NCBI GenBank assembly: GCA_963921795.1
Contig: OY997653.1
Span: 23,298,658 to 23,362,657 of the forward strand
DNA length: 64,000 bases
Direction of reading: 5' to 3'
Source: Nannobrachium achirus
Taxonomy: Eukaryota > Chordata > Actinopteri > Myctophiformes > Myctophidae
Shown: piece by piece, positions 1 to 64,000 of the stretch
Layout of the letters: every line of letters starts with the position of its first letter
How positions within the stretch are numbered: the stretch's first letter is position 1
Program-made: the position numbers and the translations under genes
The notes under the pieces: model-generated
The model's input: the letters and a program-made list of their open reading frames with translations, nothing else
Told to the model about the DNA's origin: nothing
Database searches by the model: none

Positions 1-2130
1 GTGGTTGGGGGCATGCGTACAAGTGGCATTTTACACAGAATAAGCCCATTCCTAAGATACAACGCAACCTTTCATGGTTGGATGTGACTTATGCGGGCTA
101 GAAGTGTTACTGTAAATAGCAATAAAGAAACTGCTGGCTTATTGTGTTTAAAAAGACATAGCCACTTGTACGCATGCCCCCATGCGTACGCAATCCCCAC
201 ATTATAGCACAGTAAACGCGATAAAACAATAGAACGAAGCAAATGAAAACATTTTAAAACTCACTTTTTCTTTTCTCTAATTACAATCTAAAATATGAAC
301 CCTTGTAAAAAAACAAAGTTGTCCTTTAAAGCACCAAAAGTAAAAGTACAATTTTTTTTGAAAATATCAGATCTACAAGCTCACAATGGGTCGCATCGGC
401 ATCGCGACACTAACATTTTCATTTATCTGGGTTCAAGTTATTGTCATATATATTCATACAAAGTATAAATACAGTGAAATGCTTGTGCTAGGAGCACTCT
501 CAGCCTAAAGACACAGAGACCAACAAAAGCAACAGACAATGTGCTGGGGGGGGGGGGACTATTACTGAAACGGGTGGAGTGCGATTTGACGCTCCATTAA
601 AGTTTTTTGGATGAGAGGAATGAGAACAGATTATTGGCGGGGTGGCTGCTGTCTTTAATGATGTTCTGAGATTTTTGTCTTACCGCGTGTGGTATAAATT
701 GAGATGTGGCAGTTCTGTGCCAATGAGTTTAGCTTATGTCTTCACAGTCCTCTGAAGCTGTCTGCAATCCTGGGCAAACAGGTTACCGAACCACACTGTG
801 ATACAACCTGTCAGAACACTTTCTCGAATAAATGTAGTGGAGTAAAAGTACAATATTTGGATCCAAGATGTAGCGGAGTAGAAGTATTGGAAATTGGAAA
901 TACTCAAGTAAAGTACAAATAGCTCAGAATTGTAATTAATACGTTTACACCGCTGTGAAATGTGTTATTTATCTTTAATGCAGGCATACAAATGATAATA
1001 TCTTTCCATTACTAACTAATCCCAGCCTTTATTAACCCTAAGGTGAGGTGAGGTGTTACAGAGACAGAGAGAGTGATGAGCTCATGCTGATGGCTCAGCT
1101 GCCGTAGTTAAAACTTGGCTGCCAAACACACAATGGCTTCAATGAAAACCTCAGCTGCGGGTGTTTATCCGGGGGGGCGCGAAGGAAACCAAAACATACA
1201 TGCAAGAGTGGAACATGGTGACATTTGGCGGCTCACAGAATGGTGCCGTGATGGAGAGGCCTGCCCTGCATGCCTGTGTTCTGTCAGCCAAGTCCCTCCC
1301 CACACGGTTGGGGAAGTTCCTCATTGACGTGTGTGTGCTAAGACACTTTCAACCTGGTGTCTATGCTAACAAGCAGACATTTCAAAATAGCATACAAGTA
1401 GACCTACTGTATATAAAGGGTTTAAGTGGTCTCTCTCAATGTATATGATCATCTCAATCAATGCTATTTATTGAATTAAAATGCTGATCAAATGCTATTT
1501 TATAATTTCTCAACCAGATAACGCTATATGGGTATGAAGGGGGGAAAAATAGGCTATCCCCCTTGCAGCATTCGGGTCAGGGTTAGGCTTAGCATGATGG
1601 TACAGTTCACTGGTACAAGGTCTACTAAAAGGAGATCTTAGAAAAGACTAAGCTTATTTCCACAGGAAACCATTTAGGTATCTCATATAACATTGAATGA
1701 CAGACTTACTACTAAATTACTACTAAAATGTTCTTCAGAGAAAGTTGTGTCCTGCCTGCACTCTTAAACCATTCTATTATACTTAGTCTTATTTTATTTT
1801 ATTTTATTTTTTCATTACGATTCAGTATTATCAGTATTATCTTGTGTATATTGTATTGTTGCTGTGTCTCTGTGGAACATGTCCCGCCTACATTTAGCTG
1901 CTTGTACCCGTATGAGTGACTGCATGACAAATAAGCCCATCTTGATTCTTCTCTAAATCATTTAGATCATCAAGGATTATGGAGTTGTACGTATAATTCT
2001 CAATGAGGGTGTGCGTGCGTACATGCGTGCATGAGAGAGCATAATAAGCTTTAGAGATGGATATTCACTCAGACAGACTGGCAAATGCATAATATATAGT
2101 GGATGCAGAGATGATGACACAGCCCTCTAG
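1..2130. other. no gene seen
   Basis: AT-rich, apparently unique sequence with a palindrome half-site at 358-420 and a short T/A-rich tract near 1795. Short open frames have no splice context or family match. Confidence 0.5.
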
Positions 2131-2399
2131 AAATGACACACACACACACACACACACCGCCTGCCAAACAAACCCCTTGCTATTCCTCTGATGTTTTTAG
2201 TTTTCTTTTCTTTTTTTTTTCTTCTTCTCACAGTCACTTTGTAAATGCAATGGTCACTTTGTAAATGGTACGCTTTCAGATCCTGAACTCTGAGAAAGTA
2301 ATACTAATAACGGAGCTATAAGGATCCATTTTGACACTTAGAGTTAAAATAATACTATTAGAATTTGACATCGCGTTTGCCATTGCAGACCCCAAGCAT

Positions 2400-2466
2400 G
2401 CACGCACACGCACACACACACACACGCACGCACGCACGCACGCACGCACGCACACACGCACGCACG

Positions 2467-2519
<53 letters not shown>

Positions 2520-2618
2520 GCTGTCAGGCCTGAGTATGTGTTGATCCTCAGTAGTTATTTTGGGAGTCTGCAGCATGTCCTCCATCCCAGCTGTCGCTGC
2601 CAGACATCAAATCCCCCT

Positions 2619-2690
<72 letters not shown>

Positions 2691-2700
2691 CCTCTCCATT
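2400..2700. repeat. (CA)n/(CGCA)n and (CT)n microsatellites
   Basis: Mixed CA/GCAC tract at 2400-2516, then (CT)n at 2618-2688. Open frames here are low-complexity artefacts. Confidence 0.97.
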
Positions 2701-3486
2701 GCACACTCTCTCTCCCTCTTGATCCCTCTCTCCTTCACTCTCCTTCTATCCTTCACTCCACTGTTTTGGGTAAGCAACTTTTACACTCTTTAACAGTGCT
2801 GGCTTTGGTGTGGCTTTGAATGTGGCTTTGGTTATTTGATGTGTTTACCTCTGTTAGTTGGTCTTTGTCAAATTGATGGACATTTTAGTTGCAGGGTCAG
2901 TTTTTGGTACCAGTGTTTGTGAGTTTTGTTTCAGCTGAGTCACAATGACAACATATTATTTTACCATTGCCAATTATGATACAAAAAGGTATTTAAGTAA
3001 AAATGTATTCACAGTACATAGTGATAAAGACAATGTGGCAACAATTGCGTGAAAATAAAAAACTGTCAAAAACTGTTTGTGTACGTTGTAAAGTTCAGAA
3101 TTCTAAAGTTTATTCTCTCCTTGGTTGATTGGTGATGGAAACCTTTTGAACTTACTTTTTACGTTATACAAACTTAGTTTAATGACCTGGCCGAAGATGT
3201 GTGATCTTGTTTATCGCTGTTTAAAGGTTATTTTCATAGCTAATCTGGATTCGAGGAAAGATGATACAAGAGGTTGAGCAAGGCTGTGGGCCTGGTTTAT
3301 TCTGCTGTGACGTGTGTGGGGGTAGGGGGGGTTGTGAGCCTATACACACTACAGGGGTGCTTCCCTATACCTGGGGTCCCGGCCCCCCTTGGAGGGGGGG
3401 AGCCAAAGATCACAGGTGGGGGGGCGCGAGGTCTTGTCTGTTTGGAGATAGTCCAACGTTTTTAAACATGTTGCACAAGTATATAT

Positions 3487-3669
<183 letters not shown>

Positions 3670-3886
3670 CTCACACACATGCAGAACCTCAGAGGTGTTT
3701 TCCGAGAAAGCATTATGGATGCCGACAGCAGAGGTTGTGTGAGGTACAGTTTTGAGCTGAACGCGAATGAAAATAAAAGCCTGGCTGCCCCGAGGCTGGT
3801 TAATAACACTTTGACCATATTTAGACTCTCTCAGAATAGAACCCCACACAACAGGTGCTAAAACATAGAGGGGGAGGGGCTGCTCC

Positions 3887-4267
<381 letters not shown>

Positions 4268-4814
4268 TGTGTACGTTTTTTCGCAAAGTAAAGCCCTGCT
4301 TCATCATACAAGGCTGTTGCACAAAAGTAGTGAAAACAGCATATCGGCTGTTTTCACTAGCTTAAATCATTTTTTTTTAAATCATTAATACAAACAAACG
4401 GTTTTGAACATACAAGGTTTCCACCCGACAACGACGATATATAATTTTGGAAATAGACACTGTGAGGACCATTTTCCTGGTCCTCACATGAGAAGTGGTT
4501 GGATTATGGTTGAACACAAGTGCTTGGGGAGCAGGGCTGGACTGGGACATAAATTCGACCCTGGCATCTTGGCTCAGACCGGCCCCCCACAACTGGCGCA
4601 AACATCTACAAGCCCACAACGCGCCGAAGCTGCAACACGTTGTGGGCTTGTATCAGCATAGCATATTCACCCAAACTAACCACTGCCGGCTATCTTTCGT
4701 TTATCCTTCATGCCTTTTCAAGTAGTCACAGAATGTTTTCCTATTTTCGACCGAACCCTCCATCGATCACGCACACGCAAATGTGTTTGGGTGGGACTCC
4801 TGTACCACAGTAGC

Positions 4815-5945
4815 CTGTGATTGGGCTACTAGGCCGGTATTCAGATGATTGTAATTGTATACTCAAAGTGTCAATACGGCAATGTAAAAATACTCTGATA
4901 CAAGTAAAAGTCTGGAATTGAAAATGTACTTGAGTAAAGCCCTTTGCACACAGGACAGTTGCGTTTTTTTTCGTTTGCGGCATGAATAAAACGCATTGGA
5001 TTTGGTGTGCAAGGCTGTGCGGAATCGGCGCTGCGGATCCAAAAAGGAGTCATAAAAGGAGTGATGAGTTTTTTATCGCATGCGACAAGACGCACAAATC
5101 GAACTGGGTTCGATCGAGAAAAAAACGCACGCCGGCAGCCACTCGTCGCACGGCTAATTCGGAGCCGGTGTGCATGAGGTCATAGAGAATCATTGTTTTC
5201 TTTTCAAAAAATGATATTGTCCGTTTTATCCGTGCGGTTAAACGTGCCTGTGTGCAAAGGGCTTTAAAGTACAATAGTTGCATCAAAATGTACCAAAAGT
5301 AGAAATTACTCATTGTGCAGAATGTCCCATTTCACAAGTTTTCAAATGTATGAAGTGTGGAAAAAATAATTTGAAGATAGCAGATCTACAAGCTCACAAT
5401 GCGTTGCATCGCGATGCAATTGTGAGTGGCGGTGCCAATGATGATGATGATGAAACTAGACTGCACTCTGTCATGCCAACTTGCGCATTGTGCAATCGTA
5501 CTCGTGGCCATGTACTTGTTATTTATATCAGGTTGCACTTGTTGATGGTGACGTCACCAAGAATGCTGGTGCCTCATTGGCTGTTGATGGTTGCGTCACC
5601 AGTCATGCTGGTCCCTGATTGGCTACAGGCATAAACACAGACCGATACCCAACAGATACGCCACCGAACGCAGCACGCTCTGCTGACGCAAGTAATGACG
5701 TCACAGGATAGGGGGTCAAATTTTGATACAATGGAAAAACACTTGGAAAACCTACGTTATCAGTATTGGATACCATAGGCATAGGAAAACCCTTGGAAAA
5801 ACACATGGACAGTTGGACACACGTATTGGAGCGGTTAGCAGCGCTCAAAAATACCTCAAAACTGCATGTACTTAAGTAGCCTACAATACTTACAATAGTT
5901 AGTCAATTAATTCGTAAATGTACTTAGTTACTTTACACCACTGGT
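4815..5945 (+). mobile_element. TAC(T)TTACTCAAGTAC-type fish MITE, interrupted
   Basis: Motifs of the family (CAAGTAAAAGT, ACTTGAGTAAAGTAC, GTACTTAGTTACTTTACACC) bracket this stretch. It is split by the 4937-5264 element and further inserts, with a palindrome module at about 5365-5425. Confidence 0.55.
4937..5264. mobile_element. 328-bp element with AAGCCCTTTGCACACAGG ends, nested in another MITE
   Basis: Perfect 18-bp ends AAGCCCTTTGCACACAGG / CCTGTGTGCAAAGGGCTT. Flanks TA (4935-4936, 5265-5266), or TAA if one base is shifted, fit Tc1/mariner or PIF/Harbinger. It interrupts a TACTTGAGTAAAGTAC-type repeat that resumes at 5265. Confidence 0.85.
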
Positions 5946-6045
5946 TTGGGTTTATGTTTAGGATTAGATGGGATGGTTTTCGTGGTTGGGATTAGAGTTT
6001 TTCTGTATTTTGGCCTATAGCTGTGCGGTGATGTCACACACCGAC

Positions 6046-6128
6046 AAATAGCCGATCTACAAGCTCACAATGTGTTGCAGTGCGACACGTTGTCAGCTTA
6101 ATAGATCTGCAATTTTGGGGCTATTTTC
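6046..6128. repeat. palindromic module
   Basis: AAATAGCCGATCTACAAGCT on the left pairs with AGCTTAATAGATCTGCAATT and CTATTTT on the right. Confidence 0.75.
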
Positions 6129-6420
6129 AACTACATGCAATGCCTTCCTAAAAATGTTAATGTCCTCACACAAGTGTGTCAATACAAGTGTGTATTGTGT
6201 GCGTGTGTGGTGACAGCAACCAAAGGGCACTCAGCATCCAGACATCGATGGGCGGCTGAATGGTCTAATTCCAGCCTGATGAGACATTAGCATTAGACAG
6301 CAGCAGTCATCATGTCCCAACATGACTTTTAGAATAAACACACACACTGGATTTATTCCACATGCTGTCACAAGGAGAGACAAGTGGAAGTATGTGGATA
6401 AGATATGAAACATGGAAGCA

Positions 6421-6428
6421 GACACACA

Positions 6429-6510
<82 letters not shown>
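6421..6510. repeat. (CA)n microsatellite
   Basis: CACG-interrupted (CA)n. Confidence 0.97.
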
Positions 6511-6511
<1 letters not shown>

Positions 6512-6527
6512 CTGCACAACTTGTTCA

Positions 6528-7073
6528 GAGGTGTACAGTAGTAAAGTAACTAAGTAGCCTACATTTACTTGTCAGTAGCCTACTTAAGTACAATTTTGAG
6601 GTAGGCCTACTTTACTTGAGTACTTCCACATTGAGTAGCCTACTTCCACATTGAGTACTTCCACATTCCAACATTCACATCAAATATCTAAATATTGAAT
6701 CAAGCAAATTAAAATCTGTTCAGGGTGTTCATAAAAGCCTGAATAGACGATAAAATGAACAGAAGTTTTTTTTTTAAAGTGAAATAGGCCTATCCCTTTA
6801 AGCACTTTAGACCTATTTTATACCTAGGTTATTTGAAAATAGACTACAAGCTCACAACGCGTCGCATCGCAACGCGTTGTGGGCTTGTAAATCTGCTATT
6901 TTCAAACATTTTTTGCTTTAAACTAAATACACTTTGATACCAATACTTTCGTACTTTTACTCAAGTAAATTTTGAATTCCAGAATTAGGTCTACTTGTAA
7001 CAGATTATTTCTATATTGCAATATTGATACTTTTACTGAAGTGAAACATTTGAGCACTTAGTTTTTCCACCGC
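6528..7073 (+). mobile_element. TACTTGAGTAAAGT-type MITE with a nested Harbinger-like fragment
   Basis: Runs from AGGTGTACAGTAGTAAAGTA to GTTTTTCCACCGCTG. A nested piece at about 6674-6803 (TTCAGGGTGTTCATAAAAGC ... CCCTTTAA) matches one end of the 18683-19224 element. A palindrome module lies at 6832-6906. Confidence 0.7.
6832..6906. repeat. palindromic module
   Basis: TTTGAAAATAGAC...CAAGCTCACAACGCG pairs with CGCGTTGTGGGCTTG...TCTGCTATTTTCAAA; it is inside a TACTTGAGTAAAGT-type MITE. Confidence 0.85.
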
Positions 7074-8030
7074 TGCCAATGTTGACTTTTATTTTGAAAA
7101 GTAGGGACACTGCGACTGGAAGCCTTGTCGTTGCTTCGGCTAACTTAACCACCGTGAGTGGTGCTGCTGAGTGCTGACAGCATCTTGGTTGGAGAGAGAG
7201 AGGGGGGCTTAAATATCACTGGAATAAATGGAACTCCGCATCAAGACAGCATGTTCTAACTAGACTATTATATTTACGGCAGCAGAGGAGAAAATGGGAC
7301 AGGAAATCTGCATATGCTGCGTGAGTGAGTTGTTAGCATTGTGAGAGGATTGATCCGAATCCATTTATTGTTGTACATCATGTCAATTACCTTTAGCATC
7401 CATAAACTTTAATGCACACTGCGTCATTTCAGCGCATGCTCGTTGTGTGTAGGCGTATCCCAGATCCGCATATGAATATAGATAAATGTATGAATGAATG
7501 AATGTCAGTTGTCATGGCATAAAGTAAATAATGCGAAAGTGCGAACAGGCGTGCATGTATGAGGATTACAGCAGGCTACTGTTATGTCTGTAGATTTAAA
7601 CCCTGTCCCTGTTATTAACCTACAGGGGGACAGACAGATTGACATAGAGTTCACACACCCACCACAGGGCTTAGTACTTTGAATTCTGTTGTCCAAAAAA
7701 TAAGCTGGAAATAAACTGGACCAAAGTAAAATTATTTATGGGCTTACTGTAACATTGTATTTGAGATCAGCGCCTGTGTTACCTGCATGCATGGCGAAAT
7801 GCAGACAAATAATATAGCCTAATTAACAAACAGGTTTATTTAAACCAGTGGGCCTATTAGGCTAGCCCAACTTATAGCCAATATTTGTATAATTTGAATT
7901 ACATGATAAAATAATAGTCATAATTCTGTAGTACTTGTTTTCTTTTCAAAGATAAGAGCAGATTTGTGCTGCATAACTCATAATTAATGTATAGTACAGT
8001 ATTAGTCCAGTAGCCTATAGTTATTAACTA

Positions 8031-8240
8031 TGGGGGTGGCTCAGGAGGTAAAGCGGCCTCCTTTGGATCTGAAGGTTCCAGGTTCAATTCCCGGCTCCTC
8101 CTAGCAATAAGTGTCGAAGTGTCCTTGAGCAAGACACTTCTCTGCCATCGGTGTGTGAATGTAATGTGTGAATGTTAAGTACAATGTAATGTGAGGCGCT
8201 TTGGAGAAAAGTCCTGTATAAATGCAGTCCATTCCATTGA
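8031..8240 (+). mobile_element. tRNA-derived SINE upstream of txlnb exon 1
   Basis: tRNA-like head with B box GGTTCAATTCC (8081-8091), then GTGTCCTTGAGCAAGACACT and a tail ending GTATAAATGCAGTCCATT. The tail type is common in teleosts (V-SINE-like). Confidence 0.8.
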
Positions 8241-8490
8241 CCGAATGTCGGCTATTTGTGGTATGATGCGTACTTGTGTTTGCTTTAGTTTAGTCTACTG
8301 GCTATCTATCTTGGGGTGTATGCACGTCATGTGCGTGCGCTTACGCGAGGATATTTCCTTGAATGGTTGAGTTAAAAATGGAAAACATTTCCCATTGTAA
8401 ATCTCTCCATCTCTCTCTCTCTCTCTCTCACTCCCTGCCCCTCCTTTTCATCTCTCTCTCTCTCACTCTCCCCCCTCCCCCTCCCCACAG

Positions 8491-8737
8491 ACACAGAGTC
8501 CTGCTGGGTTGATCAATGGAAACCTCGGTGAAAACAGCTGAGGTGATAGCATCCCCTCAGCCCGGCGCTGTGTCTCCATCCCCGGACGAGAGCGCTGACA
8601 GCCAGGCAGACTCGTCACCCGCTCCTGAGGCTCTGACCGGGGCCCAGCTCTTCTCTGGGGACCACCTGGAGGACATGAGCAAGAAGCTGGAGGACATCCT
8701 GTGCACGTACGGATCCGCAGCCTCCCTCATGGACAAG
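8491..8737 (+). CDS. txlnb: txlnb coding exon 1 (starts ATG at 8516)
   Basis: A strong pyrimidine tract and CAG acceptor at 8490 precede 25 nt of 5' UTR and the ATG at 8516. The exon encodes 74 residues beginning METSVKTAEV, a Ser/Pro-rich low-complexity N-terminus followed by LEDILCTYGSAAS, which matches the conserved taxilin LEDIINTYGSAAS motif. The donor is AAG|GTACAT and the phase is 0. The ATG is the first in the exon and has a purine at -3 (ATCAATGG), so this start is preferred. Confidence 0.92.
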
Positions 8738-8796
8738 GTACATAACATAGTGTGGCCTATACTGTAGGTACTAGGTAGGAAGGTGGTTGGTTACTT

Positions 8797-9092
8797 GATT
8801 AGCCCATTTAGGCTTAGAATTATTTAATGCTTTAACTATTGAAAAATAGCAGATATACAAGCTCACAGCGCGGCACCGATTGCTGCGCTGCGAGCTTGTA
8901 GATCTGCTATTTTTGAAAAATCGTGAAAAACTCTTTGAATATTTATTTTTAAAAGCGAAACATTTGTAACTCAAATATTTGCTTCTGGGTGGTCCTTTTG
9001 GGGGCCCTGGACATGAAAAAGTTACATTTATAGAATCAGATAAAAAATATTCAAAGAGTTGCACAAATGTTCACGATTTTTCAAAAATGGCA
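8797..9092 (+). mobile_element. MITE with CCCATTTAGGC end, txlnb intron 1
   Basis: Starts CCCATTTAGGCTTAGAATTA, carries a full palindromic module (8841-8916), then a TTGTAACTCAAATATTTGCT block and GGGTGGTCC. The same parts in reverse order occur at 13735-14232, and partly at 33255-33420 and 52710-52905. Confidence 0.7.
8841..8916. repeat. palindromic module, txlnb intron 1
   Basis: GAAAAATAGCAGATATACAA on the left; TTGTAGATCTGCTATTTTTG on the right; GC-rich loop. Confidence 0.88.
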
Positions 9093-9126
9093 GAACTACA
9101 AGCTTGCAGCTTGCAGCGTGGCACTC

Positions 9127-9128
9127 GG

Positions 9129-9164
<36 letters not shown>
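9127..9164. repeat. (GATA)n microsatellite, txlnb intron 1
   Basis: About nine TAGA units. Confidence 0.95.
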
Positions 9165-10728
9165 AGCATTATAACTAACTAATTACCATTTTCAACATGT
9201 TATTTTGGACATGTGATTATAGACACTTGATGGTTTTGAATGTTCAGACATGTAAAAAGAATAGTGGGAAAAAAGCAGATCTACAAGCTCACTACATATA
9301 ACAGCGTAATGTGAGCTTATTTTAGCTGTTTGTGCCTGACACCGTTGTACAATGATGGAGGTAGGATTGTCAGTCGGTGAGTAGTGAATTGATTGTTTCT
9401 GTGGATTGGAGTAAGTTTGTTTGTAAGGTTCTTAGGTTTGCAGGCTGTTTGTTCACACAGTCAAATCCTGTAAGTCGATTTGACCCAGAGAGTGTAGTAA
9501 TTGCCCATTACGGGTAAATCATTACACTAAATTAAAACCAAGGATTGTTTTAGTAATGAATTCTGTACATAAGGTTCTAGTTGTGACAGTTGGTCAGGCA
9601 GTGTTTTTCGGTGTTCTCTGGTCATGCCCTAGCTCCCTCTTCTGGGCCTCTTCTTGTATGGGGCATGGGATGACAATGTTGTGGCGTTAAAGTTAAAGTG
9701 TGTATTACAAGGGACATGGTAATGGGGGAAGGACTGTCATTAAATTATTATCGTACAGTAAACAGTGAGACATGTTGTTGACATCTAATATTGGTCCACA
9801 CTGACCTAAGTGACTCAATAGCGGACCTCAACAAACACCCGTCTGGGTATATCTGTGGAAAGCTCAATTGTTACTGACAGAGCTCCCCCTCCCTATCTCT
9901 TTCGCTTATAAAGCTCTGGTCTGACGTCACACAGAACAGAAACAGTTGCCTAACAACGCTGATTTACACAGAGATCTTGCATGTCCATAACTGGGTATAA
10001 TCCGGGAAAACAAACACCCAGCATGACTATCTAGGTCTGGCACGATCATGAAATGTAGGGGACCAGCTTGAAAGTTGTTTCACAAATAATTGTGTAAGGA
10101 AGGCCTAGTGTTCACTTACCAGCATGGCTTGGCATGACACTGTTGCACTTCGACGTGCACTGTTGCAGTGAAAGGCTGTGTCTGCTCTTCTGTATTTAGA
10201 CTTGGCAAACATATTTAGCTTGCCACTGCTGTGAACTCAGAATAGGACGGGACATAAGCATCTTTATCAACGTCACTACGCCATTAGGTCCAACACTACT
10301 TCACACAAATGATGATGGATTCACTAAAACATATTATGTTTAAATACATGTACATGTTTATAGATTATCAACTAGGACGCAAGTTTGGCAGTTGTGTCTG
10401 GCAGTTGGCATTTCAGTCTGTATTCTTGGCTTGTGCATATTGTTTTATGCATGCTGTAGCCGGAAGAACAAGGGCATTGTAATTGGCTAGTAGTGCAGAG
10501 CCTATAATACACCAGACTGACAGCTTGTGCCTCGATTGGCTGGTCCAATAGCATTTTGGGGTTTATATTATTCCATAGCCTGGAGGGATGATTAATAGCG
10601 CTGCGATGATTAATTGATTGGCCGAGTAGTATGCAGGATTAGCTGCGGACACTGGACAGACACGAGTACAGACACAAAGACACGCACAGCGATCGTAGTA
10701 TTTCCACCTGCCTGTCAGAGAGATATAG

Positions 10729-11108
10729 AAGGGATGGGACGATAAGCGATATTATCATTAATCGTGATAAAAAACACTCACAATAATCGTATTGTGGAGA
10801 TTTAATTTATCGTGATATCATCCTCCGTCATGCACTGAGATCAATTCACCTTTTATTTGCCGAGCTGCTTATCCGTTACCATTTAAAAAAAAACTAGAAT
10901 TCGTAAAAGGTACTTATAATACATACTTGATACAGTCTTTTTTCACTCTCTATCAAACGCAACGCGTTGTGAGCTTGTAGATCCACTATTCTTTGGCAGA
11001 TGTTCCGCCCCAGGATAATGGACTTTGATTATCGCGTTAATATCGTAAATCACAATTTATTTTGTCACAATAATCGTGATATGAAATGTTCATATCGTCC
11101 CATCCCTA
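10729..11108 (+). mobile_element. hAT MITE, TAGGGATGGGAC family, in txlnb intron 1
   Basis: It begins AAGGGATGGGACGATAAGC and ends CATATCGTCCCATCCCTA. The internal order matches the copies at 30505 and 61598: CACTCAC(A/G)ATAATCGTAT, CACCTTTTATTTGCCGAGCTGC, palindrome half-site, CGCCCCAGGATAATGG. Its target duplication is not clear. Confidence 0.85.
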
Positions 11109-11153
11109 CAGATAGGTAATAATGATGTTGATGTTTTGTTTTGAACACCTCAG

Positions 11154-11229
11154 ACGGTGGTGGTGAAGTCGGACGAAGACACGATGGAGGAGGAGCCAGT
11201 CGATGACGCCGCCATCGCCAAGGAAGCAG
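11154..11229 (+). CDS. txlnb: txlnb coding exon 2
   Basis: Encodes TVVVKSDEDTMEEEPVDDAA and a few more residues, an acidic linker of low conservation. The acceptor is CAG at 11151-11153 and the donor GCAG|GTAGGA. It is 76 nt long and leaves one base, which the next exon completes as a Gly codon. A hAT MITE (10729-11108) ends only 45 bp upstream of this acceptor. Confidence 0.85.
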
Positions 11230-11849
11230 GTAGGACAGGGGATAGCGGCACACTAATTATTGTTTCCGTAGGAGGCGAGGCGTAAGGGAGAGCTTGTTTT
11301 TGGTGGAGATGACGGAGGCGCGCCGCCGGCTCGAGTGGAGTCTGGTTGAGCCGACTCAGTGCCGAGTTATGTTCCGATAGGGACAGAATGGTAAATCCTC
11401 GTCCCCCATACTTTCGGGAACCTCGTGTCTACACAGCCTCGCGCACGGGCCAAGTGAACACCCCCGGTTCAGCCGATCACAAGCCGCGGCCAACGACTCG
11501 CCTCCTATGAACACAATACTCGCCAGAGGCACAGTGGGATGATGGGAAAGCATGTCATAAATCAATCACTGGCTCTCATGCTCGGTCCAGGGGTCCAAAT
11601 GGACCCTTACGGTCTGTAACTCTGAGAGGGTAGGGTACAAATGGAACCAAAGGGACCCTTACGGGTCTGTAACTATAAGTGTGTACGAATAGTACCCTCT
11701 CAGAGTTAAATTAACACTGAGGATTTTTCAGTGTAGACTGGGGTCCCTGAGATGGGGGTCTGTGAACTACTAGTCCTTGAAAATCAAGGAGGTTAAGAAT
11801 CACTGACAGCTGCACATGAAATAAAATCAAACAACAGAACTTCTAACAA

Positions 11850-11860
11850 CTCCTCTCTGT

Positions 11861-11946
<86 letters not shown>
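11850..11946 (+). repeat. (GT)n tract ending 23 bp before the txlnb exon 3 acceptor
   Basis: Almost pure (GT)n of about 97 bp, followed by GCGCGTGCGCGTACGTGTTATAG and the exon. In the transcript it is a long UG repeat immediately upstream of the splice site. Confidence 0.97.
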
Positions 11947-11951
<5 letters not shown>

Positions 11952-11969
11952 TGCGCGTACGTGTTATAG

Positions 11970-12049
11970 GCAACGTCATGAAGAGCCTGAACAAGTTGTC
12001 TACTCCAGATGCTAAACTGGAAGTTCTGGTCAAAAAGTACGCTGAACTG
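11970..12049 (+). CDS. txlnb: txlnb coding exon 3
   Basis: Encodes the start of the taxilin domain, with MKSLNKLSTPDAKLEVLVKK, closely matching the family motif LNKLNTPEEKLDLLFKKYAEL. The acceptor is TTATAG and the donor CTG|GTGAGT. It is 80 nt and brings the frame back to phase 0. The sequence before the acceptor is a (GT)n tract of about 97 bp instead of a normal pyrimidine tract. Confidence 0.92.
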
Positions 12050-12487
12050 GTGAGTGCATCAGTCCACAAACATGTACACCTACATACTGTACATACTGTA
12101 CATACTGTACACTTGATGCATTAGGGCTAATGTTTCCTTCCGATTCCCAAACAGTTCCCTTTAACGATTGCTATATAGGGGGTTCCAAATGGAACCTTTG
12201 AAGTATGTAACTCTGAGATTGTACAAATGGAAGCAAATGGACACTTACGGTTCCATTTGTACACTCTCAGAGCTCTGGTGGTCCTTGACATTACAACATT
12301 TGAGAACTACCGATATTGTAATTGCATAGAAGACGTGAAGTCCACATAACATAGCTCTGACAGTGTGATAATAAAAATACGTTTCGGAAACGGTTCCAAA
12401 TGTGATGGAACCGACTCCTGGTTCCTCAATGTTGGATCCGGTTCCGATTTCCGAATCCTAACCCTTCTGAGGGGGTGAATATCATCA

Positions 12488-12679
12488 CTGTCCGGCAGAA
12501 GCCTTGTATCTCCAAGTTTAACTCATTTACACAGCCATTAAAAAACAGTGTTTATCGGGTTTGCCTGCCTTTAACCTGGGCGCGTGCATGTCCATCGTGA
12601 ACGATGGTTCGCGGATCCCAGGATTCTCGGGTTGGGGCACTAAATGAGTTAAGGTTTCCACCCGACAACAACGATATAT
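12488..12679 (+). mobile_element. MITE of the GTCGGGCAGAAACC family beside txlnb exon 4
   Basis: Left end GTCCGGCAGAAGCCTTGTAT, right end GGTTTCCACCCGACAACAAC. A nested inverted repeat TTAACTCATTT...AAATGAGTTAA fills the middle. It ends about 25 bp upstream of the exon 4 acceptor. Confidence 0.75.
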
Positions 12680-12704
12680 TACACATGATGTGTCTGGTCA
12701 TCAG

Positions 12705-12875
12705 GCTGAGGCACGGCGGGCGGACGACAAGCGGCAGCGCGCCCTGCAGCAGAAGCACGGCGTGCTGCTCCGGGAGAGAGAGAACCTCCAGGCGGAGAAC
12801 AGCCGGGGCATCCTGGCCCGCAGCAAGATGGAGGGGCTCTGCAGAGAGCTGCAGAGGCAGAACAAGAGCCTCAAG
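12705..12875 (+). CDS. txlnb: txlnb coding exon 4
   Basis: 57 codons of coiled coil, including the strongly conserved ILARSKMEGLCRELQRQNKS segment of taxilins. The acceptor is CATCAG at 12699-12704 and the donor CAAG|GTAAGG. The exon is phase 0 on both sides. A transposon terminal inverted repeat ends about 25 bp before the acceptor. Confidence 0.94.
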
Positions 12876-13333
12876 GTAAGGAGCTGCTGCTCTTTTTTGG
12901 GACCTTCCCGGTTAGGTCTGGTTATATGGAAACATAAGCAGAACTTGGTCCTGGAACTTCATGGGTTCTTGAAAGTTCTTGGTTCAGGAAAGTTCTGGTT
13001 CTAGTTCATTTTTCTTTAAGCCAAGGGGTGAGCCGTAGCTAGAGGCTATGGTCATCTGGGGCGGATGGAAAGGGTTTTGGGAACCCCTATCCCTTTCCCA
13101 GTGTTTCCCAAACTTTATAACTCAAGACCCAAAAGAGAAATGAGACGTTTTCTCTGGACAAAAAGCAGTGAAAATAGCAGATCGGTGTTACTTATGAAAT
13201 ACTTTTAGAAAAATGTTGCCCTATCCAATTTAAGGCCCGTTTACACGACGGAAACGCAAAAGGGAAAACCTCTTCCCGGAGTGAAAATCTTTGAAACGAT
13301 CCTCCTTGCGTTTCCGTCTGAACGCTGGATTAA

Positions 13334-13648
<315 letters not shown>

Positions 13649-13734
13649 TAGTGTACCGTGTACGGCAACAACATGTGCTGTTTATGGCAATGGTTCTTAG
13701 GCCTGTCACAATTACGGGTACAAATTATTGTGTA

Positions 13735-14232
13735 TTATTATTTTATGCTTTAACTATTGAAAAATAGCAGATATACAAGCTCGCAGCGCGGCACCGAGTG
13801 CCGCGCTGCGAGCTTGTAGATCTGCTATTTTTGAAAAATCGTGAAAATTAGAATTTTGAACCGATTATATAAGTGTCTTTTGAATCCTTCTAAGATTAAA
13901 AAAAAAAAACCCTATGTTTCTATGTCAGCAATCTGGCCAGCCATCGTCAAAGAAAAGGTCCTTTTCACTTAACTGGAGCTCAGTTAGTCTGTTCTTGAGA
14001 GACTACCCAGAGGACCCCCAAAATGATATGTATTTGGCCACGGACCCCCATCTCAAAATATTTCGTTCCAGGGTCCACCCAGAAGCAAAATTTGAGTTAC
14101 AAACGTTCGCTTTGAAAATACGTGTAGAGATTTGCACCCATTTTCACGACTTTTTCAAAAATAGCAGATCTGTATATCTGCTATTTTTCACTGGTTAAAG
14201 CATTCAATAATTCTAGGCCTAAATGGGTTAAA
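13735..14232 (-). mobile_element. MITE with CCCATTTAGGC end, txlnb intron before exon 6
   Basis: Ends in CTAGGCCTAAATGGGTTAA. Palindromic modules lie near both ends (13759-13832 and about 14153-14192). It reads as the reverse of the 8797 copy. Confidence 0.7.
13759..13832. repeat. palindromic module, txlnb intron
   Basis: Nearly perfect to the centre: GCAGCGCGGCACC pairs with GTGCCGCGCTGC. Confidence 0.9.
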
Positions 14233-14293
14233 TAATAATCGTCTATGGATAAAGTGTCTGAAATGTTTGTGACGCTATATTTTTTGCGTGCAG

Positions 14294-14413
14294 CAACTGG
14301 AGAAGCTGAACAAACATCGCGACCTGCAGCTGAAGCTGGCTGACACCAGACTGGAGCAGTCCAACGCTCTGCTGGCCGAGGCTGAGGAGAAGCACAAGAG
14401 AGAGAAGGAATAT
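14294..14413 (+). CDS. txlnb: txlnb coding exon 6
   Basis: 40 codons from QLEKLNKHRDLQ to EEKHKREKEY, matching the HREL...KLEQ...AEERHKREKEY stretch of the family. The acceptor is GTGCAG and the donor TAT|GTGAGT. It is phase 0 on both sides. It immediately precedes the pair of candidate alternative exons. Confidence 0.94.
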
Positions 14414-15310
14414 GTGAGTAGTAGTCATCATCATCTAGTTGTGGGCTCGCCTGAAAGGCGAGAACACTATGTTATCTTCATTATGTATTTATCTATCAAG
14501 TTCCGACTCGACAGTATAAAGGCAGGGCCTTTAATGGAAATTGCTGTAATTAGCTGGAGTATTGGTTGAGCTTCACATGACAGTTAGCACGCTGCAGAAT
14601 ATCGTCACGTTAGGGGACATCATGGAGCCCACATTGTTTCATAGGAACAGTATTTCTAGTTAATAATTAGTCATTTTCTGCCATAATGTTTATGAGAGGT
14701 AATTGCAGTTTACCAATACAATGATGGTGGTGGTCTAGTGCAGTCCACCACCGCCTTGCTTTATTGACATGGTCAAGCAGTGGGTCTAAATGTCTCAATG
14801 GAAGAATAAGGAGACCACCTTTTAACCTCTGAGTCTGCACATGTACTAGTTATATTGTATTACAATACTCTACAGACTGGTTAAAAGAATGTTTTATAAC
14901 ATAGAGCCTGGATTGTGGCTTTGATATTTTAGTTTTTACATAGCTAATATTTTAATACATTTATTGTTGTTGTTGTTGTTGTTGATGTTGTTCAATATAA
15001 CGTGCTTTATTCACATTATCATGTGTCTTCTACAGACCAGCCTGGCCCCAAGCGCTGCCTGCATGGGCGGGCTTTTTGCAGAAACCAAAAAGTGGAAGGG
15101 CCAATCAAAGGTCTGCGCTCAGGGCCCTATGATTGACAGACACCGATTGGTTCTTCCAGCTTTTGGGTTTTTGCAAAACACCCACCTTGGAGGCCAGACC
15201 GGTCTGCAAAAGACGCATGAGAGGCGACCAAGATGGTTTACTAGGCTATCATTTATCTACCCAGAAATATATGTTTGTGTTGTGGTGATGTCATAACGAT
15301 GTATCTGTAT

Positions 15311-15691
15311 CAGGGGTCTTCAACAGGGGGTCCGGGACCCTGATGCGGTCCTCGAGTCACTACAGAGGGGCCGCCAAATGTTTGTCTGTGTGTTTTCTTT
15401 GTTTTAATATTAACCACTTGAACCCTAGCATCCCTATTCTGAGGAGAACATAAGCCGAAAACAGCAGACCTATAAGCTCACAACGCCTCTGTGAGCTTGT
15501 AGATCGGCTATTTTCTGCAAAGAGGTTTGATGTAGGAGAAAAAGAGCACAGAGCCAACGGTCAAGTGGGTTTAAGTGGTTACATTTCTGAAAAAACACAT
15601 TTAACACAAATACAATGTATTAGGCGGGTCACTGCTTCATCTCTCTCTCAGCTTAGGGGGTCCTTGGCCTGAAAAATGTTGAAGACCCCTG
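15311..15691 (+). mobile_element. hAT-Charlie-like element in txlnb intron before exon 7a
   Basis: Ends CAGGGGTCTTCAAC and GTTGAAGACCCCTG form a 14-bp terminal repeat. Inside lies a second inverted-repeat element (TTAACCACTTGAACC) carrying a palindromic module. It is the same family as the copy at 43310. Confidence 0.88.
15457..15514. repeat. palindromic module, txlnb intron
   Basis: CGAAAACAGCAGACCTATAA / CTTGTAGATCGGCTATTTTC inside the hAT at 15311. Confidence 0.85.
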
Positions 15692-15757
15692 CTCTATAAG
15701 TCTGTGCATGACGCCCTATAGACTGACTGTGATTGTATGCTGTCTCTGTCGTCGTAG

Positions 15758-15832
15758 TTACTTAGGGAGGCTATTGACAAAACAAAGAAATGCTACGCAA
15801 TGAAGGAGCAGGAGCTGGTCATGAAGAAGAAG
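15758..15832 (+). CDS. txlnb: txlnb exon 7a (alternative, alpha/gamma-taxilin-like)
   Basis: 25 codons, LLREAIDKTKKCYAMKEQEL followed by VMKKK. The acceptor is CGTAG and the donor AAG|GTAATG; phase 0 on both sides. From my recollection of the family it aligns with the LLKEA...MKQQE segment of alpha- and gamma-taxilin. It occupies the same place between KREKEY and L(T/A)LY as exon 7b, so the two look mutually exclusive rather than sequential. Confidence 0.82.
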
Positions 15833-15900
15833 GTAATGAATGCCTCTCTCTCTCTGTGTTTGATGCTAACTGTCTTCCCCTGTCTATATCCTATAACCAG
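15833..15900 (+). other. txlnb: 68-nt intron between the two alternative txlnb exons
   Basis: The intron runs from GTAATG to AACCAG. TGCTAAC at 15864-15870 is an excellent branch-point match with its branch A at 15869, 36 nt after the donor G at 15833 and 31 nt before the end of the intron, followed by a pyrimidine-rich tract. So short a donor-to-branch distance is known to hinder splicing of the two exons to each other in other mutually exclusive pairs, for example tropomyosin. Confidence 0.75.
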
Positions 15901-15975
15901 TTACTGGTACAGGCCGCTGAGTGGAAGCTGCAAGCTCAGCAACTCAAAGAGCATGGGACTCTCATGCAGGCACAG
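15901..15975 (+). CDS. txlnb: txlnb exon 7b (alternative, beta-taxilin-like)
   Basis: 25 codons, LLVQAAEWKLQAQQLKEHGT followed by LMQAQ. It matches the beta-taxilin segment LLNQAAEWKLQ. The acceptor is ACCAG with a good pyrimidine tract, and the donor CAG|GTGAAT. It is exactly as long as exon 7a and in the same phase, and is preceded by a 68-nt intron. Confidence 0.88.
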
Positions 15976-16090
15976 GTGAATATCACAAAGCGAATATAAT
16001 AATACAGAAAGCAGTTCCTGTTAAATGTTAGTGGTTCTCAAACTCTTCAGCGCGAAAGATACATTTTCTTTGTCTCACCAGGGACCAAAC

Positions 16091-16488
16091 TTAAAGGACA
16101 ACTTCACCACTTTTCAACCTGTCTTCATATAATTGGTCCTCACTAATGTTCATGTTAAAATAGACAGAAATTAAAAAAAATCTACTCAGAAACCTGTCTA
16201 CCAGACAGTGACATCATCCATGGGAATCCAAACTAATAGAAACGGCAGGCTTTCTATTCCTGAAAAGTAACCATGCTATAATGGAAGCCGTTGTTCTCGC
16301 GATACTAAAAATGTAAATATTTTGTTAAAAATCTAACCCTTAAAAAGATATATCTGCCTAACAATGATGTCACTGGTAGGTGGGTTTCTGAACTGCTCAC
16401 AGAGTAAATAATTGTGAAATTTAACATGAACATTAGTGAGGACCAATTATATGAAGATAGGTTGAAAAGTGGTGAAATCGTCCTTTTT
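16091..16488. mobile_element. long-TIR element TTAAAGGACAACTTCACC, txlnb intron
   Basis: The left arm TTAAAGGACAACTTCACCAC...ATTAGTGAGG-complement is repeated inverted at the right end (ATTAGTGAGGACCAATTATA...GAAAAGTGGTGAAATCGTCC). The arms are about 70 bp long. A related, larger copy lies at 23788-24446. Confidence 0.8.
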
Positions 16489-16717
16489 TGAAGTAACCGC
16501 TTACCTGTATTAACTACTTACAGGAAGTCCTATTTCCAAAATAGTGAACAACTTGTCGCAATTGTGACACATTGTGAGCTTGAATGTCGGCTATTTTCAG
16601 ATAGAAAATATTACCTTTCAAAGCTTCACTTCAGCACCAGGAAGTTGCTGAGTGGGCGGGGCGTGAATAGGGCTAATTCAGCAGCGAAGTGTGATGTCAC
16701 TTCCGTGAAATGGCGTG

Positions 16718-17106
16718 AAATGTCGCCCTCTACGGGGTTCATGCTGGTATTGTTTTGTATTCAAATCGCCATTGGGGAATTTGCGATCACCGCATATAAG
16801 AACTGTGTTAAAAATATAAACACACCATGCTCTCGGATTGACCCAAATGGATATGAAGCATCGACTAAGGTGGAAATGTACAGATTTACCCAAAGAGTAA
16901 CACAATAGACGCTAGAAACGAGTTACAACAGGCTATATCAGATATGAATGAATATCATAAACTATGCAGAACCCCCCCGCTGACAGAAACGCGCACATGG
17001 TGTGTTTATATTTTTAACACAGTTCTTATATGTGGTGATCGCAAATTCCCCAATGGCGATTTGAATACAAAACAATACCAGCATGAACCCGCTAGAGGGC
17101 GACATT
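16718..17106. repeat. fold-back repeat with 111-bp arms, txlnb intron
   Basis: 16718-16829 is repeated inverted at 16996-17106 with very few differences, around a 166-bp spacer. Landmarks: CGCCATTGGGGAATTTGCGA and its complement, and CACACCATG / CATGGTGTG at the inner edges. Confidence 0.9.
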
Positions 17107-17697
17107 ACGCACAAATGACGACATGGCTTCATTTCTCTATTCAGATTCTGAGGACATTCAGTAGGCCTATGGCTATGGGAGAGGATACAAGATGTATTAT
17201 TCAAGGACTGACCAAAGTGCCATGCTCACAAAAACAACAGGGTTAGGAGTTAGGACATGCAATAGAATCCTAAATGTGATTACACCCCCAGGAGTGTTTA
17301 TTCTGTGCGATTAATTCGCGTTAATTCAGACAGCTGGTTGTGTCATGATGAACACAAACACATCCGCGATTGTTCTTCTTTCTGAAACAAAGTAAAAATG
17401 TTTGTCAGAAATAAAAGCATCAACCTGCGTTATTAATGAGATTTATTTATTTTTTATTTGTGTGAAATATTCGCCAAGACATTTTGCGGATTGTTTCCTT
17501 GCAACGCTCCAAGTGTGCAAGGACCTTAATAAAGACTACATGTATACAGTAGGCCTAATACTACTGTCTATTCAGTGTTATGTCACCTGTATGTACAGTA
17601 TCAGTCATGTCATTAAGCATGCAGTTGATAAAGAAATTAACCGCTTTGGGCATGTCATTATTATATTTCAATTTCAGTATTCCCCATCCCCAACAAC

Positions 17698-17770
17698 AGA
17701 AAATAGCCAACCTACAATCTCAGAACGTGCCGTGATGCTATGTAGGTTGTGAGCTTGTAGGCTATTTTCC
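17698..17770. repeat. palindromic module, txlnb intron
   Basis: AGAAAATAGCCAACCTACAA pairs with TGAGCTTGTAGGCTATTTTC; a diverged half copy is at 19230-19275. Confidence 0.75.
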
Positions 17771-18054
17771 CCCAAAACATTTGAAATGATAAAACCTTTT
17801 TCTTTTTTTTTTTTTCTTTTTTTAATACTTAGGTGGTTAAGCTAGAGGGGCCTAACCATGTAAGCCCCTATAGCTGTATATTGTTGGAGCAAAGACAACA
17901 ACAGACAGTCGTAGAGGGAACCTAACGTTGTTGGTATTGCATGGCTTAACTCCTGAGCAATGTGGAGCATGGACATCATTCCTGAGACTAAAATGGCAGT
18001 GGTGTGAAATCTTTCTGTGGAAAACTGTACAATCAAATGAAAGGGCCGCATCTT

Positions 18055-18228
18055 AACCACTTGAACCTATAGCATCCATAATCAGCGGGGAACATTAGCC
18101 AAAAATAGACGATCTACAATATTAGATCGTCTATTTTTGGCGAAGAAATTTGTAGGGGGAAAAAAGTGGTTAATGTACAGTAAGAAAATCAGGTCTGTTT
18201 GACTAAGAATAGAGGGTTAAAGTGGTTA
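18055..18228 (+). mobile_element. stand-alone copy of the TTAACCACTTGAACC inner element
   Basis: Begins TTAACCACTTGAACCTATAG and ends GGTTAAAGTGGTTA, with the palindromic module at 18099-18140. It shows that the inner element of the 15.4 and 43.4 kb hAT copies also exists by itself. Confidence 0.7.
18099..18140. repeat. palindromic module with compensated arms
   Basis: CCAAAAATAGACGATCTA pairs perfectly with TAGATCGTCTATTTTTGG; this arm variant (GACGATC) differs from the common GCAGATC yet is matched on both sides. Confidence 0.92.
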
Positions 18229-18682
18229 CGGCTGATTTTTACTATGTGCATCAACATTACTTCAAATGTCTCTCCAGTTTTCAGGTTTGGTGACTTGGTT
18301 TTAGCAAAAACTGAATTGATTTTCCTAGGTGGTTTTTACACCTTCAATGTTGGACAAAGTAACCGTTATGAAAAGAATGGATGGAAATATTGATATACTA
18401 TATACTAGTAAGTCTACTGAACTGTAACAGTTCACAGTAGTTAAATGCCCAGGGCTCAACAATCATGTTTTAGATGTTTTGGTGTTTTAAACATGATGGG
18501 TGGGTATCCTGCATCCCAAAATGGCTAATATGATAAAGAGTTGAATATTATTCAAATTAGTTTAGTTGGTTAAAATTGACAGTAAAGCAGTAAGAGTTGA
18601 CAAATCGACAAGCATTGACTCCTGGATGCAGGTACTTTCCTCCCTGGTGGCAGCGTAGTTGTAGTTTAGGTTGACATTTTGT

Positions 18683-19224
18683 TTAAAGGGGTATTTCACT
18701 TTCAAAAAAACTTTTGGTAATTTTATCATCTAATCAGGCTTTTATGAACACCCTGAACAGTTTTTAATTAGCTTGATTGAATATTTAGATATTTGATGTA
18801 AATGTTACCAGGCCCTCCAGGCCCAGGGCCTCTCCCCACACACACCCATTGTAACTTCAAACTCCATTTTAACCATAATAGATTCATTAAAAACACACAT
18901 TATTTTTTCTGGTGACTCATACTACCCTCCTAATATGTGAGCAGGCTGTGTTTTTTCGATAACATTTTTCATTTATTTTTAATATATATTTTTTTTGTAT
19001 TTCATTTTTTCCATTTTTCCAAATAATTATTAAAAATAATTGAAAAAAGTTATCGAAAAAACACGGCCTGCTCACGTATTAGGAAGGTAAAATGAGTCTC
19101 CAGAAATAATAATGGGTGTTTTTAATGAATCTGTCATGGTTAAAATGGAGTTTGAGTTACAATGGGTTTGTATGTGGAGAGAAGCCCTACCACTGCTCCC
19201 TGTTGAAAGTGGAATATCCCTTTA
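18683..19224. mobile_element. long-TIR element TTAAAGGGGTATTTCACTTTC, txlnb intron
   Basis: Ends TTAAAGGGGTATTTCACTTT and GAAAGTGGAATATCCCTTTAA. The interior is an extended hairpin: AGCAGGCTGTGTTTTTTCGA (about 18942) pairs with TCGAAAAAACACGGCCTGCT (about 19053). The terminal form is Harbinger-like. Confidence 0.75.
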
Positions 19225-19484
19225 AGATAAAGGCCGTGATGCTATGTGGGTTGTGAGCTTGTAGGCTATTTTCCCCCAAAACATTTGAAATGATAAAACC
19301 TTTTTTCAAGTCATAGTCTTTTAAATATATATTTTTTTAGTTTGAGTCACTTTTTAGTCATCTGAAAAGATTTTGTTTTAGGCTTGTTTTAGTCGACTAA
19401 ATCTACAGTTGATTTTGTCGACAAAAATGTACTTTGGTCGGTGTTGATGGCATCGTAATGCCTTATTTTACACTTGGTTGCATG

Positions 19485-19554
19485 CTGAAAATAGCAGTCA
19501 CAGTGCGATGCGTTGCAGTGCGATGTGCTGTGTTTGTAGATCTGCTATTTTCAG
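19485..19554. repeat. palindromic module, txlnb intron
   Basis: CTGAAAATAGCAG / CTGCTATTTTCAG ends with a GCGATGCGTTGCAGTGCGAT loop. Confidence 0.85.
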
Positions 19555-19786
19555 AGTGCAACAACCGATTGCAACCAAACATAAAATGACTTGACTTTTA
19601 GTTCCACTGGATCTCTTCTCCCCTTGTCACCTAGACACAGTCTAGTTTTTATTGGTTGACGAAATTGGCCGTATATTTAGTCTTAGTTTTAAGTCATCAT
19701 AGTTTAGTTTTTATTTAGTTTTTTATTTAGCTCTTGTCATTGAAAAAAAAGAAATCGTCGCAGTTTTAGTCTACGAAATCAACACC

Positions 19787-19787
19787 A

Positions 19788-19826
<39 letters not shown>

Positions 19827-19828
19827 CA
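19787..19828 (+). repeat. (TGTC)n tract before the txlnb exon 9 acceptor
   Basis: About ten TCTG units run to CCACAG at the acceptor (exon starts 19832). Confidence 0.97.
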
Positions 19829-19831
19829 CAG

Positions 19832-19924
19832 TTGACCCTGTACTCCCAGAAGTTTGACGAGTTCCAGATCACCCTGGCCAAGAGCAACGACATCTACGTC
19901 AGCTTCAAATCGGAGATGGATAAG
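19832..19924 (+). CDS. txlnb: txlnb coding exon 9
   Basis: 31 codons, LTLYSQKFDEFQITLAKSND to FKSEMDK, the conserved LTLYxxxFEEFQxTLxKSN motif. The acceptor is CCACAG and the donor AAG|GTAGGT; phase 0 on both sides. A (TGTC)n tetranucleotide repeat lies directly upstream and serves as the pyrimidine tract. Confidence 0.95.
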
Positions 19925-20157
19925 GTAGGTGGTCGCCTGCAAGGTGGTCTTGTGCGGCCAGACCGTTGCCTCTCACAATTCTCAAACGCTTCCGGTCATA
20001 CAGTCTGGAGCAATGGAAGCTCAAATCATGAGCAAAATGTAAAGTGGATGTGAAGCCTCCTCCCCGCTTCTGTTTCGTCTTTACAGTCGCACAGATTTAT
20101 CCTAATATAAATCAAAATCCTCTAAGCATATAGCTTGATGATTAGCAGAAATGGAAA

Positions 20158-20194
<37 letters not shown>

Positions 20195-20359
20195 AATGAA
20201 AAGATATTTAAAAATATATTTGCCAGCTTTCGTTACTCGGATTTCTGGAGGTGTAGTTCCACACTATATATAGCATTTGGAGAGTGGAATAGTTGTCTGG
20301 CTACATAAGACTACCACAAGGGGTGGGGATATGTCATGTATATTCTGGTATAATTAATA

Positions 20360-20530
20360 ATTAGACCTATTCCACTCCACGGGGGAAATACAGCTGTGGT
20401 CTGCCCACAGAGGAACAGTTAGGTTGAATGTCTTGCTCAGGGACACCGTGACACGTTGCTGGGGCCGGGAATAGAATCTGGGACCTTCTCATTCCCAGGC
20501 GGGATCCCTACCCATTCAGCTATGGCCGTC
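20360..20530 (-). mobile_element. tRNA-derived SINE, minus strand, txlnb intron
   Basis: Read on the minus strand it begins GGCCATAGCTGAATGGGTAG, has a B-box-like ATTCTATTCCC and the GTGTCCCTGAGCAAGACATT block. Confidence 0.75.
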
Positions 20531-20589
20531 CTGATATGCATGGCCACAATCCTTTAGCAGAGGTGTCTCACACACTCAGCGCTTTGGAC

Positions 20590-21231
20590 TTAAAGGACAA
20601 CTCTAGACCAAATAACATACAGGCTCATTTTCCTACTGGTATTGATCCCAAATGACTGTCCATGGGGTCTATTAGGCAGAAATGCCCCTGTTGTCCAGTT
20701 TCCCCAGCAGAACCCACCAGCCCTCATCGCTTTTACGCTATTTATTTTGAGGTCAAAAGTGTGTTTTTTAATCAATGTTGTTAGTTGTCATTACACACGC
20801 ATCCAAGCCATCACTGTCCCAAACGAGCCACCACACTCTGTGAAACAGATGTTATGATGTTGTGAATTTTACCAAGTCCCGGAAAAGACGCGCTGTGATT
20901 GGCCAGTACAGTCAATTTGAATGGCAGTTGTGCCGAATGCTCACCCCAAAACATGATTTATGAGAGTGGTGGCTTGTGTGGGACAACCAAGGCATGGATG
21001 TGTTTGTAATGACAACTAGAAACACATTAATGAGACACTTTTGACCGCAACAAATAGTGTAAAGGCGATAGGCTTATAGGTTCCACTCTATGCGATGAGG
21101 GCTGCTGGGTTCTGTGGGGGAAACTGGACAAAGGGCATGGCTGCCTAATAGACCCCATGGACAATTCATTTTGGATCAATATAAGTAAGAAAATTAGCCT
21201 AGATGTTATTTAGGGCGGAGTTGTCCTTTAA
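20590..21231. mobile_element. 642-bp long-TIR element TTAAAGGACAACTC, txlnb intron
   Basis: Ends TTAAAGGACAACTCTAGACC and GCGGAGTTGTCCTTTAA. Inner arms also pair over long distances (CCATGGGGTCTATTAGGCAG with CTGCCTAATAGACCCCATGG). Confidence 0.8.
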
Positions 21232-21468
21232 TATAGAAAGCTCCTTATACCCCTTATACGTTTATGTGGATGAGACGGCGTGTATTGTGTATTTACAATG
21301 CTGTGTAAATACACCGGATTTAGCAAGAATGATAGTTTCCATCCTTGTAGATTGTAGATTTTCAACGTGTGTCACAAAGTATTGATTAAGTCATTTGCTA
21401 TGTCATGCGGAATGCTGTCAGCGTCAGCACAACTCTTTCAATGTGAAACATGTTTGTGGTTGTTTTAG

Positions 21469-21564
21469 ATGACAGGGAAGATGAAGAAACTGGAGAAGGA
21501 GTCCAACATTTGGAAGACGAGGTTCGAGAGCTGCAACCAGGCTCTGGCTGGCATGATTGCAGAG
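21469..21564 (+). CDS. txlnb: txlnb coding exon 10
   Basis: 32 codons, MTGKMKKLEKESNIWKTRFE to MIAE, matching KKMKKLEKDTATWKxRFENCN of the family. The acceptor is TTTTAG and the donor GAG|GTATGT; phase 0 on both sides. Confidence 0.95.
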
Positions 21565-21945
21565 GTATGTTCTGTATGGTGATGCCGTTGTCACACAAAG
21601 TCTCCTTTCAGGTCATGTCTGTGGTTCTCAATCTGTTGGAGACACCCCCCCATAATCCATTTGGAACCTACAGTACCCAAGGAACCCTGAGGGTTAGGGT
21701 TGTGAAGACAACCAATAAATTACCAGTTAAATTTGTAATTTTAACTACTTTTTGTAGCTTGTTTCAGCTACCTTTCATGATAGTTGGATGGGATGTTGTC
21801 ATACAGGACAACTACCATCACATTTAAGTTCATCACAGAAGAAAGTTCAAGTCAGTCCAGTTTACGTTTTCGTAATCGTACTCACGTTATCTAAACTCTC
21901 CTGATATTATTCTAAGTTGAAAAAGATTACAGTATTTGCACTCGT

Positions 21946-22050
21946 GGTGCAGGGGTCAAGTCACTGTCCCCCGCTGCGAAATATATGGTTCAAATCCACC
22001 GCAGTGCAGCCAAGCGCTTAATCAAACACATTTGTGCTGCATACAGCACA
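21946..22050 (+). mobile_element. tRNA-like SINE head, txlnb intron before exon 11
   Basis: GTGGTGCAGGGGTCAAGTCA followed by the B box GGTTCAAATCC. The tail is not recognised, so the boundaries are approximate. Confidence 0.5.
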
Positions 22051-22273
22051 AATATGTATGGGGAATTTTATAGCAACTAAATTGGGAGAAAAATGGGGAA
22101 GAATAATCATTTGGACCTGCTATTTGACCGTGATCTCACTGTTCTTTCCATTCGATTCTGTATCACGTTCTTGCGCCCACTCCACTCCCCCTCTGCTCTG
22201 CTCCCCTCCCGTCGCATTCACCTCACTAACCCATGCATTTACCCTCTGCCTCCATTCCTGCTCTCCTCCGCAG

Positions 22274-22447
22274 CGGGCAGAGAAAGACAAAGAGTTTGAG
22301 TCGTTTGTGGTGAAGATCCAGAAGCTGGAGCTGCTGTGCCGGGCCCTGCAGGAGGAGAGGAAGGCCCTGTACGACAAGATCAAGGACGTCCGCAGCGCCA
22401 ACACCCAGTCTGGCCTCGCCTTCCACGCCAACATGACCCTGCCCGAG
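22274..22447 (+). CDS. txlnb: txlnb coding exon 11
   Basis: 58 codons, beginning RAEKDKEFESFVVKIQKLEL and including LCRALQEERK, the end of the taxilin coiled coil. The acceptor is CCGCAG and the donor CCCGAG|GTAGGG; phase 0 on both sides. The donor is built from one G of the target duplication plus the first bases of a hAT MITE that forms the whole next intron. Confidence 0.95.
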
Positions 22448-22448
22448 G

Positions 22449-22644
22449 TAGGGATGGGACCAAGTGAAAATGTCATATCACGATTATTGTGACAAAATAA
22501 ATCGTTATTCACTATTTTATCGCGATAATTTAAATCCATTATCCTGGGGCGGAACATTTGCCACGTCAAATCTCCCACGATACGATTATTGTGAGTGTTT
22601 TTATCACGATAAGGATAAACCATAATATCGATGTCCCATCCCTA
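22449..22644 (-). mobile_element. hAT MITE (TAGGGATGGGAC family) that constitutes the entire txlnb intron 22448-22645
   Basis: 196-bp element with terminal repeats TAGGGATGGGAC at the left and GTCCCATCCCTA at the right. It is an internally deleted, reversed copy of the elements at 30505 and 61598, with the same end blocks containing CACGATTATTGTGACA and the segment complementary to CGCCCCAGGATAATGG. Flanks are GCCCGAGG (22441-22448) and GTCCGAGG (22645-22652), a 7/8 target duplication typical of hAT. Intron GT is target G plus element T; intron AG is element A plus target G. Without splicing the frame reaches a stop inside the element. Confidence 0.92.
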
Positions 22645-22645
22645 G

Positions 22646-23332
22646 TCCGAGGAGCAGGTGGTTGTCCCGGCGGATGCTGCTGCCGCTCCCGGCTCTGGCC
22701 TCCTGACCACCGTGGAGATCCAGGAGATGACGGAACAAGACCCGGTCCTGACCCAGGGCATGAGCCGCCTGAAGGAGGAGCAGGCAAGGCTGGCGGAGTT
22801 CGCGGCCAGCCTGTTGTCCCCCTCCTCGGACACAGAAGAAGACAAAGACGACGACAGCGACGGGGCCGAGGACGAAGAGGAGGACGCGCTGACCTCGGCG
22901 TTCGCCGCGGTCACAAAGCAAAGCCAGAAGAAAGCCACAGAGGAAGAGAAGGTAGAAGCCAAGCCAGACGCAGAACCGCGGAAGGCCGAAGAAGTGGCCG
23001 TGGTGGCCGAAGTGGCCGTGGTGGCCGAGCCCGCGTCAAAGACGGAGGAAGCAGAGGAGACCCGCAAGGAGGCGACCGAACCTCCGCTGGCAGCACCAGA
23101 ACATGAAGAGAAGCCCACTGAATCAGATGTGGTCACAGCACTATTGAAGGAAGCAAGTCTAGCCATGGAGTCAACATATTCCAGACCTAAACCAAAGGAG
23201 GTCAAGGAGCCCACACCAACAGCACCAGTACCAGTACCAGAAGAGAACAAGCAACTGGCCCCTGAACCACTGTCAGCGCCCACGAAGGAGGAGTCCAACC
23301 CACCAGCAGAGTCCAAACCTGCAGAGGAAACG
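22646..23332 (+). CDS. txlnb: txlnb coding exon 12 (acidic tail)
   Basis: 229 codons in frame with exon 11, beginning SEEQVVVPADAAAAPG. The tail has an acidic block (DTEEDKDDDSDGAEDEEEDA, residues about 65-90 of the exon), Ala/Val/Glu repeats such as VAVVAEVAVVAEPA, and Pro/Glu-rich stretches. It is predicted to be disordered. The donor is ACG|GTAGGG. Beta-taxilins are known to have long, poorly conserved C-terminal tails, so homology here is weak while the open frame is strong. Confidence 0.88.
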
Positions 23333-23384
23333 GTAGGGCATAATGGGACATATGGGACAACTTCTGATTAAATCTGTTTAAATT

Positions 23385-23629
23385 TGGTTCCCAAACTTTG
23401 TGACCCAAAAGAGAGATTAGCATTTGGCCGGGACTCAAACAAGTGAAAATCGCGGATCTACAAGTACATGTAGTGCGGCTATTTTCACAATTTCTTAAAA
23501 CAATTGTTTTCTAATTTATGGAATTTCTTTGATTTGTTTTATTTTTAATTTACTGTAGCAGTTACAGCAGGTAACAAAAAGTTAAGGGACCCATAAAAAT
23601 GGGTCCCGACCCAGTGTTTGGGAAGCAGT
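23385..23629 (+). mobile_element. hAT-Charlie-like MITE in the last txlnb intron
   Basis: Ends GGTTCCCAAACTTTGTGACC and GACCCAGTGTTTGGGAAGC, with a short palindromic module in the middle (about 23446-23490). Related fragments lie at about 13106-13190 and 44732-44800. Confidence 0.75.
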
Positions 23630-23787
23630 GCTGTAAATCATAGGCTTCCGTCGGTCAGGGTTGACCATCGTTCACGCATCACGCATTCAAAACTAGATTA
23701 TTACAGTAGAGAGGAAAGCCTCTCTGCTGTACAAAGGTAAAGTTAATGTCATACAAGTATCCTTGTATTTGTTGATGGGGTGGGAAT

Positions 23788-24446
23788 TTAAAGGATTACT
23801 TCACCACTTTTCAACCTATTTTCAACCTATCTTATTGGGGCTGTTAAGTATGACATCATTTTGTAGGCAGAGGAGAATTTCTGCCCCCAGTTTCCGTGAA
23901 TCTTTTTACTATTTTTACTATTTACACATTTTTCTTCTCTTTGTTATTGAAAGGAAAGTGTTAGAATGATACTTTAGTCGTTATTTTTTAGTCGTTGCTT
24001 TTTGAAATAGCGAGGGACAGAAAATGCTCTGGGGGCAGATTCTCCTCTGCCTACAAAATGATGTCACAGCTTAAAAGCCCCATAGGTCCTCACTTCATAA
24101 TAAAATTGCAAAAAAGAAATCTACTCGGTCCAAGTCTCTTAGGAGAGCTGTGGGAAGTTCAGAAATCCATAGTCTTGTGAAATCATCAATGGGGAATCCA
24201 AGCTAATAGAAAATGCAGGCTTTCTATTCCTGAAAAGTTGCAATGTTAAAGTGGAAGCTATTATTCTCGTGATAATAATAATCAAAAATATTGTTTAAAA
24301 AATAAATCTGTCAAACGATGATGTCACAAGACTATGTACAGTATTTCTGAACTTCCCACAGCTCTCCTAAGAGACTTGGATCGAGTAGATATATATATAT
24401 TTTTTTTTTTCTTTTTGCAATTTTATTATGAACATTAGTTTACCAG
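23788..24446. mobile_element. long-TIR element related to 16091 copy, last txlnb intron
   Basis: Begins TTAAAGGATTACTTCACCAC. A nested fold-back has matching arms around ATCTACTCGGTCCAAGTCTC (about 24117) and GAGACTTGGATCGAGTAGAT (about 24371). Confidence 0.7.
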
Positions 24447-24673
24447 GGTGGACTTATCCACTCCCTCCAGGTCCGAAGTAACAACACAAATCTGCTCCAC
24501 TGAATGCTGGGCGCTAGGGCAGATTTAGCTGTTCAAACACCCCTTTTTCCAAAATGTATAAAACATATTTATGGTTTATGAGAATGCCAATGTATAAGTA
24601 CAGCTTGTTTTTCAACACATTGTTTGGATATCCAGATATTTAAAAATAATCCATTTGCCCTTCTTTTTCAAAG

Positions 24674-24946
24674 GTTCAAGCTGAAGTGATGGAAATCGAG
24701 CAGCCCACACCAGCGGCAGCACCAGTACAAGAAGAGACGACCCAGCAGGACCGGTGTGCCGAACCAGTACAACCAGTACAACCTGTACAACAAGAAGAAG
24801 CGATCCCTGTCCAGCCAGAAGCTGGATGTGGTCCCTCTGAAGACGCCACTGCCTCCACGACATCGCACGCAGACAGAGCCAACAACAACAGCAACCCTCA
24901 GCAGCCAATGAGGAAGAAGAAGAAGAGGAACAATAAGAAAGTGTAG
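24674..24946 (+). CDS. txlnb: txlnb last coding exon with stop TAG at 24944
   Basis: 90 codons plus stop in phase with exon 12. The acceptor is TTTCAAAG at 24666-24673. It opens VQAEVMEIEQPTPAAAP, contains EEAIPVQPEAG and ends in the basic KKKKRNNKKV. PVQPVQPVQ shows a short internal repeat. The low complexity makes family matching weak; the assignment rests on frame, splice site and closeness to exon 12. Confidence 0.8.
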   Translation, partial: VQAEVMEIEQPTPAAAPVQEETTQQDRCAEPVQPVQPVQQEEAIPVQPEAGCGPSEDATASTTSHADRANNNSNPQQPMRKKKKRNNKKV

Positions 24947-25900
24947 TTCTGTTGGGTTGTTATGGCTGTGTGTGTGCGTGTGCGTGTGTGTGCGTGTCTG
25001 TGGTTAAGAGCATTGGTTCTCAAAGTGGTTTCCGTGGACCCTCATGGGGTTTTTGAGGGAGTTCCAGCTAGGGGAGCTAAATTGTTCTTAGTTAGGATCC
25101 AAATGGAACAGGTTCTGGAACTCTGAGAGCGTACAAATGACGGGTCCATTTGGCTCCATTTGGCTCCATTTGTACACTCTCAGGCCCCTTTTCGATTGGG
25201 GTTGAACCGGTTCGATTCTTTTCCCGCCTATTTGAGGATTCAGTTCCAGTTTGCTAGAAAGAGGCAAGGTTCCAAGAATCTTGAACCGCACTGGTTCTAG
25301 AACCAAAGTTATTTTGGTGGAAAAGGGGCCTCAGAGTAATGGGGGTCCCATTTGAAAAGGTTTGAGAGCCATAACTACTGGGTCAGAGGGAGATAGTGTG
25401 TGGGGGAGTATGTGAGGGGTTTATTTATATTTGATTTGGTCAGGGTGTGTCTGTCTATGTGTTTACCTTGTGCCTTAAGAACCACATGGCTGAAGACCTG
25501 GGCTTGTCTCAACTGGCGTGAGCAAAGCGCTATACTGTACCGTACGTCTAAATGGGTTCTATACCAGGAGCAGACTTGACATCATTATTTAAACTATAAA
25601 CTGCTGTATTTTTCAGTTTTCAAATGCAAGTAAAAGTGTGGGCCTAGATTAGTAGTGGGAGTAATGAGGAATTAGTATGTTTTCTTTGACGGAATAGATG
25701 AGGATGAGGATGATGATGATGATGACGATGACGATCTTCGCAGCCTGAGCTTTAACAAAAAGGAACAGAATACTTTAAGCTTTGCCTTACGCAAGACAAA
25801 AGATTATCTATGCCAAACCAACCACAATACTGTGTCTTTTCCGTTGGAAATCACAAAACGATGCTACTGAAATGAAATAAAAAAAATGATTTTCACATAA
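24947..25900 (+). other. txlnb: txlnb 3' UTR with nested MITEs
   Basis: From the stop to an AATAAA at 25876-25881. It contains a hAT-Charlie-like copy (about 25013-25370, ends TTGGTTCTCAAAGTGG and TTTGAGAGCC) into which a second element (25191-25332, ends GGCCCCTTTTC / GAAAAGGGGCC) has inserted. A (GAT)n-rich stretch at about 25697-25735 and an A-rich run after the signal follow. The UTR extent is inferred from the signal only. Confidence 0.6.
25876..25881 (+). terminator. poly(A) signal AATAAA of txlnb
   Basis: This canonical hexamer is followed by an A-run and a GTGTGT-containing stretch (25905-25918) that could serve as the downstream GU-rich element. Confidence 0.6.
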
Positions 25901-27051
25901 TTCATCTGTGTGTATGCGTTTGATTTTATAAAATGCTTTTTAAACGATGGTATATTGTAACCCCCATATAAAATCTCTCTCTTTGTCATGAATTCACACA
26001 TAAACATTCATATCTGGGTAACAAAATCAGCTAAATTCATAAGAATACATTTAAATCTACGCACAATTTGCAAATTAAACACAATATTTTGCACCGAACT
26101 CTAGTTTGTCATGGAGCATAATTATGAAATTCTCTTAAATACTGTACAACAGGAGTTTTTACTACATAGTAGCCACTAGCCAGCCAGTGTCATGGTGCAG
26201 TACACTATTCTATCCAGAAGATGGAACTGAAAGCACACTGCAAGTGAGGCACATGTTTCTTTTGATGCAGTTTAAGTGTATGCCCACTAAGAGAAGCCAA
26301 AGACATTCTTATCATATTGGTAGTCTACCCTGTATGCAGCAGCAGCATGTCCTCAACCATTTTCAGTATATTGAATGAGACTCTCTTTATGTTTTTGTTT
26401 TGTCTATATTACACTGTACACTGTTGGAAGTATCTTTTTACTGTCATAAGACAATCTGAAGACAATCACCATCTTTTTGATATCTAACTTTGACTTAATT
26501 ACCACATTTACTTTGTGATCAGAACTAATTACAGTTATATTATTTAGCATAATTTAGAGACATCATCCGTTACTTGCCAGCCGTCATCATCCACGTGGAG
26601 GGTGGGCCCAGGTCTTTCATCTTGACCCCCCTCCCAAAAGTCTGTATGACGGCCCTGTGTCTCAGGAGATGACAATCAAATAGTGGAATTTCTCTTGCAG
26701 ATAAAATTGAGACTAAACAGTGTTCTTGGTTGGTGTGTTGTATTCAATAATTGTATTGATCCCCTAGAGAAAATGCTCTTTCCGTTGGTCACCCATGCAG
26801 TGCACAGGTCCTCAAACTTCTTCAACCCCTGGAGGGTTTCATATGGCCCTGGGCCCCCATTTAATACCATTCTGGGAGTGGGTCCCAAATCTACACTATA
26901 AAAACAGACCCAAAAGGGTCCCTTTGGTTCCTAACTTTCAAACATTTGGCTGGGGACGCAAACCCTGGAACCCCCTCAAGGACCCCTGGGGGTCCCCGGA
27001 CACCACACTTTGTGACCCACTGACTCAGTGAGCCATAATATGTAGCTGGTG

Positions 27052-27318
27052 TGCAGGGGTGTAAAGTTTTTAGGTATTTGTACTTTAGTTGAGTAATTCC
27101 AAGTTTCAGTAGGCCTACTTTTACTTTTATTGTACTTTTACTCCACTATTTGAAAACTATAGTTACTAGCTAGTAGCTACTTAAATGATTTATTGTAAAA
27201 CATACATTAATCCACTATTTCCCTATTTTATACCTAGGCTATTTGAAAATAGACGATCTACAAGGTTGTAGATCTGCTATTTTCAAACATTTTGTACTTT
27301 TACTTTTGGTACTTTTGT
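27052..27318 (+). mobile_element. TACTTGAGTAAAGT-type MITE, 3' truncated
   Basis: Begins GTGCAGGGGTGTAAAGTTTT, contains ACTTTTACTCCACTATTTGA and a short palindrome module (27242-27287), and fades after GGTACTTTTGTGATG. Confidence 0.65.
27242..27287. repeat. short palindromic module
   Basis: TTTGAAAATAGACGATCTAC / GTAGATCTGCTATTTTCAAA. Confidence 0.85.
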
Positions 27319-27811
27319 GATGGGAACTTTGGGAAGAGGCAGTGTTTATTGCATGTACAGTAGTTACGCATTGACTGGAATCTGACTGTATAAACTCTGC
27401 AGTATATTTCCCCCTCAGGAATATCCTTAAACATGTCTTGTAAGCGAGGGCTGCATTCAAATAATGTAGCTTGATTGAACACATCATCTTCTATTTTAGT
27501 CACTTTCAAGCCGGCCTCCCTATCTTCAGTATGTCATTATATAGATAGTCCAGACATGCAGCAAATATGTGGTTTGACACAGGGGAAATTGCAATCACTC
27601 AACTTCTGAATATGCTGTTATCATATAAGGGGTGTTTGTTTTGCATGCAATCATCAGACATGAACTGTTCTCGTTCAGCAGGTACAGGAGGGATGTTACT
27701 CAATTATTTCAATTTGACATAGAAGCTATGAATAGCATCATGTATGTCAGAGACTCAGAGTAGCAAGGTGCAGATCCCCATTTCCAGTTCACTCTGATCT
27801 GATGAATACAC

Positions 27812-27815
27812 AGAC

Positions 27816-27855
<40 letters not shown>

Positions 27856-27940
27856 GGATCTATCTAAGATCTATCTATCTACCTACCGACCGACCTACCT
27901 ACCTACCTACCTACCTACCTACCTACCTACCTACCTACCA
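27812..27940. repeat. (CTAT)n and (CTAC)n microsatellites
   Basis: Two adjacent tetranucleotide tracts separated by CTAGGATCTATCTAAGAT. Confidence 0.95.
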
Positions 27941-28071
27941 TCATATCTTTTCTGCATCCAAACGCTGGGCTATGACCTGGTATATTATTTCACATGCATT
28001 TAACTCAACGTTGTGGTTCAGTGTTTTGGTGTGTGCTTCATGTTTCTTGTGTCACCTTTCCGGGTCCTGCT

Positions 28072-28096
28072 CCCCCCCCCCCCCCCCCCCCCCCCC
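28072..28096. repeat. 25-nt C homopolymer
   Basis: A run of 25 C after GTCCTGCTC. The complementary strand could form a G-quadruplex. It is also a place where read errors are likely. Confidence 0.9.
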
Positions 28097-28587
28097 AAGT
28101 GCACTGCAACCAATCAGCCCCTCACTCCCTGGTGGATAAAAGGCCTGAGAAAAGTCATGCAGCCTCATTTGACTCCTTCCTGGCAGCCAGGCAGAGCAAT
28201 GGGATCTGTGTGTAACAACTTTGTGTGCTCTGTTAGCTTACTGTAGATTCGAGGTATACAGTGTGTGCTATTGCTTAACTGTAAGGTGTGTATATACCAT
28301 GGGCTGTGCATTGCCGAGTGGCAATTCGGTCAGAACTGCTGTGTGGTACTGTAGTTCATACTCAGTGACTATAGAATCTGACTGTAACTGTGCTTATCGT
28401 GTTTCCCCACAGGACTGAACATATAAGCCGTTGGTTCTCAAAGTGGGCTCCGGGGACCTCCAGGGGTCCTTGGGGTGGTTCCAGGGGGTCCCCAACAAGA
28501 GTAGTTAATGTAGCATCACAATCATTTTAAACCACCTTATCCATTTATATGTTGGCTATTCAAAAATCACACCCGTGTGAAGTGGAG

Positions 28588-28590
<3 letters not shown>

Positions 28591-28668
<78 letters not shown>
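28591..28668. repeat. (GT)n microsatellite
   Basis: About 39 GT units. Confidence 0.97.
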
Positions 28669-28669
<1 letters not shown>

Positions 28670-29082
28670 ATCATGTGTACCGATTTTTGTGACATTTGAA
28701 GAAAATATGTAGGAAAAGGAGCAAAAAGTGTGTTTTGGAGAAAATTCAAGATGGCGGAAAATCTATCATGGCGCAAATGGGCGTGGCCTATATGGGGAGA
28801 TGCGTCATGACCCAAGGAATCCAGGGAAAAAATATTTTTAATTTTCCGACCTACGGTTCAAGAGTTACAGGCCAAAACGTAAAGTGGGGTGTTATGGCGC
28901 CACCATGCGGCCAAATGACACAATTATTTTTTATTTAATCCTTGAAATCATTATGAACCTCCTCTCCAAGTCTTGAAACTCTAGCCCCTATGGTTTGCGA
29001 GAGACAAATAATTGAATGTGAGTTTTTGCGATTCCCATTATAAGTCAATGGGGAAAATTAATTCACTAAAGTACACAAAAGT

Positions 29083-29161
29083 AGTGAAAACAGCAGATCT
29101 ACAAGCACACAACGCCTCACGGTGCGAGGCGTTGTGTGCTTGTAGATCGGCTGTTTTCACT
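29083..29161. repeat. palindromic module
   Basis: AGTGAAAACAGCAGATCTAC / GTAGATCGGCTGTTTTCACT with AAGCACACAACGCCTC pairing to GAGGCGTTGTGTGCTT. Confidence 0.92.
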
Positions 29162-29507
29162 AGTTTAAATCCTTTTTAAAATGATAAATACAAAACAAAC
29201 GGTTTTGGACATACAAGGTTTCCACCCGACAACGACGAAATATAACTCATGTACAATAATTGGCCCACTGGCTTGTCACTTGTCATGATCTGAAATGACA
29301 AATCTTTGAGTAGCAGCAGCGCTACAGAGAGAGATCTCTCTCTATAGCGTGCAATGAGGGCCTCTCCAAATCTTTTTCCCGTGCTGAATCAGGGGCCCAG
29401 CACGTCCCTGGCTCCATCTCAGGAGATCACGGTCCAATAGTTCAGACTTAAGAGTAAACGGTGTTCTTGTGGTGGTGTCTTGCATTCAGTAACTGTATTG
29501 ATCACCA

Positions 29508-30390
29508 AGAGCGGCATAGCTCAGGGGTAGAGAAACCGCTATTAGAGCACGAAGGGTTCCCGAAGGGTTCCCAGTTCGAATCCGGGCTCCCCCTAGGCCA
29601 AAATTAGGCTAAACCTAAAACAAATTGCAATAGTAGCAAACTCAACTGATTTCGTATCCTCAATATGTCCTCAGTGAGGGAATAAAAGTCCCAAGGAATC
29701 CCATCAGGGGAAAGTTTTGAAAACGACCTACCTACCTTCACTTACTATACACTACACTGTAAAGGAAAAAATGACTCCCAAAAAATCTGCTTTAAGTAGG
29801 ATCCAAACTAGGGGTTTTTAATTATTCTGAATCCATTGCAAGCATTTGTTTTGCTTGAAAAACATTCCTTGGGCAAAAAATGGCCCCTCAAAACGATGGT
29901 TTAGTGATTTTCACAGTCTTTTGGGGTCCGTTTTTAGCCCAAGGAATGTTTTTCATGCAAAACAAATGCTTGCAATGGATTCAGAATAATTAAAAACCCC
30001 TAGTTTGACCCCTCACATCCCACTTAAAGGAGATTTTGTGGGAGTCATTTTTTCATTTATAGTGTAGTGTATAGTAAGTGAAGGTAGGTAGGTCGTTTTC
30101 AAAACTTTCCCCTGATGGGATTCCTTGGGACTTTTTTTCCCTCACTAAGGACATATTGAGGATACAAAATCAGTTGAGTTTGCTACTATTGCAATTTGTT
30201 TTAGGTTTTTTCATGTAACGACTGGACTATTGGGCAAGACTCTGAACCCCTAGTTGCTTCCGGTGAGTAGGTTGGTGCCTTGTATGGTTTCCTCCACCAC
30301 CGGTGTGTGAATGTGTGCGTGAATGGGTGAATGTAATGCACAATCTATGTAAAGCGCTTTGGATAAAAGCGCTATATAAATGCACCATTT
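29508..30390 (+). mobile_element. tRNA-derived SINE split by a fold-back element
   Basis: Head 29508-29600 (GCGGCATAGCTCAGGGGTAG, B box CAGTTCGAATCC) and tail 30209-30390 (GGGCAAGACTCTGAACCCCT, AAGCGCTTTGGATAAAAGCG) form one SINE once 29611-30208 is removed. Confidence 0.8.
29611..30208. mobile_element. 598-bp fold-back element inside a SINE
   Basis: Arms of about 280 bp run from AAACCTAAAACAAATTGCAA to its inverse TTGCAATTTGTTTTAGGTTT with only scattered mismatches. Paired landmarks include CCCAAGGAATCCCATCAGGG and GAAAACGACCTACCTACCTT. A small asymmetric insert (about 10 bp) interrupts the right arm. It splits a tRNA-derived SINE whose head is at 29508-29600 and tail at 30209-30390. Confidence 0.9.
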
Positions 30391-30504
30391 AGCAGCAGTT
30401 CCAACCTGTGGTCCAGTCATTATATTTTCAAAAGCAGTCAAAAATAGTTTTTTCAGGATTTTAAAATACCGTAAAATAGCAGCTTAAGCAAAACGTGTTG
30501 TGAG

Positions 30505-30933
30505 TAGGGATGGGACGATAAGCGTTATTATCGTTTATCGTGATAAAAAACACTCACGATAATCGTATCGTGGAGATTTAATTTATCGTCCTCCGTCAGG
30601 CACTGGGATCAATTCACCTTTTATTTGCCGAGCTGCATATCCAGCAAATACCGTAACTTAAACCCTCTATAATTGGTAAAAGGTACTTACTACTTATAAT
30701 ATACGTACTTGATACAGTCTTTTTTCACTCTCTATCAAATGTCTTTGCCAAAAAATAAATGTTCTACAAGCTCACATTGTGGCGCGTTGTGAGCTTGTAC
30801 TGTAGATCTGCAATTTTTTGACAAATGTTCCGCCCCAGGATAATGGATTTTGATTATCGCTATAATATCGTAAATCGCGATTTATTTTACAACAATAATC
30901 GTGATATGACATTTTCATATCGTCCCATCCCTA
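30505..30933 (+). mobile_element. hAT MITE, TAGGGATGGGAC family
   Basis: 429 bp with terminal repeats TAGGGATGGGACGATA / TATCGTCCCATCCCTA. It is flanked by GTTGTGAG (30497-30504) and GTTGTGAC (30934-30941), a 7/8 target duplication. It carries the palindromic module at about 30748-30821. Confidence 0.92.
30748..30821. repeat. palindromic module inside hAT MITE
   Basis: TTCTACAAGCTCAC / GTGAGCTTGTA...TAGATCTGCAATTTTT. Confidence 0.75.
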
Positions 30934-31984
30934 GTTGTGACTGTGAGCTTCTAGAGAAAAGTAGACAGTCCTTCACCCATCACCACATAGACCTACATAA
31001 AATATTCTGATGACAATGCCTTTCTCTGACTACTCATTGACAATAACTTAAGTTACAGTTACAGTTTGTCAAAACACAATTTCCCACTTCACACAACACT
31101 GCACTGACAGTACAGCTGAACTTGAACTGGTCATTACAGTACCTGGACTACACTGGACAAACACAAATAAAAACATGGAAAGATGGTACAGTAGGTCAAC
31201 TATTTTACTCAAAGTGTCCTTGGGCAAGATGCATGCTGAGCCCTTAATTCCTGCTCCTGATGTGCAGGTCCGTGCCTTGCATGGTTTCTTCCACAACCAA
31301 CTTGCATATAAAATCTAACTAAAACTGTTTATCATGGCAGAGGGAAGGAAGGAGAAAAAGAGTTGGCGTACACTGCAGTGATTACAGAGATTAGAACAGG
31401 GACGTGCAGAGAATGTTAGAGAGGCAGGGGCTGAAATTTCTAAAAAGGCCTTTTGGTGAAAATATCAAAAATAGCAGACTTCCAAGCTGACACCACACTG
31501 AACTAAGCATAATCAAGTAAATACTGGAGATGTGGCATAACGGCTGCATTCAAGTACAGGAGAGTTTGGACATGGCAATTCTCTTGAATGCTGCCTTCAG
31601 GTATGGCATGGAAAGACGGCATTTGCATTTATTTTAACATAATGAAAACTGCATTCATGATCTGGAGAGGGCACTTTGTACAAACGGATAAAAGGTCAAG
31701 GGCTCAAGCCCCCTTTGATGTCAATGTGTGCACGTGCCTGGATTAGAAGCCCGGTGTAGAAGAGGATGGAGAGCAAATGGAGTGATAGAAGCAAACCTCT
31801 CCAGGAAACCGACCAGTCAGGTTCCCAGATTGATTCTTCTTTTGTGTGCCGTCATCATATGTCCAGCTCAGTGGTGTGCTGCCACCATTCCCTCGTCTCT
31901 GGTCCCACCTGGAAGAGACCGGCCGGCCTCGAAGGTGGTGTTTACTACATTGGACATTGGTGATTATGAGTGGAAACCACAACA

Positions 31985-32360
31985 CGTCATGTTGTAGTAC
32001 TCGAAGACTACAATTTGGCCGGAACTACCCACCGGAAACAGTTTTAACCCAAAATAATTCCCCTGCGCTCAAGGACACACTTTTAGGGCCTACCTAATAA
32101 ACTCCTTGATGCGGAGTAGTTTTGCTTTTGAAAAATTAGTTTGGTATATGCATATTTTAGTCTAACTCGTAGCAACTGGCAAGACTACATTAGGCTACTC
32201 AAGCATTTTAATAGGGATTGGGGAAACGAATGGAGGGAACCAAATCAAAGCGACGCCGCTTCTTCTAGTGGTTTCCGCGCATTAGGCGGAAACCAAACGG
32301 CCTGTTGTGAACGAACACCAGGCTTTCCCCCAGAAAGCCTGGTAGGCGAGGTTATGTGGT
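31985..32360. repeat. dispersed repeat, inverted partner at 54330-54620
   Basis: CGGAAACAGTTTTAACCCAA, CAATAAACTCCTTGATG-like and GGTATATGCAT blocks occur in reverse complement near the kelch gene (GGTTAAAACCGTTTC, CATCAAGGGGTTTATTG, ATGCATATACC). Confidence 0.7.
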
Positions 32361-32698
32361 CAGCAGTCTGCTCAAACTTCTTCCCACACTCACACTCCTG
32401 GGCCCCACCTCTTCTTAGACTATCTGAAACAGCCGACCCTTGGTATGTATGTACAGTATAGGCGGTTCAGCAGATTGATGCGAGAATCAATGTGTTTCAA
32501 AAGCCACAACACATATCAATTCCTATGTTTTGTGTATCTTGCACCGCCTCAATGCAATGCTGTCGACTGTATTTGTGGAAAATACTATAATGTTTCCTCA
32601 TATTTGAGGATCAACCTCAAATATATACAGGTATGTTCAGGGCGGTTTAACCTTGAGTTGAGTTGTGTGTAATGCAGTCGTGGACAATAACAAAGTAC

Positions 32699-32760
<62 letters not shown>

Positions 32761-32844
32761 CCTCCTATCGCTGGAAGTGTCTTTCTCTCTAACTCGCTCT
32801 ATCGTTCTCTCTGCCTCTCCCATTCTCACACACCCCCACACACA

Positions 32845-32920
<76 letters not shown>
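32699..32920. repeat. (CTTT)n and (CT)n microsatellites
   Basis: (TTTC)n at 32699-32760 and (CT)n at 32847-32920 separated by CT-rich sequence. Confidence 0.97.
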
Positions 32921-32922
<2 letters not shown>

Positions 32923-33854
32923 CTGTATAATTTCCTACATCTTCATCTTCCAACCTCATGCTGTTGAAAGGAACGTACTGTAGCAGCTTAGCTTAATCGC
33001 CTGCACACACAAGAGCTAGTGAGTATCTGGCATGCTTCTTCTCAGGAGTGTGGAAAAAACAAGGAACCTCTAGAGAGAGTTTAGCATAACTTAACCGTTG
33101 TGCTGCCTTTGGCGACTGAATTTCCCCCTTGGGATCATAAAGGCATATCTATATCTATATACAGTATCTCTCTAGGCCTATCTATATTTATGTGTTAGAT
33201 TTTTTTGCATTGGCATTTAGGTGACCCTCTTATGCAGCATGCCATGGCCGCGGACCCCCATCTGAAATTTCTTTTGTGCCTGTGGCCCCCAGAGGTGATA
33301 ATTCGTGTTAAAAATGCAAAACACTTTCAAGATTTTTCAGAAATGTTCAAAAAGATGTCTGTACAAGCTCACAGCGTGAAGTAATGCACTGTGAGTTTGC
33401 AGATCTGCATTTTTTTAACACAAAATGACACAGAATGTGCCAACTACCTCATAATGGATCAGAGCTTTGAAGTTTCCAACACAGTGCTAGGACATCACGT
33501 ATTCACAAGAAGCAGCATGGTGGCGATTTAAACGCCTTTGAGCAAAGCTTGTGTCGTGAAAGCAGCCAAATAAACACAACTTTCTTTCAGTCGTACCTGA
33601 TCATACCGTCCACCAACTCCAATGTAAAGGGACGTTTTATACTAAATGTTTCTTGTAGGAGGAAATGGGGGCCTGATGAGTTCCAATTTATTATCGAGGT
33701 GGGAAAAGTTCCAAGTCAGAAACTTCCCAGTTAGTTCCAGCTTGGCATGAACTCAAAACAATCAGTTGGAATTCCCATATGGGCCTTTGAAGCCATGTCT
33801 GCTTTACTTCGGGCCTGAAGTGTGTTGCAGATGATTAGTTGAGCATACAGCGAG

Positions 33855-33856
<2 letters not shown>

Positions 33857-33938
<82 letters not shown>
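33857..33938. repeat. (GT)n microsatellite
   Basis: About 41 GT units. Confidence 0.97.
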
Positions 33939-33939
<1 letters not shown>

Positions 33940-34286
33940 ACACACAGAGATATGGGGCTATCGCTATACACCAGAGGTGACGGGTGAATGAGCGTGGAAA
34001 TCTGCCTGTGAAGAAGCCATATCTATCTGTATAGCCTACAACCGAAGCACTGTCAAAGACACACACAGTGGGATGTATGTACCAGCTTCATTGTATGGCA
34101 TACATACAGCTTAGCAGCATCGTCTTCTTCTCCAGTTTCTGCAGGCTCCTCCTCGTCATCTTCCTCCTCCTCATCTTCTTCCTCTTCCTCCTCACCCTCT
34201 TCAGCCTCAGCATCAGTGTTTGGGGAGTTTTGGTACACATATTTGTGCATCCTCTATACAGTACTGGTTCTGTACCCATTAAGTCG

Positions 34287-34497
34287 CTGTCGGGCAGAAA
34301 CCTTGTATCTCCAAGACTGTCATACAAGACAGTCGCGCAAAACTAGGGAAAATAGCAGATCTACAAGCACACAACGCCTCACAGTGCAAGGCGTTGTGTG
34401 CTTCTAGATCGGCTCTTTTCACTAGTTTAAATCACTTTTAAAATGATAAATACAAAACGAACGGTTTTGGACATACAAGGTTTCCACCGACAACAAC
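34287..34497 (+). mobile_element. MITE of the GTCGGGCAGAAACC family
   Basis: Left end GTCGGGCAGAAACCTTGTAT at about 34289; right end ATACAAGGTTTCCACCGAC. It carries a full palindromic module at 34348-34420. Confidence 0.8.
34348..34420. repeat. palindromic module
   Basis: GAAAATAGCAGATCTACAAG / CTTCTAGATCGGCTCTTTTC with AACGCCTCACAGTGCAAGGCGTT centre. Confidence 0.9.
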
Positions 34498-35724
34498 AAT
34501 ATTTTTTTTGTAATCTTTGAATATTTTTTTTTCTTCTTTTTTTTTAAACAAGAGGACGTTTTAAGAATCTGCCTCAGTCCTAATGGATTAAATGAATACC
34601 TTCAGCCTGAGCATCTTACAGCAGGTGCACCTGTTCACCTGTTGGCCTTTTTCAGTTCATGGTTCACCGGTAGCCTATTTCAAACAAAGCAAAGATAAGA
34701 ACCATAAGAGTCCATCAGCTTTGATCCTTCTCCAACCATACTGTAGCTTTGTTTTATTATTGGGATGTTTTTGTATTATGTATTTATCAAAGCATTCCTC
34801 TGATCCCGTTTTGATGTGTCGGTTGCTTATAACGTTGGAGTAAATGGAACTCACTTAGAATAAGTTGAATGAAATCTACATTCTACAAACCTGTGTATTT
34901 AATCAGAGAATTATTTTGTATGGTTTAATGAGTCTGGCTAATTTGTGGTGATAAAATAACCCCTGGCCTGCTTAAAATGTGTCTGGGGAATAGACAGAGC
35001 CAAGGATGGCTCCATCAATACATTGAGGTTCACCTATTTCTCATTAACCTTTCCTTCTTATGTGGTTTTATTTGAGCTGGTGCAAGATAGGGGCCCATGG
35101 AGGGAGTAGGCCTACAAGACACAGTAAAGTTAAATCATCCACAAAGGTGCATTTCCCTTGAAAACACTTCTGGCTTCATTTTCACCTCTACTCTGCATGG
35201 CTTATGCGTGCACCGGGCACCTTCGGCAGTTTTGAAGTTACTTGATATTTATGTAGATGTTTGCTAATCTTCTCTCTTGAACGGGTTGTTTCTATAAGCA
35301 GCTCTCTCTCAATGTCTCACAGAATAATGTGTTGGATAACAACCAGTCAGAATTCAAATAGGCCCATTCCACTGAAACAGCACTTCTCACAGTCACAGAG
35401 GTACTGTACCTCCGTGCTGCCCAGGCTGTGGCGTCAGTTCAGAAAAAGCTAAGGTATGGCAACTTCGCGCGCGTGCAAGACACTAGTCATGTTGCCATAC
35501 CTTAGCAACAGGCATGATACATTTATTTTAAGAAGTACATTCTATGTTTCTCCCCATTTCTACGGTTTCTTGGGCTGGATGGCAGCCTGGAATGGTTGTT
35601 CAAGTGCAGCTAAACTTGGCATGTTAGTAAACATGCCACAATTAACAATAATGAATTGCACCTGTGCAGCTGACCTGCGGAAGGGTATGGCAGCTGCATA
35701 CCCCTGCCATACCCAATTGACGCC

Positions 35725-35876
35725 TCTGCTGCCTCCCACTCCTCAGTCCTCAAACTTCTCGACCTGTCTGCACTCTTTAGCATTTGACACAGTCAACCTC
35801 TCCTGGACACGCTTTCAATCATTGGCATCACATAAGTGGTTCTCCTCCTACCCAAGCTGGGAACACATATTTGGTT
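35725..35876 (+). pseudogene. non-LTR retrotransposon reverse transcriptase fragment
   Basis: AFDTVNLSWTRFQSLASHKW and FSSYPSWE resemble the AFDTVNH...LGISG..L.WFSSYL block of L2/CR1-type reverse transcriptase, with frame damage. Confidence 0.6.
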
Positions 35877-36199
35877 AAAATAAAGAAATGAATATATTTG
35901 TGTGCGTGTGTGCATACAGTATATTTTATACATACACACACATAACACACACACAGAGTATATTTTATTTAAAAATAATTGTAGGATCTGTCTTGAGAGA
36001 TTTTTCGCACAAAAATCAGACACACACAACATCTCTGACATGGTGTCGGATTAGAATGCTAAGCCATGTGGTAAACCATTAGAACTGTCACATTAATGTC
36101 TCTATGTGACAACTTCCAGCCTCCACAGAACATCCGTACAGTCTCACGCTGAGGAAGAGAGACACATGGTTGACAGTGATAGAGAGGAGTGTTTATGAC

Positions 36200-36203
36200 T
36201 GTG

Positions 36204-36234
<31 letters not shown>

Positions 36235-36310
36235 ATCTACGTTCATGCATGCGTGCGCGTGTGCGTGTGTGTGCGTGCGTGCGTGCATGCATGCATGCGT
36301 GCGTGCGTGA
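36200..36310. repeat. (GTGC)n microsatellite
   Basis: GTGC/GCAT tetranucleotide tracts with interruptions. Confidence 0.93.
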
Positions 36311-36689
36311 GTGCGTGCTTGTGCATGTGTGTGAGAGAAAGCGAGAGTGACAGCACAAGATTTGTCTCCTCTGAATTGCTAAACTTTGGATTAAAATGCA
36401 TTTTTTTATCTCGTGACATGGTGACTGTATCCCAACTCCCCCTGTTCTATTACCATTTTAACCTTTTATATTCTAATTTAACTCTGAGAGTGTGAAAACT
36501 CTCTTTTTCCTTTATTTTTTTAAGTGTACTTTATTCATTTTTACTTTTGAATCTTTAAAAGTGCTGTTTCCAGTACTTACAGTACACATTTGACAGAGCA
36601 ACCTTTATACTTGTAGTCATATTTGACCAGGAGTAGACTGTATACTTTGACTCAAGTACCGGAGTAATTTGTCCACCACTGCCCACCAT

Positions 36690-37600
36690 CTTCTGCAACA
36701 CTTGTAGACCCTAGAAAGAGCTATCTGTTCCATACCATATAGAGATGAACCCTGTCAGGATGCTCTGGGTTGTAGCAGAGTAGAAAGATTTCAGGACCTT
36801 CTCTGATACCTACTGGATATCCTAAGCTGCCTGACAACATCCCGGGAAGAAACCAGCTATGGACAAAAAAGCTTGAGAATGTCCCCCTCCTGTTGACACG
36901 GGAATCCCCCCTTCTGAAGACCTCCCCTCTGGCTCAGAACAAGCAGCATGGGTCCAGTGGAAGACACTCAACCAACTGAGAACAGGAATCGGGTGATCAA
37001 AAGCTGCAAAGGCCAGATGGGGATACAACCACCTGTGAATATGGAGAAGAGGGCCATACGATTGATGCAGCCTTGTCTGCCCTCTAGTATCCAAGTTCAA
37101 TAATAATGCTGAAGACTATATATGTGTAAAGAACTGGGAAATTGTCATACAAGCATGTGTTTCGAAGACACGAAAAGGAGAAGAAGAAGCTGCCTGACGA
37201 GGAACAACTTTGCCACAGTCTCTGTGTGCGTTCTCCAAGTCAGTTCCTCTGTGACGTGCACCCCGACGTACTTGAAGCTAGCTCGATCACCCTCTCTACT
37301 GGTGCTCCGTTTATCAGGAAGGCAGTGTGAGACCTTTGGCTTTGCGTTACAGAAGTCCACGATCATCTACTTGGCCTTTCCGACGTGCAGAAAGAGGCAG
37401 TTTTCCTGGCACCACTGCGACAGTCAGGGGTCGTTGCCATGCTGGCTTGTGGTGGTCATTTTTGTCAAAATGGTGTGCAAAAAAGAAAATCTAAAATGTG
37501 TCACGGACAAGGTCAAGTCCACTGAGACATTTGTCCGCGTACAGACAACGGATATCGATGACCCCCATGGCGACAGCATTACTACTTCCTCCAGATAGTC
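36690..37600 (-). pseudogene. degraded L2/Rex1-like LINE, minus strand
   Basis: Minus-strand residues MIVDFCNAKPKVSH and FKYVGVHVTEELTWRTHTET correspond to the late reverse-transcriptase region (VDFRK...FKYLGVHI..DLTW). The plus strand reads GAACCCTGTCAGGATGCTCT, a familiar piece of the same fish LINEs. Frames are broken. Confidence 0.65.
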
Positions 37601-38636
37601 TAAGTGGGTCCAGTGGGTGAAATAAACACTCAGGATTTTGTTAGTGTAGTCCTTGTGCTGTGCCATCATTATCATCTATTCTTTACTAGTCCATTCTTAT
37701 ATACGGTGTGTCCTGTCAACATTGATGTACGGTCTAACGGTGGTGGCTCTATTGAACCAGTCACGACTGAGCGGTTAGTCAATGATGTGGAGCCGTAATA
37801 GAGACACGATCTGGCGCACACCGCCGGCCCCAAAGAACGGCGAAACATTAGGCTGTCATAAGAGGAACAGTGAATGGATATGCACACACGCATGCATGAA
37901 CGCACTGACTCACACACACATATGTACTGTACACACACACATGCAGACACTGGGGAATACACAAGCGTTCATGCAAGTAAGGCTACTAAGTGTAGTAATA
38001 AGTAATAAAGTGCTGATAAACCTAATAATGAAGAAGAAAAAAATCAATATACAGGCATTGGTAATGAATGAACATAGACGTATAATGGCCTGCCTACAAT
38101 TTCGACTTACACCTTCCCTGGGTTACTGAGGTAATAATCTATATGCTGCAGTAAAAAGGTAAATATATGGAGAATATAGAAGAATATACGTAATATCATT
38201 GGATGAATAAATTTGATACAGAATATACAATCATGCAGCAATGCACCGGATGAATAACTTAGCAGTCAGTATTATGGACAATTTCTGCAAAAAGAGACAA
38301 CCATCTGCAAAAGGTCATTACCAGAGGATGTGTATTATTCACTTATGCTAGTAGATGATCCATTCTGTCTTTTGCAACAAATAATTAGACATATTTGTCA
38401 ATATTAGTCAATTAACTGAAAAATCTGTTCTACAAATTAAATCATAGTTCATTCAAATGGTGACTATAATCATCATCATTTGGGAACAAATATGTCCCTA
38501 TATGGGCATTCCCAGATATGGGCTTAAAGGGAAAAACACTCATTTTCAATATTGAACTATGTCATAAATATACCTTAGAGGAGTGGAAATTAAAAAAAGG
38601 TTCACCCCCTTCTGTGTTGCCTAGAACTGGAGGAAT

Positions 38637-38712
38637 GATTTTGGGGTTTGTATTGTAAATCACACCGTGATGACATCACACCGGTGTGATTTACAATACA
38701 AACCCCAAAATC
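38637..38712. repeat. perfect 30-bp hairpin
   Basis: Arms 38637-38666 (GATTTTGGGGTTTGTATTGT...) and 38683-38712 are perfect inverse repeats around a 16-nt spacer that itself contains TGATGACATCA. Confidence 0.95.
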
Positions 38713-39247
38713 TCCATACATGGGCATGATGAAAGAGACAAGGACGGAATTCATTTGCAAGTGTGACTCGTGTCGCGACGACCACACTGGTTCATGAGAC
38801 TGACACAATTATGTCCATATATGGGAATTCCCATAGATGGGCTTAAAATTGATGACATCAGGGATCTCCATATATGGGCAGAAAAGGGACAAGGATGCAA
38901 GCGTGGTTGCCGTGACGCGAGTCACACTTGCACATTTTTTCTGTCTTGGCCATATATGGAGCGTGACATGAGGCGTGACGGACTGACGCACATGAGCTGC
39001 AGGTTTTCAAAGTAAATGTGACCTACGGTCGCAATAAATGGAATTTTGCTCCACGAAGAATGAGAATGTAATAGCCAGCAGTCCTTCTGGTACTTTTGAA
39101 TTCATTTAGGGCACGCCACGGGCAGCATAGTTGCAAGGGCTCAAGAACACACCTGTGTTACATATCGCTGTCTTCTTCTTATTATTTTCATGTTTTATTT
39201 TTTTCATAAATGAATGCCGAAATGTAGCCTATGATGGGAAATGGGGA

Positions 39248-39322
39248 GGAAATAACAGCTCTGCAAGCTCAGGACAGGTGTCGCATTGTGACACGCTGTG
39301 AGCTTGTCGATGTGCTATTTTC
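39248..39322. repeat. palindromic module
   Basis: GAAATAACAGCTCTGCAAGC / AGCTTGTCGATGTGCTATTT with GGTGTCGCATTGTGACACG centre. Confidence 0.8.
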
Positions 39323-40082
39323 ACTATTTTTTTTGCCTATAATGGCATGCTCAAAATAGGGCCGCTAGGTTGAAAGTGGTTATGATCAGTCTGTGGGTTT
39401 TATAAGGAACACATTTCCTCTAAAGTACAAGTACAAGTTTCCCACCGGACAGCAACCATAATGTTATTCCCCCACTCTGCCCCATGTTTCTACTGTATGA
39501 TCTCCCCATTGTACTGCACTAAATAACCTGACACAATGTAAAGAGCCTAGATTATCCCTGAGCAAAGCATAGGAGGACCCACACAGCACACACACTGTCT
39601 CTCTCTCCCTCCCCGGGGCTGAGTGTAAAAAGCCCAGGAAAGTGTTAAGCACTGCAGTGGTTTTGTAGCCTGCCACCTACAGTATGTAAAACCAGCCACC
39701 GTGAATAGTGCTGTCCACAGCCTTCAGTGGGAATGGCTGAATACTGCTGATGTATGCGCTCATTACGGGCAACAACTCTGCGTCAAACCCTTTCTTTCTT
39801 TGACTTTGAACGTTGCTGCCAAAAAACCCTATCTTTACTGTGCCCGGTGCCGCTGGAGTCTCCAGAGGTATATATTGTTGTTGTGGTGGCCTAAACATTT
39901 GCCTATGTAGCTTAATATCTCTCTGGGGATGTTCCACTGGGCTAATATGTGTTCACCTTACCTGTGACTTTGAGCAGCTTTGAGACGAAAGATGTCCGAA
40001 GACTACAGGGCTCGTTTTGGGTGCAGTTCCTTGGCACTAACTAACATTGTTTAATGTGAACACCAGTAAGACTCCCTAATCG

Positions 40083-40113
40083 GGAGATAAGCGACCGTTG
40101 GTCGCTTATCTCC
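40083..40113. repeat. perfect 14-bp hairpin, 3-nt loop
   Basis: GGAGATAAGCGACC, loop GTT, GGTCGCTTATCTCC. It is isolated from known repeats in the window. Confidence 0.95.
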
Positions 40114-40223
40114 TGTCACACTGCTGACATCAGTATGACATCACACCGTACACAAATGACCCTTATATAAGACCGGCATTATCTACCGACAGATTAGTAA
40201 CAAGATGTCAAAATCATTGAAGG

Positions 40224-40456
40224 TTTACCCTACTAACCAACTGTTTACCATAGCAACCATGTTTTTTACCTTAGCAACCAACTGTTTACCCTAGCAACCA
40301 ACTTTTTACCACAGCAACCATGTTTTTTTTACCCTAGCAACCAACTGTTTACCCTAGCAACCAATTGTTTACCATAGCAACCATGTTTTCTTACCCTAAC
40401 AACCAACTGTTTACCCTAGCAACCAACTGTTTACCATAGCAACCATGTTTTTTACA
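40224..40456 (+). repeat. minisatellite (TTTACCCTAGCAACCAACTG)n
   Basis: About ten units of 20-25 bp alternating CCAACTG and CCATGTTT endings. Confidence 0.9.
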
Positions 40457-42051
40457 GGGCCTGGGATTGATGACATCAGAAATCTCCATATATGGGCATG
40501 AAAGGGATTTTGTTTCTGGAAATATGTCTGTGGGGTGCCACATTTGGAATAAAACACTTACATCACACATCTGGATATCCATACAGCCCATCTAGTTTGC
40601 CTGTGTCCATTTATGCCCATATATCTGATGACATTGGGACAATGATCTCCATATATGGGCATAAAACTTATGTTAATTAGTAAAGCCTGGGGATCTCCAT
40701 ATATGGGCATGAGGGGTACCCTAAAAGGGCATCATCTGGGAATAGCAAATATAGTTATCCTAGAAAGTGAAAATCTTACATCAAAGGCCATAACTACCTA
40801 CCTACCACCATACTGCATTCCTCATTAAACTACCTACCAGTAAGATGCCTAAGGGAGAAAAGCAAAGGGCGAGGTTGCACCATTTCTTGGTCTTCTGGCC
40901 AGTGATGTATATCGGACCATTTAACCATATATGGAGACATCTGGTACCCAAAGATATTCACAGATATGGGCTTAATATTGATGACATAAGGGATCTCCAT
41001 ATATGGGCGTAAAAGGGATTTGGTTCCCCTGGCATCACAGGGATCTCCATATATGGGCATAAAATGGATTTGGTTACCCTGGCAACACGGGGATCTCCAT
41101 ATCTCCATATATGGGCATAAAAGGGATTTGGTTCCCCTGGCATCACAGGGATCTCCATATATGGGCATAAAAGGGATTTGGTTCCCCTGACATTACAGTG
41201 ATGTCAGTGGCTGGTTCTACAGAGGGGATCTCCATTTATGGGCATAAAAGGGAATGTATGTATGATGATGTCAGATATCATAGACGTCATAGGACTTTCA
41301 CATAACGAATAACTGAGTAAGCATGTAAACCCGTAAAATCTATATTTGGGCATGGCTGATTTATGACCTCATCATGATGACACGAGCAAACACAGCTGAA
41401 TTGTATAAATGATCAGTGCAGAAACCAACAGAAGTATTTGACCAAGACTCTTCGATTTAAACATCAACAAAGGTGTGACGTTTGTTGATGGTCACGTGTG
41501 ACGTGTGACGGACGGACGGACGGACGGACGGACGGCCGGTGGAGGTTTTCATAGTAAACTGCTCCCTGACGGTCGCAATTACCCACCATCAAGCCATGTC
41601 TATGAATTGGTCAACTAAAATAAAATTATTTTATCTTTAATTTAAAATAGTGGATGCAATTATTGTGTTGTATCAGCTCTCTACTTTGCAGTTACAGTTA
41701 GAATAGGGAAAAGAATGAGAGAAAAGGAACACATACTGTAACACAGAATAGAGACAGCTTTATTCTGTAAACTCATGTCTATAATGGGTTTGTCAGCCTT
41801 CTGATTGGTCCCTGACTGACTGACCAATCAGCAGGCTCTTTGAACACAGTAGATGTAATTTCCTGTTTTCTGGTGGATTTTGGAGTTTGATACCGAATCC
41901 AGGAGAAATTCAGGAGAAATGACAATTCAGATGCACCGCAGGAGATGAGGTCAAACTTCAGGCGAGCGTGTCGCTGTTACTTACTGTATGTCATCTTTTC
42001 GACACCGACTCTAACCCTCACCCTAACCCTAACCTCCGTGGAGTGAGTCGC

Positions 42052-42525
42052 TAACCCTGTTGTAGTGGTATAAAGACTCTTAGTGCAGAGGTCCCATGTT
42101 CAAATCTCAATTCTCCCACATTGCTTTAATACTTTGACATTTTCAAGAACAAAAAGAACCACTCAAAAGCACCGGAAAACATCTATAGTGGCATATGGTT
42201 TAGCGGACTGGTGATTGGACTCTCAGTTCAGAGGATCCATGTTCTTATCCGAGTTTACTAGGAAGGAAGTGAATACCTCTGGTGAGAGATGGTTCAACTG
42301 AGAGATGGTCTAGAGGTCTAAAGATCAGATCCTCAGTTCAGAGGTCTCATGTTCAAATCCCGGTTCAAGTTCAGATCATTGCTGTGTTACTTTTCAAGGT
42401 TAAAATACAAAAGCAGTACTGAAAAGCACCAGAAAATGTCTGCTGTGAGAGATGGTCTTGTTGTGGTTTAAAGATCAAACTCTCAATGCAGAGGTCACAT
42501 TTTCAAATCCCAGTCCACCCACAAT
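42052..42525 (+). repeat. tandem tRNA-like modules
   Basis: Four related units start near 42062, 42187, 42296 and 42444. Each has a TGGT(T/C)TA-like stretch, (C/A)TCTCA(G/A)T(T/G)CAGAGG and a B-box-like TTCAAATC, and units are joined by AAAAGCACC(G/A)GAAAA(C/T)(A/G)TCT. Units are about 110-150 bp. They are likely SINE-derived and none folds as a clean tRNA by eye. Confidence 0.55.
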
Positions 42526-43309
42526 TCATTCCGAAATGGAGGGAGTGACCAAACCAGACCCAAACCGGACCAAAACCGACTAAATTCACGCCAAAATCTG
42601 CAAAAATTGTGCGCACGCGCACACGAGTGAAGAGAGGCGCTGATTAGACGCGCTACAGCCCTGAGTCCACTATACCATATGCAGGGTTGGTGACATTGGA
42701 TTTGTCAGAATCAAGGAGAGACATTTTTTGTAAAGGGGGTGGGGGGTCCTCCCCCAAGAACTTAATATTAACATAGTAATGCATAGGCCTATATTATATC
42801 CATTTGCTTAATAAACTAACCCCTTTTGATTGATTATTATTCTACCTTGTTGTACGATTAAGACATTTAGCACACTCTAAATCCAGAGCAATTTACAATA
42901 AGCAAGGACAGCACACAGTAAAGCATCAAATGCATAGACATAGTAATCTAGGGTTGTAGGTAAACCAAGAACCTTCAGTATCATCAGTCTAATGGTGGAG
43001 TTTCCAAAGTAAAACTAATAGAAGCACAGGAAGGTGGTATGCCTTCGGTCACACTACCCGACAACAGAATGTCAGTATTTTGCAACCAACAAAAAATCAA
43101 CGTGTAATAATGTTAACATATAACATTGTGTGGACTTTGGTATAATAATGTTTAGCAGATGTTAGGGTTCTGCTCACAAACCCAACAACAGAATGTCAGT
43201 ATTCATCGTCAATTAGACATTGGGATATACGTTGTACAGACATTAAATGTTGGTTACTTACCAACACAACTTAATACAAACCAAAAATCTATGTTGAATG
43301 ATGTTAGGA

Positions 43310-43740
43310 CAGGGGTATTCAACAGGGGGTCCGGGACCCCTAGGGGGTCCCCAGAGTTACTACAGGGTGTCCTCCAAATCTTTGAGTGATAGAAACTTTT
43401 TTTCCTCCTTTTTTATATTAACCACTTGAACCCTAGCGTCCATATTCTGAGAACTTTAGACAAAAATAGCAGACCTTCAAGCTCACAACGCCTCCCGCTG
43501 CGAGGCGTTGTGAGCTTGTAGATCGGCTATTTTTGGCAAAGAGCTTTGGTGTAGAGGGGAAAAAGAGCAGACTAAGTACAGAGTGAAAGGTATTGACGGT
43601 TCAAGTGGTTAAATATCTGGAAACACACATTTAGATAACCCAAAATACATGTACTGAGGATTGTGCTGTCAAACGATGAAACTAAACTATATGGTATCTA
43701 TGGGGTCCTTGGCCTGAGAATGTTGAAAAGAAGACCCCTG
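43310..43740 (+). mobile_element. hAT-Charlie-like element with perfect target duplication
   Basis: 431 bp, beginning CAGGGGTATTCAACAGGGGG and ending in AAGACCCCTG. TGTTAGGA is present at 43302-43309 and 43741-43748. The nested inner element has ends TTAACCACTTGAACC / GGTTCAAGTGGTTAA (about 43418-43612) and a full palindromic module. Confidence 0.93.
43461..43535. repeat. palindromic module inside hAT
   Basis: CAAAAATAGCAGACCTTCAA / TTGTAGATCGGCTATTTTTG with AACGCCTCCCGCTGCGAGGC centre. Confidence 0.92.
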
Positions 43741-44261
43741 TGTTAGGATATAATATTTATATAAAATGGTCTATTATTGCCTATTATGACATGTCCAGAA
43801 TATGGTGTGATAGGGTTCATGTGGTTAAGCTGGAGCAAACATCGGGTGGCAGGTTTGACTATTGACTCCACATAACCTCATGTGTGTTCCATGCGGAAGT
43901 GCCCTTGAGCAGGAAGACACAGAGTCCCTAGCATCTCCGGGGGCAGTGCTCTGTCGCTCACCCTGCATTCTGACCTTGCAGTGGACAGAAGGTCTGGAGG
44001 AAAGACTAATTTCTCCCCTCAGGGTTGAAGTATATATATAAATTTATATATTACAAAATAAAGAAATCTGCCTATTACTGTAGTTTTAGAAATGGTGGCA
44101 AAGCGAGGACTAGGCGACAATAGACCGTGGAGGAGCAGGGCAGCCATTCCCCAAATCATCTTGGATTTTAAGAGCGCCTTTGTTAAAGTCAAATGTAAAA
44201 GATGAAAAGAAAGCTGCAGACAAAGCTCACTGACAGTCACCTCACCACCCGTCTCTGTTGG

Positions 44262-44480
44262 GTGGAAACCTCATATGTCCAAAACTCGTACTTTAAAAAT
44301 AGCAAAAGCAGCAGATCGACGCGCTTGAAACGCATCGCTTCGTGCCGTGTTTCGAGCTTGTAGATCTGCTACTTTTGACGCTTTTGTGTGAGGCTGTAGT
44401 ATGATGAAATAGTTAATTCACGGAAAAACACAAATAGTAAATTTATGGAGATATGATTTTCCACCCGACAGCAACGATAT
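44262..44480 (+). mobile_element. divergent MITE of the GTCGGGCAGAAACC family
   Basis: Left end TGTTGGGTGGAAACCTCATA, right end GATTTTCCACCCGACAGCAA. It carries a divergent palindromic module at 44302-44378 and ends 100 bp before the candidate orphan exon. Confidence 0.7.
44302..44378. repeat. divergent palindromic module
   Basis: GCAGCAGATCGACGCGCTTG pairs loosely with GAGCTTGTAGATCTGCTAC; it lies inside a GTCGGGCAGAAACC-family MITE. Confidence 0.7.
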
Positions 44481-44580
44481 CAGTAAAGCTTCTCTGAATG
44501 ATAAAGGGGGAGAAGGGAGCTATAGAGCACTTAACTTGTCTTGCACTGATAATTTCTAACTCTCTTCTCTTGTTGTGCAG

Positions 44581-44643
44581 GACATGGCTCTGTCGTCTCC
44601 ACATTTCAACCGTCAGTTCTCCAGATCGCTATCACTAAATTGA
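44581..44643 (+). CDS. candidate orphan terminal exon
   Basis: A strong pyrimidine tract and TTGTGCAG acceptor (ending 44580) are followed by an open segment DMALSSPHFNRQFSRSLSLN and stop TGA. The composition is unlike the surrounding repeats. I cannot assign it to a family, and I see no partner donor. It could be the last exon of a gene whose other exons are far upstream, or chance. Confidence 0.3.
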   Translation, partial: DMALSSPHFNRQFSRSLSLN

Positions 44644-45200
44644 CTTGTGATGTTATGCTCCGACTTCTTGTTTAAAGCCATCTTGAACAGAGTCATCTTA
44701 GGCGGAGGAGACAGGGAATTTACTTTAGATCAGCGGTTCCCAAACTTTTCAGGTCGAGACCCAAGAGAGAGAGATTGAATGTTTGCCCGGGACCTAGTCT
44801 CCCTCCTTGTCTTTGTAATGGCAAGAAAAAAACAAAACAAAAAGTGGGTGGGTGGGTTTAGTGTAGGGCAGGCTACAGTGTCAGTATCCTGTGGTAAGTA
44901 TCCTGAACTGATGTCAATATCATTGTCCTGGTGTCAGTATCATGGTGCCAGTATCCTGGTGTCAGTATCATGGTCAGTATCTTGGTGTCAATCTGGGAAA
45001 TCTCGCTTTTTCGAACGCACATCATTTCGACAACGGATCGTTGGCACTTGGCAGGTATCACTACTCACCCCACGGAGGTTAGGGTTAGGGTAGGGGTTAG
45101 GTTTGGTTGTCGAAAAGATGACTTGTAGAAATAGCGACACGCTCCCGTGTCAATGGGCATGTGGGCATGTGGGAATATACTGTATGTCCCAGTCCGGCCC

Positions 45201-45332
45201 TGGTATCATGGTCAATATCATGGTCAGTATCATGGTCAATATCATGGTCAGTATCATGGTCAATATCATGGTCAGTATCATGCCAGTATCCTGTCAGTAT
45301 CCTGTCAGTATCCTGTCAGTATCATGTCAGTG
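45201..45332 (+). repeat. minisatellite (TCAGTATCATGG)n
   Basis: 12-bp units alternating TCAGTATCATGG and TCAATATCATGG, ending in TCAGTATCCTG units. A looser array is at 44880-44992. Confidence 0.9.
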
Positions 45333-47150
45333 TCCTGGTGTCTGTGAAGTACAGGCGTAGAGGCATGCAGCTCTGTGTAGGATTGTGCATTCTGTCTCAT
45401 GTCTAGTTCTTCATGAGGTCTGGCCTGAGCTCTCACACACAGTGGTAAACATTTTGTCTGCCTGCCACAAACACCATGAAAACTATGCCAAATTGATAAA
45501 AAGACATGTTATTACTTATTTGAGGTCCAGTTCAACTTAAAGGCCCGCTGACATGCCCCGAAATTATAATAGTATGATACAGTAGGTCATGTGGTCTCTC
45601 TGAAAGCGGTCTGAAATAGTCTGAAACTCATGTCACAGTGTAATCTGCCCCTCGCAACCCAACAACAGCTGACCAGTACAGTAAGTAGTACAGTACAGTC
45701 AATTAATTTGATTGGCTTATAATTGCGCATTCCCACAATGACATCATAAAAATATTAACAGTACCCCTTTAAGTTAAGTAAACTACTTAACTTGGTTTCC
45801 TTTGAAGATTATTATAGATTTTTCATGCATGCTTATTAGTCTAATTGTCTGTTTTCTATGTCATACTTTCTTCAGTAAAATTCTGCCCTCATATGGCCTG
45901 TTCCTTGGAGTAACTAAAGCAAAAAGGATTAGCTTGTTTTTAGCTCAGTTAATACATTGACATGAATGGTTTATAAAAGGCATACTGTGCCAATATGTCA
46001 TAACAATTAAGTCAAGGTCTTTTTTTGTCACTAACTTATACAAGTGCAAGATGCAAAAATGTTGAATGCACAGTAATTATATATCAAGAAAATAAATTAT
46101 ATAATGCAAAATATACAATTATAGGGTCTTAAACAGGTACATTAGCTTGTGGGTCAGTGACGTGACGCCCCAAAAAATGTGTTTTTAAAAAAACTTTAAA
46201 ATGCAGGCATAAAAGTTATTTACTTTTGTTCTACTCACTCTCAACCTTATGGAAATACATTTTGTTTTTAGATATTTTATTGGAATCAGACTTTATTCAG
46301 CAGTTTGTTGTACTTGTGCCTAAAATCGTCATATGGTGTGACATGAAAATAATTGTTTATAAAATGAAAATGGAGTACATCTTTCTTAAGTTACTCACTT
46401 TATCAAAGTCCTTTATCATAACTAACCAGTGATCCACTATAGTTTTTTGAAAATTAATTATATCTGTATATTTTTTTCATAATCGACACTCTGTGTGAGG
46501 CCCATGTTCATGATCTTACAACATATTTTAAATGTATTCTGTCAAAACTTTCTCTAAAATTACACAAATATTTGTGACTCTTCCTGATAATATTCTCTAT
46601 GTAATCCATAAACATTTTTTTGGTTTAATCATTAATAAAGGTATGATTTTTCACTATTTGGAATGTCACACCAAATTATTTAGTGTCACACCGTATGATC
46701 ATATCCTCATGTGTCAAAGCAAACTGTGTTTTAACCTACCTATTAGTGAGTACTGAACTTTACTGATTGATTAAACAATTACCCAGGATAACATGGCCTT
46801 AATATTTCTGAACAGGATATTATTGTAGGGCTTTAACATGGGATAAGAAAGAATTGTAGTAGTAGATGGATGATGAGGATGTGCACAGGAATGCTACGCA
46901 CACCTAAGTCTTCTGCCGGCCCACGGCAGAAGGATCCTAAAGAGACAATAAGGCGCATAGCCACACTTGGAGCCAAGGCAACATTTTATTAACACCAATT
47001 AGTGGAAACAGAACTCAGCATTCAGGTAAATTGCTTTTTTCCGAAGTCTCCTGAACTTGAACACAGCATTTTGTGTTGAGCAAATGTAATTAGGAATCAT
47101 GACATTACACCACATCTCCACTAGCTATAGAGTGCTGGGTTGCGCAACTC

Positions 47151-47218
47151 CAAAAATAGCTGATCTACAAGCTCTCGCAGCACAACGTGTTGAGAGCTTG
47201 TAGATCAGCTATTTTTGC
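47151..47218. repeat. palindromic module with compensated arms
   Basis: CAAAAATAGCTGATCTACAA pairs perfectly with TTGTAGATCAGCTATTTTTG, an arm variant (GCTGATC) matched on both sides; inside the 2.4-kb element. Confidence 0.93.
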
Positions 47219-47301
47219 TAGTTTTGTCTCGGGTCCTACCTTAACACTGTCCACTGTCCAGTCCAGTGAGTGAAAGTACAAAAGTATTAGATCAGATTAG
47301 A

Positions 47302-47505
47302 TTATACATTTAGACTGTATTGTACATCAGCCAGTCGTATTTGGTGAGGGTAGCAAACCGGCTGCCTTTGTTGCGGTTCTGCTATGCCACAGACAACCTC
47401 CTGCTCTTCGTAGAAAATGCAGTCTCGCCCCTTTGGCTCCTCTCTCCTTGCTGGGTCATTGTTTAGTTTCTCCCTGTACTTTCTCGTTCTCTCAGCACTT
47501 GTCAT
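47302..47505 (-). pseudogene. remnant transposon reading frame
   Basis: 67 codons, beginning MTSAERTRKYREKLNNDPAR, with the basic ERxRKYREK pattern seen at the start of many uncharacterised fish transposon-derived proteins. The rest is short and ends early, so the autonomous protein is missing. It lies inside the 46152-48562 element. Confidence 0.4.
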
Positions 47506-48971
47506 TTTCCAGCTGACAAAAGAAAATGGAATGTATAGTTTAAGACAAAGAGAAAATATTGTTTAGATTGAAACAATATGTTAAGGTTTCTGTGAAGGGG
47601 TTTCTGCTCTGTCTGATGAATTTGAAGTATCACTGAATGAAGCTAAATTACATTTTATGTAGAAATGTTTAAAACAAATGTTTAAATGTACAAAAGAAAC
47701 ATGGAACTTTGTTATTTATTGTTATATCTGTAGTTAAATACAGTATAAATCATATGGTGTGACAATCAAGTCATATGGCGTGACAAGCAGATGTCACACC
47801 ATTATGATTAAGTGTCACACCATATTACGTTTTTCTGCATTTAGGTTTACCTTGAGGCTACTATGTACACATTAGCATGCTAACAGCATGCTAGCTATAA
47901 CAAAGCAACCTAGATCTACATGGAAATATGACCAAAACTTCAAATAACTTAAGCTTTTTTTAATGAAAAGGTGTCACACCAACAGACATCCAAAGTGGTG
48001 AGTTTGTCAAAGTTTCAACAAGATGGCATTTCATGAAAATGTTAAAATCATAACTCACCTCAGACACCTGTCTTGCAGTTGTGCTGGGAGTGCTGAATAG
48101 CCTTACAGAAGAAGGACCTCTCTAGCCAATAGGTGTCCAAATAATTGCCTGTTTAATTTGTCCAAACTAGTGTCACACCAAATGATTTTGGTTTGGGGGA
48201 CAAAATGTTTTTGATCAGAAATGACTGAAAACATTATGCTTTGACTTTGAAAAGATATAGGCTCACAAATAGACATTTTTGTAGCCTAAATTCATTTTCA
48301 AATGATTTTTAGCAATTCTTTTTCTTAGTTTTATTCAAGTTCCCACTTTGAGAAACAAGGTCAGGACAGTCACACCATATGAGTTTTGCCATGTTTGGTT
48401 GAACATTCTGAAGAAATGAGGAATGAAATGCTTTAATCTTGAGTAAGTTCACATAAAGCTTAATGTCCTGCACAATATTCAGAAGGTTTTTGACAAATAT
48501 ATTTTTTATTTATACATGTTTGACACCGAGGACAGCGAAAACGTTACGTCACGTCACCCACCCTTGTGCAGCAGTTCCAGGAGTAATGTAATGCAGTATC
48601 TAACTGCAGGTAATGTGCATACTGTTTGCATATCTAATCAAAAGTAGCAATGTCACAGTCATTGTGATTATGAGAAATCAGAAAATGACCGGGCCAATCA
48701 GTTTTACGTACAGTAGTTGAAACGCAGTCACTGATTGGCCCACTCATTTTCTGATTTCTCATACTCGCTCCCTATGGGCCGCTGTCCAGACTGATACCGT
48801 GATATCTATGTTATCAGTCTGGCTAATGCCAGGCTAAAGTCTCACCGTGCACTCGTCTATGTTTTGAGAGATACAGTATTAAGACATCCTCTAGATGTTC
48901 CCAAGATCCAGAGGACAATTTTATTGCTACCAATTGAGTTAATATATTTATTGCCAATTCCAAGAACATTT

Positions 48972-49070
48972 CCCCAATTGAATTGAATTGGATTGGACTG
49001 AATTGAATTAAATTGAATTGAATTGAATTGAATTGAATTGAATTGAATTGAATTGAATTGAATTGAATTG
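48972..49070. repeat. (AATTG)n pentanucleotide microsatellite
   Basis: About 19 units, the same motif as at 3492-3530. Confidence 0.97.
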
Positions 49071-50164
49071 TGTGGAAGATTCTGTAGATCATCCACAAAC
49101 AATACACAGATTGTTTGTGTCCTTTGAGGATACATCATCCATATGCACTGTGCCTCGGAATGTGATTCAATTAGCATTAGAGTCGATGTTCATACCTCAC
49201 GTACTAATCTACTTCCTATGCTAACTCTTCTCTGAAACTAATCAAATCACTTTCTCCGCAGTGACGGAAGTGAAGCGGCTGCCCGTTCCAATAAGAGCTC
49301 TGCAATAAGAAAGCATGCTGTCCATGTCGTTTGGTCTCTGAGAGCCGGCCAAATTCCTTTCAATTTTCCTGAAAGGATAAAAGCACCATGCAAAGTGCCT
49401 CCCCCCTCCTCCTCCCCCTTTGGCTGCCTCTCTCCCCCATACTCTCTCCTTCTCCCCTCTCTCCCTCGAACTTTTCCTCCAATATTCCATCCAATACGGG
49501 AGTTTAACTTCTCCTGTCTGCTATAACGGGCTGTTATCTGCTGCCTTTATGCTCACAAATATATCACGGCGTGCGTGTGCGAGCCAGATAGCGTGCAGTT
49601 GTGCGAGCGTGTTGTATTTACAGGGTTCTTCGAGATGGATTTTTGCAGCAGTATAGTGCTGACACCGGGAGGACAGCTGAAGGAGAACCGTACAGATCAC
49701 TCCTCGTCTCCTCCTCCTCTCTAGTGCCTCCTTCCACCGCTCCCTAACTCCTCTTTAATCCCTAATGTCTCTTCTCTCTATCCCCTCCAGCTCCTCTTCT
49801 CTCCTATCCTCTCCTCTTGTGTCATTTCCTCTCCTTAAATATCTCCTTCAATCATACTTTCTTCTTTTCCCAAGACTCATTCTTCTCTTCCCCACTTTCG
49901 CCCCTGGCTCATACTTCTGCTCTTCAGTGGTCGCGAGTCAATGTCTGAAAAACACAAAGTTGTGTCCCCCAAAATGTGTATTTTTATTAGAAGCATGTAC
50001 TTTTGAATACTTGCTTGTATCTTTAAAACCAAGTAGGCTGCTCAGTGCTTTAACTGAAATTTGATTGAGAAATCTAAACTTTGAATTGAGTAATATTTCA
50101 CCAGAAGTATCTTGAGTACTGTCCTGTGATAAATGCTTCGCAAGTAATTAGCTAGCTTTCTAAC

Positions 50165-50335
50165 TACAGTTATGGTTGGCTGTAGCTGAGTGGAGAGAGA
50201 GGCTGCCTGTTATTTGGTACGTTGCCAGTGTTTGCCCCTGAGCAAACACTTAAACCCTTACATGCCCCCATGGCATTCACTGTCTGCTCCTATAGCTACA
50301 GTATAATGGGTAAATGCAGATGGCGAATTTCAGGC
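50165..50335 (+). mobile_element. tRNA-derived SINE
   Basis: TGGCTGTAGCTGAGTGGAGA head, CCCCTGAGCAAACACTTAAA middle block and GGGTAAATGCAGATGGCGAA tail. Confidence 0.65.
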
Positions 50336-52019
50336 AGTCAAGTACAAATGTACTTGACAGAAGAAACTAAACAATAAGTGCCCTGGCATGTAGGCCTATA
50401 GTTGTTCGAACAGCATAGCGTACCTGGCCTTTGATAGAAACAGGCCATTGTTTGAGACATTATTGTAATTATATATTTATCAACTCATTCCAGTTGTTGG
50501 TGGGGTTTAAACTGGACGTGGAGGAGCTACATTGTACCCGCTAACATACATGTTTACTTAGCTATTTAAAAGTGTGCCAGCTCACATTAGTTAAAGCTAT
50601 GCAGTGAGCAGGCGCTAAAATGATATAGCCTCAGGCATATAGTCCACGTTATCGCTCATTGTGGCATCTGTTAGCGTAACATTACGTATACAACCGATCA
50701 TTTGATTGATGTTGCCTTCCAGAAAATGCTCTTGAGAAGATTCCATGTTTGTATAACTCAGTCCATCCATATGACCATACCGGTATATCCTCCCCCTCTT
50801 TTCCTCTTCTCCTCTTCTCCCTCCAGCCCCCCCACCATGCCTCTATCAGTTGCTTTGTAATCCCTTCTCCATCCTCTCATCCTCCTCTCCCCCTTTCCCC
50901 TGTTTCTTCCTCCCGCATCTCCTCAACAACCCCTCTGGCGTGTTATGGTGTTTCATCCACAACTATAATTTCTCCTCTCCTCTCTCTCTCCACCTCCGTT
51001 CATCTCAATCTCTCTCCCCAAGTTTGAGAACCACTGCAGAAGACTTTCTATTTTTGATGAAGAGATTTGGTATGTGAGTAAAAAAAAAGAGAAAAAAAGG
51101 ATCGGGCCAAGCATAGACCTTTGGGAGACGCTGGGCAACAAAGTAGTAAAGACTAAATAAATAGTAGGTGGAGCAGATGAATGACTGCACTCCTGTTCAG
51201 AGAAAATGGTCCCCCCAAGACCCAGCTGCGTCGCATCTGTTATCCTGCCTCTGCTTCTGGACAGAATACTCTTGATCATTTGGTTTAACCTTTCAACCTT
51301 ATAGTCAAAACTTTTAAAACATTTTCACAGAGAATTGCAACGCAAAGGCATGTGCAATGAATCTGCCCCAAAAGACTTTTTTTCAAACTTGTGTCATAAG
51401 TACATCAACAGAGAAAGATAAAATAACACGTAGCGATAACGCTAGGCAATTCCCCCAGCAAATCAAACCCTGGTAAAAGCCTGTTTAAAACTTCTTTCTC
51501 AACCCAAAACGATTCCTCTCACAAACTGCATAAAAGTGTAGTCTAGTTCAGGCAGCCCGGGGAGCAATGTGTGAATTCAATGTTCCTCCCTCGTCTACAT
51601 AAACCAACAGAAGGATTTTACGCCCACTCTGGGAGTCTGAAGAACATCCTTTGATGACATGGCTTTCCGTTTTTCTCCGAGAGCAATCAAACTCCCATTT
51701 GAACCTCAAAGTGTGTCATTTTACGGCCTTTGCCAAACATCTACAGGCGGCGCGCCTTTGTTTATCATCTTGACTTCACGCTGCGTGATGAATTTGCAGA
51801 AGCAAATTGACAAACCCCACTTTCTCTCCAGAGAGGAGAGAGGCAAGTCTTGTGGTATTTCTCCTGGAGGTGGATAATGATCGCTGCCATAATGATCAAA
51901 GGTTCAGCTTGAGTGAGCCAGCCAGAATGCTTTTCTCTTTGGCGTTACGCCTCTATCTAAAACTAACATCTGGAGGAACGGATGACACACTCTGATATCC
52001 ACAGGCAGTCACACGCACA

Positions 52020-52024
<5 letters not shown>

Positions 52025-52086
<62 letters not shown>
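52025..52086. repeat. (CA)n microsatellite
   Basis: About 30 CA units. Confidence 0.97.
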
Positions 52087-52089
<3 letters not shown>

Positions 52090-52755
52090 GCGCCTGATCA
52101 ATGGAGCCAGGGGGTGCAAGTGCTCCCTCAATCTAGCATTGCCCATTGCCCCCCCACACCCCCACCCCGACCCCCATGTGTATACCACACAATAGTTTGG
52201 TCTGAATATCACCAATGTGGTCACTTGCGGTGTTGCCAGGTCCTACTTGTTAAAAGACGTTTAATTTGGCTGAGAATGAGTTAAAATAGTTAAAAGCTAC
52301 GATATGGAGATACGAGGTTTCTGCCCAACAGCTAGCATATCTACATTCTGTAGCAAAATCCTGTTAAAGCTGCATGTACATTCGGTAACTTTCCATGTCC
52401 AACCTAAGATTTGGACTCAGGCCCTTATGCAAGTGATGAAATCTTTACCACTGAGCTAATTGAAAATGTTTCCAAGGAGTTTGCTCAAGGAGGGGAATTG
52501 CATTTTGACATTCAATTTCAGGCTGAACCCCTTGTATATAGCGGTCTGGCTCCAAGCGCTGGGTGGGCGTTTTTCAGAAACCAAAAAACATGGAAGAGCT
52601 AATCGGTGTCTGCGCTCAGGGCCCTGTGATCAGGGGTGTCGCACAAAGTTCTGGGCCCTGGGTACGAGGATTCACCCCCCATGAATGTTCTTCATAGGAG
52701 GAGGGGTTTAACCCATTTAGACTGGGAACGCAGCATTATTTTGTGCTTTAACATT

Positions 52756-52898
52756 TGAAAAATAGCAGATATACAAGCTCACAGCGCAGCACTCGTGCCG
52801 TGCTGCGAACTTGAAGCGTGGCATTCTGTGGCGCTGCTGCGAACTTGAAGCGTGGCACTCGGTGCCGCGTTGTGAGCTTGAATATATGCTATTTTTCA
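52756..52898. repeat. palindromic module with internally amplified loop
   Basis: GAAAAATAGCAGATATACAA / TTGAATATATGCTATTTTTC ends; the centre repeats GCTGCGAACTTGAAGCGTGG twice, doubling the usual length. Confidence 0.85.
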
Positions 52899-53899
52899 AT
52901 AGAGCAAGTATAAAATAATTAAGGCCCCTCCACCTTGGGTAGTAACTCAGTGCCACTCCCCCCACCCCACCCATCCCCCCCCCCCCCCCCTTGTGACGCC
53001 CCATGGGTCCCTGTGATTGATAGACGTTGATTGCCACACACACACAGGATCTAAATGTCTCAATAGAAAAGCAGAGAGACCAAATACAACCTTGTCATGC
53101 CCAAAGCAGGGATTCATGCATGTAATCTCACTCCGAGAGGCGGGCGCAATGGATTTCTACTGTACATGTGTAGGCTTACACACTGACAGAGACATGCGTG
53201 CTCTCAAAAAGTACCCACAGACATACAGATGTGTTGTATCAAGTCTTCAGGCTTTACTGCTCTTTTTCTGAAAATGTCCTGCAAATTTATTTTGTCCACA
53301 TGGTTTCTTTCCCTGTTTTGCCTTTCTAATATTTATGGAGGATGGAGCGTATTTTTGCAGAAACCCGCAAATGGCAAGAAACCACTCCATTCCCATTGAA
53401 AAGCAGAATCCACCTTCATATGTAGATTTAAAAGTCGACTTCAGAGAAGGTCATAAAAATAGTAAAAATAGCTGATCTACAAGCTCAATGTTCTGCCAAT
53501 CCACTGGAAGTCTACTGTCTTGCCAATGGCAGGACGTTTGAAGTTTTGAAGTGGCACATCTGTACAACGCAGTGAATGCACACAAAGATAAACAAGTATA
53601 CACACAATGCACACAAGCAAAGAATCATACAGACGCACATGCATGCCCACGTCGAAAACGCATTATTTCGCACATTCAAACAACACTGACACCACCCCAT
53701 CCCCGAAAGTAATGATCCGTATGAGAAATACAATCATCTCATCATACGTATGTCTGTGTCTTCCCATAGCCGTTTCACTGACGCTGATTTAAACAGACTT
53801 GTGTCTTGGACAGCAGCGTTTTGGCAGCAGAACCCATTTCCCCTCGCAATCACTGGAGGATGTGGACCGTGGTGCACAAAGAAGCAGGCACGTGCACAC

Positions 53900-54150
53900 A
53901 ATTGGAGATCCCTGTGATGCCAGGGGAACCAAATCACTTTTATGCCCATATATGGAGATCCCTGCATGTCATCAATATTAAGCCTGTCAACAATAAGCCC
54001 ATATATATATATTTATGCCCATATATCTGTGAATATCTATGGGTACCATATGGTTAACTGGTCCGATATACATCACTGGCCTGATGCCCAAGACATGGTT
54101 TTTCGCCCTTAGGCGTCTTACTGGTATGTATGCAGCTGTGGCTCCAACAA
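53900..54150 (-). repeat. dispersed inverted copy of the CArG repeat
   Basis: Reversed relative to 40840-41045: shared CCTGTGATGCCAGGGGAACC, CCATATATGG (53946-53955), ATATCTGTGAATATCT, CCATATGGTTAACTGGTCCG and CAGTGATGTATATC-complement. It lies 0.9 kb upstream of the kelch retrogene. Confidence 0.85.
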
Positions 54151-54827
54151 ATGACAAATTTCTCCTGGGGCGCCCGCTGGCCTACTGGTCCAGGCGCATA
54201 CAGTTAAAGGACAGCTCACAGGTTGAAGCAGCGAGGCAAGTTTTGAGCTTGTACATCTGCTATTCTTTCTCTGTTATTATAACTTAACCTCGCATCACCA
54301 TGTCTTTCCACCTCGGAGGAAAGCCTGGTATTTGGAGGAAAGCCTGGTATTAGTTTACAATGGGTGGCCTAACCCGGCAACATCAGGCAGAAGAAAGCGG
54401 CATCACTGTGTTTTGGTCCCCATTGTTTGTTTCCCCATTTAAATGCTCGAGTAGTGTAGTCTTGCCAGTCGCTACGAGTTGGACTAGAAGATGCATATAC
54501 CAAACAAACCTATTCCAAAAATAAGCTAAATAGGCCCCATCAAGGGGTTTATTGGGTAGGACATAAAATTATGCCCCTGAGCATGGGGAATTATTTTGGT
54601 TAAAACCGTTTCGTAGTCTGTGAAGACTACAACATGAAGAAGGTTGTTTCAGCTTTTTTACCGGTTGAAAATGTGTAAAAGCGACTAACACATTAGAAGG
54701 GTCAGCTTGGTGGCCCGATTTGGGTATTTCATCATAAGCATTAATCAACAATGGTCAAAATATCCGATATAAAAGCTCACAAGGTGTCATGATGAGCTTT
54801 GGATTATGCCCCTGGGAGGTGTAATAT

Positions 54828-55010
54828 TTGGGCTTCAACTTTGACCAAATATGGAGATTCTATGACTGCACACTAAGTGACATCATAGTACTGGCCTCCT
54901 ATATACGTAAAAGGTGTCATGTAAAAGGTGTCATCAATAAGACTGTCTTACAGAGCAAGCTGCTAAAGGTATTGTTTCGAACGGTGTTTTTGCTGATCGT
55001 CTGTCAAATA
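54828..55010 (+). other. in-frame 5' extension of the kelch retrogene frame
   Basis: Sixty-one open codons before the KLHDC3-like start. They include a hydrophobic run (LKVLFRTVFLLIVCQI) that could be read as a membrane segment but has no family counterpart. The segment also contains a perfect CArG box (54845-54854) and a TATA-like CTATATAC near 54898, so it may be promoter or 5' UTR instead of coding sequence. Confidence 0.35.
54845..54854 (+). promoter_or_regulatory. perfect CArG box CCAAATATGG upstream of the kelch retrogene
   Basis: It matches CC(A/T)6GG exactly, 157 bp before the preferred ATG, and is followed by TGACATCA (near 54878) as in the CArG repeat units. A TATA-like CTATATAC follows near 54898. 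The regulatory role is inferred. Confidence 0.45.
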
Positions 55011-56102
55011 ATGCACTGTACAGTGAAGCTGCGAGGAGCCCCAACTATCGACAGTGTTGTTGTATCAGTGGGACACAAAGTGTACGCATTTGGAGATTGT
55101 GGTTGGGATTGGGATTACGCTGGGAAATTTATAGAAGATCAGATCAATGTGTACGTCTTCGACACAGTGTCTCTGAGATGGAGGACGTTGCCCCAAGGGA
55201 CAACTACAACAGGAGAACGACCCCCTGAGGTTCCCTGTAGGCGCCGTGGCCACACAGCTGTGCTCATTGAAGACATCGTCTACTACTGGGGAGGAATCAA
55301 TGATAATTATAAGCTTTGCAAAAACATTCTTTACGCATTTGATGTCGCCGGCCACAGTTGGATCATGACTAAGGTTTCTGGGACCGTTCCAAAGGGGAGA
55401 CAGGGCCACTCAGCCTGTGTCTTGGGGAAAGTCATGTATGTCTATGGAGGATCGAAGATATCCACTAATGACATCTACAAGCTGGACACCACCACGATGC
55501 TCTGGTCTTTAATTAACACCAGAGGCACTCTGCCTCCTGTTCCGTCAGGTCACTTTGCCACCATCATCGGGACAAAGATGCTTGTATATGAGGCAGGGGG
55601 CCGGAGAATCCTCAACAACAACAACAACAACAACAACATCAGAGTGTTTGACACTGAGAGCAACTGCTGGCTGGACATTCCTTCTGCAAAGCATCTTCCA
55701 GGAGAACGCAGGAGTCATTCAGCCTTTGCCTACAATGGAGAGTTGTACATATTTGGTGGTAATGTGAACAAGAACATATTTCGGTTGAGTAACTCTGCAC
55801 CAGAACACTGCAACGACATGTGGAAATTCAGTCCAGAGACCTTCTCCTGGAAGGAGGTTGAGCTGAAGGAGAATGACCCGTTCCGGATGAATGACGCCTG
55901 CTGTTGCATGGTGGTAAGCCGTGTCGTCATCTTTGGAGGTTTTAAAGGAGAAGACCACAAACCCAACGTTGACCTGTACATCCTAGACTTGAATCCTAGT
56001 CTCAAGACGCTATGCAAGCTAGCGGTTATTCAGTACGATCTGGAGCAGTCAGAACTCGCACACAACATCAGGTGGGAACTGGCAGCCATGACTGATGATT
56101 GA
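55011..56102 (+). CDS. intronless KLHDC3-like kelch protein (retrogene)
   Basis: An uninterrupted frame of 363 residues from MHCTVKLRGAP to AAMTDD. It follows KLHDC3 from end to end (KLHDC3 is about 382 residues): VGHKVYAFG, VSLRWRTLP, RGHTAVLIEDIVYYWGG, YAFDV, VSGTVPKGRQGHSACVLGK, SHSAFAYNGELYIFGG and SLKTLCKLAVIQYDLEQS. The parent gene is known to have many introns, so this is a processed copy. The kelch GG and YxF/W pattern repeats about six times. The C-terminal SLKTLCKLAVI corresponds to the segment by which KLHDC3 joins elongin B/C and CUL2, so E3-receptor function could be kept. Odd features: eight Asn in a row from (AAC)n, and several altered kelch glycines (AFGDCG, YEAGGR). The open frame continues upstream to an ATG at 54828, adding 61 residues with no KLHDC3 match; I prefer 55011. 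An unbroken frame of this length suggests selection. Confidence 0.85.
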   Translation: MHCTVKLRGAPTIDSVVVSVGHKVYAFGDCGWDWDYAGKFIEDQINVYVFDTVSLRWRTLPQGTTTTGERPPEVPCRRRGHTAVLIEDIVYYWGGINDNYKLCKNILYAFDVAGHSWIMTKVSGTVPKGRQGHSACVLGKVMYVYGGSKISTNDIYKLDTTTMLWSLINTRGTLPPVPSGHFATIIGTKMLVYEAGGRRILNNNNNNNNIRVFDTESNCWLDIPSAKHLPGERRSHSAFAYNGELYIFGGNVNKNIFRLSNSAPEHCNDMWKFSPETFSWKEVELKENDPFRMNDACCCMVVSRVVIFGGFKGEDHKPNVDLYILDLNPSLKTLCKLAVIQYDLEQSELAHNIRWELAAMTDD

Positions 56103-56164
56103 GAATTGGAGGACTGCATAAAATACTTATTTACCTAAGCCAGCAAGTAAATATGTTTCTCTGT

Positions 56165-56290
56165 CGGCTGCTGTTGCATGGTGGGAAGTCGTGTCATCAT
56201 CTTTGGAGGACGTAAAGCCATCTTCACACCCAACCATGACCTTTACATCCTAGACTTGAGTCCTAGCCTAGACATTATGCAAGCTAGCAG
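56165..56290 (+). pseudogene. partial second copy of the kelch retrogene 3' end
   Basis: The stretch encoding CCCMVGSRVIIFGG...NHDLYILDLSPSL repeats the last kelch blade of the gene just upstream (55903-56010) with substitutions and a small deletion. It then loses the frame in the LCKLAV region and runs into a SINE at about 56310. No start or upstream blades are present, so it is a broken fragment of a duplication or a second insertion. Confidence 0.75.
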
Positions 56291-56309
56291 TTGTTTGAGG
56301 GCACAAAGG

Positions 56310-56535
56310 TCAAATGCTGGGGCGCCCGCTTGCCTACTGGTCCAGGCGCATACCACTTAGGCATTGCCACATAGGCATGGATGCCTGGCGGCGTTGCCGG
56401 TTCGATTCCCTATCCGGACGACCTTTGCCGTGTGTCATTCCCCCATCTCTCCTGCCATTTCCTGTCAGTCTACTGTCCTATCAATCCATAAAGGCACAAA
56501 AAAGCCCCCAAACAAATCTTAAAAAAGGGTCAAAT
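56310..56535 (+). mobile_element. tRNA-derived SINE after the kelch fragment
   Basis: Begins with GGGGCGCCCGCTTGCCTACT, has B-box CCGGTTCGATTCCC and the CATTCCCCCATCTCTCCTGC tail followed by A-rich sequence. Partial relatives lie at 54158-54210 and 62215-62330. Confidence 0.8.
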
Positions 56536-56975
56536 ATCAGGGAAGGAAGGCCATCAAATAAAACACGGTTTTAGTCCATTTAAATAATTAATCGAATTTA
56601 AGGGTTAAGGATGTTTTAATGTAATATGTAAACTATCTGCGGTCAGTGCAGTGAAATAAATAAATAATGGTATTTACAATCTGATCCAGGCTCAGCCCTG
56701 CACAAATCAAAGATACTGGATTGGTTTAAAAAGAGACTCAACAAAAGAAACTGGTGTCTACATGACAAGAAAGAGACACTGGTGTCTACATATTGACAAG
56801 AAAGAGACAGAGGAGAAAGTACAGGTAGTAGTAGTAGTAGTAATGCTGGGGCATCAAGGCTGCTGTGGCCTCAGGTCATGCCATTTTTTGAGGGGCACAA
56901 GGCCAAACTGAAGGGCAACGACGGCCATAGCCTTCATGGCCTCCCTGGAATTACAAATAAATAAGAATAACATAC

Positions 56976-58155
56976 GTTTTCAGATTTTACCGAACTTGTC
57001 CGCCATATACGCGTAATAGATATAAAAGGGGGCTTGAGAAAGTGTCCATGAATGCAGTTTTCACTATGGTGAAAGAAATGCAAATGCCCCCCTTTCAATG
57101 CCATACCTGAAGGCAGCATTCAAGAGTCCAAACTCTCCTGGACTTGAATGCAGCATCTTATGTAGAAAGAACTGCCCTCTGTGTAGAAATCCATGCCATT
57201 ACACCACATCTCCAGTATTGACTTCATTATGGTCAGTTCAGTGTGGTATTATTTACCGAAAATAGCAAACGCGTTGTGAGCTTGGAGGTCTGCCATTTTC
57301 AATATTTTAACCAAAAGGCCCTTTTAGAAATTTTAGCCTCTGCCTCTCTAACATGCTCTGAACTTCCCTGCACAAAACAAAGAGACCACACGGCATGGCT
57401 GATAGGAGGCTTTCTGTAGAAAACAATAAACAATTTTGAGGTAAGACGTTTTTCAATTAACTTTGCATTGGACATGCAAATAAAACAGTCAAGGTCCCCC
57501 CCACACCCCTTTTTATCAATCATGCATATTCCGGTATGCATGTGGCGTGCAAAAGACAAGACAAATGGTTTTCAGATTTTACCGAACTTGTCCGCCATAT
57601 ACGCGTAATAGATATAAAAGGGGGCTTGAGCCCCTGCCCTTTTACCCGTCTGTAAAAAGTGCCCATGAATGCAGTTTTCACTATGGTGAAAGAAATGCAA
57701 ACCTGAAGGCAGCGTTCAAGAGTCCAAACTCTCCTGGACTTGAATGCAGCGTCTTATGTAGAAAGAACTGCCCTCTGTGTAGAAATCCATGCCATTACGC
57801 CACATCTCCAGTGTTGACTTGATTATGCTCAGTTCAGTGTGGTATCAAGTACCGAAAATAGCCGACGCGCTGTGAGCTTGGAGGTCTGCTATTTTCAATA
57901 TTTTCACCAAAAGGCACGTTTAGAAATTTCAGCCCCTGCCCCTCTAACATTCTCAGAACTTCCCTGCATAAAGAAGAGACCACACTGGATGGCTGATAGG
58001 AGGCTTTCTGTAGAAAGCAATAAACATAAACGTTTTTCAATTAATTCTGCATTGGACATGCAAATAAAACAGTCAAGGTCCCCCCCACACCCCTTTTTAT
58101 CAATCATGCATATTCCGGTATGCATGTGGCGTGCAAAAGACAAGACAAATGGTTG
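56976..58155. repeat. direct tandem duplication, about 590-bp unit
   Basis: GTTTTCAGATTTTACCGAAC starts both units (56976, 57568). Shared blocks follow in the same order: GGCAGC(A/G)TTCAAGAGTCC, GTGGTAT, a palindrome half-site (57258, 57856) and TATTCCGGTATGCATGTGGC. A third, inverted, diverged copy lies at about 31395-31720. Confidence 0.9.
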
Positions 58156-58284
58156 TATAAAATAATTCCTAGGGTTTTGTAATATTTTCTTTGTTTATGT
58201 TCCTTTGAAGGCTGTCATGCTTTTTAGACCGACGCCATATAGGCATTAATTGCCTTTTATTCAGCACACATACAGTAGGTTCTG

Positions 58285-58466
<182 letters not shown>

Positions 58467-58946
58467 GGTACAGGAAAAGAGGATACATACTGTATCCTGT
58501 CAAGTCAAATGAAAATGGGGAAGCTGTCTGAACGTTCCCTAAAACATCCTGGACAACGTTCCATACGTCCTCGTAGCTCCAGTGGTTAAAATTTCATTTA
58601 GATAGCATGTTGTTTAGAGTAGACAAATGCTAGATTCATTGTTTTCCTGCTGGTATCCTGTGTGTGTGTGTGCGTGCGTGCGTGCACACACTAAAGTTTG
58701 TTGTTTATTGTATCTTGTCAGACATCCGTGCTCTGTTAACTAATGTACCCACAAGCTGTCAATAAGACTGAAAATCTATAGAGACCATTTAAAATGACTC
58801 GGCACACACAATTCACAAGTCTGTCATAATGTATGCACTAATGTGTGTAGCAGTGATACAAACTAAATAGACAAAGCTAATGTGGCCTCAGGAACATTCA
58901 CTCACCAGAGCTTGAATAAGAACTCTTCCAAAGAGATACATTAAAT

Positions 58947-59117
58947 CAGTGTTTCTCAAACTTTAAAATGTCATGGTCTCCCCATAACCAAATGGACCCG
59001 TTAGGGTTCATTTGGTTCCATTTGTACACTGTCAGAGTTACAGACTTGTAAAGGTCAATTTAGACCCCTCCCTAAAGGAACCCACAGAGTCCCCGGATTC
59101 CACTTTGAGAACCATTG
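58947..59117 (+). mobile_element. short hAT-Charlie-like MITE
   Basis: Ends CAGTGTTTCTCAAACTTT and CACTTTGAGAACCATTG. Flanks CATTAAAT (58939-58946) and CATCAAAT (59118-59125) agree at 7 of 8. The interior is the (A)CCATTTGTACACT...GAGTTACAGA repeat also seen near 11.6, 12.2 and 25.1 kb. Confidence 0.85.
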
Positions 59118-59997
59118 CATCAAATGATAGAGAAAACAAGCTTGCAGACAGAGAAATAACTATTAATGCTGGGTTTCCATCCTAAAACAAAAGTATGTGA
59201 ATTATAATTCATTAAAGATGGAAAACGATCACTTGATGCGTAAGTATATACAATACTAATATATATTTCTGTGCAAAACATTGCGCACCATATTAATAGT
59301 GGAAATACATGTCAAATTAGCGCTGCAGTCTCTTTCCTATTTTGTTTTACGCCCTTGTATCTCTTGTAGATACATTCTAGTCATATTACTTGCTTGAGGT
59401 CGGCTGATAGAAACACATTTAATGCACATTTTAGTTTTTTGACATTGCAAAAGTTTACTTAAAATCCTCTTGGATGGAAACGTAGCTACAAACAGAGAAT
59501 TCAACTTACAGACAGAGGCATTACAGAGAAAGAAAGTAAATAAATTGGAAACAAGTAAAACGTACCATAGAAAAACAACGTAGGAAAAAGTACCAACTAC
59601 AGACAAACCAACTAGCAGAAAACATTTCACAGGCATAGCAACCAGCCTTACAAACAGAATAACCAACATACAGAGTAAAAGACAGACCAGTAAACAGAGA
59701 GGTAGACAAACCTACATACCCGGATATCACCAAATGGTAGCCAGGCATACCCTCTGACCCTTTTTCATATTAAACACAGACGCTGGGGCTATTATTTGCA
59801 GTTTCTTCAGCCTAATTGGAACTGTAACCAAATAATGGCCTGGGGCAGGCCGGTGCAAAAATAAATAAAAGCCTGCTTGGACACCAAGCATTTAAAAGAA
59901 CCAGGCAGCTATTTGCCTGCTTCTTTAAACCGCTTAATTGGGGTCCAAATCAATTTTGCGTATGAAACGCCACGGCTGCTATTTGGTGATATACGGT

Positions 59998-60055
59998 ACA
60001 GACAGACAGTCAGACAGACAGACAGACAGACAGATAGACAGACAGACAGACAGAC
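59998..60055. repeat. (CAGA)n microsatellite
   Basis: About 14 units with a GATA interruption. Confidence 0.95.
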
Positions 60056-60664
60056 GGGGACCACATGCAGCCTTTTACAACCTGGACGCAGCGACACGAG
60101 TCAACTTAAATGAATGCCTGATGATCCATCTTCAGTACACATCTACAGGCTACTCCTGATTTGGCACGGTAGGTTCAAAGTGTTAAATATATATATATAT
60201 ATGGATTGATTTCCACATTGCATCATGCTCTCATCATTTCATTCTCTTTTACAGTATAAGCATTTCTTTACAAGTCTTGTAATGACTGAGCTCCGTACGG
60301 CTCTGAGGTCCCGTTAGACCGTGACGTAAGGCAAAAGTGCACCTGAAACCACACCACACCACACCACACCACCACCATCGCTGTCGTCACTGCATCTACC
60401 GCAGCGGTTCCCACACCTTCTCCGGATCAGGGGCTTTGTGAGCTTGTAGATCAGCTATTTATTGTTGGTGAAGAGAGTTGTCGTAGATGGAAAAAGAACT
60501 CATCGAGTACAGTGCAAATCAGGTCTGTTTTACTAGTAAGCATAGTGAAGTGATATTGATGTAGTGATATTGATGAATTCCAAATATTATCAAATGATCT
60601 TGCGGTACCCCTGGACTGGCAACACGGCACCCCAGGGTGCCCCGTCACCCACTTTGAAAAGCCC

Positions 60665-61098
60665 CGGTGTAAAGTAACTAGTACAGTACTTGAGTAAATG
60701 TACAAAAAGTACCATTTAGAGGTATTTGTACTTTACTTGAGTATTTCCAACTTCCAATACTTTTACTTCTACTCCATTACATCTTGGATCCAAATATTGT
60801 ATTTTACTCCACTACATTTATTTGAGAACTTTAGCAGTTACTTTGCATAAATACATTATAATATTATAAAACATACATAAACCACTTTAGCCCTATTTTA
60901 TACTGTGACTATTTGAAAATAGCCTATTTTCAAACATTTAGTACTTTTAGTTATTTAAGTACATTTTGATGTCTATACGTTTGTCCTTTTACTCAAGTAA
61001 ATTCTGACGTCTGGACTTCCACTTAACAGAGTATTTCAACAATGCAGTATTGATACTTTTACTTAAGTAGAAAATGCGAGTACTTTTTCCACCACTGC
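60665..61098 (+). mobile_element. TACTTGAGTAAAGT-type MITE, near complete
   Basis: Runs from GGTGTAAAGTAACTAGTACA to TACTTTTTCCACCACTGC, with a minimal palindrome TTGAAAATAGCCTATTTTCA at about 60912. It is the cleanest copy of this family in the window. Confidence 0.8.
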
Positions 61099-61597
61099 CG
61101 GCGCCACAGGTTGGGAACCGCCTATCCACGGTAGTTACTGTGACGTACGTCATCACACGAATATCGTCGGAGGTTTTGTCACAGTGATGCAGGCCAGATT
61201 CCTTTAAGTTTCTGTTAACATTTTCCTATCCACACCTCCTGTCCTGATAATGCCCTGCCATATGCATTACATCATTGTATTTCTTCGACATTGAAATCCC
61301 TCTCCTTTTGTTTCATAACGTGGCTTGCTCGGTCATATACAGTCACTGCCAGTAATTCATGCATGGAGGATTGAGATGACTGGAAACACTGCTGGGGGGC
61401 TCGTCCCACAACGACCTAGATGATGATGACAGTAACTCTCCACAGGTGCATCCAAATTTAGTGGCGTCACGTCTGCTAATAATGCAATTTGAAGTAGGCC
61501 AAGGAGCAGCGCCGGCCGCTAAGCACTCTAGTAGTCTCTCTGTGTGAGCAGGAACGGGGAACGGGGCCTGTGTCTGTTCTCATTTCAAACGAGGAGC

Positions 61598-62001
61598 TAG
61601 GGATGGGACGATAAGCCATATTATCGTTTATCGTGATAAAAAAACACTCACGATAATCGTATCGTGGAGATTTAATTTATCGTGATATTGTTGTCTGTCA
61701 TGCACTGGGATCAATTCACCTTTTATTTGCCGAGCTGCATATCCGGTACCACTTAAACCCTCTATAATTGGTAAATTACTAGTTATTACTTAAAGTACTT
61801 ATAATAATGTACTTGATACAGTCTTTTTTTCACTCTTTCAAATGTCGCAATGCGACGCGTTGTGAGCTTGTAGATCGGCTATTTTTTGGCAAATGTTCCG
61901 CCCCTGGATAATGGATTTTGATTATCACGATAATATCGTAAATCGCGATTTCTTTTGTCACAATAATCGTGATATGACATTTTCATATCGTCCCATCCCC
62001 A
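61598..62001 (+). mobile_element. hAT MITE, TAGGGATGGGAC family, with perfect target duplication
   Basis: 404 bp beginning TAGGGATGGGACGATAAGCC and ending CATATCGTCCCATCCCCA. The 8-bp CGAGGAGC is present on both sides (61590-61597 and 62002-62009). A palindrome half-site lies at about 61845-61893. The perfect duplication fixes the element ends and the 8-bp rule for the whole family. Confidence 0.95.
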
Positions 62002-62214
62002 CGAGGAGCAGCATGATTCTCGCAAATGTAAAAAGGAAACGCAAAGCCACTGACAAGAGACTTGCCGACAAGGCGACGCATGGTAACAGGTCTTTCTTTA
62101 GTCATTAATGTAGATATGCCCAAGACTGCAAAAGCCTAAATACAAGCATGTATTTGATGAAATCCAAAGCGGTTGTTGTAATCTCAGTTGGAATACGTTG
62201 CACATTTATTTAGG

Positions 62215-62330
62215 CTAAGTCATGGGGTTCAAATCTGACCTGAAGGCCCTTTGCTGCATGTCATCCTCTCTGTCTCCTGCCTTTCCTGTCTCTCTACTCT
62301 CTGTCAAGTAAAGCAAAACATGGCAGACCT
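62215..62330 (+). mobile_element. SINE 3' half
   Basis: GGGTTCAAATCTGACC is followed by CCTTTGCTGCATGTCATCCT and the CTGTCAAGTAAAGCAAAA tail, the same class as at 56310. Confidence 0.65.
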
Positions 62331-62344
62331 TTTTTTTCTCTTCA

Positions 62345-64000
62345 TCTTTAAAGACCGCGTTTAACAACACATGATTTATCAGAAACACTATATTTTCCTC
62401 AGAAAGTGGCGACATGCCTCTTATCTCAAAACCATTGCAAAGCTGTGCATGTTTTGCCAGACCTTGCTTTGGGTGAAGAAAAAAGTGTCATTTAAAAAAA
62501 TGCTTTTTTTTCCTTTCTACCAAATTTAATTTGAAACATACTCAGCCACTGCCAAAGCCAATACAAGAGATCTGCAGATGCACATTTACACAGACAGACT
62601 TCCATTTCCTTTGTGGCCCAAAATATGTAAAAAATAAGAACAGTACAGTTTCCCTTTTTTGTTAAGACTTCTATTCCACAATGGGCTTATCACACAGGTG
62701 CTTCGTTAATCCAGGCATGCCATAGAGAAGTCCCAACTATGAATGATGGAAGGTTACTTACAATGTTACACTCGAAGAAACATTCCCATCGAGACAACCA
62801 TTGATATCACGTAAGCCCATCTCCATGCATGGTCCAGTACACAGCATGGTTGTCCTTAGCAACCACACCAGGCCATTTTGACTGAACAATGTCACTGATC
62901 CAAGACACATTCCAACCGCTCCGTTAGTTGGTGGATTCTAGTGAGTTTATTCTTTTATTTGCCCTTATTTGAACTTTTGCAATCAGTAAACAGTGTCACT
63001 AATTCACACAGCAGCCATTTTGCACAGCACAGAGTGTGATGTAAGTGAGAAATGGCGGCTGTGTGAATATGGTCACGATAAGAGAGAGAGAGAGGGGAGG
63101 GACAGACAACCGTAAGGCTTCTCTCTGGGGCCACATTGACCTATTAGGCAATACCTTTTTACCATTTGCTTAGCAGTTTGTCCAGAAGTTTCCAAAAGCT
63201 GTATTGCATTTACAGTCGTTGGGATCACCACACGTGTTCACCGTGGCTTGTCTACCAAAACCGAGTCCATTTCGGCAGCTGTTTAGAGCAGGAGACTTGG
63301 TCGCAAAACACAGCAATCCTCCAAGCTTCCTCCATTCACAATGGTCACTTGGACTGGAGGCTCAAAGGCTTTTCTATCCCTGTTTAACAGAGTATTTATA
63401 GCATTGGCTCTTTCCCCACAGCACTGACCAGCTATTTGTGGTGGGCATACAAAGCCGAATTCAGGACAGTCGCGGAGGACCTGCGACGGCGTATGCATGC
63501 ACGTGTTAGGCTGAATGGCAACACTATTGTGCAGTGGGCTTATAGCAACATATTCATGCTTGTTTTTCCCACTCGGGAGAGGACCTGCCGTTGCACATTC
63601 AAGCATGCTCCTAGCGCTGAGACCACCAAGTGCTAGACGTCAAAGTCAAACACGGTCCGACTCTTCGCGAAAGAGCTCAGCTTGGCACTTCAAATCACCT
63701 TTTAAAAATAATATATCCGCATACTGTACTGTAGCAACAGAGGCGGATTTAGCCATGTTTCCACCTTTTCAAATGAAAACGGGCGCCCAGATATGCCACC
63801 AGGGGGGGCAGGGGTCTGTTCGAAGGGGTCCGTTAAGAGTAAAGCAGATTCTGCACATATCATGTTTCCTGGGGGTCATATTATGAAGCTTATGTAGTAA
63901 AGAGGACACAAAGACCTGCATGCTGCCAGTGAGTCCACGGCACTGGCGGTCAACTCGGCAAAGCAAAGCGGGAAAGGGTCTGCCGTCCCAGTCGGCGTCA
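62345..64000. other. unique-looking DNA, no gene seen
   Basis: Few recognisable repeats. Short frames at 63.2-63.9 kb show no splice-site-bounded coding structure or known domain. Confidence 0.4.

Follow-up and report, generated by a model that had tools for sequence, protein, structure and literature searches.

A predicted MITE-derived intron in a taxilin gene of the fish Nannobrachium achirus and a second candidate from the same hAT-type family

We analyzed a 64,000-nucleotide stretch of the Nannobrachium achirus genome (contig OY997653.1; hereafter, the window) and identified a predicted 198-bp coding intron in a taxilin gene that was very probably created by the insertion of a hAT-type MITE. 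The interval consists of a G, a 196-bp element, and a G; it starts with GT, ends with AG, and lies in phase 0. Copies of the same family form GT-AG intervals, at the sequence level, in coding exons of two unrelated genes. Because the second gene has the same arrangement, one vertebrate transposon family seems able to make introns. We lean toward regarding this hAT MITE family as a low-rate introner, with introns in at least two unrelated genes and probably in more, some of them internally shortened.

The coordinates of the features are summarized in Table 1. The composition and boundaries of the intron agreed at every position with those proposed in the initial annotation. The terminal inverted repeats (TIRs) TAGGGATGGGAC and GTCCCATCCCTA match at 12 of 12 positions, which confirmed that the family ends are inverted repeats. 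The flanks GCCCGAGG and GTCCGAGG agree at seven of eight positions and extend across both exon junctions, as had been described for the target duplication. GT and AG are each composed of one TIR base and one target G, also as described. Once the element is removed, the frame CTG CCC GAG / TCC GAG GAG (slash, junction) is open, and it remains open for 687 nt up to the next donor, from where it joins in frame with the last exon in phase 0. When the taxilin frame is left unspliced, a stop occurs 14 codons inside the element.

Table 1 Features of the taxilin gene in the window and location of the second candidate.
Feature	Position	Strand	Remarks
Coding exon 5' of the new intron	22274..22447	+	End of the taxilin coiled coil; phase 0; ends CTGCCCGAG; open frame; homologous to the C20 paralogue; PF09728 over cut-off when joined with upstream exons
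Left copy of target duplication, GCCCGAGG	22441..22448	+	Final G is intron base 1 (donor G)
Intron (predicted)	22448..22645	+	198 bp; GT...AG; G + element + G; in-frame stop when unspliced
Internally deleted hAT-type MITE	22449..22644	.	196 bp
Left TIR, TAGGGATGGGAC	22449..22460	+	Initial T completes donor GT
Candidate branch-point region, GATAAACCATAAT	22614..22626	+	19-31 nt upstream of the acceptor; placed from the branch-point consensus
Right TIR, GTCCCATCCCTA	22633..22644	+	Pyrimidine-rich tract and A of acceptor AG
Right copy of target duplication, GTCCGAGG	22645..22652	+	Initial G completes acceptor AG
Coding exon 3' of the new intron	22646..23332	+	229 codons; open frame; first part homologous to the C20 terminal exon
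Last coding exon	24674..24946	+	In frame; 90 codons; ends ...KKKKRNNKKV stop
Second candidate, L060	C6:56421621-56424763		Element at L060:1502-1642

We scored the splice signals using general position frequencies. The donor GAGGTAGGG had a score of 7.8, within the span of 6.5-11.2 seen in six other donors of this gene, and ranked in the 99th percentile among all GT dinucleotides in the window. The acceptor tract is 62% pyrimidine (52-86% for the six other acceptors of the gene), and the pyrimidine-rich stretch attributed to the right TIR was present. With its GT-AG boundaries and the open frame over the junction, the 198-bp interval is predicted to be spliced.

The exon on the 3' side of the 198-bp intron stops at 23332, and the next donor is at 23333. 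The next intron of the gene (23333-24673) starts with GTAGGGCATAATGGGAC, which resembles the TIR with four extra bases, and its 3' end has no TIR. This intron has no counterpart in the terminal exon of the C20 paralogue. A transposon origin of intron 23333-24673 was not supported; the TIR-like sequence is present at one end only.

The upstream exons of the element-bearing gene matched the taxilin family (PF09728) in a Pfam profile search with an E-value of 1.2e-57, and a PDB search gave no taxilin match. The domain families alone were tested; the name txlnb for this gene comes from the initial annotation, and both it and the name igfn1 for the second gene are presumed here. Four further taxilin loci were retrieved from this genome, and of these the C20 paralogue was the closest (66.6 bits versus 30-36 for the rest). 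Its terminal exon spans both sides of the intron site, with 46 of 127 residues identical and one gap (E 2e-16), and is uninterrupted, with an open frame of 192 aa. The taxilin family has further copies in this genome. A tandem array of approximately 10 similar taxilin gene units lies at C10:53.49-53.90 Mb (ten matches, profile positions 210-243), and two copies at C22:20265259-20267488 have single open frames of 550 and 283 codons that include the domain in large part or entirely; the latter are perhaps intronless retrogenes. Elsewhere in the window, positions 54825-56099 (+) form a single 425-codon open frame, the first 120 residues of which weakly matched Kelch_2 below the cut-off (E 0.021), and this frame may possibly be a retrocopy of a kelch gene.

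We next describe the element family. Across the genome, both 12-bp ends are found together without mismatch 1823 times at a gap of 330-390 bases, and 68 exact-ended copies of 141-438 bp were collected. An 8-bp duplication was perfect in 31 of the 58 G-flanked copies and matched at seven or more positions in 46 of them, the window copy included. The 8-bp duplications in the sampled copies, the short TIRs, the short length, and the high copy number characterize the family as a hAT MITE, as initially classified. Its end letters appear similar to those of Ac/Ds. The ends of the window copy are not a product of chance, because the same exact pair recurs 1823 times and sampled copies show duplications; the 12/12 TIR match and the flush exon junctions likewise ruled this out.

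The window copy was compared with longer copies of approximately 357-429 bp. Over the 115 bp of its left arm, identity with other copies reached 92%, and its right arm matched more poorly. The copy is internally deleted, with approximately 200 bp missing between the arms, and no second 198-bp copy was found among the 40 candidates scored out of 2379. In the left arm, 11 of 114 sites differ from the family consensus. Its divergence over both arms was approximately 7% in a local alignment, which is an underestimate, and 27/191 in an alignment where the right arm fitted badly. Sixteen longer copies were 4-18% from the consensus.

G flanked the element on both sides, on either strand, in 423 of the 1823 copies with a gap of 330-390, or approximately 12% per given strand. 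This is about twice the 1 in 16 per strand and suggests a target preference that favors splice-ready insertions.

A second candidate was obtained by scanning 27 copies for an open frame over the empty site; a genome search for other introns bounded by the same ends had been suggested in the initial annotation. This copy (L060), located on another contig, is 141 bp long and forms a GT-AG interval at C6:56423121-56423263, where it interrupts a coding exon that belongs to an Ig/FN3 (igfn1-like) gene. The target duplication matches at six of eight positions (GGTGAGGG / GATGAAGG). When unspliced, the frame has a stop inside the element; when spliced, it is open from the exon acceptor to the apparent donor in phase 1. 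The host exon is rich in Lys, Glu, and Ala, and its coding status rests on the open frame and on homology with a paralogue. The neighboring exons matched Ig I-set and fn3 in Pfam, and the exon directly after the element-bearing exon had no Pfam match alone. Related genes lie in tandem nearby. In one of these igfn1-like paralogues, the homologous exon is intronless and its frame continues for at least 333 codons, up to where the retrieved sequence stops. The alignment between the two exons (41%, E 8e-35) was made with the low-complexity filter off and is largely of low complexity.

Two donors can be proposed for this candidate. The first is composed of the duplication G and the element T, adds 6 nt, and scored 6.4; the second, GTGAGG within the duplication, scored 11.1 and gives a message identical to that of a reconstructed empty site in which the right copy of the target is kept. 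The corresponding junctions on C6 are 56423120/56423264 and 56423114/56423264. Use of the GTGAGG donor would mean an exact (zero-length) intron gain, and both alternative donors are in frame. The arithmetic by which TA...TA ends and G flanks yield GT and AG with a gain of 6 nt holds in the sequence at both loci.

We surveyed 58 splice-ready (G-flanked) copies with approximately 200 bases or more of flank per side, so that long exons were only partly visible. These copies were picked by pattern and length and are not a random sample. The search was confined to copies with unchanged ends and to gaps other than 151-164 and less than 90 bases. Longer splice-ready copies numbered 423, 108, and 60 in three partly overlapping counts, of which the last two were partly sampled and the first was counted only. 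Two of the 58 copies, the window copy among them, resemble coding introns, and the other 56 have no recognizable coding exon around them; the family is thus not evidently aimed at exons. Among the 57 G-flanked copies other than the window copy, a convincing spliced coding frame was found in L060 only. The next longest spliced frames were those of L057 (393 nt), L048 (384 nt), L074 (381 nt), and L058 (363 nt); the last three were dropped by eye as low-complexity or without recognizable protein. L057, L087, and L104 had no Pfam match. L003 and L008, which are not G-flanked, had empty-site frames of 1107 and 807 nt; these frames cross CA/TG simple repeats and were discarded on visual inspection.

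The two putative coding introns are both formed by short copies with internal deletions, with two among the seven splice-ready copies under 200 bp and none among the 51 longer ones. The contrast is weak, as it falls to one of six when the window copy is left out. It gives a hint that exonic copies lose sequence once inserted, or else that exons tolerate short copies only.

The taxilin interval could be read in other ways. The element may lie in an exon that is unspliced or poorly spliced, giving a truncated protein ending ...LPEVGMGPSENVISRLL with the downstream frame as a remnant. The moderate donor and acceptor and the stop 14 codons into the element are compatible with this. We simulated neutral decay of the 687-nt exon. 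With substitutions alone, the exon was open in 49%, 34%, and 25% of simulations at 4%, 6%, and 8% divergence, respectively, so that at 6-8% between one quarter and one third remained open. When indels were added at an assumed rate of one per ten substitutions, 80% of them frame-shifting, the corresponding values were 5.4%, 1.3%, and 0.35%. The 229-codon and 90-codon exons are both intact and joined in frame, whereas with substitutions and assumed indels such exon pairs survived in 0 of 4000 simulations at 8% and in 0.18% at 6%. This argument depends on the indels that were assumed, the divergence used in it includes differences that predate the insertion, and the non-decayed downstream frame gives moderate, not strong, support for splicing of the taxilin intron. 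The C20 paralogue, which retains homologous sequence beyond the insertion point, and L060, which repeats the splice-ready arrangement, also argue against a truncated product, and we regard this reading as unlikely.

Replacement or filling of an older intron at the same position by the MITE is far less probable still. MITEs are often found in introns, which counts in its favor, and the single paralogue examined is compatible with loss of an intron in C20. However, the two exons are separated only by the element and one G per side, and each copy of the duplication is made of exon sequence; this arrangement indicates an insertion into an uninterrupted exon. The C20 paralogue lacks an intron there, although with a single gene copy compared, loss in C20 is formally possible. 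The uninterrupted C20 exon and the same arrangement in the second gene support the original proposal that the insertion was into an exon and not into an older intron. Finally, the insertion could be an allele that is segregating or recent in the individual sequenced and not a fixed intron, which would be compatible with a transposon-born intron. One assembly was sampled, as such an allele would allow. The window copy, however, departs from the consensus at the left-arm sites given above and has one mismatch in its duplication, which together suggest that it is probably not very young, and a genome protein search with the spliced taxilin exon gave no second, empty copy of the locus. We consider a segregating or recent allele improbable.

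The origin of the taxilin intron from the MITE can be outlined as follows. Before the insertion, the 3'-terminal taxilin coding exon would have been uninterrupted and would have read CTGCCCGAGGAG. A non-autonomous hAT-type element with the TIR TAGGGATGGGAC would have inserted at a target with G as its first and last base. Duplication of the 8-bp target would then have placed a G outside each element end (G/T on the left, A/G on the right), and the right element end would also have supplied the pyrimidine-rich run. The spliceosome would remove the element as a 198-bp phase-0 intron, and the insertion would have become fixed. The mature message would gain 8 − 2 = 6 nt, or two codons, with the frame kept. 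Since the 8-bp duplication minus the two splice bases always leaves 6 nt, the frame survives in any phase. The six extra bases and the surviving frame had been noted initially, and the frame open for 687 nt past the junction is in accord with them.

Maize Ds elements were reportedly described by Giroux in 1994 as being spliced as introns. In that plant the elements lie in mutant alleles, whereas the present case concerns how a gene is built in the reference genome of a vertebrate. As in maize Ds1 (approximately 400 bp), a short hAT element with 8-bp duplications is removed from pre-mRNA, the removal being predicted here. Maize Ac/Ds has an 11-bp TIR and an 8-bp target site duplication (TSD), and a title cited there concerns Ds1 acting as an intron in Adh1-Fm335 (PMC3260210).

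Introners are DNA-transposon copies that make introns, with splice sites derived partly from the target duplication (Gozashti et al. 2022, PMC9860276). The family described here resembles them in that transposon copies would serve as introns, splice sites would be partly target-derived, and codons would be added on insertion; in Aureococcus, introners add 12 bp, of which 8 are from the TSD (PMC9860276). The surveyed introner families contain from 5 to more than 2,000 introns and are reported from two animal groups only, with no vertebrate pattern of gain (PMC9860276). Compared with these families of at least five introns, the present family gave two candidate introns in the 58 copies that we examined within a single genome, where several hundred further splice-ready copies were counted. 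Introns made by transposons in Oryza, Drosophila, Oikopleura, and Zea are listed in a 2012 review (PMC3443670), and an earlier paper considered intron gains in fish that show TE remnants (PMC3151243).

Vertebrate intron gain has been described as rare, and Torii et al. (2025) reported a transposon-born intron 3 in notothenioid slc26a2 with gt-ag in direct and inverted repeats (PMC12357937). Because that intron is already published, the taxilin intron is not the first vertebrate case, and the initial suggestion that such a case would be new is weakened. Both cases involve a fish, a coding exon, an element with inverted ends, and gt-ag within direct and inverted repeats. In slc26a2, the ends of the element NTE-1 are tgt...aca, its direct repeats measure 4 nt, and a second element subsequently extended it (PMC12357937). 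The present family differs from NTE-1 in its ends, its 8-bp duplication, the element alone constituting the intron, and its occurrence in two unrelated genes. In titles and abstracts among the matches listed, mostly from non-subscription journals, we found no vertebrate coding intron formed by a hAT MITE. The sequence evidence gives good support for regarding the taxilin intron as a new vertebrate instance of a known process, in which the second gene with the same family would be the new component.

The mechanism of intron gain is seldom visible, and here the element, its ends, and its target duplication are still readable twice in one genome. A sense-strand G...G target suffices for both splice dinucleotides and for retention of the frame, and the gain of 6 nt provides a testable reason why TA-ended hAT elements could be tolerated in exons. 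With a second gene carrying the same family, an introner-like hAT family in fish becomes a testable claim. Since 423 of the 1823 intact-ended copies are G-flanked, the frequency with which an exonic insertion becomes an intron can be counted in one species.
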